From Luteitalea sp. TBR-22 (GTDB lineage Bacteria > Acidobacteriota > Vicinamibacteria > Vicinamibacterales > Vicinamibacteraceae), in the NCBI RefSeq assembly GCF_016865485.1, contig NZ_AP024452.1, forward strand, positions 434,001-498,000: DNA of 64,000 bases, written 5' to 3'. The notes beneath the pieces were generated by a model that was not told where the DNA came from, searched no databases, and saw only the letters and a list, made by a program, of their open reading frames with translations. Below are positions 1 to 64,000 of the stretch, one piece after another (the stretch's first letter is position 1; each line of letters starts with the position of its first letter). The translations under genes and the position numbers were made by a program.

Positions 1-252
1 CGCGCCACCGACGTGGCGCATGCGCAGCAGGCGACGCATCACGCACGACGTGAGGCCGCCGGACGACTTGCCCGCCTGACGACGCGCGAGCGCGAGGTGT
101 GCGACCTCATCGCCCGTGGATTGCTGAACAAGCAGATTGCCTACGAACTGCGGTCGAGCGAGAACACCATCAAGGTCCACCGTGCCCGCGTCATGCGCAA
201 GCTCCAGGTCGACTCGGTTGCCGCACTGGTGCGTCTGGTGTCGATGCAGTGA
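1..252 (+). CDS. C-terminal part of a FixJ/NarL-type response regulator (LuxR HTH), cut by the window edge
   Basis: The reading frame is open from base 1, so the N-terminal receiver domain probably lies outside the window. The visible 83 residues carry a LuxR-type helix-turn-helix: LTTREREV, then NKQIAYEL, then [14 protein letters not shown], the usual scaffold and recognition helices of the GerE/LuxR family. The spacing and the terminal A-L-V-R-L are typical of FixJ-type regulators, which bind DNA after phosphorylation of the receiver. It converges on the orphan receiver gene at 301-651. A standalone GTG start at 13 is possible in principle, but a truncated regulator is much more likely. Target genes cannot be read from the window. 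Confidence 0.85.
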
Positions 253-300
253 ACCCCCGGCTGCTGACGCTGGCTCGACTGCTCCTCAGTGTCCCACAGG

Positions 301-651
301 TCATCCGCGTGATGTCGCCGACGCGATCGCACGGATGAGCTCGCCTTCGTCGACAGGTTTGCGCACCAGCGCATGACCGGCGCGACGTGCCGCCTGCAGT
401 ACCTCGATCTCCGCGCGCCCGGTGATGAAGACCACGGGGAGGGACATCGATCGCGCGGCAAGATCCGCGACCAGATCGAGGCCGCTCCGGCCCGGCAGCG
501 TCAGGTCGACGATCGCGCAATCGGCCACCGTGGGCGCCGCAAGGCAGGCTTCTGCCGACGGGAACGCGTGCACGTCGTGCCCGTGTGACCGCAGCAGCAT
601 TGCCACCGCACGCCGCACGTGCGGATCGTCGTCGACGAGGAGGAGAGTCAG
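301..651 (-). CDS. Orphan single-domain response-regulator receiver with a disrupted start
   Basis: This is a FixJ-like receiver domain with no output domain. It begins LTLLLVDDDP (beta-1 with the acidic pocket), has a phospho-acceptor Asp in AIVDLTLPG (residue 49 from 651), Thr in FITG and Lys in VRKPVDE. The first ordinary start codon is GTG at 618, but using it would delete beta-1 and the acidic pocket. Reading back in frame gives only a CTG at 651 and then a stop, with no ATG, GTG or TTG. One extra G in the minus-strand G5 run at 658-662 would join this frame to an upstream one with a GTG at 728. Either a CTG start, a real frameshift or a base-call error is therefore likely. The coordinates extend to the full domain. 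Confidence 0.7.
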   Translation of the reverse strand: MTLLLVDDDPHVRRAVAMLLRSHGHDVHAFPSAEACLAAPTVADCAIVDLTLPGRSGLDLVADLAARSMSLPVVFITGRAEIEVLQAARRAGHALVRKPVDEGELIRAIASATSRG

Positions 652-838
652 CTGCGGCCCCCGGGGGCGCCCTCGATGTGCGCGCGGTCCACCGTATCCA
701 CCTGCCCTTCGTCGGGGCGAGTAATCACAAGAGGCGACTGGTCAGGAGCGCGCCCAATCCGTAACGTTCGGCCGTCATCCTCGGCCTGCCACGGCGGTCG
801 TCCGAGGAGACGGTACGCGCTGACACGGGAGGCGTCAA

Positions 839-1423
839 ATGCTGGCCAACATCCTGTCCCGATACTGGTGGGCGACCCTGCTGCGTGGCGCCCTGTGGAT
901 CCTCTTCGGCGGGCTCGTGCTCGCCCAGCCGGGGCTCTCACTGGTGGCGCTCGCGATCACGTTCGGCACGCTCACGCTCGCCGACGGCATCGTCTCCGTC
1001 GTGACCGCAGTCGGTGGGCGGAAGACCTACGAGAACTGGTGGCTGCTGCTGCTCACCGGCATCACCGGCATCGTGGTCGGCCTGCTCAGCCTGGCCAGTC
1101 CCGGCCTGACCGCGCTGGGATTGCTGCTGTACATCGCGGTGTGGAGCGTTGCCACCGGCCTGCTCACGGTCGCCGCTGCCATCCACCTGCGCCGGGAGAT
1201 CGAAGGGGAGGGCTGGCTGGCCCTTGCCGGCGTCGCCTCGGTCCTGTTCGGCATCCTCGTCGCGGTCCGCCCGGGAGCGGGTGCGCTCGCGGTGCTCACC
1301 CTCATCGGCACGTACGCGATCGTCATGGGTGTCGCGCTCATCGCGCTGGCCCTCCGCGCCCGCGCGTTCGTCGGGCGCGTCAAGACCGCGGCCCGCGACG
1401 TCGTGTCGGCGGGAGCGCGGTGA
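839..1423 (+). CDS. HdeD-like (DUF308) integral membrane protein
   Basis: The 194-residue protein is almost entirely hydrophobic and shows about six membrane helices in three pairs, for example WILFGGLVLA, ALAITFGTLTLADGIVSVV, LLLTGITGIVVGLLS and LALAGVASVLFGILVAVRPG. The internal repeat of paired helices ending in a Pro-Gly turn is the hallmark of the DUF308/HdeD family. The founding member is an E. coli acid-resistance membrane protein; its biochemical role is poorly known. The start is ATG at 839 behind a good GGGAGG ribosome binding site at about 827. The stop lies one base before the ATG of the glycosidase, so the two are probably co-transcribed, although nothing links them functionally. 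Confidence 0.85.
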   Translation: MLANILSRYWWATLLRGALWILFGGLVLAQPGLSLVALAITFGTLTLADGIVSVVTAVGGRKTYENWWLLLLTGITGIVVGLLSLASPGLTALGLLLYIAVWSVATGLLTVAAAIHLRREIEGEGWLALAGVASVLFGILVAVRPGAGALAVLTLIGTYAIVMGVALIALALRARAFVGRVKTAARDVVSAGAR

Positions 1424-1424
1424 C

Positions 1425-2897
1425 ATGGCCGGGCAACGCGTGTCTCGCCGGACGTTGCTCACCGCCGGGTCGACCAGCGGGCTCGGGATGGCGCTGTCTG
1501 CCGCGGGCTGTCGCGAGGCGCCGGCGCCGCTGAGCCCGGCAGCGTCGATCGAGGGCCCGCGTCGCTTCCCCACTGGCTTCCTGTGGGGGACGGCCACGGC
1601 CGCCTACCAGGTCGAGGGCGCGTGGAACGTCGACGGCAAGGGCGAATCGATCTGGGACCGCTACGTGCACACCCCCGGCAAGATCAAGCACGGGGACACG
1701 GGCGACGTCGCGCTCGACCACTATCATCGTTGGGCCGAGGACGTGCGCCTGATGCAGGACCTCGGCGCGACCGCGTACCGCTTCTCGGTGTCGTGGCCCC
1801 GGATCTTCCCCAATGGCACGGGCGCTCCCAACGCGCGGGGACTGGCGTTCTACGACCGGCTCGTCGACGCGCTGCTGGGCAGTGGTCTGCAGCCATTCCT
1901 CACCTGCTATCACTGGGATCTGCCGCAAGCGCTGCAGGAGCGCGGCGGCTGGGAGTCGCGCGACACCGCGCAGGCACTGGCCGACTACGCCGGCTACCTC
2001 GCGGGTGCGCTCGGCGATCGCGTCAGGCACTTCTTCACGCTCAACGAGATCGCGACCTTCATCGAGTGGGGGCACGGGCCCGACAGCCTGATCGCTCCAG
2101 GGCTCCGGCTGCCGGCCGCGCGCCTGAACCAGGCTCGGCATCACGCGGTACTGGCGCACGGGTTGGCGGTGCAGGCGATTCGCGCAGGTGGGCGGCCTGG
2201 CACGAGGGTGGGGCCGGCCGAGAACGTCACCGTCGGCGTCCCCGTGGTGGAGTCGCCCGAGCACGTGACCGCCACCGAGCAGTTCATGCGCGAAGCCAAT
2301 GCGGGCTACCTGACGGTCATGCTCGAAGGCCGGTACACCGACAGGTTCCTCGCCCGCGCCGGCGCCGACGCGCCGCGCTTCACGCCGGACGACCTGAAGG
2401 TGATCGGCAGTCCGGTCGACTTCGTCGGCATCAACGTCTACATGCCGAGGTACGTGCGGGCCGACGAGACTCAGGGGTTCGAGGCGGTGGGCTGGTCGGC
2501 GTCACACCCGCGGATGCAGTCGCCCTGGCACTACATCGGCCCCGAGGCGCTGTACTGGGGACCACGGCACGTCGCCCGTCTCTGGAAGGCGTCCGACATC
2601 TACATCACCGAGAACGGCTGCGGCGCCGCCGACGCGATCGCCGGCGACGGCCGGATCTACGACACCGACCGGATCATGTTCCTGCGGAGTTACCTGTCGC
2701 AACTGCAGCGCGCGACGGCAGAGGGCATTCCGGTCCGCGGCTACTTCCACTGGAGTGCCTTCGACAACTTCGAGTGGACAGGGGGATTCGGCACGCGGTT
2801 CGGCCTGGTCCACGTCGACTACGACACCCTGAAGCGCACGCCGAAGCTCAGCGCGCAGTTCTACCGCGAGGTCATCGAGCGCAATGCCGTCGTGTAG
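1425..2897 (+). CDS. Exported family GH1 beta-glucosidase
   Basis: This 490-residue glycoside hydrolase of family 1 retains both catalytic glutamates: the acid/base in TLNEI (Glu208) and the nucleophile in YITENG (Glu396). Other GH1 landmarks are FLWGTATAAYQVEG near the start, SWPRIFP, and FHWSAFDNFEW near the C-terminus (aglycone/glycone site). It should cleave beta-glucosidic or related beta-glycosidic bonds with retention; exact specificity cannot be told. The N-terminus carries a twin-arginine signal (SRRTLLTAG) and a Cys in SAAGC that might be lipidated, so the enzyme is probably exported folded through Tat. Most bacterial GH1 enzymes are cytoplasmic, so this is less usual. The start is ATG 1425, one base after the upstream stop. 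Confidence 0.93.
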   Translation: MAGQRVSRRTLLTAGSTSGLGMALSAAGCREAPAPLSPAASIEGPRRFPTGFLWGTATAAYQVEGAWNVDGKGESIWDRYVHTPGKIKHGDTGDVALDHYHRWAEDVRLMQDLGATAYRFSVSWPRIFPNGTGAPNARGLAFYDRLVDALLGSGLQPFLTCYHWDLPQALQERGGWESRDTAQALADYAGYLAGALGDRVRHFFTLNEIATFIEWGHGPDSLIAPGLRLPAARLNQARHHAVLAHGLAVQAIRAGGRPGTRVGPAENVTVGVPVVESPEHVTATEQFMREANAGYLTVMLEGRYTDRFLARAGADAPRFTPDDLKVIGSPVDFVGINVYMPRYVRADETQGFEAVGWSASHPRMQSPWHYIGPEALYWGPRHVARLWKASDIYITENGCGAADAIAGDGRIYDTDRIMFLRSYLSQLQRATAEGIPVRGYFHWSAFDNFEWTGGFGTRFGLVHVDYDTLKRTPKLSAQFYREVIERNAVV

Positions 2898-2950
2898 GCG
2901 GCCAGTCGTGATCGACGCGCCGTCCCGTCTCGTTCATCCATGGAGGACGC

Positions 2951-3751
2951 ATGTACCGATATGCCTGCACCATCGCGATGGTCGGCTGTCTCGTCTCGCC
3001 GCTCGCGGCAGCGGAGCGACTCGGCGACCGTGAACTCTCGCAACTTGTCGAGCGGATCGATGACCAGCGCGATCGCTTCGAGGACGCCCTTGACCCGGCC
3101 CTGAAGCGGAGCATCCTGCGGGGGCCTCAGGGCGAAGTGGATGTCGCTCGCTTCCTCGACGACTTCCAGGACAGCGTCGATCGCCTCAAGGACCGACTCA
3201 CCCGCACCTACGCCGCAAGTACCGAGGCGGCCGCCGTGCTCCGGCAGGGCAGCGCGATCGAGCGGTTCGTGCGCGACCGACCGGTCGGCTACAAGGGCGC
3301 GAGCGAGTGGGCCGCACTCTCGGCCTCCCTCGCGACACTCGCCTCGGCATACGGCACGGCCTTTCCCGCCGAGGGCGAGATCACCGCGCGTCGCATCGGC
3401 GACGGTGAGCTCGTGCAGTCGGCCGAGGCGATCAAGCGAGGCGCCGACCGGCTCAGGAAGATGCTCGATCGCGAACTCAAGGCATCGGGGATGCCGAAGG
3501 AGACCCGGGAGGCTCAGGTCAGGGAGGTCGGGCAACTCGCCAGCGGCGCCGACGCCGTGCGCAAGCGCGTGCAGGGCAGGCAGCCGGCGACCTCGGAGGC
3601 AGAACTGCTGCTCGGGCAGGCCTCGCGCGTCGCCACCCTGGTTGCGGGTGCGAATACTCCAGGGGCCGCGGCCACGTGGACGTCGATGCTCGGCCCGGTC
3701 GGGACCGTGGCCTCCGCATTCGGTCGTCCTGGGCTCACGGCCACCCGCTGA
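2951..3751 (+). CDS. Exported helical protein of unknown function
   Basis: I do not recognise a family. The 266-residue product begins with a short signal peptide ending near SPLAAAE, followed by an extended alpha-helical body rich in Arg, Asp, Glu and Ala (for example LSQLVERIDDQRDRFEDAL and RFLDDFQDSVDRLKDRLTR). The helices are amphipathic and could form bundles or coiled coils. There is no Cys after the signal, no metal motif and no catalytic signature. The start at ATG 2951 follows a strong GGAGG (2942-2946). It lies 53 bp downstream of the GH1 gene on the same strand and is followed by the R2 heptamer repeat, so it may be the last gene of that transcript. Confidence 0.75.
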   Translation: MYRYACTIAMVGCLVSPLAAAERLGDRELSQLVERIDDQRDRFEDALDPALKRSILRGPQGEVDVARFLDDFQDSVDRLKDRLTRTYAASTEAAAVLRQGSAIERFVRDRPVGYKGASEWAALSASLATLASAYGTAFPAEGEITARRIGDGELVQSAEAIKRGADRLRKMLDRELKASGMPKETREAQVREVGQLASGADAVRKRVQGRQPATSEAELLLGQASRVATLVAGANTPGAAATWTSMLGPVGTVASAFGRPGLTATR

Positions 3752-3781
3752 CCCGACCACAGCCCGCAGCCTACGAGAAGC

Positions 3782-3864
3782 AGGCTCGAGGCTACAGGCT
3801 CAAGGCTCGGAGAGCATTCAGCATGCCTTCTGAGCCCTGAGCCCTGAGCCCTGAGCTCTGAGCC
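3782..3864. repeat. R2 heptamer repeat, copy 1
   Basis: Two abutting runs of 7-bp units fill the gap between convergent genes: four AGGCTCR-type units (3783-3810) and five GAGCCCT-type units (about 3831-3864). The same two-part arrangement, with a shared central sequence around CAGAATGC/CAGCATGC, recurs at 15376-15449. The repeat ends only 6 bp from the stop codon of the DNA ligase. No protein is encoded. Confidence 0.85.
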
Positions 3865-3869
3865 GAAGG

Positions 3870-5459
3870 CTACTTGATCAGCGCCGTCAGCCTGTCGATC
3901 GCATCGGCCTCCACTGGCGACTTGTCCCGCCGCCAGCGCGCGATGCGGGGGAAGCGCACCGCCACGCCGCTCTTGTGCCGCGTCGATCGCTGGACGTTCT
4001 CGAAGGCAATCTCGAACACCAGCGAAGGCGCCACCCGCCGCACCGGTCCGAACTTCTCGAGGGTGTGGCCACGCACCCAGCGGTCCACCTCCTCGATCTC
4101 CTCGTTGGACAAGCCCGAATAGGCCTTGGCGACCGGCACCAACTCGCCGTCCTTCCACAGCGCGAACGTGTAGTCGGTGAACAGCGTCGCGCGCCGGCCG
4201 TTGCCGGGCTGCGCGTACACCAGCACCGCGTCGACCGAGTACGGATCGACCTTCCACTTCCACCAATCGCCCTTGCGCCTGCCGGTGCCGTACGCCGAGT
4301 CGCGGCGCTTGAGCATGTAGCCCTCGACGCCACGCGCGCGAGCCTCCTGTCGCAGCGTGCCGAGGCTCTCCCAGTCGGCCTCGGCCACCAGCGGCGACAG
4401 CTTCAACCCGGGCGCATGCCGGGCCACGGCGGCCTCGAGACGGGCACGTCGCTCGTCGAGCGGCCGCGCACGCACGTCCTCGCCGCCCTGTTCCAGCAGG
4501 TCGTACGCCATGAAGGCGGCTGGCGCCTGCGTGAGTGCCTGGCGCGTCAGCGTCTGCCTGCCGATGCGCAGCTGCAGCCGCGCGAAGGGCAACGGCGCCT
4601 CGCCCTCCCATGCGAGGACCTCGCCGTCGAGCACGTGCCCGTCGGGCAGGCCCTCAGCCGCGGCGGTGACCTCCGGGAATCGTGCGGTGATCACTTCCTC
4701 GCCGCGCGACCACAGGAACGTGCGCCCACCCCGACGGATCAACTGCGCCCTGATGCCGTCCCACTTCCACTCGACCTGCCACGCCTCGCGCGGTCCGAGC
4801 GACTCGACGTCCTGCTCGAGCGGGTAAGCGAGGCAGAACGGGTACGGCCGCGACGGCTCGTCGCCTCCCGCCTCGGGCGCCAGCAACGCACGGAAGGCCG
4901 CCGCCGACGGCGCCCACTGGCCCATCAACCGGTGCGTCATGACGTCGGTGTCGACGCCCGCCACGTCGGAAAGCGCGCGCACGACGAGCGTCTGCGACAC
5001 GCCGACGCGCATCTCGCCGGTCAGCAGCTTGTTGAGGATGAAGCGCTCGAAGGTCGGCAGGCCGCGCCACCATCCCACCACCGCCTCGCGCTGGGCCTCC
5101 GGCCCGAGGCCGCGCAGTCCCTCCAGCCGCTCCTCGATCCACACGTGCAGCGGCACGTCAGCCTCGGACATGTCGTGCGGCACGCCGTCGAGCAGCAGCG
5201 CCAGGGTCTCCGCGAGATCGCCGACCGCGGCGTATGACTCGTCGAGCAGCCACGGCGCGACGCCCGTGAGGGCCATCGCCCACTCGCGAAGCAGTTTCGT
5301 CGGCAGCAATCGCAACAGGCGTCGCCCCGCCAGGAAGTGCACCGCCCACGCGGCGTCCTCCGGCGGCGCCTCGCGGAAGTAGGCCTCCAGCGCCTGCACC
5401 TTGGCGTTGGTCGAGGACGTCCGGTCAAGCGTGGCGTAGAGGCCGGCGAAGCGACGCAC
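3870..5459 (-). CDS. ATP-dependent DNA ligase of the bacterial exonuclease-associated repair family
   Basis: This 529-residue ligase seals nicks in DNA through an enzyme-adenylate. Its N-terminal ~215 residues are an all-helical DNA-binding domain (FILNKLLTGEMRVGVSQ). The nucleotidyltransferase domain follows, with motif I EWKWDG (Lys232 receives AMP), DGEVLAWEGE (motif III region) and EGYMLKRRDS then WWKWKVDP (motifs IV-V), and then a C-terminal OB fold (LFTDYTFALW). Length and organisation match the family annotated as cisplatin damage response ligase, which normally sits beside an MBL exonuclease, an Lhr-type helicase and PdeM. Here only the exonuclease is adjacent: its TGA is followed two bases later by the GTG start at 5459. 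There is no LigD polymerase or Ku nearby. Confidence 0.92.
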   Translation of the reverse strand: MRRFAGLYATLDRTSSTNAKVQALEAYFREAPPEDAAWAVHFLAGRRLLRLLPTKLLREWAMALTGVAPWLLDESYAAVGDLAETLALLLDGVPHDMSEADVPLHVWIEERLEGLRGLGPEAQREAVVGWWRGLPTFERFILNKLLTGEMRVGVSQTLVVRALSDVAGVDTDVMTHRLMGQWAPSAAAFRALLAPEAGGDEPSRPYPFCLAYPLEQDVESLGPREAWQVEWKWDGIRAQLIRRGGRTFLWSRGEEVITARFPEVTAAAEGLPDGHVLDGEVLAWEGEAPLPFARLQLRIGRQTLTRQALTQAPAAFMAYDLLEQGGEDVRARPLDERRARLEAAVARHAPGLKLSPLVAEADWESLGTLRQEARARGVEGYMLKRRDSAYGTGRRKGDWWKWKVDPYSVDAVLVYAQPGNGRRATLFTDYTFALWKDGELVPVAKAYSGLSNEEIEEVDRWVRGHTLEKFGPVRRVAPSLVFEIAFENVQRSTRHKSGVAVRFPRIARWRRDKSPVEADAIDRLTALIK

Positions 5460-5461
5460 GA

Positions 5462-6448
5462 TCAGGCCTCCTCGCCGTTCACGTGCGCGTCGAGCACGCC
5501 CGCCTCGAGGCCATGCTCGACACAGGCGCGCGCGAGCACGTCGGCGTAGCCGTGAGTGGCGAGCACGCGGGTCGCTCCCGTGGCGGCGATCGTGTCGAGC
5601 AGCGCCGGCCAGTCGGCGTGATCGGAGAGCACGAAGCCGCGATCCACGCCCTTCCATCGACGCGTGCCGCGCACCCGCATCCAGCCGGACACCATCGCCG
5701 TGGCGGCGCCAGGGAAGCGCTTGAGCCACGGTGTGTTCATCGCCGACGGCGGCGCGATGACGAGGCGGCCGCGAGTCGCCGCGCCCTTCGTCTCCTCGCC
5801 GACGGGCTCGACGTCGGGCAACGCCACGCCGGATGCCTTGCACGCCGCCGTCATGCCGGCGACCGCGCCATGGACCAGTGCCGGCCGATCGAGCGACTCG
5901 GCCAGCAGCGAGAGCAGCCGCTGCGCCTTGCCCAGGCTGTACGCGAAGAGGATGGCCGGACGGCCCTCGGCCGTCGTCGCGGCGATCCACGCACGCAGGT
6001 CGTCGAGGACGTCGTTCACCGATGGCCAGCGGTAGATCGGCAGGGCGAAGGTCGCCTCGGTCACGAACGTGTCGCAGGCCACGACCTCGAACGACGCGCA
6101 GGTGGGATCGTCGTCGCGCTTGTAGTCGCCGGAGACCACCCACGTGGAGCGGCCGTCGTGCACGCGCACCTGTGCCGACCCGGTGACGTGCCCGGCCGGA
6201 TGCAGCGAGACCTCGACGTCGCCGACGACGCGGGGCTGGCCATACGGCCAGGCGTCGATCACGGCGTCGGGTCCGAGGCGGTGTCGCAGGATCGGCAGGC
6301 CCGCCTCCGCGCACACGTAGCGCGCGCTGCCAGGCCGGGCGTGGTCGGCATGCGCGTGCGTGACGATGGCCGTGCCGACGGGAAGCGCCGGGTCGACGTG
6401 GAAGCCGCCAGCGGCGCAATGAAGCCCGGCAGGAGTGGAGACGAGCAC
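5462..6448 (-). CDS. Ligase-associated DNA exonuclease (metallo-beta-lactamase / beta-CASP fold)
   Basis: The 328-residue protein has the metallo-beta-lactamase motif HAHADH at residues 31-36, further metal ligands in the PAGHVTGSAQ and SGDYK segments, and the beta-CASP-like C-terminal half with FVLSDHADW and LATHGYAD. This is the SNM1/Artemis-like architecture; bacterial members coupled to ATP-dependent ligases are annotated as ligase-associated DNA exonucleases. It likely trims DNA ends or adducts before the downstream ligase seals them. Translational coupling is suggested by a 2-bp gap to the ligase start. The start is ATG 6448. Confidence 0.92.
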   Translation of the reverse strand: MLVSTPAGLHCAAGGFHVDPALPVGTAIVTHAHADHARPGSARYVCAEAGLPILRHRLGPDAVIDAWPYGQPRVVGDVEVSLHPAGHVTGSAQVRVHDGRSTWVVSGDYKRDDDPTCASFEVVACDTFVTEATFALPIYRWPSVNDVLDDLRAWIAATTAEGRPAILFAYSLGKAQRLLSLLAESLDRPALVHGAVAGMTAACKASGVALPDVEPVGEETKGAATRGRLVIAPPSAMNTPWLKRFPGAATAMVSGWMRVRGTRRWKGVDRGFVLSDHADWPALLDTIAATGATRVLATHGYADVLARACVEHGLEAGVLDAHVNGEEA

Positions 6449-6488
6449 GGGACTAGGCTACCGCCTGCAGGCTGCAGACTGCTCAGGG

Positions 6489-6551
6489 GTAGAGCGCGGT
6501 CTCCGACCGCGCCGTCATCCGCCAACGGCGGCGTGGGACACGCCGCCCTAC
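6489..6551. repeat. R5 double-hairpin element (GTAG...CTAC), copy 1
   Basis: A 63-bp palindromic element bounded by GTAG and CTAC. It holds two tight hairpins: GCGCGGTC-TCC-GACCGCGC, and GGCGGCGTG-GGA-CACGCCGCC (9 bp, 3-nt loop). Its reverse complement aligns with 19780-19845, including the CGTTGGC spacer. Its last bases (CTA, 6548-6550) are the TAG stop codon of the flavoprotein gene on the minus strand. Confidence 0.8.
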
Positions 6552-7516
6552 CTGTTGGCCAGCATCGCGTCTGCGAGGGCGCGCCCGCTGAGCCACGCGC
6601 CCTCGACCCGCGGGCCGCCGCACCAGTCCCCTGCCACGCCGATGCCTGCCTGGCGGTCCCACAGGTGGGTCTGCTCGAGCGGTCGCGGCACCGAGGCGTA
6701 ACGCCAGCGATGCGCGGCCGAGAACGCCAGCGCCGGCAGCGGACGACGGGCGAGCGCCTCGAAGGCCTGCAGCAGTCGCGGCAGCACCTCGTCAGGCGTC
6801 TCCTCGAGGTGGGCGCGGCTCCACGCAGGCGACGCGTGCAGCACCCAGGCGTGCGGATGCGGGCGGCCGGGCTTGCTGCCGTCGCGCGCCACCCACGACA
6901 GCGGGCCGTCGTTGACGAACGCTGCGTCGAAGGCCACGTCGACCTCGTCGGCCCAGGACGTCATCGCGGCCCAGCACGGGGCCATCTCGACGTCACGCAG
7001 GGCCGCGACGAACGGGTGTGCTGCCAGCAGCGTCGCCGTCTGCGGCGGCGGGGCCGTGAGCACCACCGCATCGAAGGGACCCAGCGGTTCGTCGGCCACC
7101 GTCGCCAGGTACCAGCCGTCGCCGCGACGATCGAGCGCGCTGACGGTCACGCTCGTCCGCACGTCGAGGCGGGCCGCCATGTCGATGGCCATGGCGTTCA
7201 TGCCGGGCACGCCGACGAACCGGGGCAGATCCGAGGAGGCGCGCGGGTCGGCCGGGCCGTCGAAGGCCACCATCCGCGGCGTCCACTCGGCGACGACGCC
7301 CCGCGCCATCCAGTCGCCGACCGCCGCCTGGAAGGCCGCGTCGCGAGCGGTGAAGTACTGGGCGCCGTGATCGAAGGGCACCGCCGCGCGCCGCGTCGAC
7401 GTCCGCCCGCCCGGGCCGCGGCCCTTGTCGAGCACCGTGACCTGGAACCCGGCCTCACGCAACCGCAGCCCGCACGACAGTCCCGCCATCCCCGCGCCGA
7501 CGATCGCGATCCTCAT
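6548..7516 (-). CDS. Renalase-like FAD-dependent oxidoreductase
   Basis: This 322-residue flavoprotein starts with the Rossmann dinucleotide-binding motif GAGMAG (residues 7-12) and LDKGRGPGGR, followed by TRR and DHGAQYFTARD. That arrangement is typical of the renalase-like branch of amine-oxidase-fold flavoproteins (COG3380). The C-terminus has GDWCGGPRVEGAWLSG, the second FAD-contacting segment. Renalases oxidise isomeric NAD(P)H side products; bacterial homologues are often annotated only as NAD/FAD-dependent oxidoreductases, so the substrate is uncertain. The ATG at 7516 is the natural start, giving the GxGxxG at the expected distance. The TAG stop is embedded in repeat R5. It is separate from the exonuclease-ligase pair by about 100 bp. 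Confidence 0.88.
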   Translation of the reverse strand: MRIAIVGAGMAGLSCGLRLREAGFQVTVLDKGRGPGGRTSTRRAAVPFDHGAQYFTARDAAFQAAVGDWMARGVVAEWTPRMVAFDGPADPRASSDLPRFVGVPGMNAMAIDMAARLDVRTSVTVSALDRRGDGWYLATVADEPLGPFDAVVLTAPPPQTATLLAAHPFVAALRDVEMAPCWAAMTSWADEVDVAFDAAFVNDGPLSWVARDGSKPGRPHPHAWVLHASPAWSRAHLEETPDEVLPRLLQAFEALARRPLPALAFSAAHRWRYASVPRPLEQTHLWDRQAGIGVAGDWCGGPRVEGAWLSGRALADAMLANR

Positions 7517-7536
7517 CCGTCCAGCTTACCGGAGGG

Positions 7537-7620
7537 GGCAAGTGACGAGGGACGAGTACGCGAGTCACAAGGGCGTCGAGGGACAAGGGACGAGGAAGGC
7601 AAGGGACGAGGGACAAGTCG
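7537..7620. repeat. R4 repeat, copy 1 (single arm)
   Basis: An 84-bp run of GGGACRA-type heptamers (GGGACAA GGGACGA...) opens with a segment GGGACGAGTACGCGAGTCAC. The same segment, one base changed, opens the copy at 38413, and its reverse complement closes the copy at 47496. Only one arm of the inverted repeat is present here. It lies upstream of the flavoprotein start. Confidence 0.8.
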
Positions 7621-7644
7621 GGCGCATGTGGGCGCAATGCGTAG

Positions 7645-7664
7645 CCGTCGCCCTTGGGCGACGG
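7645..7664. repeat. R6 hairpin (GTAGCCGTCG type), copy 1
   Basis: A perfect 9-bp stem, CCGTCGCCC/GGGCGACGG, with a 2-nt loop, preceded by GTAG and followed by GTCAG. The flanks and stem pattern are shared with 25406-25427. There is no T-tract, so it is not a classic terminator. Confidence 0.6.
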
Positions 7665-7768
7665 TCAGGGCCCCCGCGACAAAACGCTCACCGCCGGCCA
7701 ACTCGCCGCGCGCCGCAGGCGCACATCGGCGAGTCTTCAGGCCGGCGGCTGCAAGCCCAGGCACTGCC

Positions 7769-7790
7769 GACTCCCGACTCCCGACTCCCG
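7769..7790. repeat. R3 heptamer repeat GACTCCC, copy 1
   Basis: Three perfect tandem GACTCCC units end 5 bp from the stop codon of the large exported protein. The same unit occurs inside the sulfatase gene (16035-16104) and, as GGGAGTC, at 24761-24823. Confidence 0.85.
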
Positions 7791-7794
7791 TTCC

Positions 7795-10290
7795 CTACGG
7801 CACACACGTCCCGAGCGCGTTCGCGCCGGCGCTCCAGCGGATGCCGCCGGCATCGGCGTAGTGCGACCACTCGACCGCGAGCGGCGCGTCAGCGAAGCCC
7901 GGCGCTGGCTCGATCAGCATCCCGAACCGGGTGCCGAAGGCGGCCGGGAACAGGCTCGGCACGTTGACGTTCTGTCGCGACCCCGCCGGCACGTCGACGT
8001 CGGCGATGAGCGGCGTCGTGCCCTCGCGCAGCAGCGTCGCGCGTAGTCGCGTCGGCTGCACGCCGGTGTTGGCCACCAGCACGTACGTGTCGACGCCGGC
8101 GCCCCACTCGCCCTCGGCAACGACCCACCGCGCGCAGGTGGATGTCGCACCGAGGCTGGCATGCGCCTCGCGCCACGTCGCCGACGAGCCAGGCCACCAC
8201 ATCGCGCGCTCGGCGACGATCGGTGCCTGCGCCTGCACGATCATGGAGACGGCGGTGGATGCCAGCGAGATCCCGGGCGTCGGGCGCTCGCCGTTGACGA
8301 GCACCGTCAGCCGCGAGCGCGCCTGCACGGTGTAGGTGACCGGCGGCGTGGGCCCTGACGGCAGCAGGTAGGTCACCTGCACCGGCACCGGCGACGATCC
8401 CGGATTGCCGATCAGCAGGTATTGCTCGAAGGTCGGCCCCGTGTATCCCTCGGCGAAGAACCACGACGTGTCGAGGTCCGATGCGCCGGCGCTCGCGTGA
8501 CCGGCCTCGAAGGTGCCGGGCACCGACCGGTACATCGCCCGCTCGACGACGATCGGCACGTCGGATTCGAAGACGGCCGAGGACGCGGCACCGGTCGCCG
8601 GCGTCTGCGGACCCTTCTCGTCCTCGTTCACCCAAACCGTGAGCCGTGAATGCGGTGCCACGGTGTGCCTGCGCACCAGCGGGGCGAGCGGCGTCTCTCG
8701 CAGGTACGTGAGTGTCACGTTCGCCGGGAGGTCGCCCGGGTTCTGCAGCAGGTAGAACAACTGGAACCCGGTGTACGTCGCACCCTCCGCGAAGTACCAC
8801 TCAGTGGAGGCGCCCGGAAGCCCGTGTTCGGCGTGGCTGCCGCGTCCCGACTCCCACTGCACGAGGCGGTCGACGCCGACGAACACGTCCGACTCGACGA
8901 CCGTCGCGAAGGCATGCCCCTGCAACTCCGCGATTGCCGCGGTGTCCACCGTGACCTTCTGTTGCGCCGGCACCAACCGCGTGGCCTGCACCACCACGGC
9001 GTCGTCGCGCTCGAAGCGCAACTGCACGTGGGCGGCGGTGCTGCTGGCGGGGTTGGCCAGCGCGATGCGGGTGCTGAAGGTGCCCTGCCGCAGGCCTTCG
9101 GCGAGCAGGCGCGTCGCGATGCCGCGCGGATGCGTGCCGGCCGTGCGTTCCTGCGCGTTCGTCCGGCCGTCGCCGTCGGGATCGCCGCTGCCGCCGTTGT
9201 CGCCGAGGCTGTTGGACGGGTCGAGCCCGAAGTCGCGCTCCCAGTCGTCGGGTAAGCCGTCGCCGTCGCCATCGGCGGGCGCGGCGGCGGGCTGCCATCC
9301 GAGCTCGACCACCTCGAAGTCCGAGGCGCGCAACGAGTGCACGGCGGAGACGATGCCGTCCATGTACGGTGTCCAGCGAGGGTCGTTGGTCCCGGTGATG
9401 AACATGTCGCTGCCGTTGTCGGCGACGATCAGGCCGTACGTCTTCATCGCCTGGAACATGCGCTGCAGGTGCGCGGGATACGACGAGATGTCCTTGCTGG
9501 CCTTGAGCCGCAGCCGCGCGCCCATCGGCAGTGCGCCGGTGGTGCTGCCGGCGCGATGCGACGCGGGCCACACGTAGCCGTTGGTGGCGCGTACCGTGAC
9601 GCGCAGGGCGTGCCTGATCGGCTCGGTGCCGAACAGCTCGTCGTAGCGGGCCAGGCCCGGCATGATGGCGAGGCCGGCGGCGTCGGCGCTCGTCCAGCCG
9701 TCGGGGCGGCGGTCGTTGCGCGTCATGTCGAACACGGCGCCCGATTCGGCCTCCCAGCGGTTGGCCGCGGTGTTCCAGTGCGCGCGATACAGCTCGTAGA
9801 GCAGTCGGTTGTCGCGGTCGACGAGAATCAGGTGTCGATCGCCGCCCGGGTCGATGTTGCCCGGTTGGCCTCCCTCGACGTACCCCGGCGTCGTCCTTGC
9901 GGCTGGCGGGATCGGATAGCCGGGCGGCCGGCCGGGCGCGCCATCGTCGCTCTCGTCGCCGTAGGCCACCCACGTGACCGGCACCAGCGGCTGGGAGCCG
10001 GGCACCGAGACGTAGGGCATGCCGTAGGTGGCCGTCGGGTCGGCGGGGTCGTTGGCGGAGGCGCCCCAATCCGGGTGCACGCGGCGTGTCGTGCCGATCC
10101 ACGAGATGAACGCGGCGCTGTTGGGGTCGAGCGGCGCCTGGCTCACGTCCACGTTCCACCAGTTGTCGGCAGGGAACAGCGGCAGCGGCTGCGGCAGCGG
10201 ACCGGCTGGCTGTGCGGGTACCGCACACGGCACGAGCAGCACGCCGGCGAAGGCGAGGGATGCGAGGCGGCGGGAAAGGGGCGGCGACAC
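7795..10290 (-). CDS. Large exported protein with a calcium-type linker and repeated beta modules
   Basis: 831 residues. A signal peptide (ending near VPAQP) precedes an N-terminal globular part of about 320 residues that I do not recognise (it contains FPADNWWN and HLILVDRDNRLLYELYRAHW). A linker rich in DGDGDGLPDDWE and DPDGDGRTNAQE follows, typical of thrombospondin-type-3 Ca-binding repeats. The C-terminal half holds about four related beta-rich modules of ~110 residues; conserved positions include WYFAEG, WFFAEG, WVVAEG, then NPG or NTG and SRLTVWVN or SRLTVLVN, resembling DUF5719-like extracellular modules. The product is probably surface-bound or secreted. The start is GTG 10290. No catalytic function is assigned. 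Confidence 0.85.
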   Translation of the reverse strand: MSPPLSRRLASLAFAGVLLVPCAVPAQPAGPLPQPLPLFPADNWWNVDVSQAPLDPNSAAFISWIGTTRRVHPDWGASANDPADPTATYGMPYVSVPGSQPLVPVTWVAYGDESDDGAPGRPPGYPIPPAARTTPGYVEGGQPGNIDPGGDRHLILVDRDNRLLYELYRAHWNTAANRWEAESGAVFDMTRNDRRPDGWTSADAAGLAIMPGLARYDELFGTEPIRHALRVTVRATNGYVWPASHRAGSTTGALPMGARLRLKASKDISSYPAHLQRMFQAMKTYGLIVADNGSDMFITGTNDPRWTPYMDGIVSAVHSLRASDFEVVELGWQPAAAPADGDGDGLPDDWERDFGLDPSNSLGDNGGSGDPDGDGRTNAQERTAGTHPRGIATRLLAEGLRQGTFSTRIALANPASSTAAHVQLRFERDDAVVVQATRLVPAQQKVTVDTAAIAELQGHAFATVVESDVFVGVDRLVQWESGRGSHAEHGLPGASTEWYFAEGATYTGFQLFYLLQNPGDLPANVTLTYLRETPLAPLVRRHTVAPHSRLTVWVNEDEKGPQTPATGAASSAVFESDVPIVVERAMYRSVPGTFEAGHASAGASDLDTSWFFAEGYTGPTFEQYLLIGNPGSSPVPVQVTYLLPSGPTPPVTYTVQARSRLTVLVNGERPTPGISLASTAVSMIVQAQAPIVAERAMWWPGSSATWREAHASLGATSTCARWVVAEGEWGAGVDTYVLVANTGVQPTRLRATLLREGTTPLIADVDVPAGSRQNVNVPSLFPAAFGTRFGMLIEPAPGFADAPLAVEWSHYADAGGIRWSAGANALGTCVP

Positions 10291-10348
10291 GATGACGGCA
10301 CTCCGTCGCTGGGGCTATGGCCCTGCTTGCACGAACCCCGCCACTGGC

Positions 10349-10471
10349 AATTTGAAATTGGAAATTGGAAATTGTTGGGCCCGCGGCTTCGCCGTCGGGC
10401 CTCGGGCTGCCCCGAGCGAGCGAAGGTCGAAGACCAAGCCGCCCGGAATTTCAAATTTCAAATTTCAAATT
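10349..10471. repeat. R1 element, copy A (GAAATTT arms)
   Basis: A 123-bp element: a left arm of GAAATTG/T heptamers (10349-10373), a GC-rich core that includes GCGGCTTCGCCG, and a right arm of TTTCAAA heptamers (10447-10471). The arms are reverse complements, so transcripts can fold into one long hairpin. The right arm ends 14 bp from the stop of the gamma-glutamyltransferase gene. Related copies lie at 17443, 33815 and 35303; the core here is the most diverged. Confidence 0.88.
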
Positions 10472-10485
10472 ACAGGTTCGCCACC

Positions 10486-12270
10486 TCACCACGCCACCAC
10501 CGACCGCTCCCGGCGTACGTCTGCCGCCCCGCGCAGCTTCCCCGTGGCCGTGTCGACGCCGGCCGCGACGATGCCGGTGGGGTAGGAGGCGACCGGATAG
10601 AGCTTGAGCACGTGTCCGCGCGCCTCGAGGGCCGCGCGCGTGGCCTCGGCCACACCCCGCTCGACCTCCAGCACCCCCGGCTCGATCCGGTGCTCGCCGA
10701 ACGAGCTCTGGATGGACAGCGTGTTGAACCGCGCCGAGTCCACGGCCGCCTGCAGCGGCAGGCCGAAGTCGATGACGTTGACCAGCACCTGCAGGATCTG
10801 CTGGTCCTGGCTGTCGCCGCCGGGCGTGCCGATCGCCAGGAACGGCGCCCCGTCCCTGGTGACGATGGTCGGCGTGAGCGTCGTCCGCGGACGCTTGCCG
10901 GGCGCGACGATGTTGGGGCTGCCGGGCTCGAGCCGGAACGCCTGCATGCGGTTGCTCATGGGCACGCCCGTGTCGCCTGCCACGAAGGCGCCGCCGAGCA
11001 GCCAGCCCGAGGACGGGGTCGCGGAGAACAGGTTGCCGTCCTTGTCGGCCACCTCGATGGCCGTCGTGTCGCCGGATTCTCCGGTGACGCCTACCCGCGT
11101 GACGTGGGGGTCGGCGGCATCGGCTGTCGGCGTCGCCTCGAAGGACGACGGATTGCCGGGCCGCTGCTCACGGCTCGCGCGCGCCATGTCGATCAGCGAC
11201 CGCCGCTGCTGCGCGTAGGCCTTCGACAGCAGGCCAGCCATCGGCACCTTCACGAAATCCGGGTCGCCGTAGAAGCGGTCGCGGTCGGCGTAGGCCAGCT
11301 TCATCGCCTCGGTCATCACGTGGATGCTGTCGGCGCTGAGGTGACCCATCGCGCGAAGATCGAAGCCCTCGAGCAGGTTCAGCGTCTGCAGCAGCACCGG
11401 GCTCTGGTTCCACGGGCCGGCCTTGTGCACCGTGTACCCGCGGTACGTCACGCTGTAGGGCCGCTCGATCTTCGAGTGATAGCCGGCCAGGTCCGCCTCG
11501 GTGATCATCCCGCCGGCGGCGCGCACGGCAGCGCTCAGGCGGCGGGCGAACTCGCCCGTGTAGAACGCGTCGCGGGCCCGGCCGATCGCCTTCTCACGCG
11601 GCTCGCCGGCCTTCAGGCTGGCGGCTTCGGCCGCGGCGAGCATGCGCAGGGTGCGGGCGAGGTTCGGCTGCCGGAACATCTCGCCGGCGCGTGTCACGCG
11701 TCCGTCGGGGTAGTACGTCCGCATGGTGTCGGCGTACGGCTCGCTCCCCTTGCGCTCGCTGGCCAGGTAGCGGCTGAGGAACTCGTACATCGGGAAGCCG
11801 TCGGCGAGCCGGATGGCGGGCGCCAGTACCTCGCCCAGCGACTTCGTGCCGTACCTGGCCAGCGCCAGCGACGCGGCGTCGACCACGGCGGGGATGGTCG
11901 CGGCCAGCGGGCCGTTGGCGGGGATGGAGGTCTGGCCGGCGAAGGCCGCCGGCGTCGCGGCCCCGGGCGCCGTGCCCTGCCCGTTGATGACCACCACCTC
12001 GCGCGTCGCGGCGTGGTAGATGACCATCGGCGCCTCGCCGCCGAGGCCGAAATGCGAGATCTCCACGACCGCTGCCGCGAAGATCGAGGCGACCCCGGCG
12101 TCGATGGCGTTGCCGCCGCCGGCCAGCATTTCCGCGCCCGCCTCGGCCGTGTACGTGCGTCCGGCCGCGACGACGGCGTGGGTGCCGGGGAACTCCGGCC
12201 GCAGGGGTTGGGCAGGGGCGGCCGCGGACACGAGGAGCGCGGCGACGGACGCGATGGCGGTCAGGCGCAT
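10486..12270 (-). CDS. ggt: Gamma-glutamyltransferase, exported
   Basis: This 594-residue Ntn-hydrolase precursor would cleave gamma-glutamyl amides such as glutathione and transfer the glutamyl group. The family's autoprocessing site is visible as SGDTTAIEVAD: Thr402 should become the N-terminus of the small subunit. Other landmarks are GGNAIDAGVA, FGLGGEAPMV, and ATPSSGWLLGG and GGDSQDQQILQVL in the small subunit. I start it at ATG 12270 rather than further upstream because this places a clear signal peptide (ending near AAAPAQP) at the N-terminus, giving a periplasmic enzyme. In E. coli GGT the processing Thr is followed by Thr-His; here it is Thr-Ala, as in some acylase-like relatives. 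It could therefore be a GGT-fold acylase. Confidence 0.88.
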   Translation of the reverse strand: MRLTAIASVAALLVSAAAPAQPLRPEFPGTHAVVAAGRTYTAEAGAEMLAGGGNAIDAGVASIFAAAVVEISHFGLGGEAPMVIYHAATREVVVINGQGTAPGAATPAAFAGQTSIPANGPLAATIPAVVDAASLALARYGTKSLGEVLAPAIRLADGFPMYEFLSRYLASERKGSEPYADTMRTYYPDGRVTRAGEMFRQPNLARTLRMLAAAEAASLKAGEPREKAIGRARDAFYTGEFARRLSAAVRAAGGMITEADLAGYHSKIERPYSVTYRGYTVHKAGPWNQSPVLLQTLNLLEGFDLRAMGHLSADSIHVMTEAMKLAYADRDRFYGDPDFVKVPMAGLLSKAYAQQRRSLIDMARASREQRPGNPSSFEATPTADAADPHVTRVGVTGESGDTTAIEVADKDGNLFSATPSSGWLLGGAFVAGDTGVPMSNRMQAFRLEPGSPNIVAPGKRPRTTLTPTIVTRDGAPFLAIGTPGGDSQDQQILQVLVNVIDFGLPLQAAVDSARFNTLSIQSSFGEHRIEPGVLEVERGVAEATRAALEARGHVLKLYPVASYPTGIVAAGVDTATGKLRGAADVRRERSVVAW

Positions 12271-12317
12271 GGCGCAAGAGTACGCGACGGCGCGGTTCAC
12301 CGTACGATCAGCAGATC

Positions 12318-13163
12318 ATGCTCGTCCTGTCCCACATCGTGAAGCGGTACGGCGATCGGGTCGCGGTCGACGACCTGTCGCTGGAGGTCCGCCCGGGGGA
12401 GATCCTCGGCCTGCTCGGCCCGAACGGCGCCGGCAAGAGCACCACCATGCACGTCGCCACCGGCCTGTTGGCCCCCGATGCCGGCCAGGTGGCCATCGGC
12501 ACGCACGGCACGCCCAGCGCGCCGGCCGCTCGCCGCCGCCTGGGGCTCGCGCCGCAGAACCTTGCCGTGTACGACCTGCTGAGCGCCGAGGAGAACCTGC
12601 AGTTCTTCGGCAAGTTGTACGGCCTCACGGGGCAGGCCCTGCGCACGCGTGTCGACGCGGCGCTGGCGTTCGTCGGCCTGACCGAGCGGCGTCGCGACCT
12701 GGTCGGCGGGTACTCGGGCGGCATGAAGCGCCGCCTGAACATCGCGGCGGCGGTGCTGCACGAGCCCGACCTCGTGCTGCTCGACGAGCCGACGGTCGGC
12801 GTCGACCCGCAGTCGCGCAACGCCATCTTCGACAGCATCGAGGCGCTGCGCGCGCAGGGCCGCACCCTCGTCTACAGCACGCACTACATGGAGGAGGCGG
12901 TGCGCCTCTGCGACCGCATCGCCATCATGGACGCCGGGCGCATGCGGGCGCTCGACACCGTGGCGGGCCTCCTGCGCACGTACGGCGGGCCGCCGCGGCT
13001 GCACGCCCGCGTCGCCGGCCGCGACGTCGTCATCGAGACCCGCGACCCGCTCACGGAGCTGAACCGCCTGTCGTCCGAGGGGCAGCTCGAGTCGTTCCGC
13101 GTCGAGGAGCCGACGCTGGAGCAGGTCTTCCTCTCGCTCACCGGCCACACGCTGAGGGACTGA
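12318..13163 (+). CDS. ABC transporter ATP-binding protein
   Basis: This 281-residue ATPase has all ABC motifs: Walker [11 protein letters not shown]-loop LAPQN, signature YSGGM, Walker [14 protein letters not shown] and the H-loop STHYMEE. It resembles the DrrA/NodI/CcmA branch that pairs with ABC-2 permeases for drug, polysaccharide or lipid export. It is 9 bp upstream of the permease gene and certainly forms a transporter with it. The substrate is unknown; no biosynthetic cluster adjoins it. It is divergent from the GGT gene, with a 47-bp gap that must hold both promoters. Confidence 0.93.
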
Positions 13164-13172
13164 GGTCACGCC

Positions 13173-14444
13173 ATGGGAGGCATGCTCGCAATCGCCCTGA
13201 AGGACCTGCGCACGTTCTCGCGCCAGCGAATCTCGCTGTTCTTCACGTTCGTCTGGCCGCTCTGCGTGGCCGTGCTGTTCGGCGTCCTGTTCGGTGGATC
13301 GAACCGGCCGAGTCCGAAGATTCCGGTGGCGGTCGTCGACGAGGACGGCACCGCTGCCTCGAAGGCCTTCGTCGACAGGCTCGTCGCCCGCGAGTCGTTC
13401 GCTGGCGTGCGCGCCACGCGGGCCGAGGCGCTCGAGGCGGTCCGCAAGGGCCAGCGCACGGCGGCCATCGTGCTGCGCCCGGGGTTCGGCGAGGCCTCGA
13501 CGCGCCTGTTCCACGGCACGCCCCCGCAGGTCGAGGTGTTCACGGACCCGAGCCGGCAGGCCGAGCGCGGCATGCTCGAGGGCCTGCTGATGCAACAGGG
13601 CGCCGAGCGCCTCCAGTCGTTGTTCACCGACCCCGCGTCGGCGCGACCGTCGGTGCAGAAGACCCTCGAGGACCTGCGCCGCGACGCGCCCGGGCGGAGC
13701 CCCGCGCTCGAGTCGTTCCTCGGCCAGCTCGACACGTTCCTGGCCACCCCCGACGCGCGGCCGGCCGAGCCCGCCGCCGGACAGCCTGCCGGCCCCGGCT
13801 GGGAGCCCCTGCGCATCGTGCAGCAGGACATCGCGCGACAGCGCACCGGCCCGAACAACGGCTACGACGTCACGTTCCCGATGGCCGTCCTGTGGGCCGT
13901 GTTCGGCTGCGTCATGGCCTTCGGCACGACGTTCGCCTCCGAACGGGTGCGCGGCACGATGGTGCGGTTGCAGGTGTCGCCGATGTCGCGCGGGCAGATC
14001 CTGGCGGGCAAGTCGCTCGCCGCCCTGTTCGCCATCGTGATCGTCGAGGTGATGCTGATCGTGCTCGGCGTGGCCGTGTTCGGGCTGCGGCCCTCGTCGT
14101 GGGGGCTGATGCTGGTGGCGATGATCTGCACCGGCGCTGCTTTCGTCGGGATCATCCTGTTGCTGGCCTCGATGGCCACCACCGAGCAGGGCATCGGCGG
14201 CATGGCGCCGGCGATCATGATGCCGTTGTTCCTGCTCGGCGGCGCGATGGTGCCGCTCATGGTGATGCCGCCCTGGCTGGCCAAGCTCAGCGTCCTGAGT
14301 CCCGTCCGCTGGGCCATCCTCGCGCTGGAGGGGGCGATCTGGCGGGATTTCGGCGTCACGGAGATGCTGCTGCCCTGCGCCATCCTGCTGGCGGTCGCCG
14401 CCGTGACGTTCATCGTCGGCGCGCGACGCAGTGAGGTGGCATGA
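13173..14444 (+). CDS. ABC-2 type transporter permease
   Basis: The 423-residue membrane protein has the ABC-2 layout. There is one N-terminal helix ([21 protein letters not shown]), then a long extracytoplasmic stretch (residues ~45-225), then five C-terminal helices starting at [17 protein letters not shown], including a GxG-type [11 protein letters not shown] loop. The extracytoplasmic part has a Pro/Ala-rich patch ([15 protein letters not shown]). It is the membrane partner of the upstream ATPase. The stop codon overlaps the start of the rhodanese gene (ATGATG at 14441), so the three genes are probably one operon. Confidence 0.92.
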
Positions 14445-15328
14445 TGGGCGTCATGTCCATTGCCGAGAAGGGCTACGCCCACCCCGAACGCCTCGTGAGC
14501 ACCGATTGGGTCGCCGAGCACCTGCAGGACCCGTCCGTGCGCCTTGTCGAGTCCAACGAGGACCCGCTCGTGTACCCCTCGGGGCACATCCCTGGGGCCG
14601 TGCAGATCGACTGGACCAACGACCTGAACGACCCGCTGCGGCGCGACTACATCGCCGCCGAGGCTTTTGCGGCGCTCGTCTCCCGCTTCGGGATCACGCC
14701 GGAGACGACGGTGGTCTTCTACGGCGACCGCAACAACTGGTGGGCCTGTTACGCGTTCTGGGTCTTCCAGTTGTTCGGCCACGACAACGCCCGGATCCTC
14801 GACGGCGGCAGGCTGAAGTGGGAGAAGGAAGGGCGCCCGCTGACGCGCGAGGTGCCCTCCTACGCCCCCTCGACCTACCCGGTGCCGGCGGCCCGCGACG
14901 ACGCGTCGCACCGCGCGTTCCGTGAGCAGGTGCTGGCCCACAGCGAGGCCGGCGGCCAGCTGGTGGACGTCCGCTCGCCCGACGAGTACACGGGCGCCAA
15001 GCTGCACATGCCCGAGTACCCGCAGGAAGGCGCGATGCGCGGCGGGCACATCCCCGGCGCGAAGAGTGTGCCGTGGGCGCGGGCCATCAACCCCGAGGAC
15101 GGCACCTTCAAGACGGCCGACGAGCTGAAGGCGATCTATCTCGGCGAGAAGCACCTCGACCCGGGCAAGGAGACCATTGCCTACTGCCGGATCGGCGAGC
15201 GAAGCAGCCACACGTGGTTCACGCTGAAGTACCTGCTCGGCTTCGGTAACATCCGCAACTACGACGGCAGCTGGACCGAGTGGGGCAACCTGGTGGGCGT
15301 GCCGGTGGAGAAGGGGCCGGAGCGTTAG
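14441..15328 (+). CDS. Two-domain thiosulfate/mercaptopyruvate sulfurtransferase (rhodanese)
   Basis: This protein of about 295 residues has two rhodanese domains. The N-terminal inactive one has [14 protein letters not shown]; the C-terminal catalytic one has [24 protein letters not shown] and an active-site loop [12 protein letters not shown], whose Cys accepts the sulfane sulfur. It transfers sulfur from thiosulfate or 3-mercaptopyruvate to a thiophilic acceptor. Three in-frame ATGs are present (14441, 14444, 14453); 14441 has the best-placed GAGG and overlaps the permease stop. A SufE gene follows 158 bp downstream, so the sulfur may feed Fe-S assembly, although the gap holds two repeat blocks. 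Confidence 0.92.
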
Positions 15329-15356
15329 TGACGTTTGACGTTTGACGTTTGGCGTT
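15329..15356. repeat. R7 heptamer repeat TGACGTT
   Basis: Four tandem 7-bp units (three TGACGTT, one TGGCGTT) begin right after the rhodanese stop codon. The last unit continues into a small hairpin, GGCGTT-cacg-AACGCC. It is the only R7 copy in the window. Confidence 0.8.
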
Positions 15357-15375
15357 CACGAACGCCGAACGCTCG

Positions 15376-15449
15376 AGGCTCAAGTTCCAAGGCTCGGAGA
15401 CCCCCTCAGTCGCTAGTCAGAATGCTTTCTGAGCCCTGAGCCCTGAGCC
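15376..15449. repeat. R2 heptamer repeat, copy 2
   Basis: AGGCTCA/AGTTCCA/AGGCTCG units followed by CAGAATGCTTTC and GAGCCCT units, the same order as at 3782-3864. The GAGCCCT run is shorter here. It lies between the rhodanese and sufE genes. Confidence 0.82.
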
Positions 15450-15486
15450 GCGCTCGTTTCGAAGGCCGAATGACGAAGGCCGACGC

Positions 15487-15933
15487 ATGACCACTCAAGA
15501 GAAGCTCGACGAACTCCACGAGACGCTCGACATGTTCGCCGACCCGGCCGACCGGGCCGAGCTGTTGATCGGGTTCTCGGACAAGTTCACGGAAGTGCCT
15601 GCCGACGTGGCGACGCGGCCGTTCCCGAAGAGCCACCAGGTGCCGCAGTGCGAGTCGGAGGTGTACGTGTGGTCGCGAATCAACCCTGATGGCACGCTGC
15701 ACCTCGACTTCGCCGTCGAGAACCCGAGCGGCATCTCGGCGCGCGCGCTGGCGGTGATTCTCCGGAAGGTCTACAACGGCCAGCCTGCCGGGGACGTCCT
15801 CGCGCTCGACACCGGCATCGTCGAGCGCGTGTTCCGCCAGAACATCTCCATGGGCAAGGGGATGGGGCTCACGTCCATGGTCCTGGCCGTGCAGGCGCTC
15901 ACGCGCGACGCGCTGAAGAACCGACAGGCATGA
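15487..15933 (+). CDS. sufE: SufE-type cysteine desulfurase activator
   Basis: This 148-residue SufE-family protein accepts sulfane sulfur from a cysteine desulfurase (SufS type) and hands it to the SufBCD scaffold in Fe-S cluster assembly. The signature is VPQCESEVYVW, whose Cys is the persulfide carrier, preceded by KSHQ, with the conserved FAVENPSGISARALAVIL and IGMSKGMGL-like (ISMGKGMG) segments. Length is normal for the family. No sufS or sufBCD gene is in the window, so it is a detached copy with an upstream rhodanese as a possible sulfur source. Its stop overlaps the ATG of the sulfatase (ATGA at 15930), implying translational coupling. Confidence 0.93.
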   Translation: MTTQEKLDELHETLDMFADPADRAELLIGFSDKFTEVPADVATRPFPKSHQVPQCESEVYVWSRINPDGTLHLDFAVENPSGISARALAVILRKVYNGQPAGDVLALDTGIVERVFRQNISMGKGMGLTSMVLAVQALTRDALKNRQA

Positions 15934-17444
15934 AGCGACACGCCCTCCTGGCAGTTCCCGTCCTCGCGGCGCTCGCGGTCCTCGCGACCTCCGGGCTCGA
16001 CGCACGCCTGCTGGCCGGCGCCACAGGTCGCCTCGACTCCCGACGCCCGACTCCCGACTCCCGTGAACAGGCCCGCGATTCCCGACTCCCGACTCCCGAC
16101 TCCCGTCCCAACCTGATCGTCATCGTCACCGACGACCAGGCGGAGTGGACGCTGAACTCCTACGGGAACGCCGACGCGCGAACGCCGCAGATCGACAGGC
16201 TGGCCAGGGACGGCGTGCGGTTCACCAACGTCTTCACGCCGTCACCGGTGTGCTCGCCCAGCCGCGCCACCCTGCTCTCCGGGCGCTACGGCACCGAGGT
16301 CGGCATCACCGACTGGATCAATCCCGAGGAGAACGCGGCGGGTGTCGGCCTGCCGCCCGAGACCACCACGTGGGCCGAGGCGCTGCAGCGCGCCGGCTAC
16401 CGCACGGGGCTCATCGGCAAGTGGCATCTCGGGTCGCTGCCGCAGTTCCATCCGACGCGGCACGGGTACGGGTACTTCTTCGGGTTCCTCGGTGGTGGCA
16501 ACGAGCCGATGAACCCGCGTTTCGAACGCGACGGCGAGGTGAAGGCCGCTACCGGGCCGGAGCCCGACGTCGTCACCGACGATGTGCTGCGCTTCCTGGC
16601 AGCGGACCCGGGCCGGCCCTTCGCGCTGTCGGTGCACTACCGGGCGCCGCACACGCCGTACGGCCCGGTTCCCGAGCAGGACATGGCGCCGTTCCGCGAC
16701 GCGAACGTGGCCATCCCGGTGTTCCCGGGGCTCGACCAGGCACAGGTGCGTCAGTGGACGCGCGAGTACTACGCGAGCGTGCATTCGATCGACCGCAACA
16801 TCGGGCGGCTCCTCGACGCGCTCGCCGCGTCGGGCCTCGACCGCACCACGCACGTGATCTTCACGAGCGATCACGGCTACAACATCGGGCACCACGGGCT
16901 GCACACCAAGGGCAACGGCACGTGGATCGTCGGCGGCGTCAACGGCCCGACGATGCCGAACATGTTCGACACGTCGCTCAAGCCGCCGTTCCTGGTGCGC
17001 GGCCCCGGCATCGGCGGCGGGCGGGTGGTCGACGCGCTGGTGGCGTTCGAGGATCTGTACCCGACGCTGCTGGCGCTGGCCGGCGTGCCGATGCCGGCCG
17101 ACGCGCCTCGCCACGGCCGCGACATCTCGCCGTTCCTGCGGGGCGAGGCCGTGCCGCAGTGGCGCGACACCGTGTACGGGCAGTACGACATCCACCACTA
17201 CGCGATTGCGCACCTGCGCATGATCCGCGAGACGGGCTGGAAGCTGGTGCGGTCGTACGGCACCACCACGAAGGACCAGCTGTTCGACCTGAAGGCCGAT
17301 CCGGGCGAGCGGAAGAACCTGTGGAACGCGCCGGAGCAGCGCGAGCGGCGCCGCGCCATGGAGGCGCGGCTACGGGAGTGGATGCGGTCGATCGACGACC
17401 CGCTGCTGAAGGAGACGGGGCTGCTGTTCAAGCCCGCCCCGTAA
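15930..17444 (+). CDS. Exported arylsulfatase-family hydrolase with repeat-derived N-terminal insert
   Basis: 504 residues. The type I sulfatase signature CSPSR (residues 108-112) carries the Cys that a maturase converts to formylglycine; metal ligands lie in VTDDQ and TSDHGYNIGHHG. A signal peptide covers residues 1 to about 25. Residues ~36-60, between the signal and the catalytic domain, are encoded by GACTCCC heptamers (repeat R3) and read as low-complexity Asp-Ser-Arg-Pro-Thr-Pro. Without this insert the protein would start like a normal periplasmic sulfatase. The substrate (a sulfated polysaccharide or aryl ester) is unknown. The TAA stop is formed by the first bases of repeat R1 copy B. 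Confidence 0.92.
   Translation: MKRHALLAVPVLAALAVLATSGLDARLLAGATGRLDSRRPTPDSREQARDSRLPTPDSRPNLIVIVTDDQAEWTLNSYGNADARTPQIDRLARDGVRFTNVFTPSPVCSPSRATLLSGRYGTEVGITDWINPEENAAGVGLPPETTTWAEALQRAGYRTGLIGKWHLGSLPQFHPTRHGYGYFFGFLGGGNEPMNPRFERDGEVKAATGPEPDVVTDDVLRFLAADPGRPFALSVHYRAPHTPYGPVPEQDMAPFRDANVAIPVFPGLDQAQVRQWTREYYASVHSIDRNIGRLLDALAASGLDRTTHVIFTSDHGYNIGHHGLHTKGNGTWIVGGVNGPTMPNMFDTSLKPPFLVRGPGIGGGRVVDALVAFEDLYPTLLALAGVPMPADAPRHGRDISPFLRGEAVPQWRDTVYGQYDIHHYAIAHLRMIRETGWKLVRSYGTTTKDQLFDLKADPGERKNLWNAPEQRERRRAMEARLREWMRSIDDPLLKETGLLFKPAP
16035..16104. repeat. R3 heptamer repeat GACTCCC, copy 2, inside the sulfatase gene
   Basis: Two blocks of four 7-bp units each (16035-16062 and 16077-16104), mostly exact GACTCCC, are separated by 14 bp. 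Because 7 is not a multiple of 3, the array reads as a 21-nt/7-residue period (DSRLPTP). The sulfatase frame stays open through it. Confidence 0.92.
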
Positions 17445-17564
17445 TTTGAAATTGGAAATTTGAAGTTCGCGGGGGCGCGGCTTCGCCGCCGCCCCTCGGG
17501 ATGTGTCGAGCGGCAAGGCCGAGAGGCCGGCCGCCGATCAATATCAAATTTCCAATTTCGAATT
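17443..17564. repeat. R1 element, copy B
   Basis: This 122-bp element lies exactly between two convergent genes: it begins inside the sulfatase TAA stop and ends 1 bp before the oligopeptidase stop. Left arm GAAATTT units 17443-17467, right arm 17540-17564. The core has GCGGCTTCGCCG and a conserved CGGCAAGGCC...GGCCGGCCGCCGATCA segment also found in copies C and D. Position and shape would suit a bidirectional transcription terminator. Confidence 0.9.
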
Positions 17565-17565
17565 A

Positions 17566-19707
<2,142 letters not shown>

Positions 19708-19779
19708 CGTCTGGGAAACTCCGAAAGTCCTTGATAGCACATCAGCAGCACCGGGGACCGGGTTCCGGGCTCGTCACCG

Positions 19780-19845
19780 GTAGGTCAGGGTGTCCCCACC
19801 CCGCCGTTGGCCAGACACCAACGGCGCGGTCGGAGCCGCGCCCTC
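19780..19845. repeat. R5 hairpin element, copy 2
   Basis: Begins GTAGG and contains GGGTG-tccc-CACCC, CGCCGTTGG-7 nt-CCAACGGCG and GGCGCGG-tcgga-CCGCGCC. The last two share bases, so alternative folds compete. It aligns with the reverse complement of 6489-6551. It lies in the divergent promoter region between the oligopeptidase and the PIG-L deacetylase. Confidence 0.72.
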
Positions 19846-19910
19846 CCCCTGTTTCGTATACGCTGCAGCCGTCAGGCGGCATCGCCTGTCACCTCTCCCA
19901 GGAGTCCGTC

Positions 19911-20804
19911 GTGTCCTTGAAAACCATCCTGTCTTCGACGCTGGTCGTCGCGCTCGCAGGCGCCTCGGCCGCTTCCGCCCAGCCCGCGCAGGCCGGCAAG
20001 CTCAGCATCATCATGTTCGGGGCGCATCCCGACGACTGCGACATCCGGTCGGCGGGCACCGCGGCCAAGTGGGTCGCCGCCGGCCACAAGGTCCGCTTCG
20101 TGGCGGTGACCAACGGCGATGCCGGCCACCACGAGATGGGCGGCGGCATCCTCGCGGCGCGGCGGCGCGCCGAGGCCCAGGAAGTCGGCCGTCGCCTCGG
20201 CATCGAGTACGTCGTGCTCGACAACCACGACGGCGAACTGGTGCCGTCGCTCGACGTGCGCGAGCAGATCATTGCGCAGATTCGGCAGGTCAACGCCGAC
20301 CTCGTGCTCGGTCCCCGACCCAACGACTATCACCCGGATCATCGCTACACGGGTGTGCTGCTGCAGGACGCGGCCTTCATGGTGACCGTGCCCAACATCC
20401 TCACGCACGTCCCGGCGCTGAAGAAGAACCCCGTGTTCCTGTACTACCAGGACAACTTCCAGAAGCCGAACCCGTTCGCGCCCGACATCGCCGTCGACAT
20501 CACCGACACGTTCGACAAGAAGATCGACGCCCTCGACGCGCACGTGTCGCAGGTCTACGAGTGGCTGCCGTGGCACGCCGGCAACCTCGATCAGGTGCCC
20601 AAGGACGTCAAGGCGCGGCGGGAGTGGCTGAAGAAGACGCGCGCCAACGCGCCCAACGCCGCGGTGCGCGCCGCCCTGGAGAAGTACTACGGCAAGGAGG
20701 GGGCCGCGAAGGTCCAGCAGGCCGAGGCCTTCGAGATCTGCGAGTACGGCCGGCGCCCGACCGCCGAGGACATCAAGCGGCTGTTCCCCTTCCTGCCGCA
20801 GTAG
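19911..20804 (+). CDS. PIG-L family de-N-acetylase, exported
   Basis: The 297-residue protein carries the LmbE/PIG-L zinc motif AHPDD (His39, Asp41-Asp42) and the distal ligand region NDYHPDHRYTG. Relatives remove N-acetyl groups from GlcNAc-containing glycolipids, mycothiol or bacillithiol precursors, or antibiotics. An N-terminal signal peptide (cleavage near ASAQP) places it outside the cytoplasm, so a surface glycan is a likely substrate rather than a thiol precursor. The GTG at 19911 has AGGAG eight bases upstream and gives the signal peptide; the longer open frame upstream runs through repeat R5 and is rejected. Confidence 0.9.
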   Translation: MSLKTILSSTLVVALAGASAASAQPAQAGKLSIIMFGAHPDDCDIRSAGTAAKWVAAGHKVRFVAVTNGDAGHHEMGGGILAARRRAEAQEVGRRLGIEYVVLDNHDGELVPSLDVREQIIAQIRQVNADLVLGPRPNDYHPDHRYTGVLLQDAAFMVTVPNILTHVPALKKNPVFLYYQDNFQKPNPFAPDIAVDITDTFDKKIDALDAHVSQVYEWLPWHAGNLDQVPKDVKARREWLKKTRANAPNAAVRAALEKYYGKEGAAKVQQAEAFEICEYGRRPTAEDIKRLFPFLPQ

Positions 20805-20822
20805 CCGACCGGGGGCGGTTAC

Positions 20823-20846
20823 GCGTGGCCGCGCCGACGGCCACGC
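20823..20846. terminator. Hairpin after the PIG-L gene
   Basis: A perfect 9-bp stem GCGTGGCCG/CGGCCACGC with a 6-nt loop starts 19 bp after the stop codon. No T-run follows, so it is at best a Rho-assisted or RNA-stabilising end. The preceding GTAGCCG resembles the R6 flank. Confidence 0.45.
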
Positions 20847-20979
20847 GAGTCGCCCCTGTGCACCAGATCGAGACAGAACTCATCCTTCCCGCGAGCCGGC
20901 CGATATCCTCCTCGATCGCCCCGATCCCCTGCCACGCGCGGCAGGGAGGAAACGCGACGACCACACTTTCGAGGCAGCG

Positions 20980-22119
20980 ATGACCGTCCGGGCCACCTTC
21001 TTCGACACTCCCCAGCGCACGGCGCCAGACGTCCTCGATGCGCAGTCGACCCATGTCCATGCCGCCCCGCTGGTGGTCGCCATGCTCGAGGGCGTGGCCT
21101 CGCCAGCCGCCCTGTTGAATCCCGACCGGGAGATCATCGCCGCCAATTCGCGGCTCGCGCACCTGGCCGGCGCCGGGCGCGCCCAACTGGCCGGACGGCG
21201 GATCGGCGAGGTCCTGGGCTGCGTGCACGCCCTCGAGCAACCCAACGGATGCGGCACCACGGAAGCGTGCGCGATGTGCGGCGCGGCGCAGGCGCTGCGG
21301 GAGTCGCGCCTGCTGCAGAAGCCGGCAACGCACGAGTGCCGGATTCGCCGTGACGATGGCGAGCAGGGCGAGGTCGCCTTCAGTGCCGACGTCAACTGCG
21401 CGCCCCTCGACGTCGACGGCGTGCGCGCCATCATGGTGGTGCTGCACGACACCAGCGACGCCGAGCGCCGGCGCGTCCTGGAGCGCATGTTCTTCCACGA
21501 CGCGCTCAATGCCGCTGGCGGGCTCCAGGGCCTGCTCGACGCCTGGCCCGACCTGGCGCCCGAGGAGGCCGCCACCCTCGCTCCCATGGCCTCCAGGCTC
21601 GCCAGTCACCTGGTGGAGGAACTGCAGGCGCATCGCGACCTGGTGGCCGCCGAGGCGGGCACCTTGCCGGTCCAACGTGTCCAGGTGCGTCCCGCCGCGG
21701 TGCTCGACGACATCCGGCACCTCTACGCGCAGCACGAGGTCGCCGAGGGCAAGACACTGGTCGCCGAGGTGTTCGCCGCGGCGCCCGCCATGAACACCGA
21801 CCCCATGCTCCTGCGGCGGGTCCTGGGCAACCTCGTGAAGAACGCGCTGGAGGCGACGGCACGTGGCCAGCAGGTGACGCTGCGGCACGTGTGCACCGGA
21901 CCGCGGGCCATCTTCACGATCCACAACCCGTCGGTCATGCCCCAGGCCGCTCGCCTGCAGGTCTTCCAGCGCGGATACTCGACCCGCGGGTCCGGACGGG
22001 GCCTCGGGACCTACGGCGCACGGCTCCTCGCCGAGCGCTATCTCGACGGCACGCTGCGCTTCGGCTCCAACGCCGCCACCGGCACCGTGTTCGTGCTCGA
22101 CCTGCCGATGGACGCGTGA
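20980..22119 (+). CDS. Soluble PAS-domain sensor histidine kinase with a Cys cluster
   Basis: 379 residues with no membrane segment. A PAS domain (residues ~35-165) contains a Cys-rich insert, GCVHALEQPNGCGTTEACAMCG, shared by a group of bacterial PAS kinases and possibly binding metal or sensing redox. An atypical phospho-acceptor box, FFHDALN (His173), follows. The HATPase region has LVKNALEA (N box) and GRGLGTYGARLL (G box). No receiver or regulator is attached. It is followed after 31 bp by a second, membrane-bound hybrid kinase on the same strand, so the two probably signal together. Confidence 0.87.
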   Translation: MTVRATFFDTPQRTAPDVLDAQSTHVHAAPLVVAMLEGVASPAALLNPDREIIAANSRLAHLAGAGRAQLAGRRIGEVLGCVHALEQPNGCGTTEACAMCGAAQALRESRLLQKPATHECRIRRDDGEQGEVAFSADVNCAPLDVDGVRAIMVVLHDTSDAERRRVLERMFFHDALNAAGGLQGLLDAWPDLAPEEAATLAPMASRLASHLVEELQAHRDLVAAEAGTLPVQRVQVRPAAVLDDIRHLYAQHEVAEGKTLVAEVFAAAPAMNTDPMLLRRVLGNLVKNALEATARGQQVTLRHVCTGPRAIFTIHNPSVMPQAARLQVFQRGYSTRGSGRGLGTYGARLLAERYLDGTLRFGSNAATGTVFVLDLPMDA

Positions 22120-22150
22120 GTCGCCGGTAGGCCGCATACTGGCGTGACCG

Positions 22151-23959
22151 ATGGACCGGCCTTCGACGCCTGGCTCCGGCAGTGTGACCTCGTCGATTGC
22201 CCGCGTCGTCGGCGCGTACGCGATCTTTGCGTCCCTCTGGATCCTGCTCTCCGATCGTGCGCTCGGCGCCCTGTTCCCCGACCACGCCTCGTACGCGGTG
22301 TACGGGACGCTCAAGGGCGTCGTGTTCGTCGCCGTCACGGCGGCGCTGCTCTGGGGCCTGCTCCGCGTTGAACTGGGGCGCCGGGCCCGCGCCGAGCTCG
22401 CGCTGGCCGAGACCACCGCGCAGTTGCAGCGTGCGCAGCGGATCGCGCACGTCGGCCATTGGGTGTGGGCGGCCGACGGGTCGCGCATCGAAGGGTCCGG
22501 GCAGCTGCTGGAGATCTTCGGCCTCGACCCTGCCACGTCGGCCCTGACCGGCGCACGGCTCCTCGCCGCAATCCATCCCGACGACTGCCAGTTGCTCGAC
22601 GACCTCCGCTGCCGCCTGCGCGCCGGTGAGCCGACGTGGCCGGTCGAGTGCCGCGTGCTCCGCAGCGACGGGTCGGTTCGCACCATCTGGGTCGAGGTCG
22701 GCGACGTGCGGCGCGACGACGCCGGTGCCCTCACGGCCGTTTCCGGCGTGGTGCAGGACATCACCGAGCGCAAGCTGCTCGAGCTGCAGGTGTTGCGGTC
22801 GCAGCGGACCGAGGCGGTCGGCGCGCTGGCCAGCGGCATCGCCCACGACCTGAACAACGTGCTCACCCCGGTGCTCGTGATGGCGCCGCTGCTGCGCGAG
22901 AGCCTCACGTCGCCCGAGGACCGCTCCCTCATCGACACCCTCGAGCAATGCGCCAGGCGCGGCGCCGACATCATCAGGCAGCTGCTCACGTTCGCGCGCG
23001 GCGCCCCGGGCGCTCGCGTGGCGCTGCCGCTGCGCCACCTCGTGCGCGAGATGGCCAAGATCGCGCAGGAGACCTTCCCGCGCGACATCGACATCCGCGC
23101 CGAGATCGCCTCGGACCTCTGGACCGTGCAGGGTGACATCACCCAGATGCACCAGGTGCTGATGAACCTGTGCATCAACGCCCGCGATGCCATGCCGCAC
23201 GGCGGCCGCCTGACCCTGCGCGCCGCCAACGTCGCGCTCGACGGCTCCGAGTTGCCCGACGTGCCGCCGCGTGTCGGGCGACACGTGTGCCTGGCCGTGA
23301 TCGACACCGGTGAGGGCATCGCCGAGGCCGACCGCGAGCGGATCTTCGATCCCTTCTTCACCACCAAGGAGCCGGGCAAGGGCACTGGCCTCGGCCTGTC
23401 GACGGTGCTCGGAATCGTCCGCGGCCACGGCGGGGCGATCGCCGTCGAGAGCCAGCGGGGCGGTGGCTCGACCTTTGCCGTCTACCTGCCCGCCTCGACC
23501 CTCGACTCGGCGGCCGACGACGATCCGGACGATGAGGTGCCGGCCGGCGACGGCAGCGCGATCCTGCTGGTCGAGGACGAACTGGCCGTGCGGCACGGCC
23601 TGGTCCGGGCCCTCGCCTCCGCAGGCTACGCGGTGGTCGAGGCCTCCAACGGGCAGGAAGGCCTGGAAGCCTGGCAGCGGCACGGCGACGTCATCCGCGT
23701 CATCGTCACCGACCTGGTGATGCCCGTGATGGGCGGCGCGGCGATGGTGGCGCGCCTGCGCGCACAGGCCGTGTCGGTCCCCATCCTCGCCCTCACCGGC
23801 CTGGGCAGCAGTCCTGACGATCCCCTGCCGGACGGCGTGTCCGCGTCGCTGTCCAAGCCGTGCACGCCGGATCAGTTGTTGCGGGCCGTTGGCGCGCTGC
23901 TGCCGTCGCGCGAGTCCGCGCCGGGTTCCGGGGGCGCCGAGGTGCTCGAGCCTCGGTAA
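22151..23959 (+). CDS. Membrane-bound PAS hybrid histidine kinase with C-terminal receiver
   Basis: 602 residues. Two membrane helices flank a very short external loop (residues ~18-75). A PAS domain follows (IAHVGHWVW to GVVQDITERK), then HisKA with GIAHDLNN (His232), then HATPase (LMNLCINARDAM, DTGEGI, GTGLGLSTVLGIV). A C-terminal receiver (residues ~475-590: LLVEDE, VIVTDLVMP, LSKP) completes it. The H-box with Asn-Asn is typical of NtrB-like PAS kinases. As there is no separate regulator, output probably goes by phosphorelay to a partner elsewhere. The gene sits directly downstream of the Cys-PAS kinase. Confidence 0.9.
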   Translation: MDRPSTPGSGSVTSSIARVVGAYAIFASLWILLSDRALGALFPDHASYAVYGTLKGVVFVAVTAALLWGLLRVELGRRARAELALAETTAQLQRAQRIAHVGHWVWAADGSRIEGSGQLLEIFGLDPATSALTGARLLAAIHPDDCQLLDDLRCRLRAGEPTWPVECRVLRSDGSVRTIWVEVGDVRRDDAGALTAVSGVVQDITERKLLELQVLRSQRTEAVGALASGIAHDLNNVLTPVLVMAPLLRESLTSPEDRSLIDTLEQCARRGADIIRQLLTFARGAPGARVALPLRHLVREMAKIAQETFPRDIDIRAEIASDLWTVQGDITQMHQVLMNLCINARDAMPHGGRLTLRAANVALDGSELPDVPPRVGRHVCLAVIDTGEGIAEADRERIFDPFFTTKEPGKGTGLGLSTVLGIVRGHGGAIAVESQRGGGSTFAVYLPASTLDSAADDDPDDEVPAGDGSAILLVEDELAVRHGLVRALASAGYAVVEASNGQEGLEAWQRHGDVIRVIVTDLVMPVMGGAAMVARLRAQAVSVPILALTGLGSSPDDPLPDGVSASLSKPCTPDQLLRAVGALLPSRESAPGSGGAEVLEPR

Positions 23960-23970
23960 GATGGGCGTGC

Positions 23971-24756
23971 ATGCGCACGCCTCCGGTCGCTTCGCTCCTC
24001 GACCTCACGGGAACCACCGCCCTGGTCACCGGCGCCGGTTCGGGGATTGGCACGGGCATCGCCGCGCGCCTGGCCGAGGCCGGGGCGCGCGTCGCCGTGC
24101 ACTTCCACACCAGCCGGGCGGGCGCCGACGCGGTCGTCGCCACGATCACGCAGGCCGGGGGACAGGCCCGTGCATTCGGCGCCGATCTCACGCGCCCTGA
24201 CGAGGTCGAGGGCCTCGTGAGTGCCGTGACGGGCACCCTCGGCGCCGTCGACATCCTCGTCAACAACGCGGGCACGTATCCACTGGGCACCATCATCGAC
24301 GTCGACTTCGCGGAGTGGCAGGCGGTCGTCTCGGCGAACCTGTCGACGGTGCACCTGGTGACGCAGGCCACGGCCCGGGCGCTGCGCGAGGCCGGCCGCC
24401 CGGGAGCGATCGTCAACATCGCGTCGATCGAGGCCAGCAACGTCGCGCCGGCGCACAGCCACTACATCGCCGCGAAGGCCGGCGTGGTGATGTACACCAG
24501 GTCCGCTGCGCGTGAGCTGGGGCCGCTGGGCATCCGCGTCAACGCCGTGTCGCCGGGCCTCATCGGCCGCCCGGGCCTCGCGGAGGCATGGCCGCAGGGC
24601 GTGCAGGCCTACACGGCCGCCACCCCCCTCGGTCGCCTCGGCGAGTTCGAGGACGTCGCCGATGCGTGCCTGTTCCTCGCCTCCCCAGCCGCGCGCTGGA
24701 TCACGGGCGTGGAGCTGATCGTCGATGGCGGCGTGCTCACGAACAGGGCGTATTGA
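23971..24756 (+). CDS. Short-chain dehydrogenase/reductase
   Basis: A 261-residue classical SDR. It has the cofactor motif TGAGSGIG near residue 20, NNAG (about residue 91), catalytic Ser in NIASIEAS and Tyr-x-x-x-Lys in HYIAAKAG, followed by RVNAVSPGLI and the C-terminal ELIVDGG. This is the FabG-like group of NAD(P)-dependent oxidoreductases; the substrate cannot be assigned. The basic/acidic pattern after beta-2 (HFHTS) does not clearly settle NADH versus NADPH. The start is ATG 23971, 12 bp after the hybrid kinase stop. Confidence 0.92.
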   Translation: MRTPPVASLLDLTGTTALVTGAGSGIGTGIAARLAEAGARVAVHFHTSRAGADAVVATITQAGGQARAFGADLTRPDEVEGLVSAVTGTLGAVDILVNNAGTYPLGTIIDVDFAEWQAVVSANLSTVHLVTQATARALREAGRPGAIVNIASIEASNVAPAHSHYIAAKAGVVMYTRSAARELGPLGIRVNAVSPGLIGRPGLAEAWPQGVQAYTAATPLGRLGEFEDVADACLFLASPAARWITGVELIVDGGVLTNRAY

Positions 24757-24760
24757 GAGC

Positions 24761-24823
24761 GGGAATCGGGAGTGGGGAATCGGGAGTCGGGAGTCGGGAG
24801 TCGGGAGTCGGGAGTCGGGAGTC
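24761..24823. repeat. R3 heptamer repeat (GGGAGTC strand), copy 3
   Basis: Nine tandem units, of which the last six are exact GGGAGTC, start 4 bp after the SDR stop codon. This is the longest R3 array. The frame of the downstream cupin gene is open through it, so an N-terminally extended cupin reading is possible but unlikely. Confidence 0.92.
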
Positions 24824-24862
24824 GGCAAGTGGGGAGCGGGTCCGGGCAAAGGGAATGCGCAG

Positions 24863-25405
24863 ATGACGGTCCTTGAACTCATCCAGCTCTTGCGGCTCTC
24901 GCCGCTTCCGGGCGAGGGCGGGTACTTCCGCCAGACGTGGCAGGCGCCGGAACGCGTCGCGGGTGGCACGCTCGGTGCGCGGTATCCGGGCGAGAAGGCC
25001 CTCGGCACCGCGATCTACTACCTGGTGACCGACGATCCCGACGGCTTCTCGGCGATGCACCGGCTGCCGACCGACGAGGTCTACCACTTCTACCTGGGCG
25101 ACCCGGTGGAGCAACTGCTGCTGCACCCGGACGGCGGCAGCGAGGTCGTGGTGCTCGGGCAGGATCTGCGCGCCGGGCAGCGCGTGCAGCACGTCGCGCC
25201 GCGCGACAGTTGGCAGGGCACCCGACTGGTCCCAGGCGGGCCGTCTGCGACGTCGCTCAGGGCTGGGCGATGGGCGCTGCTGGGGACGACGATGGCGCCC
25301 GGGTTCGACGTGAGCGACTACCAGGCGGGCGAGCGCGCGGCGCTGATCGCGGCATGGCCCACGCAGGCCGAGCGCATTCTCGCGCTCACCCGACAGCCGC
25401 AGTAG
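24863..25405 (+). CDS. DUF985-type cupin protein
   Basis: This 180-residue single-domain cupin of the DUF985 (Cupin_5) family has LLRLSPLPGEGGYFRQTW near the start, then TAIYYLVT, DEVYHFYLGDPVEQLLLHPDG (metal-binding His region) and GTTMAPGFDVSDYQAG. Those motifs appear in the order typical of this family, whose members are small beta-barrels of largely unknown role, some acting on sugars. The ATG at 24863 is chosen because it begins at the conserved helix; the frame continues upstream through repeat R3, which argues against a longer protein. The stop TAG overlaps the R6 hairpin element. Confidence 0.88.
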   Translation: MTVLELIQLLRLSPLPGEGGYFRQTWQAPERVAGGTLGARYPGEKALGTAIYYLVTDDPDGFSAMHRLPTDEVYHFYLGDPVEQLLLHPDGGSEVVVLGQDLRAGQRVQHVAPRDSWQGTRLVPGGPSATSLRAGRWALLGTTMAPGFDVSDYQAGERAALIAAWPTQAERILALTRQPQ

Positions 25406-25427
25406 CCGTCGACCTTCAGGTCGACGG
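25406..25427. repeat. R6 hairpin, copy 2, directly after the cupin stop
   Basis: A perfect 9-bp stem CCGTCGACC/GGTCGACGG with a 4-nt TTCA loop, immediately after the cupin TAG. The GTAG and GTCAG flanks match 7645-7664. It lies between convergent genes, which suits a transcript end, but no T-tract follows. Confidence 0.6.
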
Positions 25428-25507
25428 TCAGTGCTGCGTGCTGAGCGCCGAGCTCGAGCTCGACGCCCACGTGTCCTGGAGGGCGGTCCCCGTACCCGCG
25501 ATCCCCC

Positions 25508-26293
25508 CTATCCGTGAATCGTCGCCTCGGCCAGCAGCTTCTTCAGGCGGTTGTCGGGCCCCCGGCTCGCCACCAGGCGGGTGCCGTCGCGCAGGATGAC
25601 CGCGTACTCGCCGTGGAACAGCGGCTGGAGTTCGCGGATCCGGTCGGCGTTGACGATCGTCGAGCGGTGGATGCGGATGAACTGCGCGGTGTCGAGCACC
25701 GACTCCATCCCCTTCATCGTCTCGCGCAGCAGGTGCGATTGGGCGCCCATGTGCAGCCGCACGTAGTTGCCCTCGGCCTCGATCCAGTCGATGTCGTCCA
25801 CCTTGACGAAGAACACGCGGCCCGACGACTTGACGACGATCCGCTGCTTCTCGCGCTGCTCGGCGGTGAGCGAGGCCACCAGCGAACGCAGGTGGTCGCG
25901 GTCGACGATCGCCTCGCCCTCGTGGCGCCTCGCGATGGCGGCGCGGGCCCGCTGCAGGGCCTGCCCGAACCGCTCGGCGTTGAACGGCTTGAGCACGTAG
26001 TCGAGCGCGTGCACCTCGAAGGCCTTCAGCGCGTACTGGTCGTAGGCGGTCACGAACACGACGTGCGGCAGCTCGTCGCTCTCGAGCGCGCGCAGCACCC
26101 CGAAGCCATCCACCCCCGGCATCTGGACGTCGAGGAACACGAGGTCGGGGCGCTGGTCCCGAATCGCGTCGACGGCCTGGGCGCCGTCGCCCACCTCGCC
26201 GATGACCGCCACGTCGTCGTGCATGCCGAGCATCATGCGCACGCGCTCGCGCGCCAGGGGTTCGTCGTCCACGATGAGGGTCCGCAAGGTCAT
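25508..26293 (-). CDS. LytTR-family response regulator
   Basis: 261 residues. An N-terminal receiver (VDDEPLARERV, phospho-acceptor Asp55 in LVFLDVQMPG, Lys in VLKPF) precedes a C-terminal LytTR DNA-binding domain (about residues 150-255). The LytTR part includes IDWIEAEGNYVRLH, FIRIHRSTIVN and GTRLVASR. LytTR regulators bind direct repeats upstream of cell-envelope, virulence or transport genes. Its ATG overlaps the stop of the sensor kinase gene (ATGA, 26290-26293), so it is the second gene of a classic LytS/LytR-type pair. Confidence 0.93.
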   Translation of the reverse strand: MTLRTLIVDDEPLARERVRMMLGMHDDVAVIGEVGDGAQAVDAIRDQRPDLVFLDVQMPGVDGFGVLRALESDELPHVVFVTAYDQYALKAFEVHALDYVLKPFNAERFGQALQRARAAIARRHEGEAIVDRDHLRSLVASLTAEQREKQRIVVKSSGRVFFVKVDDIDWIEAEGNYVRLHMGAQSHLLRETMKGMESVLDTAQFIRIHRSTIVNADRIRELQPLFHGEYAVILRDGTRLVASRGPDNRLKKLLAEATIHG

Positions 26294-27597
26294 GCAGAGA
26301 CTCCTTCGACCGACGCGGTCATGGCCGCGGCGTCGCCGATCGGCAGGCGGAGCCGCACCACGGCGCCGCCATCGGGATGGTTGGAGAGCGTGAGCACGGC
26401 CCCCGGGCCGTAGAGCTCGCGCAGGCGCTCCCGGGTGTTGCGCAACCCGAGCCCGCGGACCGGCAGGCCCTCGGGGCCCAGGCGGAAGCCCGGGCCATCG
26501 TCGCGCACCGCCAGGTCGAGCCAGTGGCCGCTGCGACGCGCGCTCACCTCGATGCGCCCGCACTCCGGCCGCGTGGCCAGGCCGTGCTTGATGGCGTTCT
26601 CGGCGATGGGTTGCAGCACCTGATTAGGTACGAGCACGTGCAGCAGGTGTTCCGGGACGTCGACGTCGACCTTCAGCCGATCCTGGAAGCGCGTGCGCTG
26701 GATATCCAGGTAGCGGCTCAGGAACTCCACTTCCTGTCCCAGGCGCACCTCCTGGACCCCGATCGAGTCGAGCGACATGCGGAGCAGGTCGCTGAGCTGC
26801 GTAATCATCTCGTCGGCCGCTGTCGGGTCCCGATGCACGAGGGTCGAGATGGCGTTGAGCGTGTTGAAGAGGAAGTGCGGGTGCAGCTGGCCCTTGAGCA
26901 CCTCGAGCTGGGCCTTGGCCAGCCGCGCCTCGAGGTGCGAGGCGCGCAGCGCCCGGTCGCGGAAGCGCTTGTAGTTGTGCCAGGCCTGATGCACCGCGAC
27001 CAGCACCCAGTAGGACTGGAACGCCAGGTAGAACTGCGAGACCAGCAGCCACGAGAAGGGCAGCGGGGTCGGGTCGATCAGCGGGATGTGGCTCACTGCC
27101 CAGCGGCAGCCCGCGTAGGCGACGCACACCCCGAGCGACGACAGGACATGCACGCCGAACGACCGCCGCCAGTTGCCGGGCTCGAGCGGAAAGCGGCGGG
27201 CCACGCTGAACATGGCCGGCGCCAGCAACAGGAAGGGCAGCCAGGTGGCAAACCCTGAGAACACGATTTCGGCCAGCGGCAGGTCCACGCCCCGCATCCG
27301 GTACTGGAGGGCGAGCTGCGGCATCGTGACGACGCTCAGCACCACCAGCACCACCGCGAGCACCACCCAGCCGCGCCGTTCGATGGCATCGGTGTGGCTC
27401 GCGTGCGGCCGACGCAGCGTCTCCACCACGGCCGACCGCAACTCGCCCATGGTGGCAAACGACGTCGGGCCGCCCTCGGCGCCGTCGGCATCGGCCGAAC
27501 CGCCCGGTCCCGGCTGGCTGTCACCGGCGCCGGCCCGCCCGGACGACAGGACCTCCCCTGCGTCCCACGGACGCCCCACGCGACTGAGCCGAGCCAT
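26290..27597 (-). CDS. LytS/YehU-type sensor histidine kinase
   Basis: 435 residues. A Pro/Gly-rich N-terminus precedes four membrane helices (residues ~80-215, for example VVLAVVLVVLSVVTM and WLPFLLLAPAMF). A His_kinase domain with GQLHPHFLFNTLNAI (phospho-acceptor His) follows, then an HATPase with IAENAIKHGL, DDGPGF and GLGLRNTRERL. This is the LytS-like family that partners LytTR regulators. The ATG at 27597 follows an AGGACGAGG-type ribosome binding site. The stimulus is unknown; the 4TM architecture is the minimal kind seen in Acidobacteria and Bacteroidetes pairs. Confidence 0.92.
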   Translation of the reverse strand: MARLSRVGRPWDAGEVLSSGRAGAGDSQPGPGGSADADGAEGGPTSFATMGELRSAVVETLRRPHASHTDAIERRGWVVLAVVLVVLSVVTMPQLALQYRMRGVDLPLAEIVFSGFATWLPFLLLAPAMFSVARRFPLEPGNWRRSFGVHVLSSLGVCVAYAGCRWAVSHIPLIDPTPLPFSWLLVSQFYLAFQSYWVLVAVHQAWHNYKRFRDRALRASHLEARLAKAQLEVLKGQLHPHFLFNTLNAISTLVHRDPTAADEMITQLSDLLRMSLDSIGVQEVRLGQEVEFLSRYLDIQRTRFQDRLKVDVDVPEHLLHVLVPNQVLQPIAENAIKHGLATRPECGRIEVSARRSGHWLDLAVRDDGPGFRLGPEGLPVRGLGLRNTRERLRELYGPGAVLTLSNHPDGGAVVRLRLPIGDAAAMTASVEGVSA

Positions 27598-27740
27598 GCC
27601 TCGTCCTATCCCGCTCGTCGGCCCGGCCACAAGCGATCCGGGACGAAGAGCATGGAGCGTGGGACGAACAGCGGGGCGTGAGTGTTCAGTGAGGGCGGCC
27701 GGCCGGCACCCGGACCGTCCTGAACTGCCGGTGGCGCAAC

Positions 27741-27971
27741 CTAGTGCGCAGGGCCCTTGGCGGCGCTGGCGGCCCAGCGGAGGAGGGCCGGGTCGGCCTG
27801 GGCGGCCGCGGCGACTGCCTCGGCGAGGTCGGCGAAACGGTCGTCCTCGATGCGCAGGTTGAGGTCGCCGATCTGCAGGTGCAGGCAGCCGTGCTCGCAG
27901 CGGTAGACGGAGCACTCCCCGGCTTCCCCGAGCACCTCGTACTGATCGTCAGTCAATCCGTGATCGGCCAT
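27741..27971 (-). CDS. Small acidic Cys/His-containing protein
   Basis: A 76-residue hypothetical protein. It has a compact centre CSVYRCEHGCLHLQIGDLNLRI followed by a helix FADLAEAVAAAAQ. The Cys-x4-Cys-x-His-x2-Cys cluster could bind a metal ion, but I cannot name the family with certainty; small proteins with a similar CEHGCLHL core are found as uncharacterised families in Bacteroidetes and Acidobacteria. The ATG at 27971 is preferred to the in-frame upstream start because it leaves no poorly conserved leader. It lies upstream of the LytS gene on the same strand. Confidence 0.6.
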   Translation of the reverse strand: MADHGLTDDQYEVLGEAGECSVYRCEHGCLHLQIGDLNLRIEDDRFADLAEAVAAAAQADPALLRWAASAAKGPAH

Positions 27972-28038
27972 GGTGACCGGGCCCAACGCCCGGAGGGGCA
28001 GCGTAGCGCCCCGGTCAGCGGCCGGTCAACCCGACCGA

Positions 28039-28293
28039 TCAGCGAGCCAGCACCCGCGCCCTGGGCCTGCGGCGGGTGGCCAGGCTGGCGACAGCGAGTC
28101 CGAGCCAGGCCAACGTCAGCACGACGGACGCCACGACGGGGAGGGCCGTGTCGCGGACCCAGGCGACGAGGGCGGCGACCAGGTGCGCCGGAACCTCTGC
28201 TCCGAGGGCCGCCGCCGTGGCCATGGCGCCCTGGCAGGGCGTGCAGGCGGCGAGGACGAAGACGGTGACGAGGACGATGGTCGCGCGTGGCAT
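28039..28293 (-). CDS. Small membrane (possibly lipid-modified) protein
   Basis: 84 residues. A short N-terminal hydrophobic segment ends in VFVLAACTPC, a plausible lipobox (Leu-Ala-Ala-Cys). One central membrane helix (LPVVASVVLTLAWLGLAVASL) and an Arg-rich C-terminus (RRRPRARVLAR) follow. The ATG at 28293 follows a strong AGGGAGGAT, the best evidence that it is expressed. It has no recognisable domain. It is divergent from the ECF sigma factor gene, with the start codons 107 bp apart. Confidence 0.55.
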   Translation of the reverse strand: MPRATIVLVTVFVLAACTPCQGAMATAAALGAEVPAHLVAALVAWVRDTALPVVASVVLTLAWLGLAVASLATRRRPRARVLAR

Positions 28294-28400
28294 GTGATCC
28301 TCCCTGCCTGCTCACGCGGCGGCGGTGACCGGAACGGCTCACGCCTTGACAGCGGCCCGGCATCTCGTCCATAACTTGAATCCCTCCCAATGGATAGGTG

Positions 28401-29003
28401 ATGGCCGATACCCCAGGTTCGCCGGGGGCGTCCGGGTCGTCGTCCGGCTTCACGTGGCTGCTCCAGCGCTGGAGTGGCGGGGACGCCGCGGCACTCGATG
28501 CCCTCATGCCCGCGGTGCATGCGGAACTGCGTCGGCTTGCGCGCTCGTACATGCGCCGCGAGCGCGAGGGCCATACGCTCGAGCCGACGGCGCTGGTGCA
28601 CGAGGCGTACCTGCGGCTGGTCGATCAGCAACACGTGCGGTGGCAGTCGCGGGGCCACTTCTTCGCGATCGCCGCGCAGGCGATGCGGCGGGTGCTGGTG
28701 GACCACGCCAGGGCGCACGTCGCCGACAAGCGTGGCGGCGGCGCCGAGCGCGTCACGATCTCCGGGCTGCCGGCGGACGGCGCGTCGCAGGACCTCGACG
28801 TGCTGTGGCTGCACGAGGCGCTCGAGGCGCTCGCCCGGCTCGACGCCCGGCAGGCGCGGGTGGTGGAACTGCGGTATTTCGCCGGCATGACGGTGGAGGA
28901 GGTCGCGGCGGCGACCGACACGTCGCCGGCCACGGTGAAGCGCGACTGGGACAGCGCGCGTCGGTTCCTGGCGGTGCACCTGACGCGGCGGTCGGCCCAA
29001 TAG
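28401..29003 (+). CDS. ECF-type RNA polymerase sigma factor (TIGR02999 group)
   Basis: This 200-residue protein has sigma region 2 (LRRLARSYMRRER, LEPTALVHEAYLRL, WQSRGHFFAIAAQAMRRVLVDHAR) and region 4 (ARQARVVELRYFAGMTVEEVAAAT, TVKRDWDSARRFL). The pattern ALVHEAYLRL with VDHAR is characteristic of the ECF_sigma/TIGR02999 group, abundant in Acidobacteria and Planctomycetes and often beside Ser/Thr kinases; here one follows 600 bp downstream. No anti-sigma gene is adjacent, so activity may be set by the kinase. ATG 28401 is preferred to an immediately preceding GTG. Confidence 0.92.
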   Translation: MADTPGSPGASGSSSGFTWLLQRWSGGDAAALDALMPAVHAELRRLARSYMRREREGHTLEPTALVHEAYLRLVDQQHVRWQSRGHFFAIAAQAMRRVLVDHARAHVADKRGGGAERVTISGLPADGASQDLDVLWLHEALEALARLDARQARVVELRYFAGMTVEEVAAATDTSPATVKRDWDSARRFLAVHLTRRSAQ

Positions 29004-29085
29004 GGCGGCAGCCCGTGCCCGGCCCGGCGTGCTGCGACCACGCGCGCCGGCGGCGGGTGCGCCCGGCACCCGCCTCGGGATGCGG

Positions 29086-29499
29086 TTATCGGGCGAGCAC
29101 GACCAGGCGGTACGCGCACGGCTGCACGGGGCACCGCGCCATCGTCACGTCCACCTGGTACCGGCCGTTGCCCGACGGCACCGTCGCCACGCTCGGGCGG
29201 ATGCCGTGGCCGATCGCGCGGTCGATCTCGCGGCCGGCCGGAGAGAAGAGCTGCAGGTCGACGTCGGCGCCCGGGGCCACCGCCTCGACCCGCACGCGGT
29301 ACTCGCGGCCGCGCTCGAGGAGCACCGGGTGGTACGCGGTGGCGCCGGCCTCGAGGCGCCCGTCGAAAGTGGCCACCGTGCGGCGCGTGGTCAGCGCGCC
29401 GGGCGCGGTCGGGGTCGTGGCGATGGCGAACGTCTCGGCTGCGGCGAGCAGCGCGGACAGGGCGATGACGATGGCGGACGTGATCGAGTCGTTACGCAC
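29086..29499 (-). CDS. Small exported protein with a pre-peptidase-like beta domain
   Basis: 137 residues. A signal peptide (to about LLAAAETFA) is followed by a beta-rich domain. YHPVLLERGREYRVRVEAVAPGADVDLQLFSPAGREID and GRYQVDVTM fit the pattern of bacterial pre-peptidase C-terminal (PPC)-like domains; a Cys pair (ARCPVQPC) may form a disulfide. The start is GTG 29499 with GGAGG seven bases upstream, which places a good signal sequence first; the longer frame on this strand is antisense to the kinase and rejected. It lies between the sigma factor and kinase genes but on the opposite strand. Confidence 0.7.
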   Translation of the reverse strand: MRNDSITSAIVIALSALLAAAETFAIATTPTAPGALTTRRTVATFDGRLEAGATAYHPVLLERGREYRVRVEAVAPGADVDLQLFSPAGREIDRAIGHGIRPSVATVPSGNGRYQVDVTMARCPVQPCAYRLVVLAR

Positions 29500-29589
29500 G
29501 GAGGCCTCCGAATCGGGGGACGGCGTCAAGTCGCCATCCACCTCGATACGCGGACGCTTGCGCTGGAACGGCTCACGAGGAGCTCGCCG

Positions 29590-32244
29590 GTGAGCGCCGA
29601 CGACTCGCTCACGCCCGAGGCATGGGGCGACATCAAGGAGCTGCTCGCCGAACTCGGCACCCTGTCGCCCGGCGAGCGCGAGGCGCGCCTGCAGTCGCTG
29701 CCGGCTGATCGCGTCGCCCGGCTCCAGCCGTTCCTGGATGTCGACACCGGGGTGGTCGTGCCACCCGCCACGCCGGGCGTGCCTCCGACCCAGGCCGAGG
29801 AGATCCTGGCGGGGCGCTACCGTATCGAGCGCCCGCTCGGACGTGGCGGCATGGGCACGGTGGACCTGGCGCACGACCTGACGCTCGACTGCCCGGTTGC
29901 CATCAAGCGCCTGTCGAACCTCTGGTTGCCCGACGCCGAGGCCCGCCGGCGCCTGGTGCGCGAGGCGCGCGCCCTGGCCGCGCTCAACCATCCGCACGTC
30001 GCGCGCGTGCACGACGTGATCGACTCGTCGCCCCCCGCGCTGGTCATGGAGTACGTGGAGGGCGAGACGCTGGTCGACTGGCTGGAACTGCCTCGCGCCG
30101 CCCGCACCGTGATCGGGGTGCTGCGTCAGGTGGTCGAGGCCGTGGCCTACGCCCATACGCGCGGCGTCATCCACTGCGATCTCAAGCCGGGCAACGTGCT
30201 GGTCACGCCCGACGACCGCGCCAAGGTGGTGGACTTCGGCATCGCGCAGATGCAGCGCACCGCCTCCACGACACGCGTCGGCGACACGACGGTGGCGCCG
30301 GCGTTCACGCCGCGGTATGCCGCGCCGGAGGTCAAGCAGGGCGCCCGCCCCGTGCCGGCGTCCGACGTGTACAGCCTCGGCGTGCTCGTCGACGAGGTGG
30401 TCGACGAGTGCGCGAAGGCAGGCGCGCCGCTGCCGCCCCCCTTGGCGCAGGCGCTGCGTCGCGCGTCGCAGGCGGCGTGCGTCACGGAAGCCGACCGGCG
30501 CCCGCGCGACGGCGCCGCCTTCCTCGCGATGTTGCCGACCGTGGCAGCCCCCGACGCGGCCGCCGGGTGGCGCACCCGCGCCGCATCCGCGGTGCTGGTC
30601 CTGAGTGGCTGCATCAGTGGCGGACTCGCGGTCACCGGCGATGGCTCGGCGCTGCGGCCTGCGTCCCTGGGCGGGGGCAAGCCCATCGTCGTCGCGGTGG
30701 TGCCGCGGGTCGACGACGCGTCGGCCAGTACGATTTCGGCCGCCGCCGCCGACTTCCTGCGGCGGTCGCTCGGCACGTTGACCCGGGCTCGCCTGGTCAC
30801 CGCGGACGTCCCGGCCTTCAAGGACGACGTCGACACGCTGGTCAAGGACCTGCGCTTCGAAGGGCTGACGTACGTGTTCGTGCCGTCGGTCGCACCGACG
30901 GCGACCGGCGTGCGCGTGAGTGTGGCGGTGCGCCGGGCGGCCGGCGGCGGCGTGGTGCAGACGTTCACGGAAGAGGGCCCGTCCTCAGCGCTCGGTGCCA
31001 TCACCGGGCGCCTCGCGTCGCAGGTGCGCGCCTGGTTGAACGAGCCGGCACGGCCGCCAGGTGGACCGGTGTACGAGCCCTCGGCGCGCGCCCTCGGCGA
31101 GTACTCGCAGGCGCGCCAGTACCTCGAGCGTCCCGACAAGCCCGAGGCCTTCCAGCTCGCGCGCGAGCTGCTGGAGCGGGCGGTGGAGCGGGAACCCGAG
31201 TTCGCGGCGGCGCATGCGGAGCTGTCGCGCGTGCTGGTGCTGCAGTACCGCGCGCGCCGTGACGCCGCGCTGCTCGTGCAGGCGCAGGCTGCCGCCGGCA
31301 AGGCGATGCGGCTCGATCCGGGACTGGTGGAAGCGCGCCTCGCGCACGCGACGACGCTGCAGGCGACGGGGCAGCGTGCCGACGCGATCAGCGAACTTCA
31401 GCAGATCCTCAAGGTGGCCCCGACCCACGATCGGGCGATGCGGCTGCTGGGGCAGTTGCAGGCCGCCAGCGGCGCGATGGACGACGGGGTGCGGACCCTG
31501 CGTGAGGTCATCGCCCTGCATCCGAGCTGGCAGAACTACCGGGCGCTCGGCACGGTGTTGTACGACGCCGGCCGCTACGCCGAGGCGGAGCAGGAGTATC
31601 GCGAGTGCGTCGCCTTGCAGCCGGACAACCCGTTTGCCCACCAGCTGCTCGGGGCGGCGCTCCAGAAGCAGAATAGGGACGCCGAGGCCGTGCGCGAGTA
31701 CGAGCGCGCGCTCGCCATCCAGCCGTCGGCGCCGGCGTACACCAACCTCGGCACGTACCAGTACGGACTGGGCGACCTGAAGGCGGCGGAGCGCGCCTAC
31801 CGCAAGGCCGTGGAGATTGCGCCGCAGGACCCGCTCATGCAGCGGAACCTGTCCGACGCGCTGCGCGCGCAAGGCCGCGCCAGGGAGGCGCGCGAGGGGT
31901 ACCAGCGGGCCGCGGAGCTCGCCGAGGCGGAGCTGCGCGTGAACCCGCAGGACCAGACCGCCCAGAGCCTTGCTGCCTACGCCTGGGCGCGCGCCGGCAA
32001 CTGTGAGCTGTCCAACGTGCCCAGTACGCGTATCGAGTCAGCACCGTCGCCGTCGGTCGATGGACTCATCGATGTCGTGAACGCGCGCCTGATCTGCGGC
32101 GTCGTTCCGCAGGCGCTTGTCGACCTGCGAGCCATCGCGGCAGCGGGCGTCTCGTTGTCGGGCGTTCTTGAACGTGATGTCGAAGAGGCGGCGCCCAGGC
32201 CGGTTCGCCAGTTCGTCGCCGGTGCCGCAAGCGCGGGCAAGTGA
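29590..32244 (+). CDS. Ser/Thr protein kinase with one membrane helix, FlgO/TolB-like domain and TPR array
   Basis: 884 residues. The kinase domain (about 77-340) has a Gly-rich loop LGRGGMGTV, VAIKRL (ATP Lys), catalytic loop HCDLKPGN (His195, Asp197) and DFGIAQ. Cys196 replaces the Arg of HRD, making it a non-RD kinase. A membrane segment (AVLVLSGCISGGLAV) follows, then a domain with IVVAVVPRV...LRFEGLTYVFVP resembling FlgO/TolB-N-like folds, then six or seven TPRs (about 530-790) and a short tail. Proteins of this layout are common in Acidobacteria near ECF sigma factors. The start is GTG 29590 behind GAGGAG; the reading frame further upstream overlaps the minus-strand exported gene. Confidence 0.9.
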   Translation: MSADDSLTPEAWGDIKELLAELGTLSPGEREARLQSLPADRVARLQPFLDVDTGVVVPPATPGVPPTQAEEILAGRYRIERPLGRGGMGTVDLAHDLTLDCPVAIKRLSNLWLPDAEARRRLVREARALAALNHPHVARVHDVIDSSPPALVMEYVEGETLVDWLELPRAARTVIGVLRQVVEAVAYAHTRGVIHCDLKPGNVLVTPDDRAKVVDFGIAQMQRTASTTRVGDTTVAPAFTPRYAAPEVKQGARPVPASDVYSLGVLVDEVVDECAKAGAPLPPPLAQALRRASQAACVTEADRRPRDGAAFLAMLPTVAAPDAAAGWRTRAASAVLVLSGCISGGLAVTGDGSALRPASLGGGKPIVVAVVPRVDDASASTISAAAADFLRRSLGTLTRARLVTADVPAFKDDVDTLVKDLRFEGLTYVFVPSVAPTATGVRVSVAVRRAAGGGVVQTFTEEGPSSALGAITGRLASQVRAWLNEPARPPGGPVYEPSARALGEYSQARQYLERPDKPEAFQLARELLERAVEREPEFAAAHAELSRVLVLQYRARRDAALLVQAQAAAGKAMRLDPGLVEARLAHATTLQATGQRADAISELQQILKVAPTHDRAMRLLGQLQAASGAMDDGVRTLREVIALHPSWQNYRALGTVLYDAGRYAEAEQEYRECVALQPDNPFAHQLLGAALQKQNRDAEAVREYERALAIQPSAPAYTNLGTYQYGLGDLKAAERAYRKAVEIAPQDPLMQRNLSDALRAQGRAREAREGYQRAAELAEAELRVNPQDQTAQSLAAYAWARAGNCELSNVPSTRIESAPSPSVDGLIDVVNARLICGVVPQALVDLRAIAAAGVSLSGVLERDVEEAAPRPVRQFVAGAASAGK

Positions 32245-32327
32245 GGGAGCGTGTCTGGCGCGTGAAGGCGTCAGGCCGTCGGTCAACGAAGTGCGCGTCT
32301 CTGCAAGCGCCTGTGAGGACCTCAGCG

Positions 32328-33014
32328 ATGAAACGACCAATCGTATTCGCACTGTGTTGCGCGCTATGGACCATCCTCGACGCTGGTGAGGTGGAGGGGA
32401 AATGCACCGCGCGACGGGTCTACAAACTGGACGTCATCAAGTCGTCGGACGCCGGGCCAGGCGACAAGGTGCTGAGGAGCACCTCCGGGCAGGACCTTGG
32501 CTGCGCGATCACCACGAAGAAGGACGACGCCCATCTGTGCGAGGGCGCAGACGGCAACGCGCATCTGTTCCAGATCAAGGTGCACAACAGGTGCAACCAG
32601 GCCGTGGACGCGCAAGTCGTGGTGAGTGCTACCGGCCCTGACGCGATCGAGTTCACCGACGACGAGTCGTGCAAGCAGGCACAGACCGCACAGGGCTACA
32701 CGAAGTCGCTCGACCCCAACCGAATGGCCATGGTCCTGTGCACGACGAAGAACTATCCGAAGGAGGAGGGTTCGACCGGCCCCGACTACAGCGGGTCGTA
32801 CAGCATCGACGTCCTCGCCGTGGCCGGGCAAGAGGTGGGTGATGGCCTCTTCGATCCCAGAATCGCCGTCGAGCGCGATGGCGACGTCACGACGTCTTTC
32901 CCGTGGTGGGCCAAGGTGTTCGCAGGCGTGGCAGCACTCGCGGTCGGCGCGCTGATCGGGTGGCTCGTTGGCAGGCGTCAATCGAGGTCGTCTGCCAAGC
33001 CCACGGTGACGTAG
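32328..33014 (+). CDS. Secreted/tail-anchored Cys-rich protein of unknown function
   Basis: 228 residues. It has a signal peptide (MKRPIVFALCCALW...) and an ectodomain of about 165 residues with six Cys (GKCTARR, DLGCAI, HLCEGA, NRCNQ, ESCKQ, VLCTTK). A C-terminal membrane helix (WWAKVFAGVAALAVGALIGWLV) precedes an Arg/Ser tail, which suggests a periplasmic domain anchored by its C-terminus. I recognise no family. ATG 32328 follows GAGGA at 32315. The gene starts 83 bp after the kinase-TPR stop, on the same strand, and its base use is less GC-extreme than its neighbours, which may mark a younger or transferred gene. Confidence 0.75.
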   Translation: MKRPIVFALCCALWTILDAGEVEGKCTARRVYKLDVIKSSDAGPGDKVLRSTSGQDLGCAITTKKDDAHLCEGADGNAHLFQIKVHNRCNQAVDAQVVVSATGPDAIEFTDDESCKQAQTAQGYTKSLDPNRMAMVLCTTKNYPKEEGSTGPDYSGSYSIDVLAVAGQEVGDGLFDPRIAVERDGDVTTSFPWWAKVFAGVAALAVGALIGWLVGRRQSRSSAKPTVT

Positions 33015-33087
33015 CCGTCCGCGCCTCCCTCGGAGCCCGGCCTGCTCGCTGGACAGTGACCCCGCTTCCGGGGTCTCATACCGGGCG

Positions 33088-33816
33088 ATGGAACGCCAGT
33101 ATCACCAGTGGTTCTCGCCCCGCCTCGGGTTCGACATGGGGCTCACCGTGTACGGCCACTTCGGCACGCCGCTGCTCGCCTTCCCGACGAGCGGCGGCGA
33201 CGAGTGGGAGATGGAGGGGCAGCGCATGATCAGCACCCTCACCCCGTACATCAACGCCGGGCGCATCAAGGTGTTCTGCGTGCGGTCGGCCTCGGCGCAG
33301 TCCTTCTACGACAAGGGCGCGCACCCGTTCCACCGCAGCTGGATGCAGAAGCAGTACGACGAGTACATCCGCTGGGAGGTCGTGCCGTTCATCCACGACC
33401 ACTGCCGCGGACTGCCCGCCATTGCCGTCATGGGCGCCTCGCTCGGCGCCTACCACGCCGCCAACAGCGCCTTCAAGCACCCCGACACCTTCAAGTGGTG
33501 CTTCGCCATGTCGGGCGTCTACGACATGCGGCGCTTCATGGACGGCCTGTACGACGACAACTTCTACTTCAACAACCCGATCGACTATCTCTCGTCGATC
33601 ACCGACCCCTGGTTCTACCAGCACATCGCCTCGTCGCACGTCCACCTGGCCACCGGCAACGGCCCGTGGGAGCGACCGGAGGAGACCTACCGCTTCGCCG
33701 AGGTGTTGCGCAACCGCAACATCCCGCACCACCTCGACGACTGGGGACCGCAGGGCGGCCACGACTGGCCCTACTGGCACCACATGATGTGGGAGTACGT
33801 GGGCAGACTCCTGTAA
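33088..33816 (+). CDS. Esterase-family alpha/beta hydrolase
   Basis: 242 residues. The nucleophile elbow is GASLG (in AVMGASLGAYHAANSA), the acid is probably Asp in the DDWG segment and the base His lies in QGGHDWPYW near the C-terminus. Sequences such as LLAFPTSGGDEWE, WMQKQYDEYI and DDNFYFNNPIDYL identify the esterase-D/PHB-esterase-like (PF00756) group. It lacks a signal peptide, so it is cytoplasmic. It converges on two ATP-grasp genes and is separated from them only by R1 copy C, whose first bases supply its TAA stop. The cassette suggests it cleaves an ester or a product-side group of the ligase pathway; this is inference. Confidence 0.88.
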   Translation: MERQYHQWFSPRLGFDMGLTVYGHFGTPLLAFPTSGGDEWEMEGQRMISTLTPYINAGRIKVFCVRSASAQSFYDKGAHPFHRSWMQKQYDEYIRWEVVPFIHDHCRGLPAIAVMGASLGAYHAANSAFKHPDTFKWCFAMSGVYDMRRFMDGLYDDNFYFNNPIDYLSSITDPWFYQHIASSHVHLATGNGPWERPEETYRFAEVLRNRNIPHHLDDWGPQGGHDWPYWHHMMWEYVGRLL

Positions 33817-33937
33817 TTCGAAATTTGAAATTCGAAATTCTCGTGGGGCGCGGCTTCGCCGGCGCCCCACGGGATGTGTCAAGCGGCAAGGCCGGGGGGC
33901 CGGCCGCCGATCAATTTCAAATTTCAAATTTCAAATT
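33815..33937. repeat. R1 element, copy C
   Basis: A 123-bp element between the convergent esterase and permuted ATP-grasp genes: left arm 33815-33839, right arm 33913-33937, GC core with GCGGCTTCGCCG, AAGCGGCAAGGCC and GGCCGGCCGCCGATCA. Copies B and C are very similar. The left arm begins inside the esterase TAA stop and the right arm ends 4 bp before the stop of the minus-strand gene. Confidence 0.9.
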
Positions 33938-33941
33938 GCGT

Positions 33942-35300
33942 TCAGGGGCGCGGAGCGACCCTGAACGCCGGCACCTGCCCGCCGCCGCTCGTGACGTTGG
34001 CCAGGCCCGACGAACTGAGACGCGTGAGGAAGCCGCTCACCTTGCCCCGGAAGATGTAGGGCGCGCAGTCCACCAGCATGTCGCGCGTCGTCACGCGGTA
34101 CGGGTCGGTTTCCACCATCGGGAACGGCTCGCGACGAATCGGGATCCGCTCCTGCACGATCCAGGTGCCGGCCGGCTGCGCCAGCGCGTGCTGCAGCGCC
34201 GCCTCCCACGCCGATGCGTCGGCCTCCCACCCCAGCATGACGCCGTGCCCGCCGAAGTCGTCGGTCGGCTTGATCACCAGCCGCTCGCGGTGGTCACGCG
34301 CGAACGCCACCAGGTCGACGTCCTCGCCGCCGCTCGTCCGCGTGCGCCGCTCGGCGACGACGCGCGTCCACGGCACATGGGCCAGGATGACGGCCTGCTC
34401 CTCGGGAGTGAAGCGACCGGCGTGGGCCTCGTCGGTCAGGACCGCGAAGAACGACTTCTTGTGCGGGATCTTGCAGCGCAGCGTGTTGGCCACGCACGCC
34501 AGCCGCTCGCGGTAGGCCTGCACCAGCACGCGCGTGTCGTCGGGGCGCGCCACGAGATCGTTGATCAGGGCCCGCCGGTACACGAGGTCGATCGCCCGCC
34601 CGTGCGCCACGAGCCGCCCGCCGACGATCTCGAGGTCGCGCGGATCGGCGACCACCGTCGGCACGCCGCGCGCCGTGAAGCGCTCCGCCAGGATCTCGAA
34701 CTCGCTCCACGTCGGCACGTCGCGGAAGTCCGTGATTACGATCGTCGGAGGCGTCGCGGTGCCGCCCCAGTCGCGGTAGCTCGCCAGCAGCGCCTCGAGC
34801 ATCGCGTCCATCATGTGGTACGGCTCCGCGTCGAAGGCTTCGCGGAAGCGCGCCATGATCGGCAGTTCGGCGAACACCGACGCCAGCACCTCGGTGTAGC
34901 CGAAGCCGGCCGGCGACTCGGCGTTGTACTCGGCGAACATCAACGAGTCGGGCAGCAGGAAGGAATCGAGCCGACTGGCAGTGCTCGCGTACTGGTAGCC
35001 GGGGTCGATCGCGACGAGCGCGCGCTCGGCATCCGACAGCCCGAAGTCGGCCAGCAGCGCCTCGTCCTCCGTCGCCTCGCGGATGATCCGCTCGCCGACC
35101 CGCGCAATCACCTCACAGGCGGCGCGCTGGCGCGCCTCGTCCTCGACCGTCATGAAGAGCGGCCGCAGGAAGGGGCAGCTCAGGCGCCCGCCGAATACGA
35201 GCCGCGCGTCGCGCATCCGCTGCGCGTGCGCGACCCAGTACGCCTCGGTGAGCTCGCCGCCCTCGCCGAGGAGGGACATCCAGGTGTCGATCGGATTCAT
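33942..35300 (-). CDS. Circularly permuted ATP-grasp ligase-like protein
   Basis: 452 residues. The N-terminal half has AEYNAESPAGFGY, typical of the pre-ATP-grasp part of glutathionylspermidine-synthase-like proteins. The ATP-grasp core lies in the C-terminal half: LVIKPTDDFGGHGVMLGW (phosphate-binding Gly-rich loop after the ATP Lys), GTWIVQERIPI and FRGKVSGFLTRLSSSGLANV (metal and product loops). Such enzymes form amide bonds using ATP. It is the downstream partner of a RimK-like ATP-grasp gene. ATG 35300 begins 3 bp after the left edge of R1 copy D, so its leader is AT-rich repeat without a Shine-Dalgarno sequence. The product is unknown. Confidence 0.82.
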   Translation of the reverse strand: MNPIDTWMSLLGEGGELTEAYWVAHAQRMRDARLVFGGRLSCPFLRPLFMTVEDEARQRAACEVIARVGERIIREATEDEALLADFGLSDAERALVAIDPGYQYASTASRLDSFLLPDSLMFAEYNAESPAGFGYTEVLASVFAELPIMARFREAFDAEPYHMMDAMLEALLASYRDWGGTATPPTIVITDFRDVPTWSEFEILAERFTARGVPTVVADPRDLEIVGGRLVAHGRAIDLVYRRALINDLVARPDDTRVLVQAYRERLACVANTLRCKIPHKKSFFAVLTDEAHAGRFTPEEQAVILAHVPWTRVVAERRTRTSGGEDVDLVAFARDHRERLVIKPTDDFGGHGVMLGWEADASAWEAALQHALAQPAGTWIVQERIPIRREPFPMVETDPYRVTTRDMLVDCAPYIFRGKVSGFLTRLSSSGLANVTSGGGQVPAFRVAPRP

Positions 35301-35302
35301 GC

Positions 35303-35431
35303 AATTCGAAATTTGAAATTTGAAATTTGAAATTTGCGGGGGCGCGGCTTCGCCGTCGCCCCTCGGGCTGTTGCACGCGGCAAGGCCGACAGGCCGGCCG
35401 CCGATCAATTTCGAATTTCCAATTTCAAATT
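35303..35431. repeat. R1 element, copy D
   Basis: A 129-bp element between two co-directional ATP-grasp genes: left arm of four GAAATTT units (35303-35334), right arm 35407-35431. One edge is 3 bp from the start codon of the downstream gene, the other 6 bp from the stop of the upstream gene, so the operon's intergenic region consists almost entirely of the repeat. Confidence 0.9.
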
Positions 35432-35437
35432 GCCCGC

Positions 35438-36403
35438 TCAGGGTACCGGGCTGCCCACGAACCCCGACGCGGCGCCGAGGCCGAGCATCTGCTCCCACTT
35501 CGGGAACATGTTGCTCTGGTGCCCGTTGAGCGCGCGATCGATGCAGAGGCGGGCCATCTTGTCGACGACCATCTCGAAGTAGAACGGCGTGATCCGATCG
35601 CGCTCGAAGTCGGGCGCCGGGTTCAGGAAGTCGATCGCGTACGGTACGTCGTCCTGGATGCCGAACTCGATGGTGTTCATCTCGTAGCCGAGCGCCTCGT
35701 TGATCGTCTGCGCGTCCCTGACGACGCGCGCGCCGACCTCGGCCGAGAGGTAGTCGTGCTGGATCAGGTACTGGCGGGCGTGCGGGTCGTAGACCACCGG
35801 CACGATGTCGTGCTTGCCGAACGTGAAGCAGCGCACGTACTTGTCGAAGTGGACGAACTGCTGCAGCGTCATGCAGTACGGCGCGGTGCCGTCGTAGGCC
35901 GCGAGCAGCTCCTCGCGCGTGTGCACCTTGTACACGTGCTTCCAGCCACCGCCCGAGAAGGGCTTCAGGATGGCCGGGCGGCCCGTGTAGTCGAGCAGGC
36001 CGTCCCAGTCGAGCGGATACCCCATGTTGCGCAACGACGCGGGCTGGATGTCGACGTCCTGCGGGTACGCCTTCTGCGGGAGCAGCACGGTGCGTGGGAT
36101 CGCCACCCCCAGGCGGGCCATCAACGAGTAGTTGAAGAACTTGTCGTCGGCCGTCCACCAGAAGGGGTTGTTGATCACGTAGGTGCCGTTGAGCACCGCC
36201 AGCTTGAGGAAGCCGCGGTAGTACTCCACCTCGTGCGAGATGCGGTCGACGATCACCTTGTAACGCTGCGGCTCGTCCATCGGCGTGCCACTGAGCGTCA
36301 CGTACTCCGCGGTGATGCCGTGGGGCTGCCCGAGCTGATTCACCTTGTCGATGAACGCCGGAGGAAAGCTGTACTCGCGACCGACCAGCAACCCGATCTT
36401 CAT
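35438..36403 (-). CDS. RimK-like ATP-grasp ligase
   Basis: This 321-residue protein has a canonical ATP-grasp order: N-terminal domain with VGREYSFPPAFIDKV, ATP-binding Lys in RPAILKPFSGGGWKHVYKV, hinge LQQFVHFDKYVRCF, and the C-terminal metal ligands in IEFGIQDDVPYAIDFLNPAPDF. The family ligates a carboxylate to an amine or thiol nucleophile via an acylphosphate. ATG 36403 has GGGGAG ten bases upstream. It is the first gene of a two-gene minus-strand operon with the permuted ATP-grasp protein. Its upstream region is divergent from the ncRNA candidate at 36484. Confidence 0.86.
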   Translation of the reverse strand: MKIGLLVGREYSFPPAFIDKVNQLGQPHGITAEYVTLSGTPMDEPQRYKVIVDRISHEVEYYRGFLKLAVLNGTYVINNPFWWTADDKFFNYSLMARLGVAIPRTVLLPQKAYPQDVDIQPASLRNMGYPLDWDGLLDYTGRPAILKPFSGGGWKHVYKVHTREELLAAYDGTAPYCMTLQQFVHFDKYVRCFTFGKHDIVPVVYDPHARQYLIQHDYLSAEVGARVVRDAQTINEALGYEMNTIEFGIQDDVPYAIDFLNPAPDFERDRITPFYFEMVVDKMARLCIDRALNGHQSNMFPKWEQMLGLGAASGFVGSPVP

Positions 36404-36475
36404 GTCTGTGTGCTCCCCGGAAAAACGCGGCAGTCTACCACGGCAGCGTACGCCAAACCTGCGCGCACGTCAGGG

Positions 36476-36481
36476 TAGAAT
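36476..36481 (+). promoter_or_regulatory. -10 box of the candidate ncRNA
   Basis: TAGAAT matches the consensus TATAAT at five of six positions in an otherwise GC-rich sequence. A convincing -35 box is not seen at the proper 17-bp spacing (CCAAAC), so the promoter may need an activator or an alternative sigma factor. The predicted start is near 36486. Confidence 0.5.
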
Positions 36482-36483
36482 TA

Positions 36484-36703
36484 CTCACGTTCAGGGGTTA
36501 CTGTGGCAGGACGCCGGGCGTGGGGATCGAAGAGGTCCCAGCGGTCGGTCACCCCGGGATCAGGTACGCAGGCCAGCGGTCGGGCCCTCCCTCCCTTCCG
36601 CTCACCGCGCGCCTGATCCCAGGGTGCCGTCCACTGGGCGACCCTTCTGAATCACATAACGTTCGCGACGCGCGAACCGAACGCCCGAGCGGTGATTTTT
36701 TTT
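36484..36703 (+). ncRNA. Candidate structured small RNA with intrinsic terminator
   Basis: The 410-bp gap between divergent genes holds a strong fold. TTCAG GGGT (36490-36498) pairs with ACCC..CTGAA (36641-36651). Inside it, GGACG (36509) pairs with CGTCC (36628), leaving a 10/8-nt bubble. Further in, GGGATCAGG (36556-36564) pairs perfectly with CCTGATCCC (36612-36620), and GCGGT/ACCGC forms an apical stem. A GTTCGCG-acg-CGCGAAC hairpin (36661-36677) and T8 (36696-36703) follow, as in an intrinsic terminator. No protein-coding frame fits. The long hairpin with a central bubble recalls 6S RNA, but no 6S sequence signature is confirmed; a riboswitch class is not recognised either. Confidence 0.55.
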
Positions 36704-36813
36704 GCGCACGCCGATCGGCCCTGCGGCGCCCCGTGGTGTCAGATCCGCCCGCCACTGCCACTGTCGCGCCCACCGGCACCGACCACCACCGGCGGCCTCG
36801 CTACACTAGGCAG

Positions 36814-38409
36814 GTGCCGATCGTTGCCCGCGCCCCGATGGGCGCCCTCTCCACCGACCTGTTCGACCGCAGCCCGGAGGCCATCGCCGCCCACCTCGAG
36901 GACGCCGCGCACTATCCCGGCGGCACCGCCGATGCCGTCGCGCGGCCCCGCACCGAGGCCGACATCGCCGCGGTGCTCGCCGAAGGGCGCCCGGTGCTCA
37001 CCGTCGGCGCGCAGTCGTCGCTCACCGGCGGCGCCACGCCCACCGGCGCCATCGTCCTGTCGACGACACGGCTGACGACGATCGAGCCGCCGACGGGGCG
37101 CGAGGTGCGGGTGGGCGCGGGCGTGCCCCTGGCCACCCTGCTGGAGGACCTGGCGCGCAACGGCCTCGACTTCCCGCCCGTGCCGACCTACCTCGGCGCG
37201 ACGGTCGGCGGCATCATCGCCACCAACGCGGCCGGCGCCGCCACCTACAAGTACGGCACGACGCGACAGTGGGTAGAAGGACTCACCGTGGTGCTGGCGG
37301 CCGGCGACGTGATCGACATCCGCCGCGGCCAGCACGTGCTCGACGCGTCCGGCGTGTTCGTCATCGACGGCCCGGGCGGGCGCCGCGAGGTGCCCGTGCC
37401 GACCTACGTGATGCCCGACGTGGTGAAGCGGTCCGCGGGCTACCACGCCGCGCCCAGCATGGACGTGGTGGACCTGTTCATCGGCGCCGAGGGCACGCTC
37501 GGGGTCATCGCCGCTGCGACGCTGCGCCTGCAGCCGGCCCGCGCCGGACTCTGCTACGCGCTGGTGCCCTGCGTGGACGAGCCCCGTGCCCTGGCGCTGG
37601 TGGGCGACCTGCGGCGGCAGTCGCATGAGACGTGGCGGACGCAGGATCCGGCCGGGATCGACGTCGCCGCCATCGAGCACATGGATGGCCGGTCGCTGCA
37701 GATCCTGCGCGAGGACGGCGCCGACAGGAAGTACGAGGTCAGCTGGCCGGCGTCGGCGGGGCTGCTGCTGCTCATCCAGCTCGAGCTGCCGCCGCTGACC
37801 CAGGACGACGCGTACGAGCAGATCAGCACGGCGCTCGACCAGGACGGTCCCGATACGCCGCTGGCGCGCTTCTGCCGCGTGCTCGACGCGCACGGCGTGC
37901 TCGACGACACGGAACTGGCCCTGCCGGGCGACCGCAAGCGGGCCGAGCAGCTCCTCGGCGTGCGCGAGGCCGTGCCCGCTGGCGTGAACGCCCGCGTCGG
38001 CCGCGCCAAGCGCGACATCGACGGGCGGATCGCCAAGACGGCTGCCGACATGGTCGTCCCCTTCGAGAAGTTCGGCGAGATGATGGACGTCTACCGCGCC
38101 GGCTTCGCGCGTCGTGGCCTCGACGTGGCGACGTGGGGGCACGTCTCGGACGGCAACGTCCACCCCAACGTGCTGCCGCGCAGCTACGAGGACGTCGAGG
38201 CCGGCAAGGCGGCGATCCTCGAGTTCGGTGTCGAGGTGGCACGCCTCGGCGGCTGTCCGCTGGCCGAGCACGGCGTCGGCCGGCACCCGGTGAAGCAGGC
38301 GCTCCTGCGTCAGCTGTATGGCGACGAGGGCATCGAGCAGATGCGCCGCGTCAAGCGCGCGCTCGACCCGCAGGGCCTGCTCGCGCCGGGGGTGTTGTTT
38401 GGCCCGTAG
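36814..38409 (+). CDS. FAD-linked oxidase / D-lactate dehydrogenase-like protein
   Basis: This 531-residue FAD-binding protein has an N-terminal FAD_binding_4 domain (VGAQSSLTGGATPTGA, PPVPTYLGATVGGIIATNAAG, FIGAEGTLGVI) and a C-terminal FAD-oxidase_C domain (HVSDGNVHPNV, AEHGVGRHPVKQALLRQL). This is the GlcD/Dld-type family oxidising 2-hydroxy acids such as glycolate or D-lactate and passing electrons to the membrane. GlcE or GlcF partners are absent. Two starts are possible: GTG 36814 and ATG 36838. I use GTG 36814, which has TAGG-type bases just upstream and lies six bases after a TACACT box, so transcription might be nearly leaderless. Its stop is 3 bp from an R4 repeat. Confidence 0.9.
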   Translation: MPIVARAPMGALSTDLFDRSPEAIAAHLEDAAHYPGGTADAVARPRTEADIAAVLAEGRPVLTVGAQSSLTGGATPTGAIVLSTTRLTTIEPPTGREVRVGAGVPLATLLEDLARNGLDFPPVPTYLGATVGGIIATNAAGAATYKYGTTRQWVEGLTVVLAAGDVIDIRRGQHVLDASGVFVIDGPGGRREVPVPTYVMPDVVKRSAGYHAAPSMDVVDLFIGAEGTLGVIAAATLRLQPARAGLCYALVPCVDEPRALALVGDLRRQSHETWRTQDPAGIDVAAIEHMDGRSLQILREDGADRKYEVSWPASAGLLLLIQLELPPLTQDDAYEQISTALDQDGPDTPLARFCRVLDAHGVLDDTELALPGDRKRAEQLLGVREAVPAGVNARVGRAKRDIDGRIAKTAADMVVPFEKFGEMMDVYRAGFARRGLDVATWGHVSDGNVHPNVLPRSYEDVEAGKAAILEFGVEVARLGGCPLAEHGVGRHPVKQALLRQLYGDEGIEQMRRVKRALDPQGLLAPGVLFGP

Positions 38410-38412
38410 GGT

Positions 38413-38632
38413 GCAAGCGACAAGGGACGAGTACGCAAGTCACCAGGGGTGCGAGGGAACAGGGGCAAGGCAGGGCAGGGACAGGGGACGAGCACGCGAG
38501 ACACGACGGACCAGGAAGGTGGTGACGCGGCACTGACCGGGAGTTCGGTCCTTGTCCCCCGTCACTCGACGACCTTGTCCCTCGCCCCTTGCCACCCTTG
38601 TGACTCCTCCCCTTGTCCCTCGTCCCTTGTTC
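38413..38632. repeat. R4 inverted-repeat element, copy 2
   Basis: A roughly 220-bp element: a left arm with GGGACGAGTACGCAAGTCAC and GGGACAGG-type heptamers (38422-38510), a variable middle, and a right arm of CCTTGTCCCTCGTCCCTTG (about 38570-38632). Both arms contain GGGACRA units or their complement, so a long snapback hairpin is possible. It separates the oxidase from the M2 peptidase. Confidence 0.85.
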
Positions 38633-38660
38633 CCCCGCCGCGTCAGGCGTACAACGAGAC

Positions 38661-40481
<1,821 letters not shown>

Positions 40482-40657
40482 GGCCACGGCAGGCCCGTCC
40501 GGACGGTTGCCGATCGGCCCGCAGGACGCACGACCGCGCACCCGCCGGCTCGCCGGAGGGGTATGCTGGCGCTACCGATGAGTGACGTTCAAGTCGTTCC
40601 AAGTCTGCAGCTCGGCGTGTCTGCCGATGCCGCGGCGCCATCACAGGACGGGTCACG

Positions 40658-41614
40658 ATGAAGAAGCCGAAGGCGGAGGTGCTCGAAACCGTCGAGCCGG
40701 GCGAGCCACGGAAGGGCAAGAAGGACAAGGCGGCCAGGCACGAGGCCCGCCAGAAGAAGTCTGACCGGAAGGCCCGCAAGGAGGCCGAGCGGCTCGCCGC
40801 CGCCGCCGTCTCGCAGCAGTCGTCGGCGGAGGAGGAGCCAGGGCCCCTGAAGCGCAAGGCGTACGACAAGGCGCTCGCCAAGCTCCACGAGGAGCTCGTG
40901 CACCTGCAGGAATGGGTCAAGGCCCACGGACTCAAGGTGTGCATCGTGTTCGAGGGACGCGACGGCGCCGGCAAGGGCGGGACCATCAAGGCGCTCACCG
41001 AGCGCGTCAGCCCGCGCGTCTTCCGCGTGGTGGCGCTGCCGGCGCCGACCGATCGCGAGAAGAGCCAGATGTACGTGCAGCGCTACATCCGCCACTTCCC
41101 GGCGGCGGGCGAGGTCGTGATCTTCGACCGCAGCTGGTACAACCGCGCCGGCGTCGAGCGCGTGATGGGCTTCTGCAGCGAGGAGGTGTCGCGCAAGTTC
41201 CTCGCCGCCGTGCCGCTGGTCGAGAAGGCGATGATCGACTCCGGCATCATCCTGCTCAAGTTCTGGCTCGAGGTCAGCCCCGAGGAGCAGACGCGCCGCC
41301 TGAAGTCGCGCATCGACGATGGGCGGAAGACGTGGAAGCTGTCGCCGATGGACCTCAAGTCGTACAGCCGCTGGTACGACTACTCGCGGGCCCGCGACGA
41401 GATGTTCACCGCCACCGACACCGAGTTCGCCCCATGGCACGTGGTGCGCTCCGACGACAAGAAGCGGGCGCGCCTGAACGTCATCGCCCACATCCTGGCC
41501 CACGTGCCCTACAAGCGCGCCAAGCGCGAGAAGATCACGCTGCCCAAGCGCCAGAAGCCTGGCGACTACCGCGATCCGGAGTACCCGTACCGGTACGTCC
41601 CCGAGAAGTACTGA
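40658..41614 (+). CDS. ppk2: Polyphosphate kinase 2 (PPK2)
   Basis: This 318-residue PPK2 transfers phosphate between polyphosphate and nucleoside mono- or diphosphates. Walker A is GRDGAGKGG (residues 100-108), then TDREKSQMYVQRY, Walker B with FDRSWYNRAGVERV, the lid RLKSRIDDGRKTWKLSPMD and the terminal YRYVPEKY. The N-terminal ~60 residues are a Lys/Arg/Ala-rich helix typical of class I/II-type long PPK2 forms; class cannot be fixed by eye, though single-domain length favours class I or III. It starts at ATG 40658 downstream of the M2 gene without an obvious functional link. Confidence 0.93.
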   Translation: MKKPKAEVLETVEPGEPRKGKKDKAARHEARQKKSDRKARKEAERLAAAAVSQQSSAEEEPGPLKRKAYDKALAKLHEELVHLQEWVKAHGLKVCIVFEGRDGAGKGGTIKALTERVSPRVFRVVALPAPTDREKSQMYVQRYIRHFPAAGEVVIFDRSWYNRAGVERVMGFCSEEVSRKFLAAVPLVEKAMIDSGIILLKFWLEVSPEEQTRRLKSRIDDGRKTWKLSPMDLKSYSRWYDYSRARDEMFTATDTEFAPWHVVRSDDKKRARLNVIAHILAHVPYKRAKREKITLPKRQKPGDYRDPEYPYRYVPEKY

Positions 41615-41692
41615 GTCCCGACCCGCCCAACACCCGAGATGCCGGTGCGGGAGGGACGCGCCGGCATTCCCGGGGGCGGTCGTGGACTCCGG

Positions 41693-41923
41693 TCAGTGCG
41701 TGGTCGGCTTGGTCGCGGGTTTGGTGACTTGTGCCGCGCCATCCTTCGCGGTGGCCGGCTTGGTCTTCTCCTTCTTGGTCTTGCCGGTGGCGTTGCTGGT
41801 GGCATGAGCCGCCGCCTTCCCTTGCCCGTGCACGAGTGTGTATTGCGTGCGGACCGGGGTGGCAGAGGCGGTGGCGGCGATGGCCAGGAGGCCGAACGCG
41901 GTGGCGAGCAGGGAACGACGCAT
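41693..41923 (-). CDS. Small exported Lys/Ala/Thr-rich protein
   Basis: A 76-residue product with a clear signal peptide (MRRSLLATAFGLLAIAATASA) and a low-complexity tail of Lys, Ala and Thr (GKTKKEKTKPATAKDG, KPATKPTTH), so the mature protein is highly basic. It is probably a secreted or periplasmic basic peptide; no domain is seen. The ATG at 41923 has an AGGAGT about nine bases upstream, which supports translation. It converges on the PPK2 gene. Confidence 0.6.
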   Translation of the reverse strand: MRRSLLATAFGLLAIAATASATPVRTQYTLVHGQGKAAAHATSNATGKTKKEKTKPATAKDGAAQVTKPATKPTTH

Positions 41924-42077
41924 GGAAGTGACTCCTGCCGCGCATCGGGAACATCGGTGACGCTGGCGCGGCGCTCAGCGTTCTGACAGGAAGATACGAG
42001 GGGGCGCCTGTCACGCCGCTGACCGGAGCATGACAATCCTGACAGTCGGGTGGGCGGGGCCTCGCGGGAGGAACGTG

Positions 42078-43727
42078 GTGCGAGTCGTGCTGGCAGTGGT
42101 GATGGTCGCGGTGGCGGCCGTGGCCGCCGTGCGCGGGCAGGGCGAGACGTTCGACCTGGTCATCCGCGGCGGCCGGGTCGTCGACGGCACGGGCAATCCG
42201 GCCTTCGACGCCGACCTCGGCATCCGCGACGGCCGCATCGCGGCCCTCGGGCGGGTCGCCGGCGTGGCCGGCCGCGTGATCGACGCCACCGGGCTGGTCG
42301 TGTCGCCCGGCTTCATCGACGTCCACAACCACTCCGACACCACGCTGCTCGACGATCCCGACGCGCAGAGCATGGTGCGACAGGGCGTCACGTCGCTGAT
42401 CCTGGGCGAGGGCGGATCGGCAGCGCCATCGGCGCGATGGCCGCGGTTCCGTGACTACTTCGGCGAGCTCCAGCGGCGAGGCCTGAGCGTCAACGTCGGC
42501 TCCTACGTCGGATCGGGCCAGGTGTGGACCGAGGTGCGCGGGCCCAGGGCCGGCCCGCCGGAGGCCAGGGAGCTCGAGACGATGCGGCGCCTGGTCGGCG
42601 AGGCGATGGCCGACGGCGCGCTCGGCCTGGCGAGCTCGCTCAGCGGGCCACCCGGCGTCTGGATTGACACCGACACGCTGGTCGCGCTCGCGGAGGTGGC
42701 CGGGCAACACGGCGGCATCTACTCGACGCACATGCGCACGGAAGGCAAGGGCGTGTTCGCGTCGGTGGAGGAGGCCATCGAGATCGGCCGGCGGGCGCGC
42801 CTGCCCGTCGACATCATCCACCTCAAGATCGCCGAGCACACGATGTGGGGACGGATGCCGGAGCTGATCGCCCTGATCTCGGGGGCGCGGGTCCGCGGAC
42901 AGCTCGTCGAGGCCAACGTCTACCCCTACCGCGCCGGCCAGAACAACCTTGCCAGCATCGTCCCGCCCTGGGCGCACGAGGGCGGCACTGCCGCGCTGAT
43001 TGCGCGCCTGAAGAACCCCGCGCTCCGGCCGAGGCTGGAGGCCGAGATCCTCGGCACGGCCCCGACCGGCGACTGGTACAACCACTACACGGCCACTGGC
43101 GACTGGGACGGCATGCTGCTGGTCACGCTCAGCAACCCGCGCTACCAGCGGTTCGCCGGCATGCGCATGAACGAGGTGATCACCGCGCTCGGCAAGCCGC
43201 CCCTCGACGTGCTGTTCGAGCTGCTCGTCGAGAACGACGGTTCGGTACCGACGGTCTACTTCCACCACAGCGAGGAGGACATGCGCCACGCGCTGGCGCA
43301 GCCCTTCGTGTCGATCGGGTCCGATGGCAGCGCCGTGAACACCGACGGGACGGTGGGCCCGACGCACCCGCATCCGCGGTTCTACGGCACCTTCCCACGC
43401 GTGCTCGGCCGCTATGTCCGTGAGGCCCGGGTGCTGACCCTCGAGGACGCCGTGCGCAAGATGACCTCGGCCAACGCCGCCAAGGTGCGCCAGTTCGATC
43501 GCGGGCTGCTGCGCCCCGGCATGCGGGCCGACGTGACGATCTTCGACGCGGCGCGCATCGTCGATCGCGCCACCTACGAGCAGCCGCGACAGTACGCCGA
43601 GGGCATCGCCTACGTGGTCGTCAACGGCACCGTGGTGCTCGACCGCGGCGAGCACACGCACGCGCGGCCCGGGACCGTGCTCAGGTCGCGCGCGAAGGCC
43701 GGCAGCGACCAGGAGCCCGCCAGATGA
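42078..43727 (+). CDS. N-acyl-D-amino-acid deacylase family amidohydrolase, exported
   Basis: 549 residues. It is an amidohydrolase-fold enzyme of the D-aminoacylase family, expected to remove N-acyl groups from D-amino acids. Visible are DLVIRGGRVVDGTG, zinc ligands in FIDVHNHSD, DIIHLKIAEH, IGSDGSAVNTDG, THPHPRFYGTF and the terminal LRPGMRADVTIFD. A hydrophobic N-terminus (VVRVVLAVVMVAVAAVAAV) suggests export. I use GTG 42078, six bases after GGAGG (42067-42071); an ATG at 42030 has no ribosome site. The gene overlaps the P-loop kinase start (ATGA at 43724). Confidence 0.92.
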   Translation: MRVVLAVVMVAVAAVAAVRGQGETFDLVIRGGRVVDGTGNPAFDADLGIRDGRIAALGRVAGVAGRVIDATGLVVSPGFIDVHNHSDTTLLDDPDAQSMVRQGVTSLILGEGGSAAPSARWPRFRDYFGELQRRGLSVNVGSYVGSGQVWTEVRGPRAGPPEARELETMRRLVGEAMADGALGLASSLSGPPGVWIDTDTLVALAEVAGQHGGIYSTHMRTEGKGVFASVEEAIEIGRRARLPVDIIHLKIAEHTMWGRMPELIALISGARVRGQLVEANVYPYRAGQNNLASIVPPWAHEGGTAALIARLKNPALRPRLEAEILGTAPTGDWYNHYTATGDWDGMLLVTLSNPRYQRFAGMRMNEVITALGKPPLDVLFELLVENDGSVPTVYFHHSEEDMRHALAQPFVSIGSDGSAVNTDGTVGPTHPHPRFYGTFPRVLGRYVREARVLTLEDAVRKMTSANAAKVRQFDRGLLRPGMRADVTIFDAARIVDRATYEQPRQYAEGIAYVVVNGTVVLDRGEHTHARPGTVLRSRAKAGSDQEPAR

Positions 43728-44218
43728 CCGACCAGGCCCGACTGATCTTCCTGTGCGGCAAGATGGCCGCCGGCAAGTCGACCCTGGCGCGCGAGCTGGC
43801 GGCGCGCGAAGGCGCCGTGCTGCTCGTGCAGGACGAGTGGCTCGGGCACCTCTTTCCCGGCGAGATCCGCAGCGTTGCCGACTACCTGCGGTGCTCGGCG
43901 CGATTGCGTGCGGCGCTCGGGCCGCACGTGTGCGACCTCCTTGCCCGGGGCAGCACGGTGGTACTCGATTTCCCCGGCAACACCGTCGAGCAGCGTGCAT
44001 GGTTCCGCGAGCTGTTCGAGCGCGCCGGCGTCGCCCACGAGTTGCACCTGATCGTCGCGTCGGACGACCTGTGCAAGCGGCAGTTGCGGCACCGCAGCCG
44101 CGACCTCCCGCCAGGCACGCCGTGGACGACCGACGAGGAGTTCGACGCGATCACCGCGTACTTCCAGCCGCCTTCCGAGGACGAACGGTTCACCGTCGTG
44201 CGACACGAACGCGGGTAG
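43724..44218 (+). CDS. Small P-loop kinase-like AAA protein
   Basis: 164 residues. A Walker A GKMAAGKST (residues 12-20) and a likely Walker B VVLDFPG place it among zeta-toxin/chloramphenicol-phosphotransferase-like or gluconate-kinase-like P-loop kinases (AAA_33). RHRSRDLPPGTPW may form the lid. Substrate is not identifiable. Its ATG overlaps the deacylase stop, giving a coupled two-gene unit. Many such stand-alone members of this family are common in Acidobacteria and Proteobacteria and are not toxins; no antitoxin gene adjoins it. Confidence 0.82.
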   Translation: MTDQARLIFLCGKMAAGKSTLARELAAREGAVLLVQDEWLGHLFPGEIRSVADYLRCSARLRAALGPHVCDLLARGSTVVLDFPGNTVEQRAWFRELFERAGVAHELHLIVASDDLCKRQLRHRSRDLPPGTPWTTDEEFDAITAYFQPPSEDERFTVVRHERG

Positions 44219-44292
44219 TCTGGGGCAGCGAGGAGGCACGACTCGAGGTCCCTGCCGCCGAACGGTCGAGGTGGGCGTATGCTGGCCTCACC

Positions 44293-45963
44293 ATGGACGT
44301 GACCACCCTCGTCCCGAGCCTCGCGTGGCTGCCCCGGTACCGCCGAGAGTGGGTCCGTCCGGACCTCATGGCCGGCCTCACCGCGGCCGCCGTGGTCGTG
44401 CCCAAGGCGATGGCCTACGCGACGATCGCGCAGCTGCCGCTGCAGGTCGGCCTCTACACCGCCATCGTGCCGATGGTCGTGTACGCCCTGCTCGGGGCGT
44501 CCCGCCCGCTCAGCGTCAGTACCACCACGACGATCGCGATCCTGACGGCGGCCGAACTCGGGCGCGCCGCGCCCGGCGGCGATGCGGCGATGATCGCCGC
44601 GGCGGCCACGCTCTCGGTGCTGGTGGGCCTGCTGCTCGGCCTGGCCGCCCTGCTCCGCCTCGGGTTCGTCGCCAACTTCATCTCCGACCCGGTCCTCACG
44701 GGCTTCAAGTCGGGGATCGGCCTGGTGATCGTCGTCGACCAGCTGCCGAAGCTGCTCGGGGTCCACTTCGCGAAGACCGGGTTCTTCCGCGACCTCGTCG
44801 CGCTCGCCGGGCAACTGCCCGAGACGTCGCTGCCCACGCTGCTCCTGGCGCTGGGGCTGTTGCTCGTGCTCGTCGTGCTCGAGCACGTCGCGCCGCGTGC
44901 TCCCGCCGCGCTGGTGGCCATAGGCATCGCGATTGCCGTGTCGGGCCTGCTCGGCCTCGAGCAGATGGGGGTGGCCACGGTCGGCGCGGTCTCCGGCGGG
45001 CTGCCGACGCTGCTCCCGCCGCAGTTCGCCCTGGCCTGGTCGATGTGGCCGGCAGCGGCCGGCATTGCGCTCATGAGCTTCACCGAGAGCATTGCCGCGG
45101 CACGCGCATTCGGGGCGCCGGGGGAGGGGCGGCCCGAGCCGAACCAGGAACTGTTCGCGCTCGGCGTGGCCAACGTCGCTGGCGGGCTGTTCGGTGCGAT
45201 GCCCTCGGGCGGGGGCACCTCGCAGACGGCCGTCAACCGGTTGGCCGGCGCGCGCACGCAGGTCGCCGGACTGGTCACCGCCGCAGCGGCGTTGGCGACA
45301 CTCCTGCTGCTCGGGCCGGTGATCGCGCTCATGCCGCAGGCGGCGCTCGCCGCCGTGGTCGTGTTCTATTCGCTGGAGCTGATCAAGCCCGCGGAGTTCG
45401 CCGCGATAGGGCGGGTGCGCCGCACCGAGTTCTACTGGGCGGCCATCGCGTGCGCCGGTGTCATGCTGCTCGGCACGCTCAGGGGCATCCTGGTGGCGGT
45501 GGTGGTGTCGCTGGTGTCGCTGGCCCAGCAGGCCTACAACCCACCGGTCCACGTCCTGGGCCGCAAGCGCGGGACGAGCGCCTTCCGCACGTTGAGCCCG
45601 GAGCATCCCGACGACGAGACGTGGCCGGGCCTGCTGATCCTCCGGCCGGAAGGCCGGCTCTTCTTCGCCAACGCCGAACGCGTCGCCGACCGGATTCGGC
45701 CGATGCTCGATCGGCAGCGGCCTCGCGTGCTGTTGCTCGATTGCCGCGCGATCATCGACATCGAGTACACCGCGCTCCGCATGTTGATCGACGCCGAGGA
45801 GCGGCTGCGGAGCGAAGGCACGAGCCTCTGGCTGGCCGGCCTCAACCCGGAGGTGCTCGAGGTGGTCCGGCGCAGCGCGCTCGGCGAGCGGCTCGGGCGG
45901 GAGCGCATGTTCTTCAACCTCGATGCCGCGATTCACGCGTTCGAGGCGCGGCACGTCGCCTGA
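44293..45963 (+). CDS. SulP-family anion transporter with STAS domain
   Basis: The 556-residue transporter has the SulP core of 12-14 helices (first motif DLMAGLTAAAVVVPKAMAYATIA, then LSVSTTTTIAIL, FISDPVLTGFKSGIGL, SFTESIAAARAFG and the terminal membrane motif LIKPAEFAAIGRVRRTEFYW). A cytoplasmic STAS domain follows (RPEGRLFFANAERVADRIRPML, LLDCRAIIDIEYTAL). SulP proteins carry sulfate, bicarbonate or other anions. Neighbouring genes do not specify which. ATG 44293 places the N-terminal helix correctly; the longer frame upstream overlaps the kinase gene. Confidence 0.93.
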   Translation: MDVTTLVPSLAWLPRYRREWVRPDLMAGLTAAAVVVPKAMAYATIAQLPLQVGLYTAIVPMVVYALLGASRPLSVSTTTTIAILTAAELGRAAPGGDAAMIAAAATLSVLVGLLLGLAALLRLGFVANFISDPVLTGFKSGIGLVIVVDQLPKLLGVHFAKTGFFRDLVALAGQLPETSLPTLLLALGLLLVLVVLEHVAPRAPAALVAIGIAIAVSGLLGLEQMGVATVGAVSGGLPTLLPPQFALAWSMWPAAAGIALMSFTESIAAARAFGAPGEGRPEPNQELFALGVANVAGGLFGAMPSGGGTSQTAVNRLAGARTQVAGLVTAAAALATLLLLGPVIALMPQAALAAVVVFYSLELIKPAEFAAIGRVRRTEFYWAAIACAGVMLLGTLRGILVAVVVSLVSLAQQAYNPPVHVLGRKRGTSAFRTLSPEHPDDETWPGLLILRPEGRLFFANAERVADRIRPMLDRQRPRVLLLDCRAIIDIEYTALRMLIDAEERLRSEGTSLWLAGLNPEVLEVVRRSALGERLGRERMFFNLDAAIHAFEARHVA

Positions 45964-45975
45964 CGGCGGCCGCGC

Positions 45976-47436
45976 TCAGGGCAGGTTGTAGCGCACCTGC
46001 ACGAACACGAGCAGCGCGTCGGCCGAGGCGGGACCGCTGCCCACGAACCACGGCTCCCGCTGCAGCCACGACGTCTGCACGCCCACCTGCGCCGACCCGC
46101 GGTTCTCCGTCCGGACCGCGAGATACCAGAGAGTGCCGGTCAGTTCGCGAACGCGGCGATTGACGTCGTTGGACGAGCCGGGGTACCCGAATCCGATGGG
46201 TGAGCCATCGGCGTCGACGAAATGGGTGTCGTCGATCTGCATCCCCGAGTAGTAGCCGGCCAGCGAGATCCGGGGTGACACCGTCTGCTCGATGCCGCCG
46301 ACCCACGAGGTCACCGGAATCGGCCGGATCGAACCGTCGCTGCGGAACGCGACGTCAGGGGCCATTCCGCCGACGTAGCGCCCGAGGCCCGGGCCGTACG
46401 CGGCCTGCGCGATGATGCGCGTCGAGGCGGTGGGGTTGACGCGCCCGTTGACGCTGAGGCCACCGCCCGAGGCCCGCTGCACCTCGTCGTAGGGCGCCAG
46501 CGTGTGACGGAACACGCGCCAGACGCCGCCGACGTCGACGTGCAGGGCCTTCGACGGATTGAGCGCCACGCGCGTCGAGATGTCGGGCATCAGGTTGGGC
46601 ACCGACAGGGCCTCGCTGCCGGTGTTGTACTGCGCCTCGATGTCGCTGGCACAGCACCCGGGCAGCGTCACGAGATCGCTGCCGATCTGCTGCTCGGGGT
46701 TCTCGATGGACACGGCCCAGTCGAAGGTCGGCGAGGGGTGCCACGTGAATCGCAGTTGCGGCACGCGCTCCCAGACCATCCCGGCCAGGTAGTTGGTGTC
46801 GACCGCCTGCGACATCTCGTAATCGGATGGCCAGACGCTCAGCCCCGCCTTCGCGGGCGTCATCAGCGTGAACGCCTGTCCGGCAGCCATCGAGAACGTG
46901 TCGCCGTACTGGATGTCGGCAAAGGCCTGGCGCAGGCGGAACCCGGCGCTGTTGCTGGTGACCGCGATGGTCCCCGAGGTGGCGCCGTTGAAGTCCATCT
47001 CGAAGTAGCCCGAGATGTTGCGGAAGCGCGCCTCGGGGAACGGCGCGTCGATGCGGACCGACAGGCGCGACGACTGGGCGGTCAGCCGCGTCTCCGACAC
47101 GTTGCCGGCCAGCGTGTCCTCGTAGGGGATCGTCGCGAAGCTGGTGCCGGGGGCGCCGCCGCTGTTGGTCGACCGGTAGATGCCGGTGACGCCCACGTAG
47201 CCGCCGAACCGCAGCTTCGCGGGGCCGACGTCGATGCCGGCCCCATCTGCCTTCTTGCCCGCGATCTCCTGTCCTGGCTTGTGCGGCGCCTGCGTCGGGG
47301 GCGCGGGTGGCGACGTCACCTGACCCTCGGGTGGCGCGGGCTGGGCCTGCGGCGCTGGCGTTGGGGTCTGGGCGTGGGCGGCCGCGGCGATGAGCACTGC
47401 CGCGGCCATGACGAAGGGTGTCCCGATGCACCGCAT
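45976..47436 (-). CDS. DcaP-like trimeric outer-membrane porin
   Basis: 486 residues. A signal peptide (to about HAQTP), a Pro-rich spacer (residues ~30-60), then beta-barrel sequence. LRFGGYVGVTGIYRSTNS, SRLSVRIDAPF, GYFEMDFNG, FRLRQAFADIQYG, FSMAAGQAFTLMTP and the C-terminal VFVQVRYNLP (terminal aromatic-containing strand) resemble the DcaP/porin_4-like family. These proteins form diffusion channels for dicarboxylates, sulbactam and other anions in Acinetobacter. The ATG at 47436 is preferred to an in-frame TTG at 47445. It lies downstream of the SulP gene on the opposite strand (convergent), and R4 copy 3 lies in its promoter region. Confidence 0.85.
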   Translation of the reverse strand: MRCIGTPFVMAAAVLIAAAAHAQTPTPAPQAQPAPPEGQVTSPPAPPTQAPHKPGQEIAGKKADGAGIDVGPAKLRFGGYVGVTGIYRSTNSGGAPGTSFATIPYEDTLAGNVSETRLTAQSSRLSVRIDAPFPEARFRNISGYFEMDFNGATSGTIAVTSNSAGFRLRQAFADIQYGDTFSMAAGQAFTLMTPAKAGLSVWPSDYEMSQAVDTNYLAGMVWERVPQLRFTWHPSPTFDWAVSIENPEQQIGSDLVTLPGCCASDIEAQYNTGSEALSVPNLMPDISTRVALNPSKALHVDVGGVWRVFRHTLAPYDEVQRASGGGLSVNGRVNPTASTRIIAQAAYGPGLGRYVGGMAPDVAFRSDGSIRPIPVTSWVGGIEQTVSPRISLAGYYSGMQIDDTHFVDADGSPIGFGYPGSSNDVNRRVRELTGTLWYLAVRTENRGSAQVGVQTSWLQREPWFVGSGPASADALLVFVQVRYNLP

Positions 47437-47495
47437 GATGCTCAAGTGTAAGCGTCCCTCCGCTGTTGAACGAGGGGCCGGGCCCGCCGCCGTAC

Positions 47496-47597
47496 GGCAA
47501 GGGACCAGATGTGGCCTCGCGCCCCTTGTCCCTCCCCGCCCTGTCCCTTGTCCCTCGCCTCCCTTGTGACTTGCGTACTCGTCCCTTGTCCCTTGCG
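47496..47597. repeat. R4 inverted-repeat element, copy 3
   Basis: About 100 bp. The left part is short (CAAGGGAC), the right arm is a run of CCTTGTCCCTCG heptamers ending in GTGACTTGCGTACTCGTCCC, the exact reverse complement of the opening of copy 2. It lies between divergent porin and response-regulator genes. Confidence 0.83.
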
Positions 47598-47721
47598 CTC
47601 AGTGCATGAGCACGCCAGCACGGATGCGGCACATCGTGGACAGGGGCCGGTGCCGGTGCGACACCGACATCGATGACGCCGACGTCTTGACCTCCGCCAG
47701 TCATGGGCAGAGCATGGCGAC

Positions 47722-48396
47722 GTGCGCGTGCTCGTGGTGGAGGACGATCGGAGCATTGCCGAGTTCCTCGTCGCCGGACTCCGGCAGGAAGGCTACGTGG
47801 TGGATCACGCCGCCAATGGCGTGGATGGTCTGGAGTTGGCCACTGCCCAGTCCTACGACGCGGCCATCGTCGACGTCATGCTGCCGCGGCTCGACGGACT
47901 CAGCCTCGTCGGCGCGCTGCGTCGTGCCGGCGTCGGCACGCCGGTCCTCTTCCTGAGCGCCCGCCATAGCGTCGACGATCGCGTCAAGGGCCTGCAGGGC
48001 GGTGGCGACGACTACCTCACCAAGCCCTTCGCCTTCGCGGAGCTGCTGGCGCGACTGCAGGTGATCACGCGGCGCGGGCAGGCACCGGCCGAGGCGTCGG
48101 AGTTGCGCCTCGGCGATCTGCGGGTCGACCGACTCACACGGCGCGTCGAACGCGCCGGCGTGCCCATCGACCTGAGGCCGCGCGAGTACGCGCTCCTCGA
48201 GTGCCTGATGCGACACCCGGGCAAGGTCGTGTCCAAGGCGATGATCGTCTCGCACGTCTGGGACTACAGCTTCGACACGGGCACCAACGCCGTCGACGTG
48301 CTCGTCTATCGCCTGCGCGACAAGATCGACAAGCCGTTTCCCACTCGCCTGCTCCACAACGTGCGCGGCATCGGCTATGTCCTCAAGGTGGAGTGA
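47722..48396 (+). CDS. OmpR-family response regulator (metal/envelope type)
   Basis: 224 residues. It has a receiver with EDD (7-9), phospho-acceptor Asp51 in AAIVDVMLPRLDG, Ser-Ala in LFLSARHS and LTKPF, then a winged-helix domain (residues ~125-222) with YALLECLMRHPGKVVSK, VDVLVYRLRDKI and VRGIGYVL. This is the CzcR/CusR-like subgroup of OmpR regulators. Its last 20 bp overlap the sensor kinase gene, so it is translated in tandem with it. GTG 47722 is the start that leaves a complete beta-1. Located 285 bp upstream is the divergent porin. Confidence 0.93.
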   Translation: MRVLVVEDDRSIAEFLVAGLRQEGYVVDHAANGVDGLELATAQSYDAAIVDVMLPRLDGLSLVGALRRAGVGTPVLFLSARHSVDDRVKGLQGGGDDYLTKPFAFAELLARLQVITRRGQAPAEASELRLGDLRVDRLTRRVERAGVPIDLRPREYALLECLMRHPGKVVSKAMIVSHVWDYSFDTGTNAVDVLVYRLRDKIDKPFPTRLLHNVRGIGYVLKVE

Positions 48397-49780
48397 TCGC
48401 CTCCGGCACGCACTCGCGCTCAGGCTCGGCCTCTGGTACTTCGGCCTCTTCCTGGTGAGCGCGGCGGCGCTCCTCGGACTGTCGTACGTGCTGGTCGCGC
48501 GCACGCTCGCCGACGAGGACCACGGCGTGCTCGAGGATCTGCTGTCGCGCTACGCTGCCGAGTACCGGCGCGCCGGCCCCGAGGGCCTGCAGGTACTGAT
48601 GGAAGCCGACACCGCCGACGGCCGGCACGAACGCCTCCTGGTGCGGGCCATGACCCCCGGTGGCGACCTGCTGTACCTGGCCCGCTCCCCCGATCTCGCG
48701 ACCCTGCCCCTTGACGGCTTCGACGACGCGTTGGCCCGGCGACGGCCGTGGAGCGTCGTGGCTGGCGCCCCCGGTCCCAGCGTGCTCGAGGTCGGTACGC
48801 TGCTGCTCCCCGATGGCGTGGCCGTGCAGATCGGCCGCAGCTCCGCCGGCCGCGACGCGCTGCTGGCGCGCTTCCGTTCGCGCCTGCTCGAACTGGCACT
48901 CGGCGTCGTGCTCATCGCCCTGGCGGGCGGCGTGCTCATCACCGCGACGGGTCTGGCGCCGCTCCGCGCGCTCGAGGCGACGGTCCGCGAAATCCTCGAG
49001 ACGGGACGCCTCGATGCACGCGTCACCACGACCGGCAGCCGCGATGCCCTCGACCGCGTCGGCGTGCTCATCAACCAGATGCTGGCGCGCATGGACGCTT
49101 TGGTCGGCGGCATGCGCGGCACGCTCGACAACGTCGCGCACGACCTCCGCACGCCGCTCACGCGCTTCCGGACGATCGCCGAGCGGGCCCTCGTCAAGGG
49201 CGACGACGGGGCGGCCCTCGACGCGCTGGCGACGGCCGTGGAGGAAGCCGACCGCCTGTCGGCCACCCTCACCGCGCTGATGGACATCAGCGAGGCCGAG
49301 ACCGGCAGCATGCGGCTCGCGCATGCGCCGGTGCCGGTGCGTCGGTTGATCGACGACGCCGTCGCGCTGTTCAGCGACGAGGCGGAGGACAAGGGGCTCC
49401 GGCTGTCGGCCGAGGCCGACGAAGCGCTGGTGGTGATGGGCGACATGACACGCCTGCGGCAGGCGTTGGTCAACCTGATCGAGAACGCCGTCAAGTACAC
49501 GCCGCCTGGGGGGCAGGTGGAGGTGCAGGCACAGGGCGCGGGCGACCACGTCGTGGTGTCGGTGCGCGACACCGGCGACGGCATCCCGCCCGAGGACCTG
49601 CCACACGTCTTCGATCGGCTCTATCGCGGCGAGCGCAGCCGCTCGACGCGCGGGCTCGGACTCGGCCTCTCCCTCGTCAAGGCCATCGTCGAGGCCCACG
49701 GCGGGCAGGTGTCGCTCCGGTCGGCCGTGGGGGAGGGCACGCGCGCCGAAGTCGTCCTGCCGCTCGAGTCACGCGCGTAA
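48377..49780 (+). CDS. Sensor histidine kinase partner of the adjacent OmpR regulator
   Basis: 467 residues. Two membrane helices (residues ~15-42 and ~165-190) enclose a periplasmic sensor region of about 125 residues; HAMP follows. HisKA has NVAHDLRTPLTRF (His255) and the HATPase has LVNLIENAVKYTP, DTGDGIPPEDLPHVFDRLYRGERSR and GLGLGLSLVKAIVEAHGG. The ATG at 48377 lies inside the end of the regulator gene (20-bp overlap). It is a complete CusS-like kinase. The signal is unknown; a metal ion is plausible given the RND operon 5 kb downstream, but this is only context. Confidence 0.93.
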   Translation: MSSRWSDRLRHALALRLGLWYFGLFLVSAAALLGLSYVLVARTLADEDHGVLEDLLSRYAAEYRRAGPEGLQVLMEADTADGRHERLLVRAMTPGGDLLYLARSPDLATLPLDGFDDALARRRPWSVVAGAPGPSVLEVGTLLLPDGVAVQIGRSSAGRDALLARFRSRLLELALGVVLIALAGGVLITATGLAPLRALEATVREILETGRLDARVTTTGSRDALDRVGVLINQMLARMDALVGGMRGTLDNVAHDLRTPLTRFRTIAERALVKGDDGAALDALATAVEEADRLSATLTALMDISEAETGSMRLAHAPVPVRRLIDDAVALFSDEAEDKGLRLSAEADEALVVMGDMTRLRQALVNLIENAVKYTPPGGQVEVQAQGAGDHVVVSVRDTGDGIPPEDLPHVFDRLYRGERSRSTRGLGLGLSLVKAIVEAHGGQVSLRSAVGEGTRAEVVLPLESRA

Positions 49781-49798
49781 GGCGAGTCGTGCCGGTCC

Positions 49799-50143
49799 TC
49801 AGGGGCGAGGCGCGGCGTGCGGGTCCAACACCTCGACGCGATCGGCGAGGCGCGTCCCTGTCGTGGCCGTGTACCGGATGCGGACGTGCTCGCCGACGTC
49901 GGCCTGCAGGTCCGCGACGCTGAGTGGGCGGTCACCGCGCAGGATGCGCGCGCCTCTCGTCAACGTGAAGGGCAGCTCCCGGTTCCCCTGCCGCACCTCC
50001 ACCAGTCGACCTGCGGCATCGACGCGCACCAGCATGCCGGAGACCCAGGCTGCGCGCCCGGGCGTCGAGCCTGCGGCCAGGGCGCTCGCCGCGACGACGA
50101 GCGATCCGAGAAGGGCGAGGGTCCTGAGCAGGACGGTGCGCAT
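49799..50143 (-). CDS. Small exported protein with DUF5666-like beta domain
   Basis: 114 residues with a signal peptide (to about SALAAG) and a beta-rich domain with VSGMLVRVDAAGRLVEVRQGNRELPF and VGEHVRIRYTATTGTRLADRVEVL. It resembles small periplasmic DUF5666/NEAT-like barrels of unknown role. It lies between the two two-component systems: convergent with the plus-strand kinase, and 104 bp downstream of the minus-strand kinase, so it may be the last gene of PAP2-RR-HK. Confidence 0.68.
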   Translation of the reverse strand: MRTVLLRTLALLGSLVVAASALAAGSTPGRAAWVSGMLVRVDAAGRLVEVRQGNRELPFTLTRGARILRGDRPLSVADLQADVGEHVRIRYTATTGTRLADRVEVLDPHAAPRP

Positions 50144-50247
50144 GGACCTTCATACGAGCGTTCGCCTGTCCTGCGGGCGTCTGCACCATGACATCGGTGA
50201 CAGGGACAGGCGCTTCGCACGACGCTCCGGTGCCGGTGACCACTGCG

Positions 50248-51639
50248 TCAGTCGGCCGGAGGGAGTGGCGGCGTGCACGGCAGCGTCGCGACGAACTGCG
50301 TGCCGTGCGGGCCCGTGCCGACCAGGGCCAGCGAGCCGCCATGCGCGTCGGCGATCCAGCGCGCAATCGGCAGGCCCAGACCACCACCGCCCTCGGAGCC
50401 TGCCGGGGCTAGCCTGACGAACCGGTCGAAGATCCGGTGCGCGTCGGCGTCGGGAACGCCTTGGCCGGTGTCGGTCACGCGCACGTGATACAGCCGACCG
50501 TCACGATGCAGGGCGACGGTGACGTGCCCGCCGGCCGGCGTGTGCCGCAGGGCGTTCTCGACGAGGTTGGTGAGCATCTGGCGGAGCAGGTGCTCGTCGC
50601 CGCTGCACGGCGCCTCCCCGTCGGACTCCGAGACGAGCGACACGCCGCGCGATCGTGCCAGCACGGCACAGTCGTCCACCACCTCGCCCACGAGTTCGTC
50701 GAGGTACAAGTGGGTCACCTGGAGCGGCCGTGCCGCGGCATCGGCGAGGGCGAGCACGAACATGTCGTCGACCATGCGTGTCAGGCGATCGGCCTGGCGC
50801 GCGATCACGTCGAGTCCCTCCCGATACTCCGCCTCCGCCCGTGTCGGCTGGTCCAGGGTGACCTGGGCCGTCGTTCGAATGACCGAGACCGGCGTCCTCA
50901 ACTGGTGTGACGCCTCGGCCATGAACGTGCGCTGCTGCTGCACGGCGCTGGCCAGGCGGTCGAGGACGCCGTTGAAGGAGGCGGCCACGGCCGACAGTTC
51001 GTCCTCGCGATCGTGCAGGCGCAGGCGGGCCGAGAGATTGGTGCCGTCGATGCGGCCGGCCTGCATGGCGAGATCGGAGAGCGGTCCCAGCGTGCGGCCC
51101 GCGATCGCGACGCCGCCGATCACCGAGAACACCACCGCCAGCGGAATGCCGAGCAGCATCGCCAGTTCGAGCCGGCGCCGCTCGGCGTCGAGGGCGGCCA
51201 GCGACGTCCACACGACGATGCGCACGGGGACGCCGACGAGCCGCGGCGGCACCGTCAGGAGACGGACACTGCCCAGGCCCGGGCCCGCGTCCATCGTGGC
51301 CGGCGAGGCCCGCCGCGCGCGGAGGACCTGGTCGGAGAGCCGTGGCGACGCGGCAGGCTTGGCACCGAGCACCGTGTCATCGGCAGCGATGATCGCGAAG
51401 CCCTCCCGAGCCAGGTCGAGCTCGCGCATCATCTCGCGGACGGCCAGCGGGGCGGGCAGGCCCTCGGCCAACTCGCTCTGCAGCACGCCGGCGACGGTGC
51501 CCGCTGCGGCCGTGAGTTCGGCATCGACGCGCCCCAGGCCGAGTCGCCCCTGGAGCCACAGCACGGCACCACCGGCCGCGACCAGTGCCACGAAGGTGAT
51601 CAGGCCCGCCCAGACGCCCAGGCGCGTGCGCAGGCTCAT
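50248..51639 (-). CDS. Sensor histidine kinase (QseC/PmrB type)
   Basis: 463 residues. Two membrane helices, a sensor loop of about 130 residues, HAMP, then HisKA with EASHQLRTPVSVIRTT (phospho-acceptor His) and HATPase with LTNLVENALRHTP, DTGQGVPDADAHRIFDRF and GGLGLPIARWI. The layout is that of OmpR-type partners such as QseC, PmrB or RstB. The ATG overlaps the regulator stop (ATGA, 51636-51639), so it is the last gene of PAP2-RR-HK. Confidence 0.93.
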   Translation of the reverse strand: MSLRTRLGVWAGLITFVALVAAGGAVLWLQGRLGLGRVDAELTAAAGTVAGVLQSELAEGLPAPLAVREMMRELDLAREGFAIIAADDTVLGAKPAASPRLSDQVLRARRASPATMDAGPGLGSVRLLTVPPRLVGVPVRIVVWTSLAALDAERRRLELAMLLGIPLAVVFSVIGGVAIAGRTLGPLSDLAMQAGRIDGTNLSARLRLHDREDELSAVAASFNGVLDRLASAVQQQRTFMAEASHQLRTPVSVIRTTAQVTLDQPTRAEAEYREGLDVIARQADRLTRMVDDMFVLALADAAARPLQVTHLYLDELVGEVVDDCAVLARSRGVSLVSESDGEAPCSGDEHLLRQMLTNLVENALRHTPAGGHVTVALHRDGRLYHVRVTDTGQGVPDADAHRIFDRFVRLAPAGSEGGGGLGLPIARWIADAHGGSLALVGTGPHGTQFVATLPCTPPLPPAD

Positions 51640-52316
51640 GACCGATCGGCCGACAGGGCGTAGCCCTCGCCCCGCCGCGTACGGATCAGCGACTCGTGCG
51701 CCGGCGCGTCGATCTTCCGGCGCAGTCGCTGGATGTACACGTCGATGACGTTGGACATCGGGTCGTAGCCCTCGTCCCAGACGTGCTCGGCGATCTCGGC
51801 GCGACCCACCACCTGCCCGACCCGCCTGGCCAGGAACTCGAGCAGCGCATATTCACGGGTGGTGAGGGGGAGGAGTTGCCCCTCGCGGGTCACCTGCCGT
51901 GCGCGCGTGTTCAGCTCGAGCGGCCCCACGCGCAGGAGCTCAGGAAGGGGCGCGCGCACGCCTCGCCGGATCAGGGCGCGCAGTCGTGCCAGCAACTCGC
52001 CGAAGTCGAACGGCTTGGTGAGGTAGTCGTCGGCCCCGCTGTCGAGGCCGGCGATGCGCGACTCGATGGCGTCGCGCGCCGTCAGCATCAGGATGGGCAC
52101 GGCGAGGCCGGCGCTGCGCGCCTCCCGGGCCACCGTCAGGCCCGATCGGTGCGGCAGCATCACGTCGAGGATCACGGCGTCGTAGTCGGTGGTCGCGAGG
52201 CGGAACGCGGCGTCGTCGCCATCGGCCGACACGTCCACGGCGTAGGCATGCTCGCGGAGTCCCTTGGCCAGCATCTGCGCCGCGGCCGGCTCGTCCTCGA
52301 CCAGCAACACTCGCAT
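51636..52316 (-). CDS. OmpR-family response regulator (QseB/PmrA type)
   Basis: 226 residues. A receiver with VEDEPAAAQML, phospho-acceptor Asp51 in AVILDVMLPHRSG, MLTARD and LTKPF is followed by a winged-helix domain (LTTREYALLEFLARRVGQVVGRAE, NVIDVYIQRLRRKID, RRGEGYAL). It lies 4 bp downstream of the PAP2 stop and 4 bp overlapping the kinase start, so it sits in the middle of a tight three-gene operon. Such regulators often control lipid A or peptidoglycan modification. Confidence 0.94.
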   Translation of the reverse strand: MRVLLVEDEPAAAQMLAKGLREHAYAVDVSADGDDAAFRLATTDYDAVILDVMLPHRSGLTVAREARSAGLAVPILMLTARDAIESRIAGLDSGADDYLTKPFDFGELLARLRALIRRGVRAPLPELLRVGPLELNTRARQVTREGQLLPLTTREYALLEFLARRVGQVVGRAEIAEHVWDEGYDPMSNVIDVYIQRLRRKIDAPAHESLIRTRRGEGYALSADRS

Positions 52317-52320
52317 CGCA

Positions 52321-53124
52321 TTATTGTGCGCCTACCAGCGTCAGCCCGAGACCGGCGCCTTTCGGGACGGCGATGGGCGTCAGCGCGAACGTTGACGCGC
52401 CGTGCCCGACCGTGACGGCACGACCCGACACGACGCCGAGCGCCGCCCCGAACAGCACGTCACTGAGGTAATGCCGGTTCTCGGACAGGCGTGACGCCGC
52501 GACATAGGCCGCCAACCCGTAGGACGGCACACCGGCCTTCCATCCGTAATGGCGTTGCAGGACCGTGGCCGTGGCGAAGGTCGCCGACGAGTGGCCCGAG
52601 GGAAACGAGTAACTGCTGCCATCGGGGCGCGTCCGGCCGACCGCGAGCTTGAGTCCCTGCGTCATCGCGGCCGTCAGGAGTTGTGCCCGGACCAGGTCGG
52701 CGCCGACCATGGCCAGGCGCTGATCGTGCGCCGCCCTGCCGATCATGTAGGTGGCCAGGGCCGCGCCTCCCTGCACCATTCCGCTGCCCAGCGCCGCGCC
52801 GCCGTCGAAGGCCGTATCGACGGCGGGGACACTGGAGGCCCGCCGCGTCAGGTCGGTGTCTTCGGGGTGGGCCGCGAGGCTGGCCGCACCACCGACGCCG
52901 AGGATGATCGCCGTCTCGACCGATGGCAGGTGCTTCACGTCCTGGCGTAGGTCGCGGAACAGTGACGCGAACGAGGGCATCGGCGCGGCTGAGGCATGGG
53001 CCGCGTCGGCGCTGGCGACGGCCGGCTGGAAGGCACCGGGCGTGAGGGCCGTTTGCGGCGCCTGCGCCATGGCTGGCGAGCCGAGCAGTAGGGACGCGAG
53101 GAGTCCGACGACGAGTCTGGTCAT
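52321..53124 (-). CDS. PAP2-family membrane-associated phosphatase
   Basis: This 267-residue protein has the three motifs of type 2 phosphatidic acid phosphatases in order: KLAVGRTRPDG (KxxxxxxRP), FPSGHSSATFA (PSGH, base His) and SRLSENRHYLSDV (SRxxxxxHxxxD, nucleophile His). An N-terminal signal peptide or membrane anchor covers residues 1-20. It would hydrolyse a pyrophosphate or phosphate from a lipid such as undecaprenyl pyrophosphate, PG-phosphate or lipid A. The ATG at 53124 is chosen over an in-frame upstream ATG because it starts the signal segment. It is first in the operon with the OmpR pair, and divergent from an LTA-synthase-like gene. Confidence 0.92.
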   Translation of the reverse strand: MTRLVVGLLASLLLGSPAMAQAPQTALTPGAFQPAVASADAAHASAAPMPSFASLFRDLRQDVKHLPSVETAIILGVGGAASLAAHPEDTDLTRRASSVPAVDTAFDGGAALGSGMVQGGAALATYMIGRAAHDQRLAMVGADLVRAQLLTAAMTQGLKLAVGRTRPDGSSYSFPSGHSSATFATATVLQRHYGWKAGVPSYGLAAYVAASRLSENRHYLSDVLFGAALGVVSGRAVTVGHGASTFALTPIAVPKGAGLGLTLVGAQ

Positions 53125-53245
53125 GTGGAAGCTCGGGAAGAACGGCACCGCAGTCTGTCAAGGCTGCCTGCCGACCCATGAACGCTCTATGACAGCCGCC
53201 CGCCTCGTCATCGGCGGTTCATCTGCGCTTCCCTATGCTGCGGAC

Positions 53246-55285
53246 GTGTCGCTGACGGCCGTCACGTCCCCTCCCCGCCAGGCATTCCTCACGCGGTACC
53301 GGCAGCGCGCACGCCTCGTCGGGCGTGTGCTGGCCATCCAGCTGGCGTTGTCCTGTGCCCTGCGCCTGGCGCTCGTGACGACCTTCGGCGACACCTCCGT
53401 GGCAGGCCTCCGGCTGATCGGGATCCTTGCCGCGGGCACGGCCGGAGACCTGCTCGTGGCGATCACCGCGGCCCTGCCGTGGCTGCTGGTGCTCTCGCTG
53501 TTCCGCCTGCGGTGGCTCGGTTCGGGGCGCGTGCAGCACCTGCTGGTGGCCGGTGTCGGCGCCGTGCTCGCCTTCGAATCCTGCGTGCAGTACTTCTTCT
53601 TCGAGGAGTACAGCGCGCGCTACAACCACCTGGCGCTCGACTACCTGATGTACCCCGACGAGGTGTTCGGGAACATCTTCGCGAGCTACGACGTGCCCTC
53701 GTTCGCGGGACTCGCGCTGGTGGTCGGCGCGGCGCTGGCCGTTGCGACCGCCGCCTGGCCGCGTGCGGTCCTCGACGACTGGCGGTGGCGCGATCGCCTC
53801 GCGGGGGGCGTCCTCACCGCCGGGCTCGCCGCGATGATCGCCGGCGCCTGGACGATCGTGCCGGACGCGTTCGCGTCGGGGCGCCTGGCCAACGAACTGG
53901 CGCTGAACGGCTGGGCGCAACTGGTGCGCGCCGCCATCACCTCCCACCTCGACTACGAGGCCTACTACGCCCTGTTGCCGGCCGGCGACGCGTCTGCGAG
54001 GGTGAGGCGCCTGGTGGCGCAATCGGACCCGTCGCGCGGACTCGTGCGCCACTTCGAGCCGCGGCGTCATCGAGCCTCGGGTCCGCTCGACGTCGTCGTG
54101 ATCCTCGAGGAGAGCCTGGGGTCGTCGTTCTCGGCGCGCTTCGGGCAGGACAATGACGAGTCCGTCACCCCAGAACTCGATCGCTGGAGCCGTGAGGGGA
54201 TCGCGCTGACAGGCGTGATCGCCAACGGCAACCGCACCGTGCGCGGACTCGAGGGCGTGCTCTGCTCGTTCCTGCCGCTGCCGGGCGACGCGATCGTCAA
54301 GCGCGACCGGTCGGAGAACGTCGCGTCGATGGCCCGCATCCTGGCGGCGCGCGGCTATGACACGACGTTCTTCTATGGAGGCTACGGGCTTTTCGACAAC
54401 GTGAAGTCGTTCATGACCGGGAATGGCTATCGGGAGTTCGTCGAGCAACCCGACTACCCTGCCGATGCCTTCCGCACGGTCTGGGGCGTCGCCGACGAGG
54501 TCGTGTTCGACGCCCTGATCGCGCGCCACAAGGCGGCACGCGCCGCTGGCCGGCGCTGGTTCGGCACCGCGCTCACCGTCTCGAACCACAAGCCGTTCGA
54601 CGTCCCGGCGGGCCGCGTCTCCTGGCCGGCGACCGGCGCATCGAAGCGGCGTGGCGCCGTGCTCTACGCGGACTGGGCGCTCGGTCGCTACCTGTCACAG
54701 GCCAGGGCCGCCGGCCTGCTCGACGGCACGGTCGTGCTGATCGTCGGCGACCATGGGGCGCGTGTCTACGGCGCCGAGGAGATCCCGGTGACCAGTTACC
54801 GCATTCCTGCCGTGTTCCTGACGCCCGACGCTGGCGACCGCGGCGTCGTGATCGATCGGCTCGCCTCGCAGGTGGACCTCGCGCCCACGCTCCTGTCGCT
54901 GGCAGGCATCGCCTACGATGCGCCGTTCTTCGGGCTCGATGTCCTCGGCCTGCCCGACGACGGCGGTCGCGCGTTCGTGAACCACAACCGCAGCATCGGC
55001 CTGCTCACCGACACGAACCTGGCAGTGCTCGGCCTGCATCGGAGCCTGGCGCTCTACACGCGCCCTGACCGCCACAGCGACGGCTTCGTCCGCGTGACGA
55101 AGCCGACCCCCGAGCTCGCCGGTATCGCCGACGACGCGAAGGCGGCGTTCCAGACGGCCTACGTGCAGTATCAGGCGCGCGCGTACCGGTTGCCATCGTC
55201 ATCCGCACCGGCCCCGGCGCCTGGACCGCCGCCTACGAACGTCGCGCGTACTTCAGGTAGATCGCGGGCAGCAGGAACAGGTTGA
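53246..55285 (+). CDS. LTA-synthase/MdoB-like membrane phosphotransferase (sulfatase fold)
   Basis: 679 residues. An N-terminal membrane part of about 5 helices (residues ~25-230) precedes an extracytoplasmic sulfatase-fold catalytic domain. Metal ligands appear as [12 protein letters not shown] (Glu) and [11 protein letters not shown] (Asp-His). The catalytic Thr lies in [16 protein letters not shown], matching the Thr of LtaS/OpgB. This enzyme class transfers phosphoglycerol or phosphoethanolamine to a lipid or glycan acceptor. I use GTG 53246, near the first helix; the more distal ATG at 53189 is possible. The C-terminus overlaps the RND gene on the other strand by 53 bp. Confidence 0.85.
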
Positions 55286-58200
55286 GGGCCGTCGACGTCA
55301 CGAGGCCACCCAGGATGACCACCGCCATCGGATGCTCGATCTCGTGGCCCGACCGATCGCCGCCGGCGACGATCGGCACGAGCGCGAGGGCGGTCACGAG
55401 CGCGGTCATCAGGATGGGCGCGAGCCGCTCCTCGGCGCCCCGGACCGCCAGGTCCGCACCGAATGGCATCCCCTCCTCGGTCTCGAGATGCCGGTAGTGG
55501 CTCACCAGCATGATGCCGTTGCGCGCCGCGATGCCCAGCACGGTCACGAAGCCCACGAGTGACCCGAGCGACAGCACGCCACCGGTCAGGAACACGCTTG
55601 CGACGCCGCCGATGAGCGCGAACGGGATGGTGAGCGCGACCAGTCCCACCATGCGCGCCGATCCGAAGTCCACGTGGAGCACGAGCAGGATGCCGAGCAG
55701 CGAGAGCGCACCGAGCGTGAGCAATCGCCGCTGCGATTCGGCACGCGCCTTGTACTCGCCGAGCACCTCCGGGTGGTACCCCGCGTCGAAGGGAATCCTC
55801 GCCAGCACGGCTTCGATGTCGCGCGCCACCGAGCCGAGGTCACGCCCGCGCACGTTGGCCGTGACGTCGATTCGCCGCGACCCGCCTTCGCGCGTGATCT
55901 CGTTGGGTGTCGGCGCCAGCATGACGTCGGCAACCGACGCCAGTGGGGCGTAGCCCCCGTTGGGCAGTTCGAGCGGCAACCGCCGCAGCGCGAAGATGTC
56001 CTGGCGCATGGCGGGCGTGCCCCAGACCACCACGTCGAAGATCTTCTGCGCGTCGTACACCTCGCCGACCTTCGTGCCTCGCAGCAGTGTCGCCACCGTG
56101 TCGCGGACGGACGCCGAGCTGAGGCCCACCAGTTGCGCCCGTTCAGGCTGGTACACAATCTGGACCTGGGGCACGAGCGTCAGCGCCTGCACCTTCACGT
56201 CGGCGGCGCCCCCGACGGCGCCGATGGCCTTGCCCACCTCCGCGGCCTTGCGCTGCAGTTCCTCCAGGTCCGGACCGTAGATCCGCACGACGATGGTGGC
56301 GCTGGCGCCGGTCAGCACTTCCTTGATGCGCTCGCGCAGGTAGGTGAGCAGGTCGCGTTGCAGCCCCGGGTAGCCATCCACCACCGCCTGAATGCGGGCC
56401 ACGGTCTTCTCGTAGTCGACCGACGGGTCGAGGCTGATCCAGAGCTCGGTGAAGTTGATGCCGACGACCTCGTCGGCCACTTCCGCTCGACCGATGTGTG
56501 CGCCGAAGTTGCGGACGCCGGGGACGGCTCGCAGTTCGCGGCTGGCGCGCAGCGTGATGCGCGTCATGGCCTCGAGCGACGTCCCGGGCTTCTCCACCCA
56601 GTGCATCAGGAAGTCGTATTCCTTGAAATGGGGCAGGAACTCCTCGCCGAGCAGCGGCCAGGCGGCCGCGGTCGCCAGGAGCGAGGCGACGATGATGGCC
56701 AGCGCGGCCCGCGGGGCCGCGACCAGGCGCGGCAGCAGCCGGCGATAGCGAACCCTGAGCCAGGACGCCAGGGGGGCCTCGTGCTCACGCCGGTCACCGG
56801 GCAGCAGCAGGAGTGACAGCGCCGGCGTGACCACGAGCGCGACCAGGAGCGATGCAGCGATCGCCAGGACGTAGGACAGCGCCAGCGGGCGGAAGAACGC
56901 CCCCGCCAGGCCCTCCAGCAGGAACACGGGCAGGAAGACCATGACGACGATCACGCTGCCGTACACCACGGCACTGCGCACTTCCAGCGACGCATCGAGC
57001 ACGACGTCGAAGGCGGGGCGCGGGGCAGGCAGCGCGCGGTTCAGGCGCAGGCGCCTGACGATGTTCTCGACGTCGATGATCGCGTCGTCCACGACCTCGC
57101 CGAGCGCGATGATCAGCCCGGCGATGACCATCGTGTCGAGCGTGCCGCCCCAGTAGCGGAGGACGAGCGCCGCGGCCAGCAGCGACAGCGGAATGGCCGT
57201 CAGGCTGATGACGGCCGTGCGCCAGTCCCAGAGGAACGCCACGAGCACGATGACCACCAGCACGCAGCCGATCATCAGGGCGCGATTGAGATTGGCGATC
57301 GACATCTCGATGAACGTGGCGGGCCGGAAGATGCTGGCATCCACATCGACGCCCGCCAGTCCCGGTGCCAGCGCCGCGAGGGCCGCATCCACGTCCCTGG
57401 TGACCTGCAAGGTGTTGCCATCCGGCTGCTTCTCCACGATCAGCAGCAGGCCGGGTCCGTCGTTGATGACGCCATCCCCGATGGGCGGTGGGAAGCCTTC
57501 GACCACGTCGGCGACGTCACCGAGCCGCCGAACCGCTGGGACCGGCAACGACGTGCCGGGCGATCCCGTCGTCGAGGCGCGCGGCGACAGCGCCATGCGG
57601 GCAAGGTCGGCCGCGTCGCGCACCGGGGACTCGTGCGCGACCGCGAGCCGCTGGTTCGGTGTCTCGAGGAAACCGCCCGCCGACACGGACATCGCATCGC
57701 GCGTGGCGGTCATCACTTCCTGTAGTGAGGTCCCGCTGGCGCGGAGCCGATCGGGGTCGACCAGCACCTGGAGCTGCCGGTCGCGCTGGCCCCAGATCGC
57801 CACGTTGGCCACCCCCGGGATGGCCATCAGCCTGGGCCGGATCGTCCATCGCGCGAGTGTCGTCAGCTCCACCTGCGACAGCGTCTTCGAGGAGACCCCG
57901 ATCTTCATCACACGGCTCAGCGACGACAGCGGCGACATGATCACCGGGGGCCTGGCGGCCGCGGGCAGCGCCGGGATGACGCGGGTCAGGCGCTCCTGCA
58001 CGAGTTGACGCGCCGACAGGCGGTCGGCGCCATTGCCGAAGATGAGCACGACCGACGACAGGCCGAGGACGGACTTGGACCGCAGCGTCTGGAGCCCTGG
58101 CACGCCGCTCATTGCCGCCTCGAGGGGGACGCTGATGAGGGCCTCCACGTCTGCACTCGACAGTCCGGGGGCCTCCGTCTGGATCTCGACCAGGGGCGGC

Positions 58201-58325
58201 GCGAACTCCGGGAACACGTCGAAGGGGGCGTCCCGCGTGGTGCGGAGGCCGACGAGGATCAGCACGACCGACAGCGCGAGCACCGGAAGCCGGAGCCGCA
58301 GCGCCGCGGTCACGAGGGCACGCAT
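55233..58325 (-). CDS. HME-RND efflux pump inner-membrane protein (CusA/CzcA type)
   Basis: 1030 residues; the expected RND length with 12 membrane helices. The family motif [20 protein letters not shown], the helix-4 motif [14 protein letters not shown] (the acidic pair that carries protons), and the two periplasmic porter/docking regions are present. The Asp-Asp-Ala core fits the heavy-metal efflux (HME) branch rather than the multidrug AcrB branch. The metal (Cu, Co, Zn, Ni) cannot be read from sequence. ATG 58325 is preceded immediately by an in-frame GTG; the 3' end overlaps the LTA-synthase-like gene. It is third in the minus-strand operon OMF-MFP-RND. Confidence 0.93.
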
Positions 58326-58344
58326 CACGACCGTGCGCCCAGGC

Positions 58345-59535
58345 TCACTTGCCGACCCCGAACTCGGTGCCGAAGAGCTCGGCAGCCCCCGCGGTCACCA
58401 CGCGCGTCCCGACCGCAGGCCCCTGGTCGATGACGGCGAACGCGCCCACCATGTCGATGACCGAGACGCGGCGTCGCACGTACATGTGCGCATCGCGTGC
58501 CTCGTAGACCCAGCTCCCGCCCTGCGCATCGTGCAGCACGGCGGCCCGAGGTACGACGCGGCCGCGGCCGGCGCGGCCGAGTGGCACGCGGACACCCACC
58601 CGCTGGCCGGGACGGAACGCGCCATCGGGGTTGGGGGCGGTGTAGTAGATGTCTATCGCGGCAGATGTGGCATCGGCAGAAGGAGGGGCGGCCACCGGCC
58701 GTGCCGCGACGCCGGGCGCGGACGCGTCAGCGCCGAGCGGCACGATCAGTGCGGCGGCGCGACGATCCACGGTGTCCACGTCGCCGGCGTAGAGCGGAAC
58801 ACGAACCCACACCGTGTCGAGTCGCACGAGGTCGAAGAGCGGTGCCGTGGCCGCGACGGCCTGGCCTGGCTGCGCGTACACGGCCCGCAACACGCCGTCG
58901 TGCGGGGCGACCAGTGCCAGGCCTCCGGTGGCACTGACACCACGAGCCGCGAGGGCGAGCCGATCCTGGGACGCCTTCAGCGCCGCATTCGCCACCACGA
59001 GATCGGCCTGCGCCTCTTCGGCTGCACGACGGCTACCCGACCCATCCGCGGCCAATTGCGTGGCGCGCTGACTGCGCTGGGCAGCCATCGTCTGGCGGCC
59101 CGCGGCCTCGCTGACGGCGCGCTCCGCTTCGACGCGCACGTCGCGCTCAGCGGGCGCCAGCGGCACGATCCGCATGACGGTGGTCCCCCGGCGGACGAGC
59201 GTGCCGACCGCCGCGGGGGGCCCCACCACCTCCAGCGTCCCCGCCATCGGCGCCGTCATCGTCGTCTGGGCGCCGCCTGCGGGCATCACGTCGCCCCCGA
59301 GTGTGCGACTGCGCGTGATGTCGCGCTCCTCGACCCGCGCGGTCTCGATGCCGAGTCTCGACGCCGCCTCCGGCGTGAGCGTGACCGTCGTCAACGAGGC
59401 CTCCGAGACGCCGCTGGCGACCTTGGCGGGCGGTACGGACCTGGCCGAGGGCGCCGGGTCGGGACCGCCACAGCCTGCTGCCGACACCACCAGGCCAACC
59501 AGGGCTGGCACCCACCTTCGCTGTTCACTGGCCAC
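58345..59535 (-). CDS. RND periplasmic membrane-fusion protein (CusB/CzcB type), lipoprotein
   Basis: 396 residues. The start is GTG 59535. The N-terminus has a lipobox-like VSAAGC, so the mature protein is probably anchored to the inner membrane. The barrel-sandwich (lipoyl-like) hybrid is split around a coiled-coil hairpin ([19 protein letters not shown] to [14 protein letters not shown]), with [15 protein letters not shown] and [16 protein letters not shown] in the beta-barrel. It links the RND pump to the outer-membrane channel. It overlaps the OMF gene by 11 bp and is 19 bp upstream of the pump gene. Confidence 0.92.
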
Positions 59536-60904
59536 GCGGCGCCTTCACGGGCGGGCGGCCGCACGACCGGCCCACCGCACGTTCGATGCGTGCATGCGCA
59601 CGCGCTTGGTCGGCCTCGAGCTCCCGCGCCCGGACACGCGCGTCGGTCAGGCGGCGACTGTTCTCCAGGACGAACAGGTACGACATCTCGCCCTGGGCAA
59701 ACGAGCGCTCGGCGTCAGCCAGGTTGTCCCGCAGGGGCGCGACGATACGCTCCTGCCAGGCCGCAGCAGACTGATGCGCCTGGTCGAACTGGGTGGTGGC
59801 TTCCCGCAGTTCGAAGCCCACCTGCTGCTGGATCGCGACGTAGGCCGCCGAGGACCGCTGCAGGTCCGCCTCGGCCCGCGCCCGGCCACCCTGGTTGCGA
59901 TTGAAGATCGGCAGGCTGGCATCGATGCCGGGGCCCATCTCGAAGCCGTCGATGCCCTGGCCGTTGGCGTCGAGGACGGCCGTCAGCGCCAGGATCCGTG
60001 ACTTCTCCCAGCCGATTCGTGCGCCAGCCGTCTCGACCGCCAGTTCCGCGGCCCGGACGTCTGGCCGCGCCACCAGAGCCTCACGCAGGAGGTCGCTCGT
60101 CGGGCTGCACGTCGCGCGGGCCGCAGGCGCCCCCAGGACGAGTGGGGCCGTGCTGTCGGGCACGCCGAGGAGGAGTCGCAGCCGGTTCCAGGCGAGCACG
60201 ACGTCCCAGTCGGCGCGTTCGACGTCCTGCAGGCCGCGCGTGGCATCCACCCGCGCGGCCCTGGCCTCGAGTTCGCTGATGTCGCCGGCCTTCAGCCGCG
60301 ATTGGGTCAAGGTGTCGATCCGGGTCAGCAAGTCGGCGGCCTCTCGTGCGAGCGCCGCGCGGTCGGTGGCCAGGCTCACGTCGGCGTAGGCGATCCGCAC
60401 GGACGCCGTCAGGTCGAGGCCGGTCTGCACGAGGCGCTGGCCAGCGACGTCGAGCGCCAGTTGCGCCATCGCCACACGACGAGGGCGCTCCCACAGCACC
60501 TCGACGGGCCAGCGGAGCGTCGCCTCGAACTGCTTGACGCCCGCGGGGAAGAGCAGTGAGAGGACAGGGTTCGAGAGCAGGCCGGCTTCGACCAGATCGG
60601 CCCGCGCGAAGCCGAGTTCGCTGACGCTGACCTGGAAAGCCGCGTTGTTCCAGAGCGCCAGTGCCACCGCTTCGTCTGCCGTCAGCCCGTCTGCCAGGTC
60701 AACGCCGACGGGCACCCCGGGCGCGGTGTCGTCGGCCGTACGCATCGCGACGCCCGTGCGCTGATGCAGGGAGTCGGCTGGCGCGGGCAGTGCCGGCGAC
60801 GACTTCACGGCACAGCCGCTCACCAGCGCGAGGGCCGGCAGCACCCAGGCCCACGCGCGGCATCTGGCCTGCACGGCGGTCGCGCCCGCCACGATGCGTG
60901 ACAT
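59525..60904 (-). CDS. TolC-family outer-membrane efflux channel, lipoprotein
   Basis: 459 residues. A lipobox (LVSGCAVKSS) is followed by the paired long helices and beta-barrel strands of the OEP family: LTADEAVALALWNNAAFQV, LSNPVLSLLFPAG, QLALDVAGQRLVQTGLDL, FNRNQGGRARAEADLQRSSAAYVAIQQQVGFE. The domain repeat (two halves of OEP) is visible. It is the first gene of the efflux operon. ATG 60904; it lies 36 bp from R4 copy 4. Confidence 0.92.
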   Translation of the reverse strand: MSRIVAGATAVQARCRAWAWVLPALALVSGCAVKSSPALPAPADSLHQRTGVAMRTADDTAPGVPVGVDLADGLTADEAVALALWNNAAFQVSVSELGFARADLVEAGLLSNPVLSLLFPAGVKQFEATLRWPVEVLWERPRRVAMAQLALDVAGQRLVQTGLDLTASVRIAYADVSLATDRAALAREAADLLTRIDTLTQSRLKAGDISELEARAARVDATRGLQDVERADWDVVLAWNRLRLLLGVPDSTAPLVLGAPAARATCSPTSDLLREALVARPDVRAAELAVETAGARIGWEKSRILALTAVLDANGQGIDGFEMGPGIDASLPIFNRNQGGRARAEADLQRSSAAYVAIQQQVGFELREATTQFDQAHQSAAAWQERIVAPLRDNLADAERSFAQGEMSYLFVLENSRRLTDARVRARELEADQARAHARIERAVGRSCGRPPVKAPRGQ

Positions 60905-60940
60905 GCGCCCTGACTCTATCGCATCGCCCGGTGAACGGAC

Positions 60941-61120
60941 GATGACGAGGCGAACGAGTCACAAGGGACCCGTACGCAAGGGACCAGGGAGTCGAGGCAC
61001 AAGGGAGAGCAGGCTCAGTGACAAGGCACGAGGCCGCTGCGCCCCTGTCCCTCGTCCCTTGCCTTTCCTGCCCCTTGTCCCTTGGCTCCCTTGTAACTCG
61101 AGTACTCGTTCCTCGTCCTG
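60941..61120. repeat. R4 inverted-repeat element, copy 4
   Basis: 180 bp with a left arm including CGAGTCACAAGGGAC units and a right arm of CCTTGTCCCTTG units ending in GTAACTCGAGTACTCG. The right end is 2 bp before the stop codon of the J-domain gene; the left end is close to the efflux operon's start, so it fills the whole intergenic gap. Confidence 0.83.
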
Positions 61121-61121
61121 T

Positions 61122-61874
61122 TCAGTGGCGCATCGCGTCGAGACGATTGGTCGCCACCATGATGTCGCGCTGCAGCTGCTTCACCATCTGCGCGATCAGG
61201 TCCTTGCCCTTCGCCGCCGACTCGTCGACCATCACCTTCAGCCTCCCGATCGGCGAGGCGAGCAGCTCGGAACGCTCCGTCTCGAGCCGGTCGAGGTGTT
61301 CCTCGAGCTGCGACATGCGGCGCAGCATGCGCAGGCGCATCGCGTCGGGATCACTGCCGCGCACGGCCTCTGGGCTCCGCTCCCACATCTGCAGGATCCA
61401 CCGGAGTTGCTCCTCGTCGCCGAGGCGATAGGCGCGGTTGGCCTGCACCATCAGCGCGTGTCGGTGGTCGCGGGCGTGCCCGTCATGGGCGAGGTCGGGA
61501 TGGATGATCTTGGCGACCTCGCGGAACAGCTTGCGCACCGCGTCGGACGTGAAGCGCGGCGGCACGTCGATCACGGGAGACGGGCCGGTGTCGGCCGGTG
61601 GCGCCTCGCCGGCGTCCTCGGCGGCCCTGGCCTCTGCCACCTTCCGCGACAGCTCGCCGAGTTCGAGCTCGGCGATGGCGATCTCCAGTTCGTCGAGCTG
61701 ATCGTGGAGCAGCCCGACCTCCTTCCGGTAGCGGATCCGGAAGGCCTCCAGTTCGAGCTTGAAGGCGTCGAGGTCGGCGGTCCGCGCGTCGACGGCGGCC
61801 TCGAGGTCCTTCACGCGCGCGTGCAGCGACTGCAGTTCGTCTTCGGGCTGTTCGGGGCGGACGAGGGTGGTCAC
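61122..61874 (-). CDS. Coiled-coil protein with a J domain
   Basis: 250 residues. A coiled coil (residues ~10-75) is followed by a J-domain-like segment: VRKLFREVAKIIHPDLAHDGHARDHRHALMVQANRAYRLGD. The diagnostic HPD is present (IHPDL), so it could stimulate an Hsp70 (DnaK). The C-terminal helical part (residues ~175-250) is again coiled-coil-like. The order (coiled coil, J domain, coiled coil) differs from canonical DnaJ; similar proteins occur in Cyanobacteria and Acidobacteria. GTG 61874 is the start. It is not linked to a DnaK gene here. Confidence 0.82.
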   Translation of the reverse strand: MTTLVRPEQPEDELQSLHARVKDLEAAVDARTADLDAFKLELEAFRIRYRKEVGLLHDQLDELEIAIAELELGELSRKVAEARAAEDAGEAPPADTGPSPVIDVPPRFTSDAVRKLFREVAKIIHPDLAHDGHARDHRHALMVQANRAYRLGDEEQLRWILQMWERSPEAVRGSDPDAMRLRMLRRMSQLEEHLDRLETERSELLASPIGRLKVMVDESAAKGKDLIAQMVKQLQRDIMVATNRLDAMRH

Positions 61875-61896
61875 AGCGAGAACAGGCCATTATCGC

Positions 61897-62031
61897 GCAA
61901 GGGACAAGGGACGAGGACGCCAGTCACGCGGGAGGCTCACTCAGCGGCCTGGTCCCCTGTCCCTTGGCCTTTCTCTTGTCCCTCGTCGCCTGACTCCCTG
62001 GTGACTGGTCGCGTGTCCCTCGTCCCTTGAC
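61897..62031. repeat. R4 element, copy 5, overlapping the acyl-CoA ligase gene
   Basis: 135 bp with a left arm GGGACAAGGGACGAGGACGCCAGTCAC (about 61900-61926) and a right arm GTGACTGG...GTCCCTCGTCCCTTG (about 62000-62030). The stop of the ligase gene (61937-61939) lies inside it, so the last ~30 codons of that gene read from repeat sequence. Confidence 0.85.
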
Positions 62032-63613
62032 GCAGCAGGTCCTTGCGCACCTTGTGCGACGCGGTGCGGGGCAGGCGTTCCATCAGGACGAGGGCGTCGG
62101 GCGCCCACCAGGCGGGCACGCGCCCGGCCAGATGGGCCCGAATCTCGGCCAGCGTCGGCGCCGGTCGGTCCCGGACCGGGACGACCACGGCAAGCGGGCG
62201 CTCGCCCCAGCGTTCGTGCGGGGTGGCGATCACCGCGACTTCGGCGACGCCCGGGTGTTCGAGCAGCAACGCCTCGAGTGCCACAGAGCTGATCCACTCG
62301 CCGCCGGACTTGACGAGGTCCTTCATGCGGTCGGTGACCGACACCTGCCCCGTGGGGCCGATCGTCACCACGTCGCCGGTCCGCAGCCAGCCGTCGGACG
62401 TCCAGGCGACATCCGCGGACGACGGGCTGTGCACCGCCGCGGCTCCGACGTACGCCGACGCGATCCAGGGCCCGCGCACTTCGAGCTCTCCCGGCGTCGC
62501 CCCGTCCCACGGCACCATGGCGCCGTCGCCGGCCCGGGCGCGGATCTCCACCAGCGGCGCCGGTCGGCCCTGCGTCGCCAGCCACGCGTACTGCGCGTCC
62601 GGCGGCGCGCCGGCCAGCTCGCTCGGCAGGCGCGACAGCGTCCCCAGCGGGCCCGTCTCGGTCATGCCCCACGAATGTAGCAGCCGCACCCCGTGACGCT
62701 CGGCGAAGGCGCGGATCGTCGCCTCTGGCAGCGCCGCGCCTCCCACGAGCATCACCCGCAGCGCGGAGACGTCCCGGTCCGGATGCGCGTCGAGGTGGTG
62801 CAGCAGGTCGTGGGCGATCGTCGGCACGCCGGCCGTGTGCGTGACCCGCTCGGACGCGAAGAGCTCCACCAGGCCGGCCGCGTCCAGCCGTCTCCCGGGC
62901 CATACCTGCGACGCGCCCACGAGCGCGCAGCTGAAGGGCAGCCCCCATGCGTTGGCGTGGAACATGTGCGCCGCGGGGAGCACGATCGACCGCTCCGACA
63001 GGTCGAACATGTCCGGCAACGCCTGCGCCATCGCGTGCAGCACCAGCGCACGGTGCGATGACAGCACGCCCTTGGGCCGGCCGGTGGTTCCCGACGTGTG
63101 GCACAGGAGGGCGCCCGCCTGCTCGTCGATGTCGGGGTCATCGTCGTGCGGCGCATGGGCGGCGATCAGTGTTCCGTGGTCGAGCGTGCCGGCAGGCACG
63201 TCGCCGCCGTCGGCGATGACCACGACGCGCCGGTCGCCGATGCGTGGCCGCACCGGCTCGAACGCCGGCCAGAGGTCCGCATCGACGATCACCACGGCGT
63301 CGTCGGCGTCGGTGATGGCAAATGCCAGTTCGTCTGCCGCCAGGCGGACGTTCAGCGTGTGCAGGATGGCGCCGAGCGCCGGGACGGCGTAGAACGCCTG
63401 CAGGTGACGCTGGTGGCTCCAGCAGAACGTCGCCACGCGGTCTCCCGGGCCCACGCCCAGGGCGCGCAGGGCCGCCGCGAGGCGACGCGACTGCGCGAGG
63501 CACGCGCCGTACGTCGTCTGCGCGATGCTGCCATCGGCCTCGCGGGACACGATCGGCTTGTGGGGGAAGAGCGAGGCCGCCCGACGCAGCAGGGCGGGAA
63601 CGGACAACTGCAT
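61937..63613 (-). CDS. Acyl-CoA ligase (AMP-binding family) with a repeat-derived C-terminus
   Basis: 558 residues. It is an ANL-superfamily enzyme with the P-loop-like LLCHTSGTTGRPKGVL (A3), SWGMTETGPLG (A5), GWLRTGDVVTI (A7) and a C-terminal domain with RMKDLVKSGGEWI (A8) and LPRTASHKVRKDLLR (A10, Lys). It activates a medium- or long-chain fatty acid to acyl-CoA via acyl-adenylate. The normal end would be near RKDLLRQ; the next ~30 residues (rich in Gly, Arg, Thr, Asp, Glu) read repeat R4. ATG 63613. Confidence 0.93.
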   Translation of the reverse strand: MQLSVPALLRRAASLFPHKPIVSREADGSIAQTTYGACLAQSRRLAAALRALGVGPGDRVATFCWSHQRHLQAFYAVPALGAILHTLNVRLAADELAFAITDADDAVVIVDADLWPAFEPVRPRIGDRRVVVIADGGDVPAGTLDHGTLIAAHAPHDDDPDIDEQAGALLCHTSGTTGRPKGVLSSHRALVLHAMAQALPDMFDLSERSIVLPAAHMFHANAWGLPFSCALVGASQVWPGRRLDAAGLVELFASERVTHTAGVPTIAHDLLHHLDAHPDRDVSALRVMLVGGAALPEATIRAFAERHGVRLLHSWGMTETGPLGTLSRLPSELAGAPPDAQYAWLATQGRPAPLVEIRARAGDGAMVPWDGATPGELEVRGPWIASAYVGAAAVHSPSSADVAWTSDGWLRTGDVVTIGPTGQVSVTDRMKDLVKSGGEWISSVALEALLLEHPGVAEVAVIATPHERWGERPLAVVVPVRDRPAPTLAEIRAHLAGRVPAWWAPDALVLMERLPRTASHKVRKDLLRQGTRDTRPVTRESGDEGQEKGQGTGDQAAE

Positions 63614-63736
63614 GCCTCATCATGAGGCCACGCCCGGCAGTGCAGGCAACCGCGACGTTCCTGACGCGGCCTGGCACGCCGGCGGTGGCCGAGTATCGCC
63701 CTCCACGCGCCGGGGACGGGCGTACCATGCTCGTTC

Positions 63737-64000
63737 ATGTCCACGGACGCGCGCGACTACCGGATACCGACGATCGACATCCTCAGGGGACTGGTCATCG
63801 TCATCATGGCTCTGGATCACGTGCGCGACTACGTGATGATCGGCGGCATCCAGGACCCCGCCGCCAGCGCCTCGACGGACCTGCCCCTGTTCCTCACCCG
63901 CTGGGTCACGCACTTCTGTGCGCCCGTCTTCGTCTTCCTCGCCGGCGCCAGTGCGGGCCTGATGTCGACGCGCCGCACCCATGCCGCGCTCGGCCGCTTC
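63737..64000 (+). CDS. Start of a DUF1624-type membrane protein, cut at window end
   Basis: The open frame begins at ATG 63737 and runs off the right edge after 88 codons. It starts with [25 protein letters not shown], typical of DUF1624/heparan-alpha-glucosaminide N-acetyltransferase-like and YeiB-like multi-helix membrane proteins, with HVRDY and [11 protein letters not shown] in the first two helices. These have an acetyl-CoA acyltransferase-related fold and act on membrane-exposed sugars, but the function is uncertain. Only the first two membrane segments are visible. Confidence 0.8.

Follow-up and report, generated by a model that had tools for sequence, protein, structure and literature searches.

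Two ATP-grasp ligase genes and an esterase gene in Luteitalea: the reduced copy of a probable amide metabolite cluster

Introduction

RimK and LysX/ArgX, the closest folds to one of the ligases studied here, act on proteins. In 2009, Iyer, Abhiman, Burroughs and Aravind reportedly predicted that ATP-grasp, permuted ATP-grasp and GCS2-type ligases are linked with peptidases in uncharacterised operons. According to PMC12568646, the E. coli enzymes YgiC and YjfC couple peptides to polyamines (as cited there), and Cp1B is a proven small-molecule amide ligase of the E-64 pathway. Here we analyse three neighbouring genes from a 64,000-nucleotide stretch of the Luteitalea sp. TBR-22 genome (contig NZ_AP024452.1, positions 434,001 to 498,000), hereafter the window. 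An earlier note on this DNA had read them as a compact module for an amide or peptide metabolite.

Results

EST (33088..33816, forward strand) is an intact ORF of 242 aa encoding an alpha/beta-hydrolase, a putative esterase of family PF00756; CPG (33942..35300, reverse strand, 452 aa from its ATG) encodes a circularly permuted ATP-grasp ligase; and RIMK (35438..36403, reverse strand, 321 aa) encodes a highly conserved ATP-grasp ligase of RimK/LysX fold. ORFs, profiles and predicted folds confirmed the coordinates and domain calls of the earlier note. Its description of two ATP-grasp genes adjoining on one strand and faced by an esterase gene also stands, in the sense of convergence: in the window EST points toward the 3' end of CPG and therefore lies outside the transcript of the ligases. 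The side-by-side arrangement is kept in four of the five genomes of the genus within a sample of 396 Acidobacteriota genomes, at identities to the window of 97% (RIMK), 82–86% (CPG) and 86–88% (EST); in the fifth, a fragmented assembly (G003), no CPG match was found. Between the window and three congeners, dN/dS was 0.032–0.042 for RIMK, 0.173–0.192 for CPG and 0.185–0.245 for EST. All three are real genes under purifying selection.

What kind of ligase is CPG? It matched CP_ATPgrasp_2 (PF14403; E 7.8e-11, 42 bits, gathering cut-off 32) and, again over the Pfam cut-off, CP_ATPgrasp_1 (E 2.3e-6); by profile it also matched 3n6x (Mfla_0391, E 1.1e-8), YjfC (3.1e-4) and YgiC (1e-3). Its AlphaFold2 model (pLDDT 93.2) was aligned with VIA-align to YgiC (7uka; Z 30.1, rmsd 3.2, 357 residues), homoglutathione synthetase (3kal; Z 30.0, rmsd 3.7, 421 residues) and human glutathione synthetase (2hgs; Z 29.8, rmsd 3.8, 423 residues), and it also matches Cp1B (Z 25.6). 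With Z of 28–30 in the glutathione synthetase/glutathionylspermidine synthetase comparison, CPG is predicted to have the fold of eukaryotic-type glutathione synthetase, glutathionylspermidine synthetase and YgiC. E124, N126, K282, K344, D347, G350, G351 and G353 are invariant across 27 rows (the window and 26 chosen from 40 CPG loci).

RIMK had no Pfam match at E 0.1, and its match to TIGR00768 (rimK_fam; E 7.3e-8) scored 32.1 bits, far below the cut-off of 143.4. The RIMK model (pLDDT 83.9, below 50 in the final 14 residues) was best matched by RimK (5zct; Z 21.6, rmsd 2.7, 261 residues), with LysX (3vpd) at Z 20.7. K88, K147, R191, E246, D258 and N261 are invariant in 19 rows chosen among the 41 RIMK matches listed; all of these except R191 are presumed ATP/metal residues, with putative individual roles. 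By fold and by these conserved presumed ATP/metal residues, RIMK belongs to the ATP-grasp superfamily with a RimK/LysX fold, and it may act like a RimK-fold ligase though it falls outside the RimK family TIGR00768 by score. Neither ligase shows the residue substitutions that the earlier note had named as a danger to its reading: the presumed ATP- and metal-binding positions are invariant in the aligned RIMK and CPG rows. An R2K-clade identity was rejected, the only PF18299 match among the relatives being that of the L087 RIMK (E 0.085), below cut-off.

EST matched the Pfam Esterase profile PF00756 (E 6.4e-14, 52.8 bits, cut-off 22) and has no obvious signal peptide. Its closest solved structures by profile are the esterases 5vol, 8z91 and 6vh9, plus feruloyl esterases. 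S118, D146, H225 and D226 are invariant in 26 aligned rows (the window and 25 chosen from 44 EST loci). The usual position of the triad acid holds Asp in 20 of the 26 rows; the window EST and five relatives read G-x-(W/F)-E there (GNGPWE in the window), and the canonical triad Asp after the GxxD strand is missing from the window EST. S118 is the presumed nucleophile, acting with H225, and E195, the presumed triad acid, may serve instead of Asp. EST would fall under the label COG4947; the papers listed under that label appear unrelated.

Do the three genes occur together? RIMK is present in 129 of the 396 Acidobacteriota genomes (134 minus five with fragment-level matches below 25 bits). It accompanies EST in 122; seven genomes have RIMK only and six EST only. 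Search thresholds for CPG, EST and the ligase gene GCS2 were fixed beforehand; the group of 59 genomes counted as strong for CPG was delimited once scores had been seen. RIMK is found in 59 of these 59, and EST, CPG and RIMK all occur in 56; ten genomes with a weak CPG match (141–188 bits) have no RIMK, giving CPG with RIMK in 59 of 69 overall. Strong CPG is absent from 70 of the 129 RIMK genomes and GCS2 from 31, and a further 29 genomes of the sample carry GCS2 but no RIMK. The EST-RIMK association holds even with EST on another contig, as in G154 (RIMK on C1, EST on C2). Chance falls far short of explaining this co-occurrence, but the Fisher p values overstate the evidence because the sampled genomes are related. 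The co-occurrence on which the earlier note had staked its proposal is found within the sample of 396 genomes, and its tightest unit is EST with RIMK.

We then compared the best 80 of 571 confirmed relatives, many on contigs that stop near the cluster; because these loci are the best of 571, the counts are not frequencies. Relatives add a third ligase of GCS2/YbdK type and often an M29 peptidase: among the best 80 of 571, GCS2 accompanies RIMK at 52 loci, EST at 44, CPG at 40 and M29 at 27. The commonest full order is EST-RIMK-GCS2-M29-X394 (12 loci), followed by GCS2-RIMK-CPG-M29-(EST reversed) (10 loci) and EST-RIMK-CPG-GCS2 (8 loci). Beyond Acidobacteriota, RIMK is accompanied by one or more partner genes in Chloroflexi, Gemmatimonadetes, Planctomycetes, Armatimonadetes, Myxococcota and Obscuribacterales; at 16 of the 80 loci, six of them with ample flanks, none of the five partners lies near RIMK. 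Some relatives carry a C26 gene (gamma-glutamyl-hydrolase family), a second esterase or another ATP-grasp gene, and a divergent RIMK subfamily of ~420 aa also adjoins EST in five of the seven loci read. Searches of the window genome and three congeners detected neither a GCS2 nor an M29 homologue. EST, CPG and RIMK are the reduced remainder of a larger cluster present in several bacterial phyla, and the compact three-gene module of the earlier note is not self-contained.

In G006, the full cluster is adjoined by another ATP-grasp gene and EST2; two homologues of this extra ATP-grasp gene in the window genome (646786 and 2871440) are unlinked to EST-CPG-RIMK. Long open frames in G337 and G345, considered as an EST-RIMK fusion, resemble read-through of GC-rich frames. 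A virus-borne version was also rejected, as none of 56 pattern matches in IMG/VR contigs was confirmed as a relative.

We searched for a precursor among 2844 ORFs of 20–110 aa (ATG/GTG/TTG starts) around the core genes at the best 80 of 571 loci. No family extends beyond six loci; of the 15 widest, 13 are antisense to a longer conserved ORF and two fall within a longer same-strand ORF. Consistent with the earlier note, which had seen no precursor peptide nearby, no conserved precursor or carrier ORF was found at these loci. A graspetide RiPP was rejected for want of a conserved precursor peptide beside the ATP-grasp gene.

Discussion

Co-occurrence, invariant presumed ligase residues in the aligned rows and the lack of a conserved precursor at the best 80 of 571 loci make an amide or peptide metabolite pathway, as first proposed, the best reading. 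We think it fairly probable that EST-CPG-RIMK is a pared-down version of a cluster whose enzymes make a small-molecule amide in the cytosol, independently of ribosome and NRPS; the cluster probably builds and breaks down a small peptide-like compound. Each ligase would use ATP to activate a carboxylate to an acyl phosphate and then couple an amine. In complete clusters, GCS2 would form the first bond, probably of gamma-glutamyl type, CPG, with its glutathione-synthetase fold, would lengthen this di- or pseudopeptide by another amino acid or an amine, and RIMK would add an amino acid or cap with one, in the manner of RimK and LysX. EST, with M29 and C26 where present, would cleave an ester or peptide bond, either in an intermediate or in the product, during maturation or recycling; the 'release' role suggested for EST is a guess. 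In the window genus, the pathway would run without the GCS2 and M29 steps, on a precursor from elsewhere or toward a shorter product.

Against this reading, a substrate cannot be read from the fold of a ligase. Nor is the chain GCS2 to CPG to RIMK fixed, because 70 of the 129 RIMK genomes lack strong CPG and 31 lack GCS2. The 16 partnerless RIMK loci and the 29 genomes with GCS2 but no RIMK count against the pathway, as does the action of RimK and LysX/ArgX, the closest folds to RIMK, on proteins; PDB titles of the structural matches name RpsF and LysW. More tentatively, the product could be an undescribed NRPS- and ribosome-independent amide metabolite, a widespread cytosolic compound of Acidobacteriota and other soil phyla made by up to three mechanistically different ligases in series and served by dedicated hydrolases; in lineages such as the window genus, pruning would have left two ligases and an esterase whose catalytic acid is changed, yielding a lineage-specific product.

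Could the ligases instead glutamylate or peptidylate a polyamine or other amine, in the manner of YgiC/YjfC and PuuA, with EST, C26 or M29 releasing it in a catabolic or protective cluster? The structural matches of CPG include YgiC and glutathionylspermidine synthetase along with glutathione synthetases, and a C26 gene, from the family of PuuD, follows GCS2 in six loci, presumably all Gemmatimonadetes (Pfam names the family in one, L070). However, these are just six of the best 80 of 571 loci and the esterase is left unexplained; we consider this unlikely.

It is likewise improbable that the end of a protein or peptide is tagged with amino acids by RIMK (as ribosomal protein S6 is by RimK) or by CPG, the tag being reversed by EST and the peptidases. 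RimK is the best match of the RIMK model (Z 21.6), the constraint on RIMK is very strong (dN/dS 0.032–0.042), and ligase-peptidase pairs suit a reversible tag. Yet the sequence score of RIMK does not reach the RimK family threshold, the surroundings of the best 80 of 571 loci yielded no conserved small ORF for an acceptor, and esterase and GCS2 suit a small molecule better. LysW-like matches below cut-off, which would favour a tag, occur somewhere in 29 of 40 chosen RIMK genomes (E 1e-3), but in only one is the cut-off passed, and none lies on the same contig as RIMK at a distance of 1 Mb or less. The window genome and two congeners (G001 and G004) have no LysW match, and the LysW-carrier idea was rejected on that result for the window genome.

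A glutathione-like low-molecular-weight thiol replacing bacillithiol is very unlikely. Pairing GCS2 with a glutathione-synthetase fold follows the logic by which glutathione is made, and the EST profile weakly matches S-formylglutathione hydrolase 7yvt (E 1.4e-4), but GCS2 was not detected in the window genus and the bacillithiol enzyme BshC (PF10079) is present in the window genome. Among 80 chosen genomes, BshC occurs in 36 of 40 with RIMK and 29 of 40 without (eight of these 29 being fragment-level matches); because it is common to both, there is no replacement pattern, and its distribution disfavours the thiol. Finally, a chance neighbourhood of three housekeeping genes, to which the convergent EST and its separate contig in some genomes might point, is scarcely credible against co-occurrence in 396 genomes that survives such separation (G154), adjacency across several phyla (best 80 of 571 loci) and the divergent RIMK subfamily beside EST.

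RIMK is carried by about a third of the sampled Acidobacteriota, nearly always with EST, and by members of several other phyla. If the product is a common intracellular metabolite, a widespread soil-bacterial small molecule has been overlooked, and the ligases would be candidate catalysts for making amides enzymatically; with this co-occurrence and EST-RIMK as a minimal pair, the question is open to direct testing. Among the papers listed by our literature searches, no title or abstract opening describes this gene combination; subscription literature lay mostly outside this scope, and we do not claim absence from print.

How does the cluster compare with known systems? The amidoligase neighbourhoods of Iyer et al. 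(2009) reportedly show a ligase and peptidase grouping of the same general kind as EST-RIMK-CPG-GCS2-M29. RimK, LysX and ArgX share the fold of the RIMK model (Z 20–21.6); RIMK differs in its sub-threshold family score and in a genome without a LysW match. YgiC/YjfC, glutathionylspermidine synthetase and 3n6x have the fold predicted for CPG (Z 28–30). The E-64 pathway likewise makes an NRPS-independent amide metabolite via a glutathione-synthetase-fold ligase, Cp1B, but it is fungal, uses an epoxysuccinate substrate and a separate amide bond synthetase, and the available part of its description mentions no RimK-like or GCS2 ligase (PMC12568646). Glutathione and homoglutathione synthesis, by a GCS2-type GshA and a eukaryotic-type glutathione synthetase, is matched in relatives by GCS2 and a ligase of that fold; in contrast, CPG is only 13–15% identical to glutathione synthetase structures, a RimK-like ligase and an esterase are added, and GCS2 is undetected in the window genus. 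The earlier statement that no glutathione-like pathway fits was nevertheless too strong: CPG has the predicted fold of glutathione, homoglutathione and glutathionylspermidine synthetases and GCS2 belongs to the glutamate-cysteine-ligase family, and thus the logic of the cluster may resemble glutathione synthesis with other substrates.

Conserved ligase sites in an intact three-gene locus

The window genome is a single contig of 6.47 Mb, and the three genes singled out by the earlier note are intact in it, exactly where that note had placed them: an esterase gene, EST (33088–33816, plus strand; PF00756 by Pfam), a circularly permuted ATP-grasp gene, CPG (33942–35300, minus strand; both permuted ATP-grasp Pfam families matched), and a RimK-fold ATP-grasp gene, RIMK (35438–36403, minus strand; RimK match below the cut-off and no match in a Pfam scan). 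EST and CPG are convergent. Of the five genomes sampled from the genus, four (L002–L005) keep this arrangement, with a RIMK that is 97% identical; CPG had no match in the fifth, G003. Purifying selection acts on all three genes and is strongest on RIMK.

The RIMK model (pLDDT 83.9) matched RimK best (Z 21.6), followed by LysX/ArgX (Z 20.3–20.7) and then by the graspetide ligase PsnB and Ddl (Z about 19). The CPG model (pLDDT 93.2) matched YgiC, homoglutathione synthetase, human glutathione synthetase and glutathionylspermidine synthetase (Z 28–30), and the fungal E-64 ligase Cp1B (Z 25.6). Lys, Gly and acidic residues at the sites expected for ATP and metal binding, roles presumed by analogy with the families, are invariant in RIMK (19 aligned rows) and in CPG (27 aligned rows). 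Thus, neither ligase shows a broken ATP site. In EST, the nucleophile and histidine are invariant (26 aligned rows), but the window and five relatives have a G-x-(W/F)-E motif in place of the usual triad Asp.

CPG is flanked on either side by copies of a repeat of about 120 bp (33815–33940 and 35303–35434), which occurs twice more in the window (10349–10471 and 17443–17564). Genome-wide, it has at least 40 copies of nearly full length (40 of 173 candidates scored). The repeat is AT-ended and GC-hearted, has inverted AATTTCAAATTTC termini and contains hairpins (DNA fold z −6.1); it resembles an element of the REP/MITE type. The short loci of three congeners yielded no copy.

RIMK and EST occur together

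Across one sample of 396 Acidobacteriota genomes, RIMK was found in 129 and EST in 128, with both in 122, RIMK without EST in 7 and EST without RIMK in 6. A strong CPG was present in 59 genomes, all with RIMK and 56 with RIMK and EST; in 10 further genomes CPG matched weakly and RIMK was absent. RIMK and EST seem, from their distribution, to be gained and lost as one, since their status agreed in all 24 genomes of four family groups (f1, f2, f5 and f10) listed for both genes (both in 11, neither in 13), where each listing of genomes lacking a match ran to at most 20. A divergent RIMK subfamily (about 420 aa, 104–135 bits) was found in 21 of the 396 genomes, 20 of them with EST; it adjoins EST in L130–L134, not in L140 and L141. 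Together with the counts above, this shows the co-occurrence that the earlier note's proposal called for.

The divergent RIMK neighbourhoods (L132, 1939–6497; L134, 4567–7776; L141, 2456–5919) possibly represent a sister pathway. A Peptidase S51-like protein lies nearby in L132 (under cut-off) and L141 (over cut-off), a CPSase-type ATP-grasp in L134, and an enterochelin-esterase-like protein is also found near divergent RIMK, with a match to the second esterase family, EST2, in L141.

The window locus within a larger cluster

We surveyed the best 80 named of 571 RIMK relatives, whose titles cover Acidobacteria, Chloroflexi, Gemmatimonadetes, Gemmatales and Fimbriiglobus (both Planctomycetes), Armatimonadetes, an Obscuribacterales bacterium and Sorangium (Myxococcota). 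Five partner families recur near RIMK in these 80 loci (GCS2 52, EST 44, CPG 40, M29 27, X394 14); one or more of them is present in 64 loci and none in 16; where flanks are ample, the proportion is 38 of 44. GCS2 is a YbdK-type carboxylate-amine ligase (PRK13515 over cut-off), found in 127 of the 396 genomes (98 with RIMK, 29 without), and M29 an aminopeptidase-family protein. X394, a conserved protein of 370–400 aa (L087, 13147–14328, and 13 other loci), lies downstream of M29 in all 14; three members scanned gave no family over cut-off, and two of them gave matches to tubulin-tyrosine-ligase and ATP-grasp families under it. X394 is perhaps a divergent ligase resembling ATP-grasp or tubulin-tyrosine ligases. 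Within the same 80, a C26-family gene follows GCS2 at 6 loci and a second PF00756 esterase family occurs at 12 (each family identified by Pfam in one member). In L113 (Ardenticatena), a class IV aminotransferase lies between EST and RIMK.

In G006, a genome of the same family as the window genome, locus L135 reads GCS2-RIMK-CPG-M29 followed by a reversed EST; beyond these lie a further ATP-grasp gene (ATP-grasp_4 and ATP-grasp_3 over cut-off) and EST2, at 9172–11203. At E 1e-3, neither GCS2 nor M29 had a relative in the window genome or in any of three congeners; among 12 genomes searched, the same queries found GCS2 at 55–60% identity in 7, a clear M29 (69–70%) in 2 and, in another 2, M29 relatives that are distant and unlinked. 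RIMK, CPG and EST are therefore what the window genus keeps, and, judged by gene content, the window locus is a reduced form of the larger cluster. Of the compact three-gene module first proposed, the association of the genes stands, and the trio itself is better described as this reduced version. The further ATP-grasp gene of L135 has two homologues in the window genome (63% and 54%; G000:C1:646786–647976 and 2871440–2872633), both unlinked to the cluster.

What does the cluster make?

The cluster probably encodes a cytosolic amide or small-peptide pathway that uses neither ribosome nor NRPS. GCS2 and the glutathione-synthetase fold of CPG suggest a gamma-glutamyl start in complete clusters, and C26 and M29 suggest that such bonds are hydrolysed by built-in enzymes. 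The role of EST may be either to cleave an ester in an intermediate or to recycle the finished compound. The earlier note's view that no precursor peptide lies nearby is borne out by a small-ORF survey, which found no conserved precursor near the 80 loci: the widest families reach at most 6 loci, and 13 of the 15 widest run opposite conserved ORFs of greater length, the other 2 falling within longer ORFs.

Amine conjugation and turnover is an unlikely alternative reading of these genes, and protein tagging is marginally less likely still. The LysW carrier had no match in the window genome; it matched somewhere in 29 of 40 RIMK genomes, mostly under cut-off and over it in 1. A thiol replacing bacillithiol is improbable, because BshC was detected in 36 of the 40 RIMK genomes tested, including the window genome, and also in 29 of 40 that lack RIMK (fragment-level matches in 8 of the 29). 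That the genes are neighbours by chance is scarcely credible.

Full-text searches of open-licence literature returned no paper recognisable as dealing with this combination of genes. The enzymes have known folds; their combination, its distribution and its product appear to be uncharacterised. In 2009, Iyer and colleagues reportedly predicted ligase-peptidase neighbourhoods of broadly this type.
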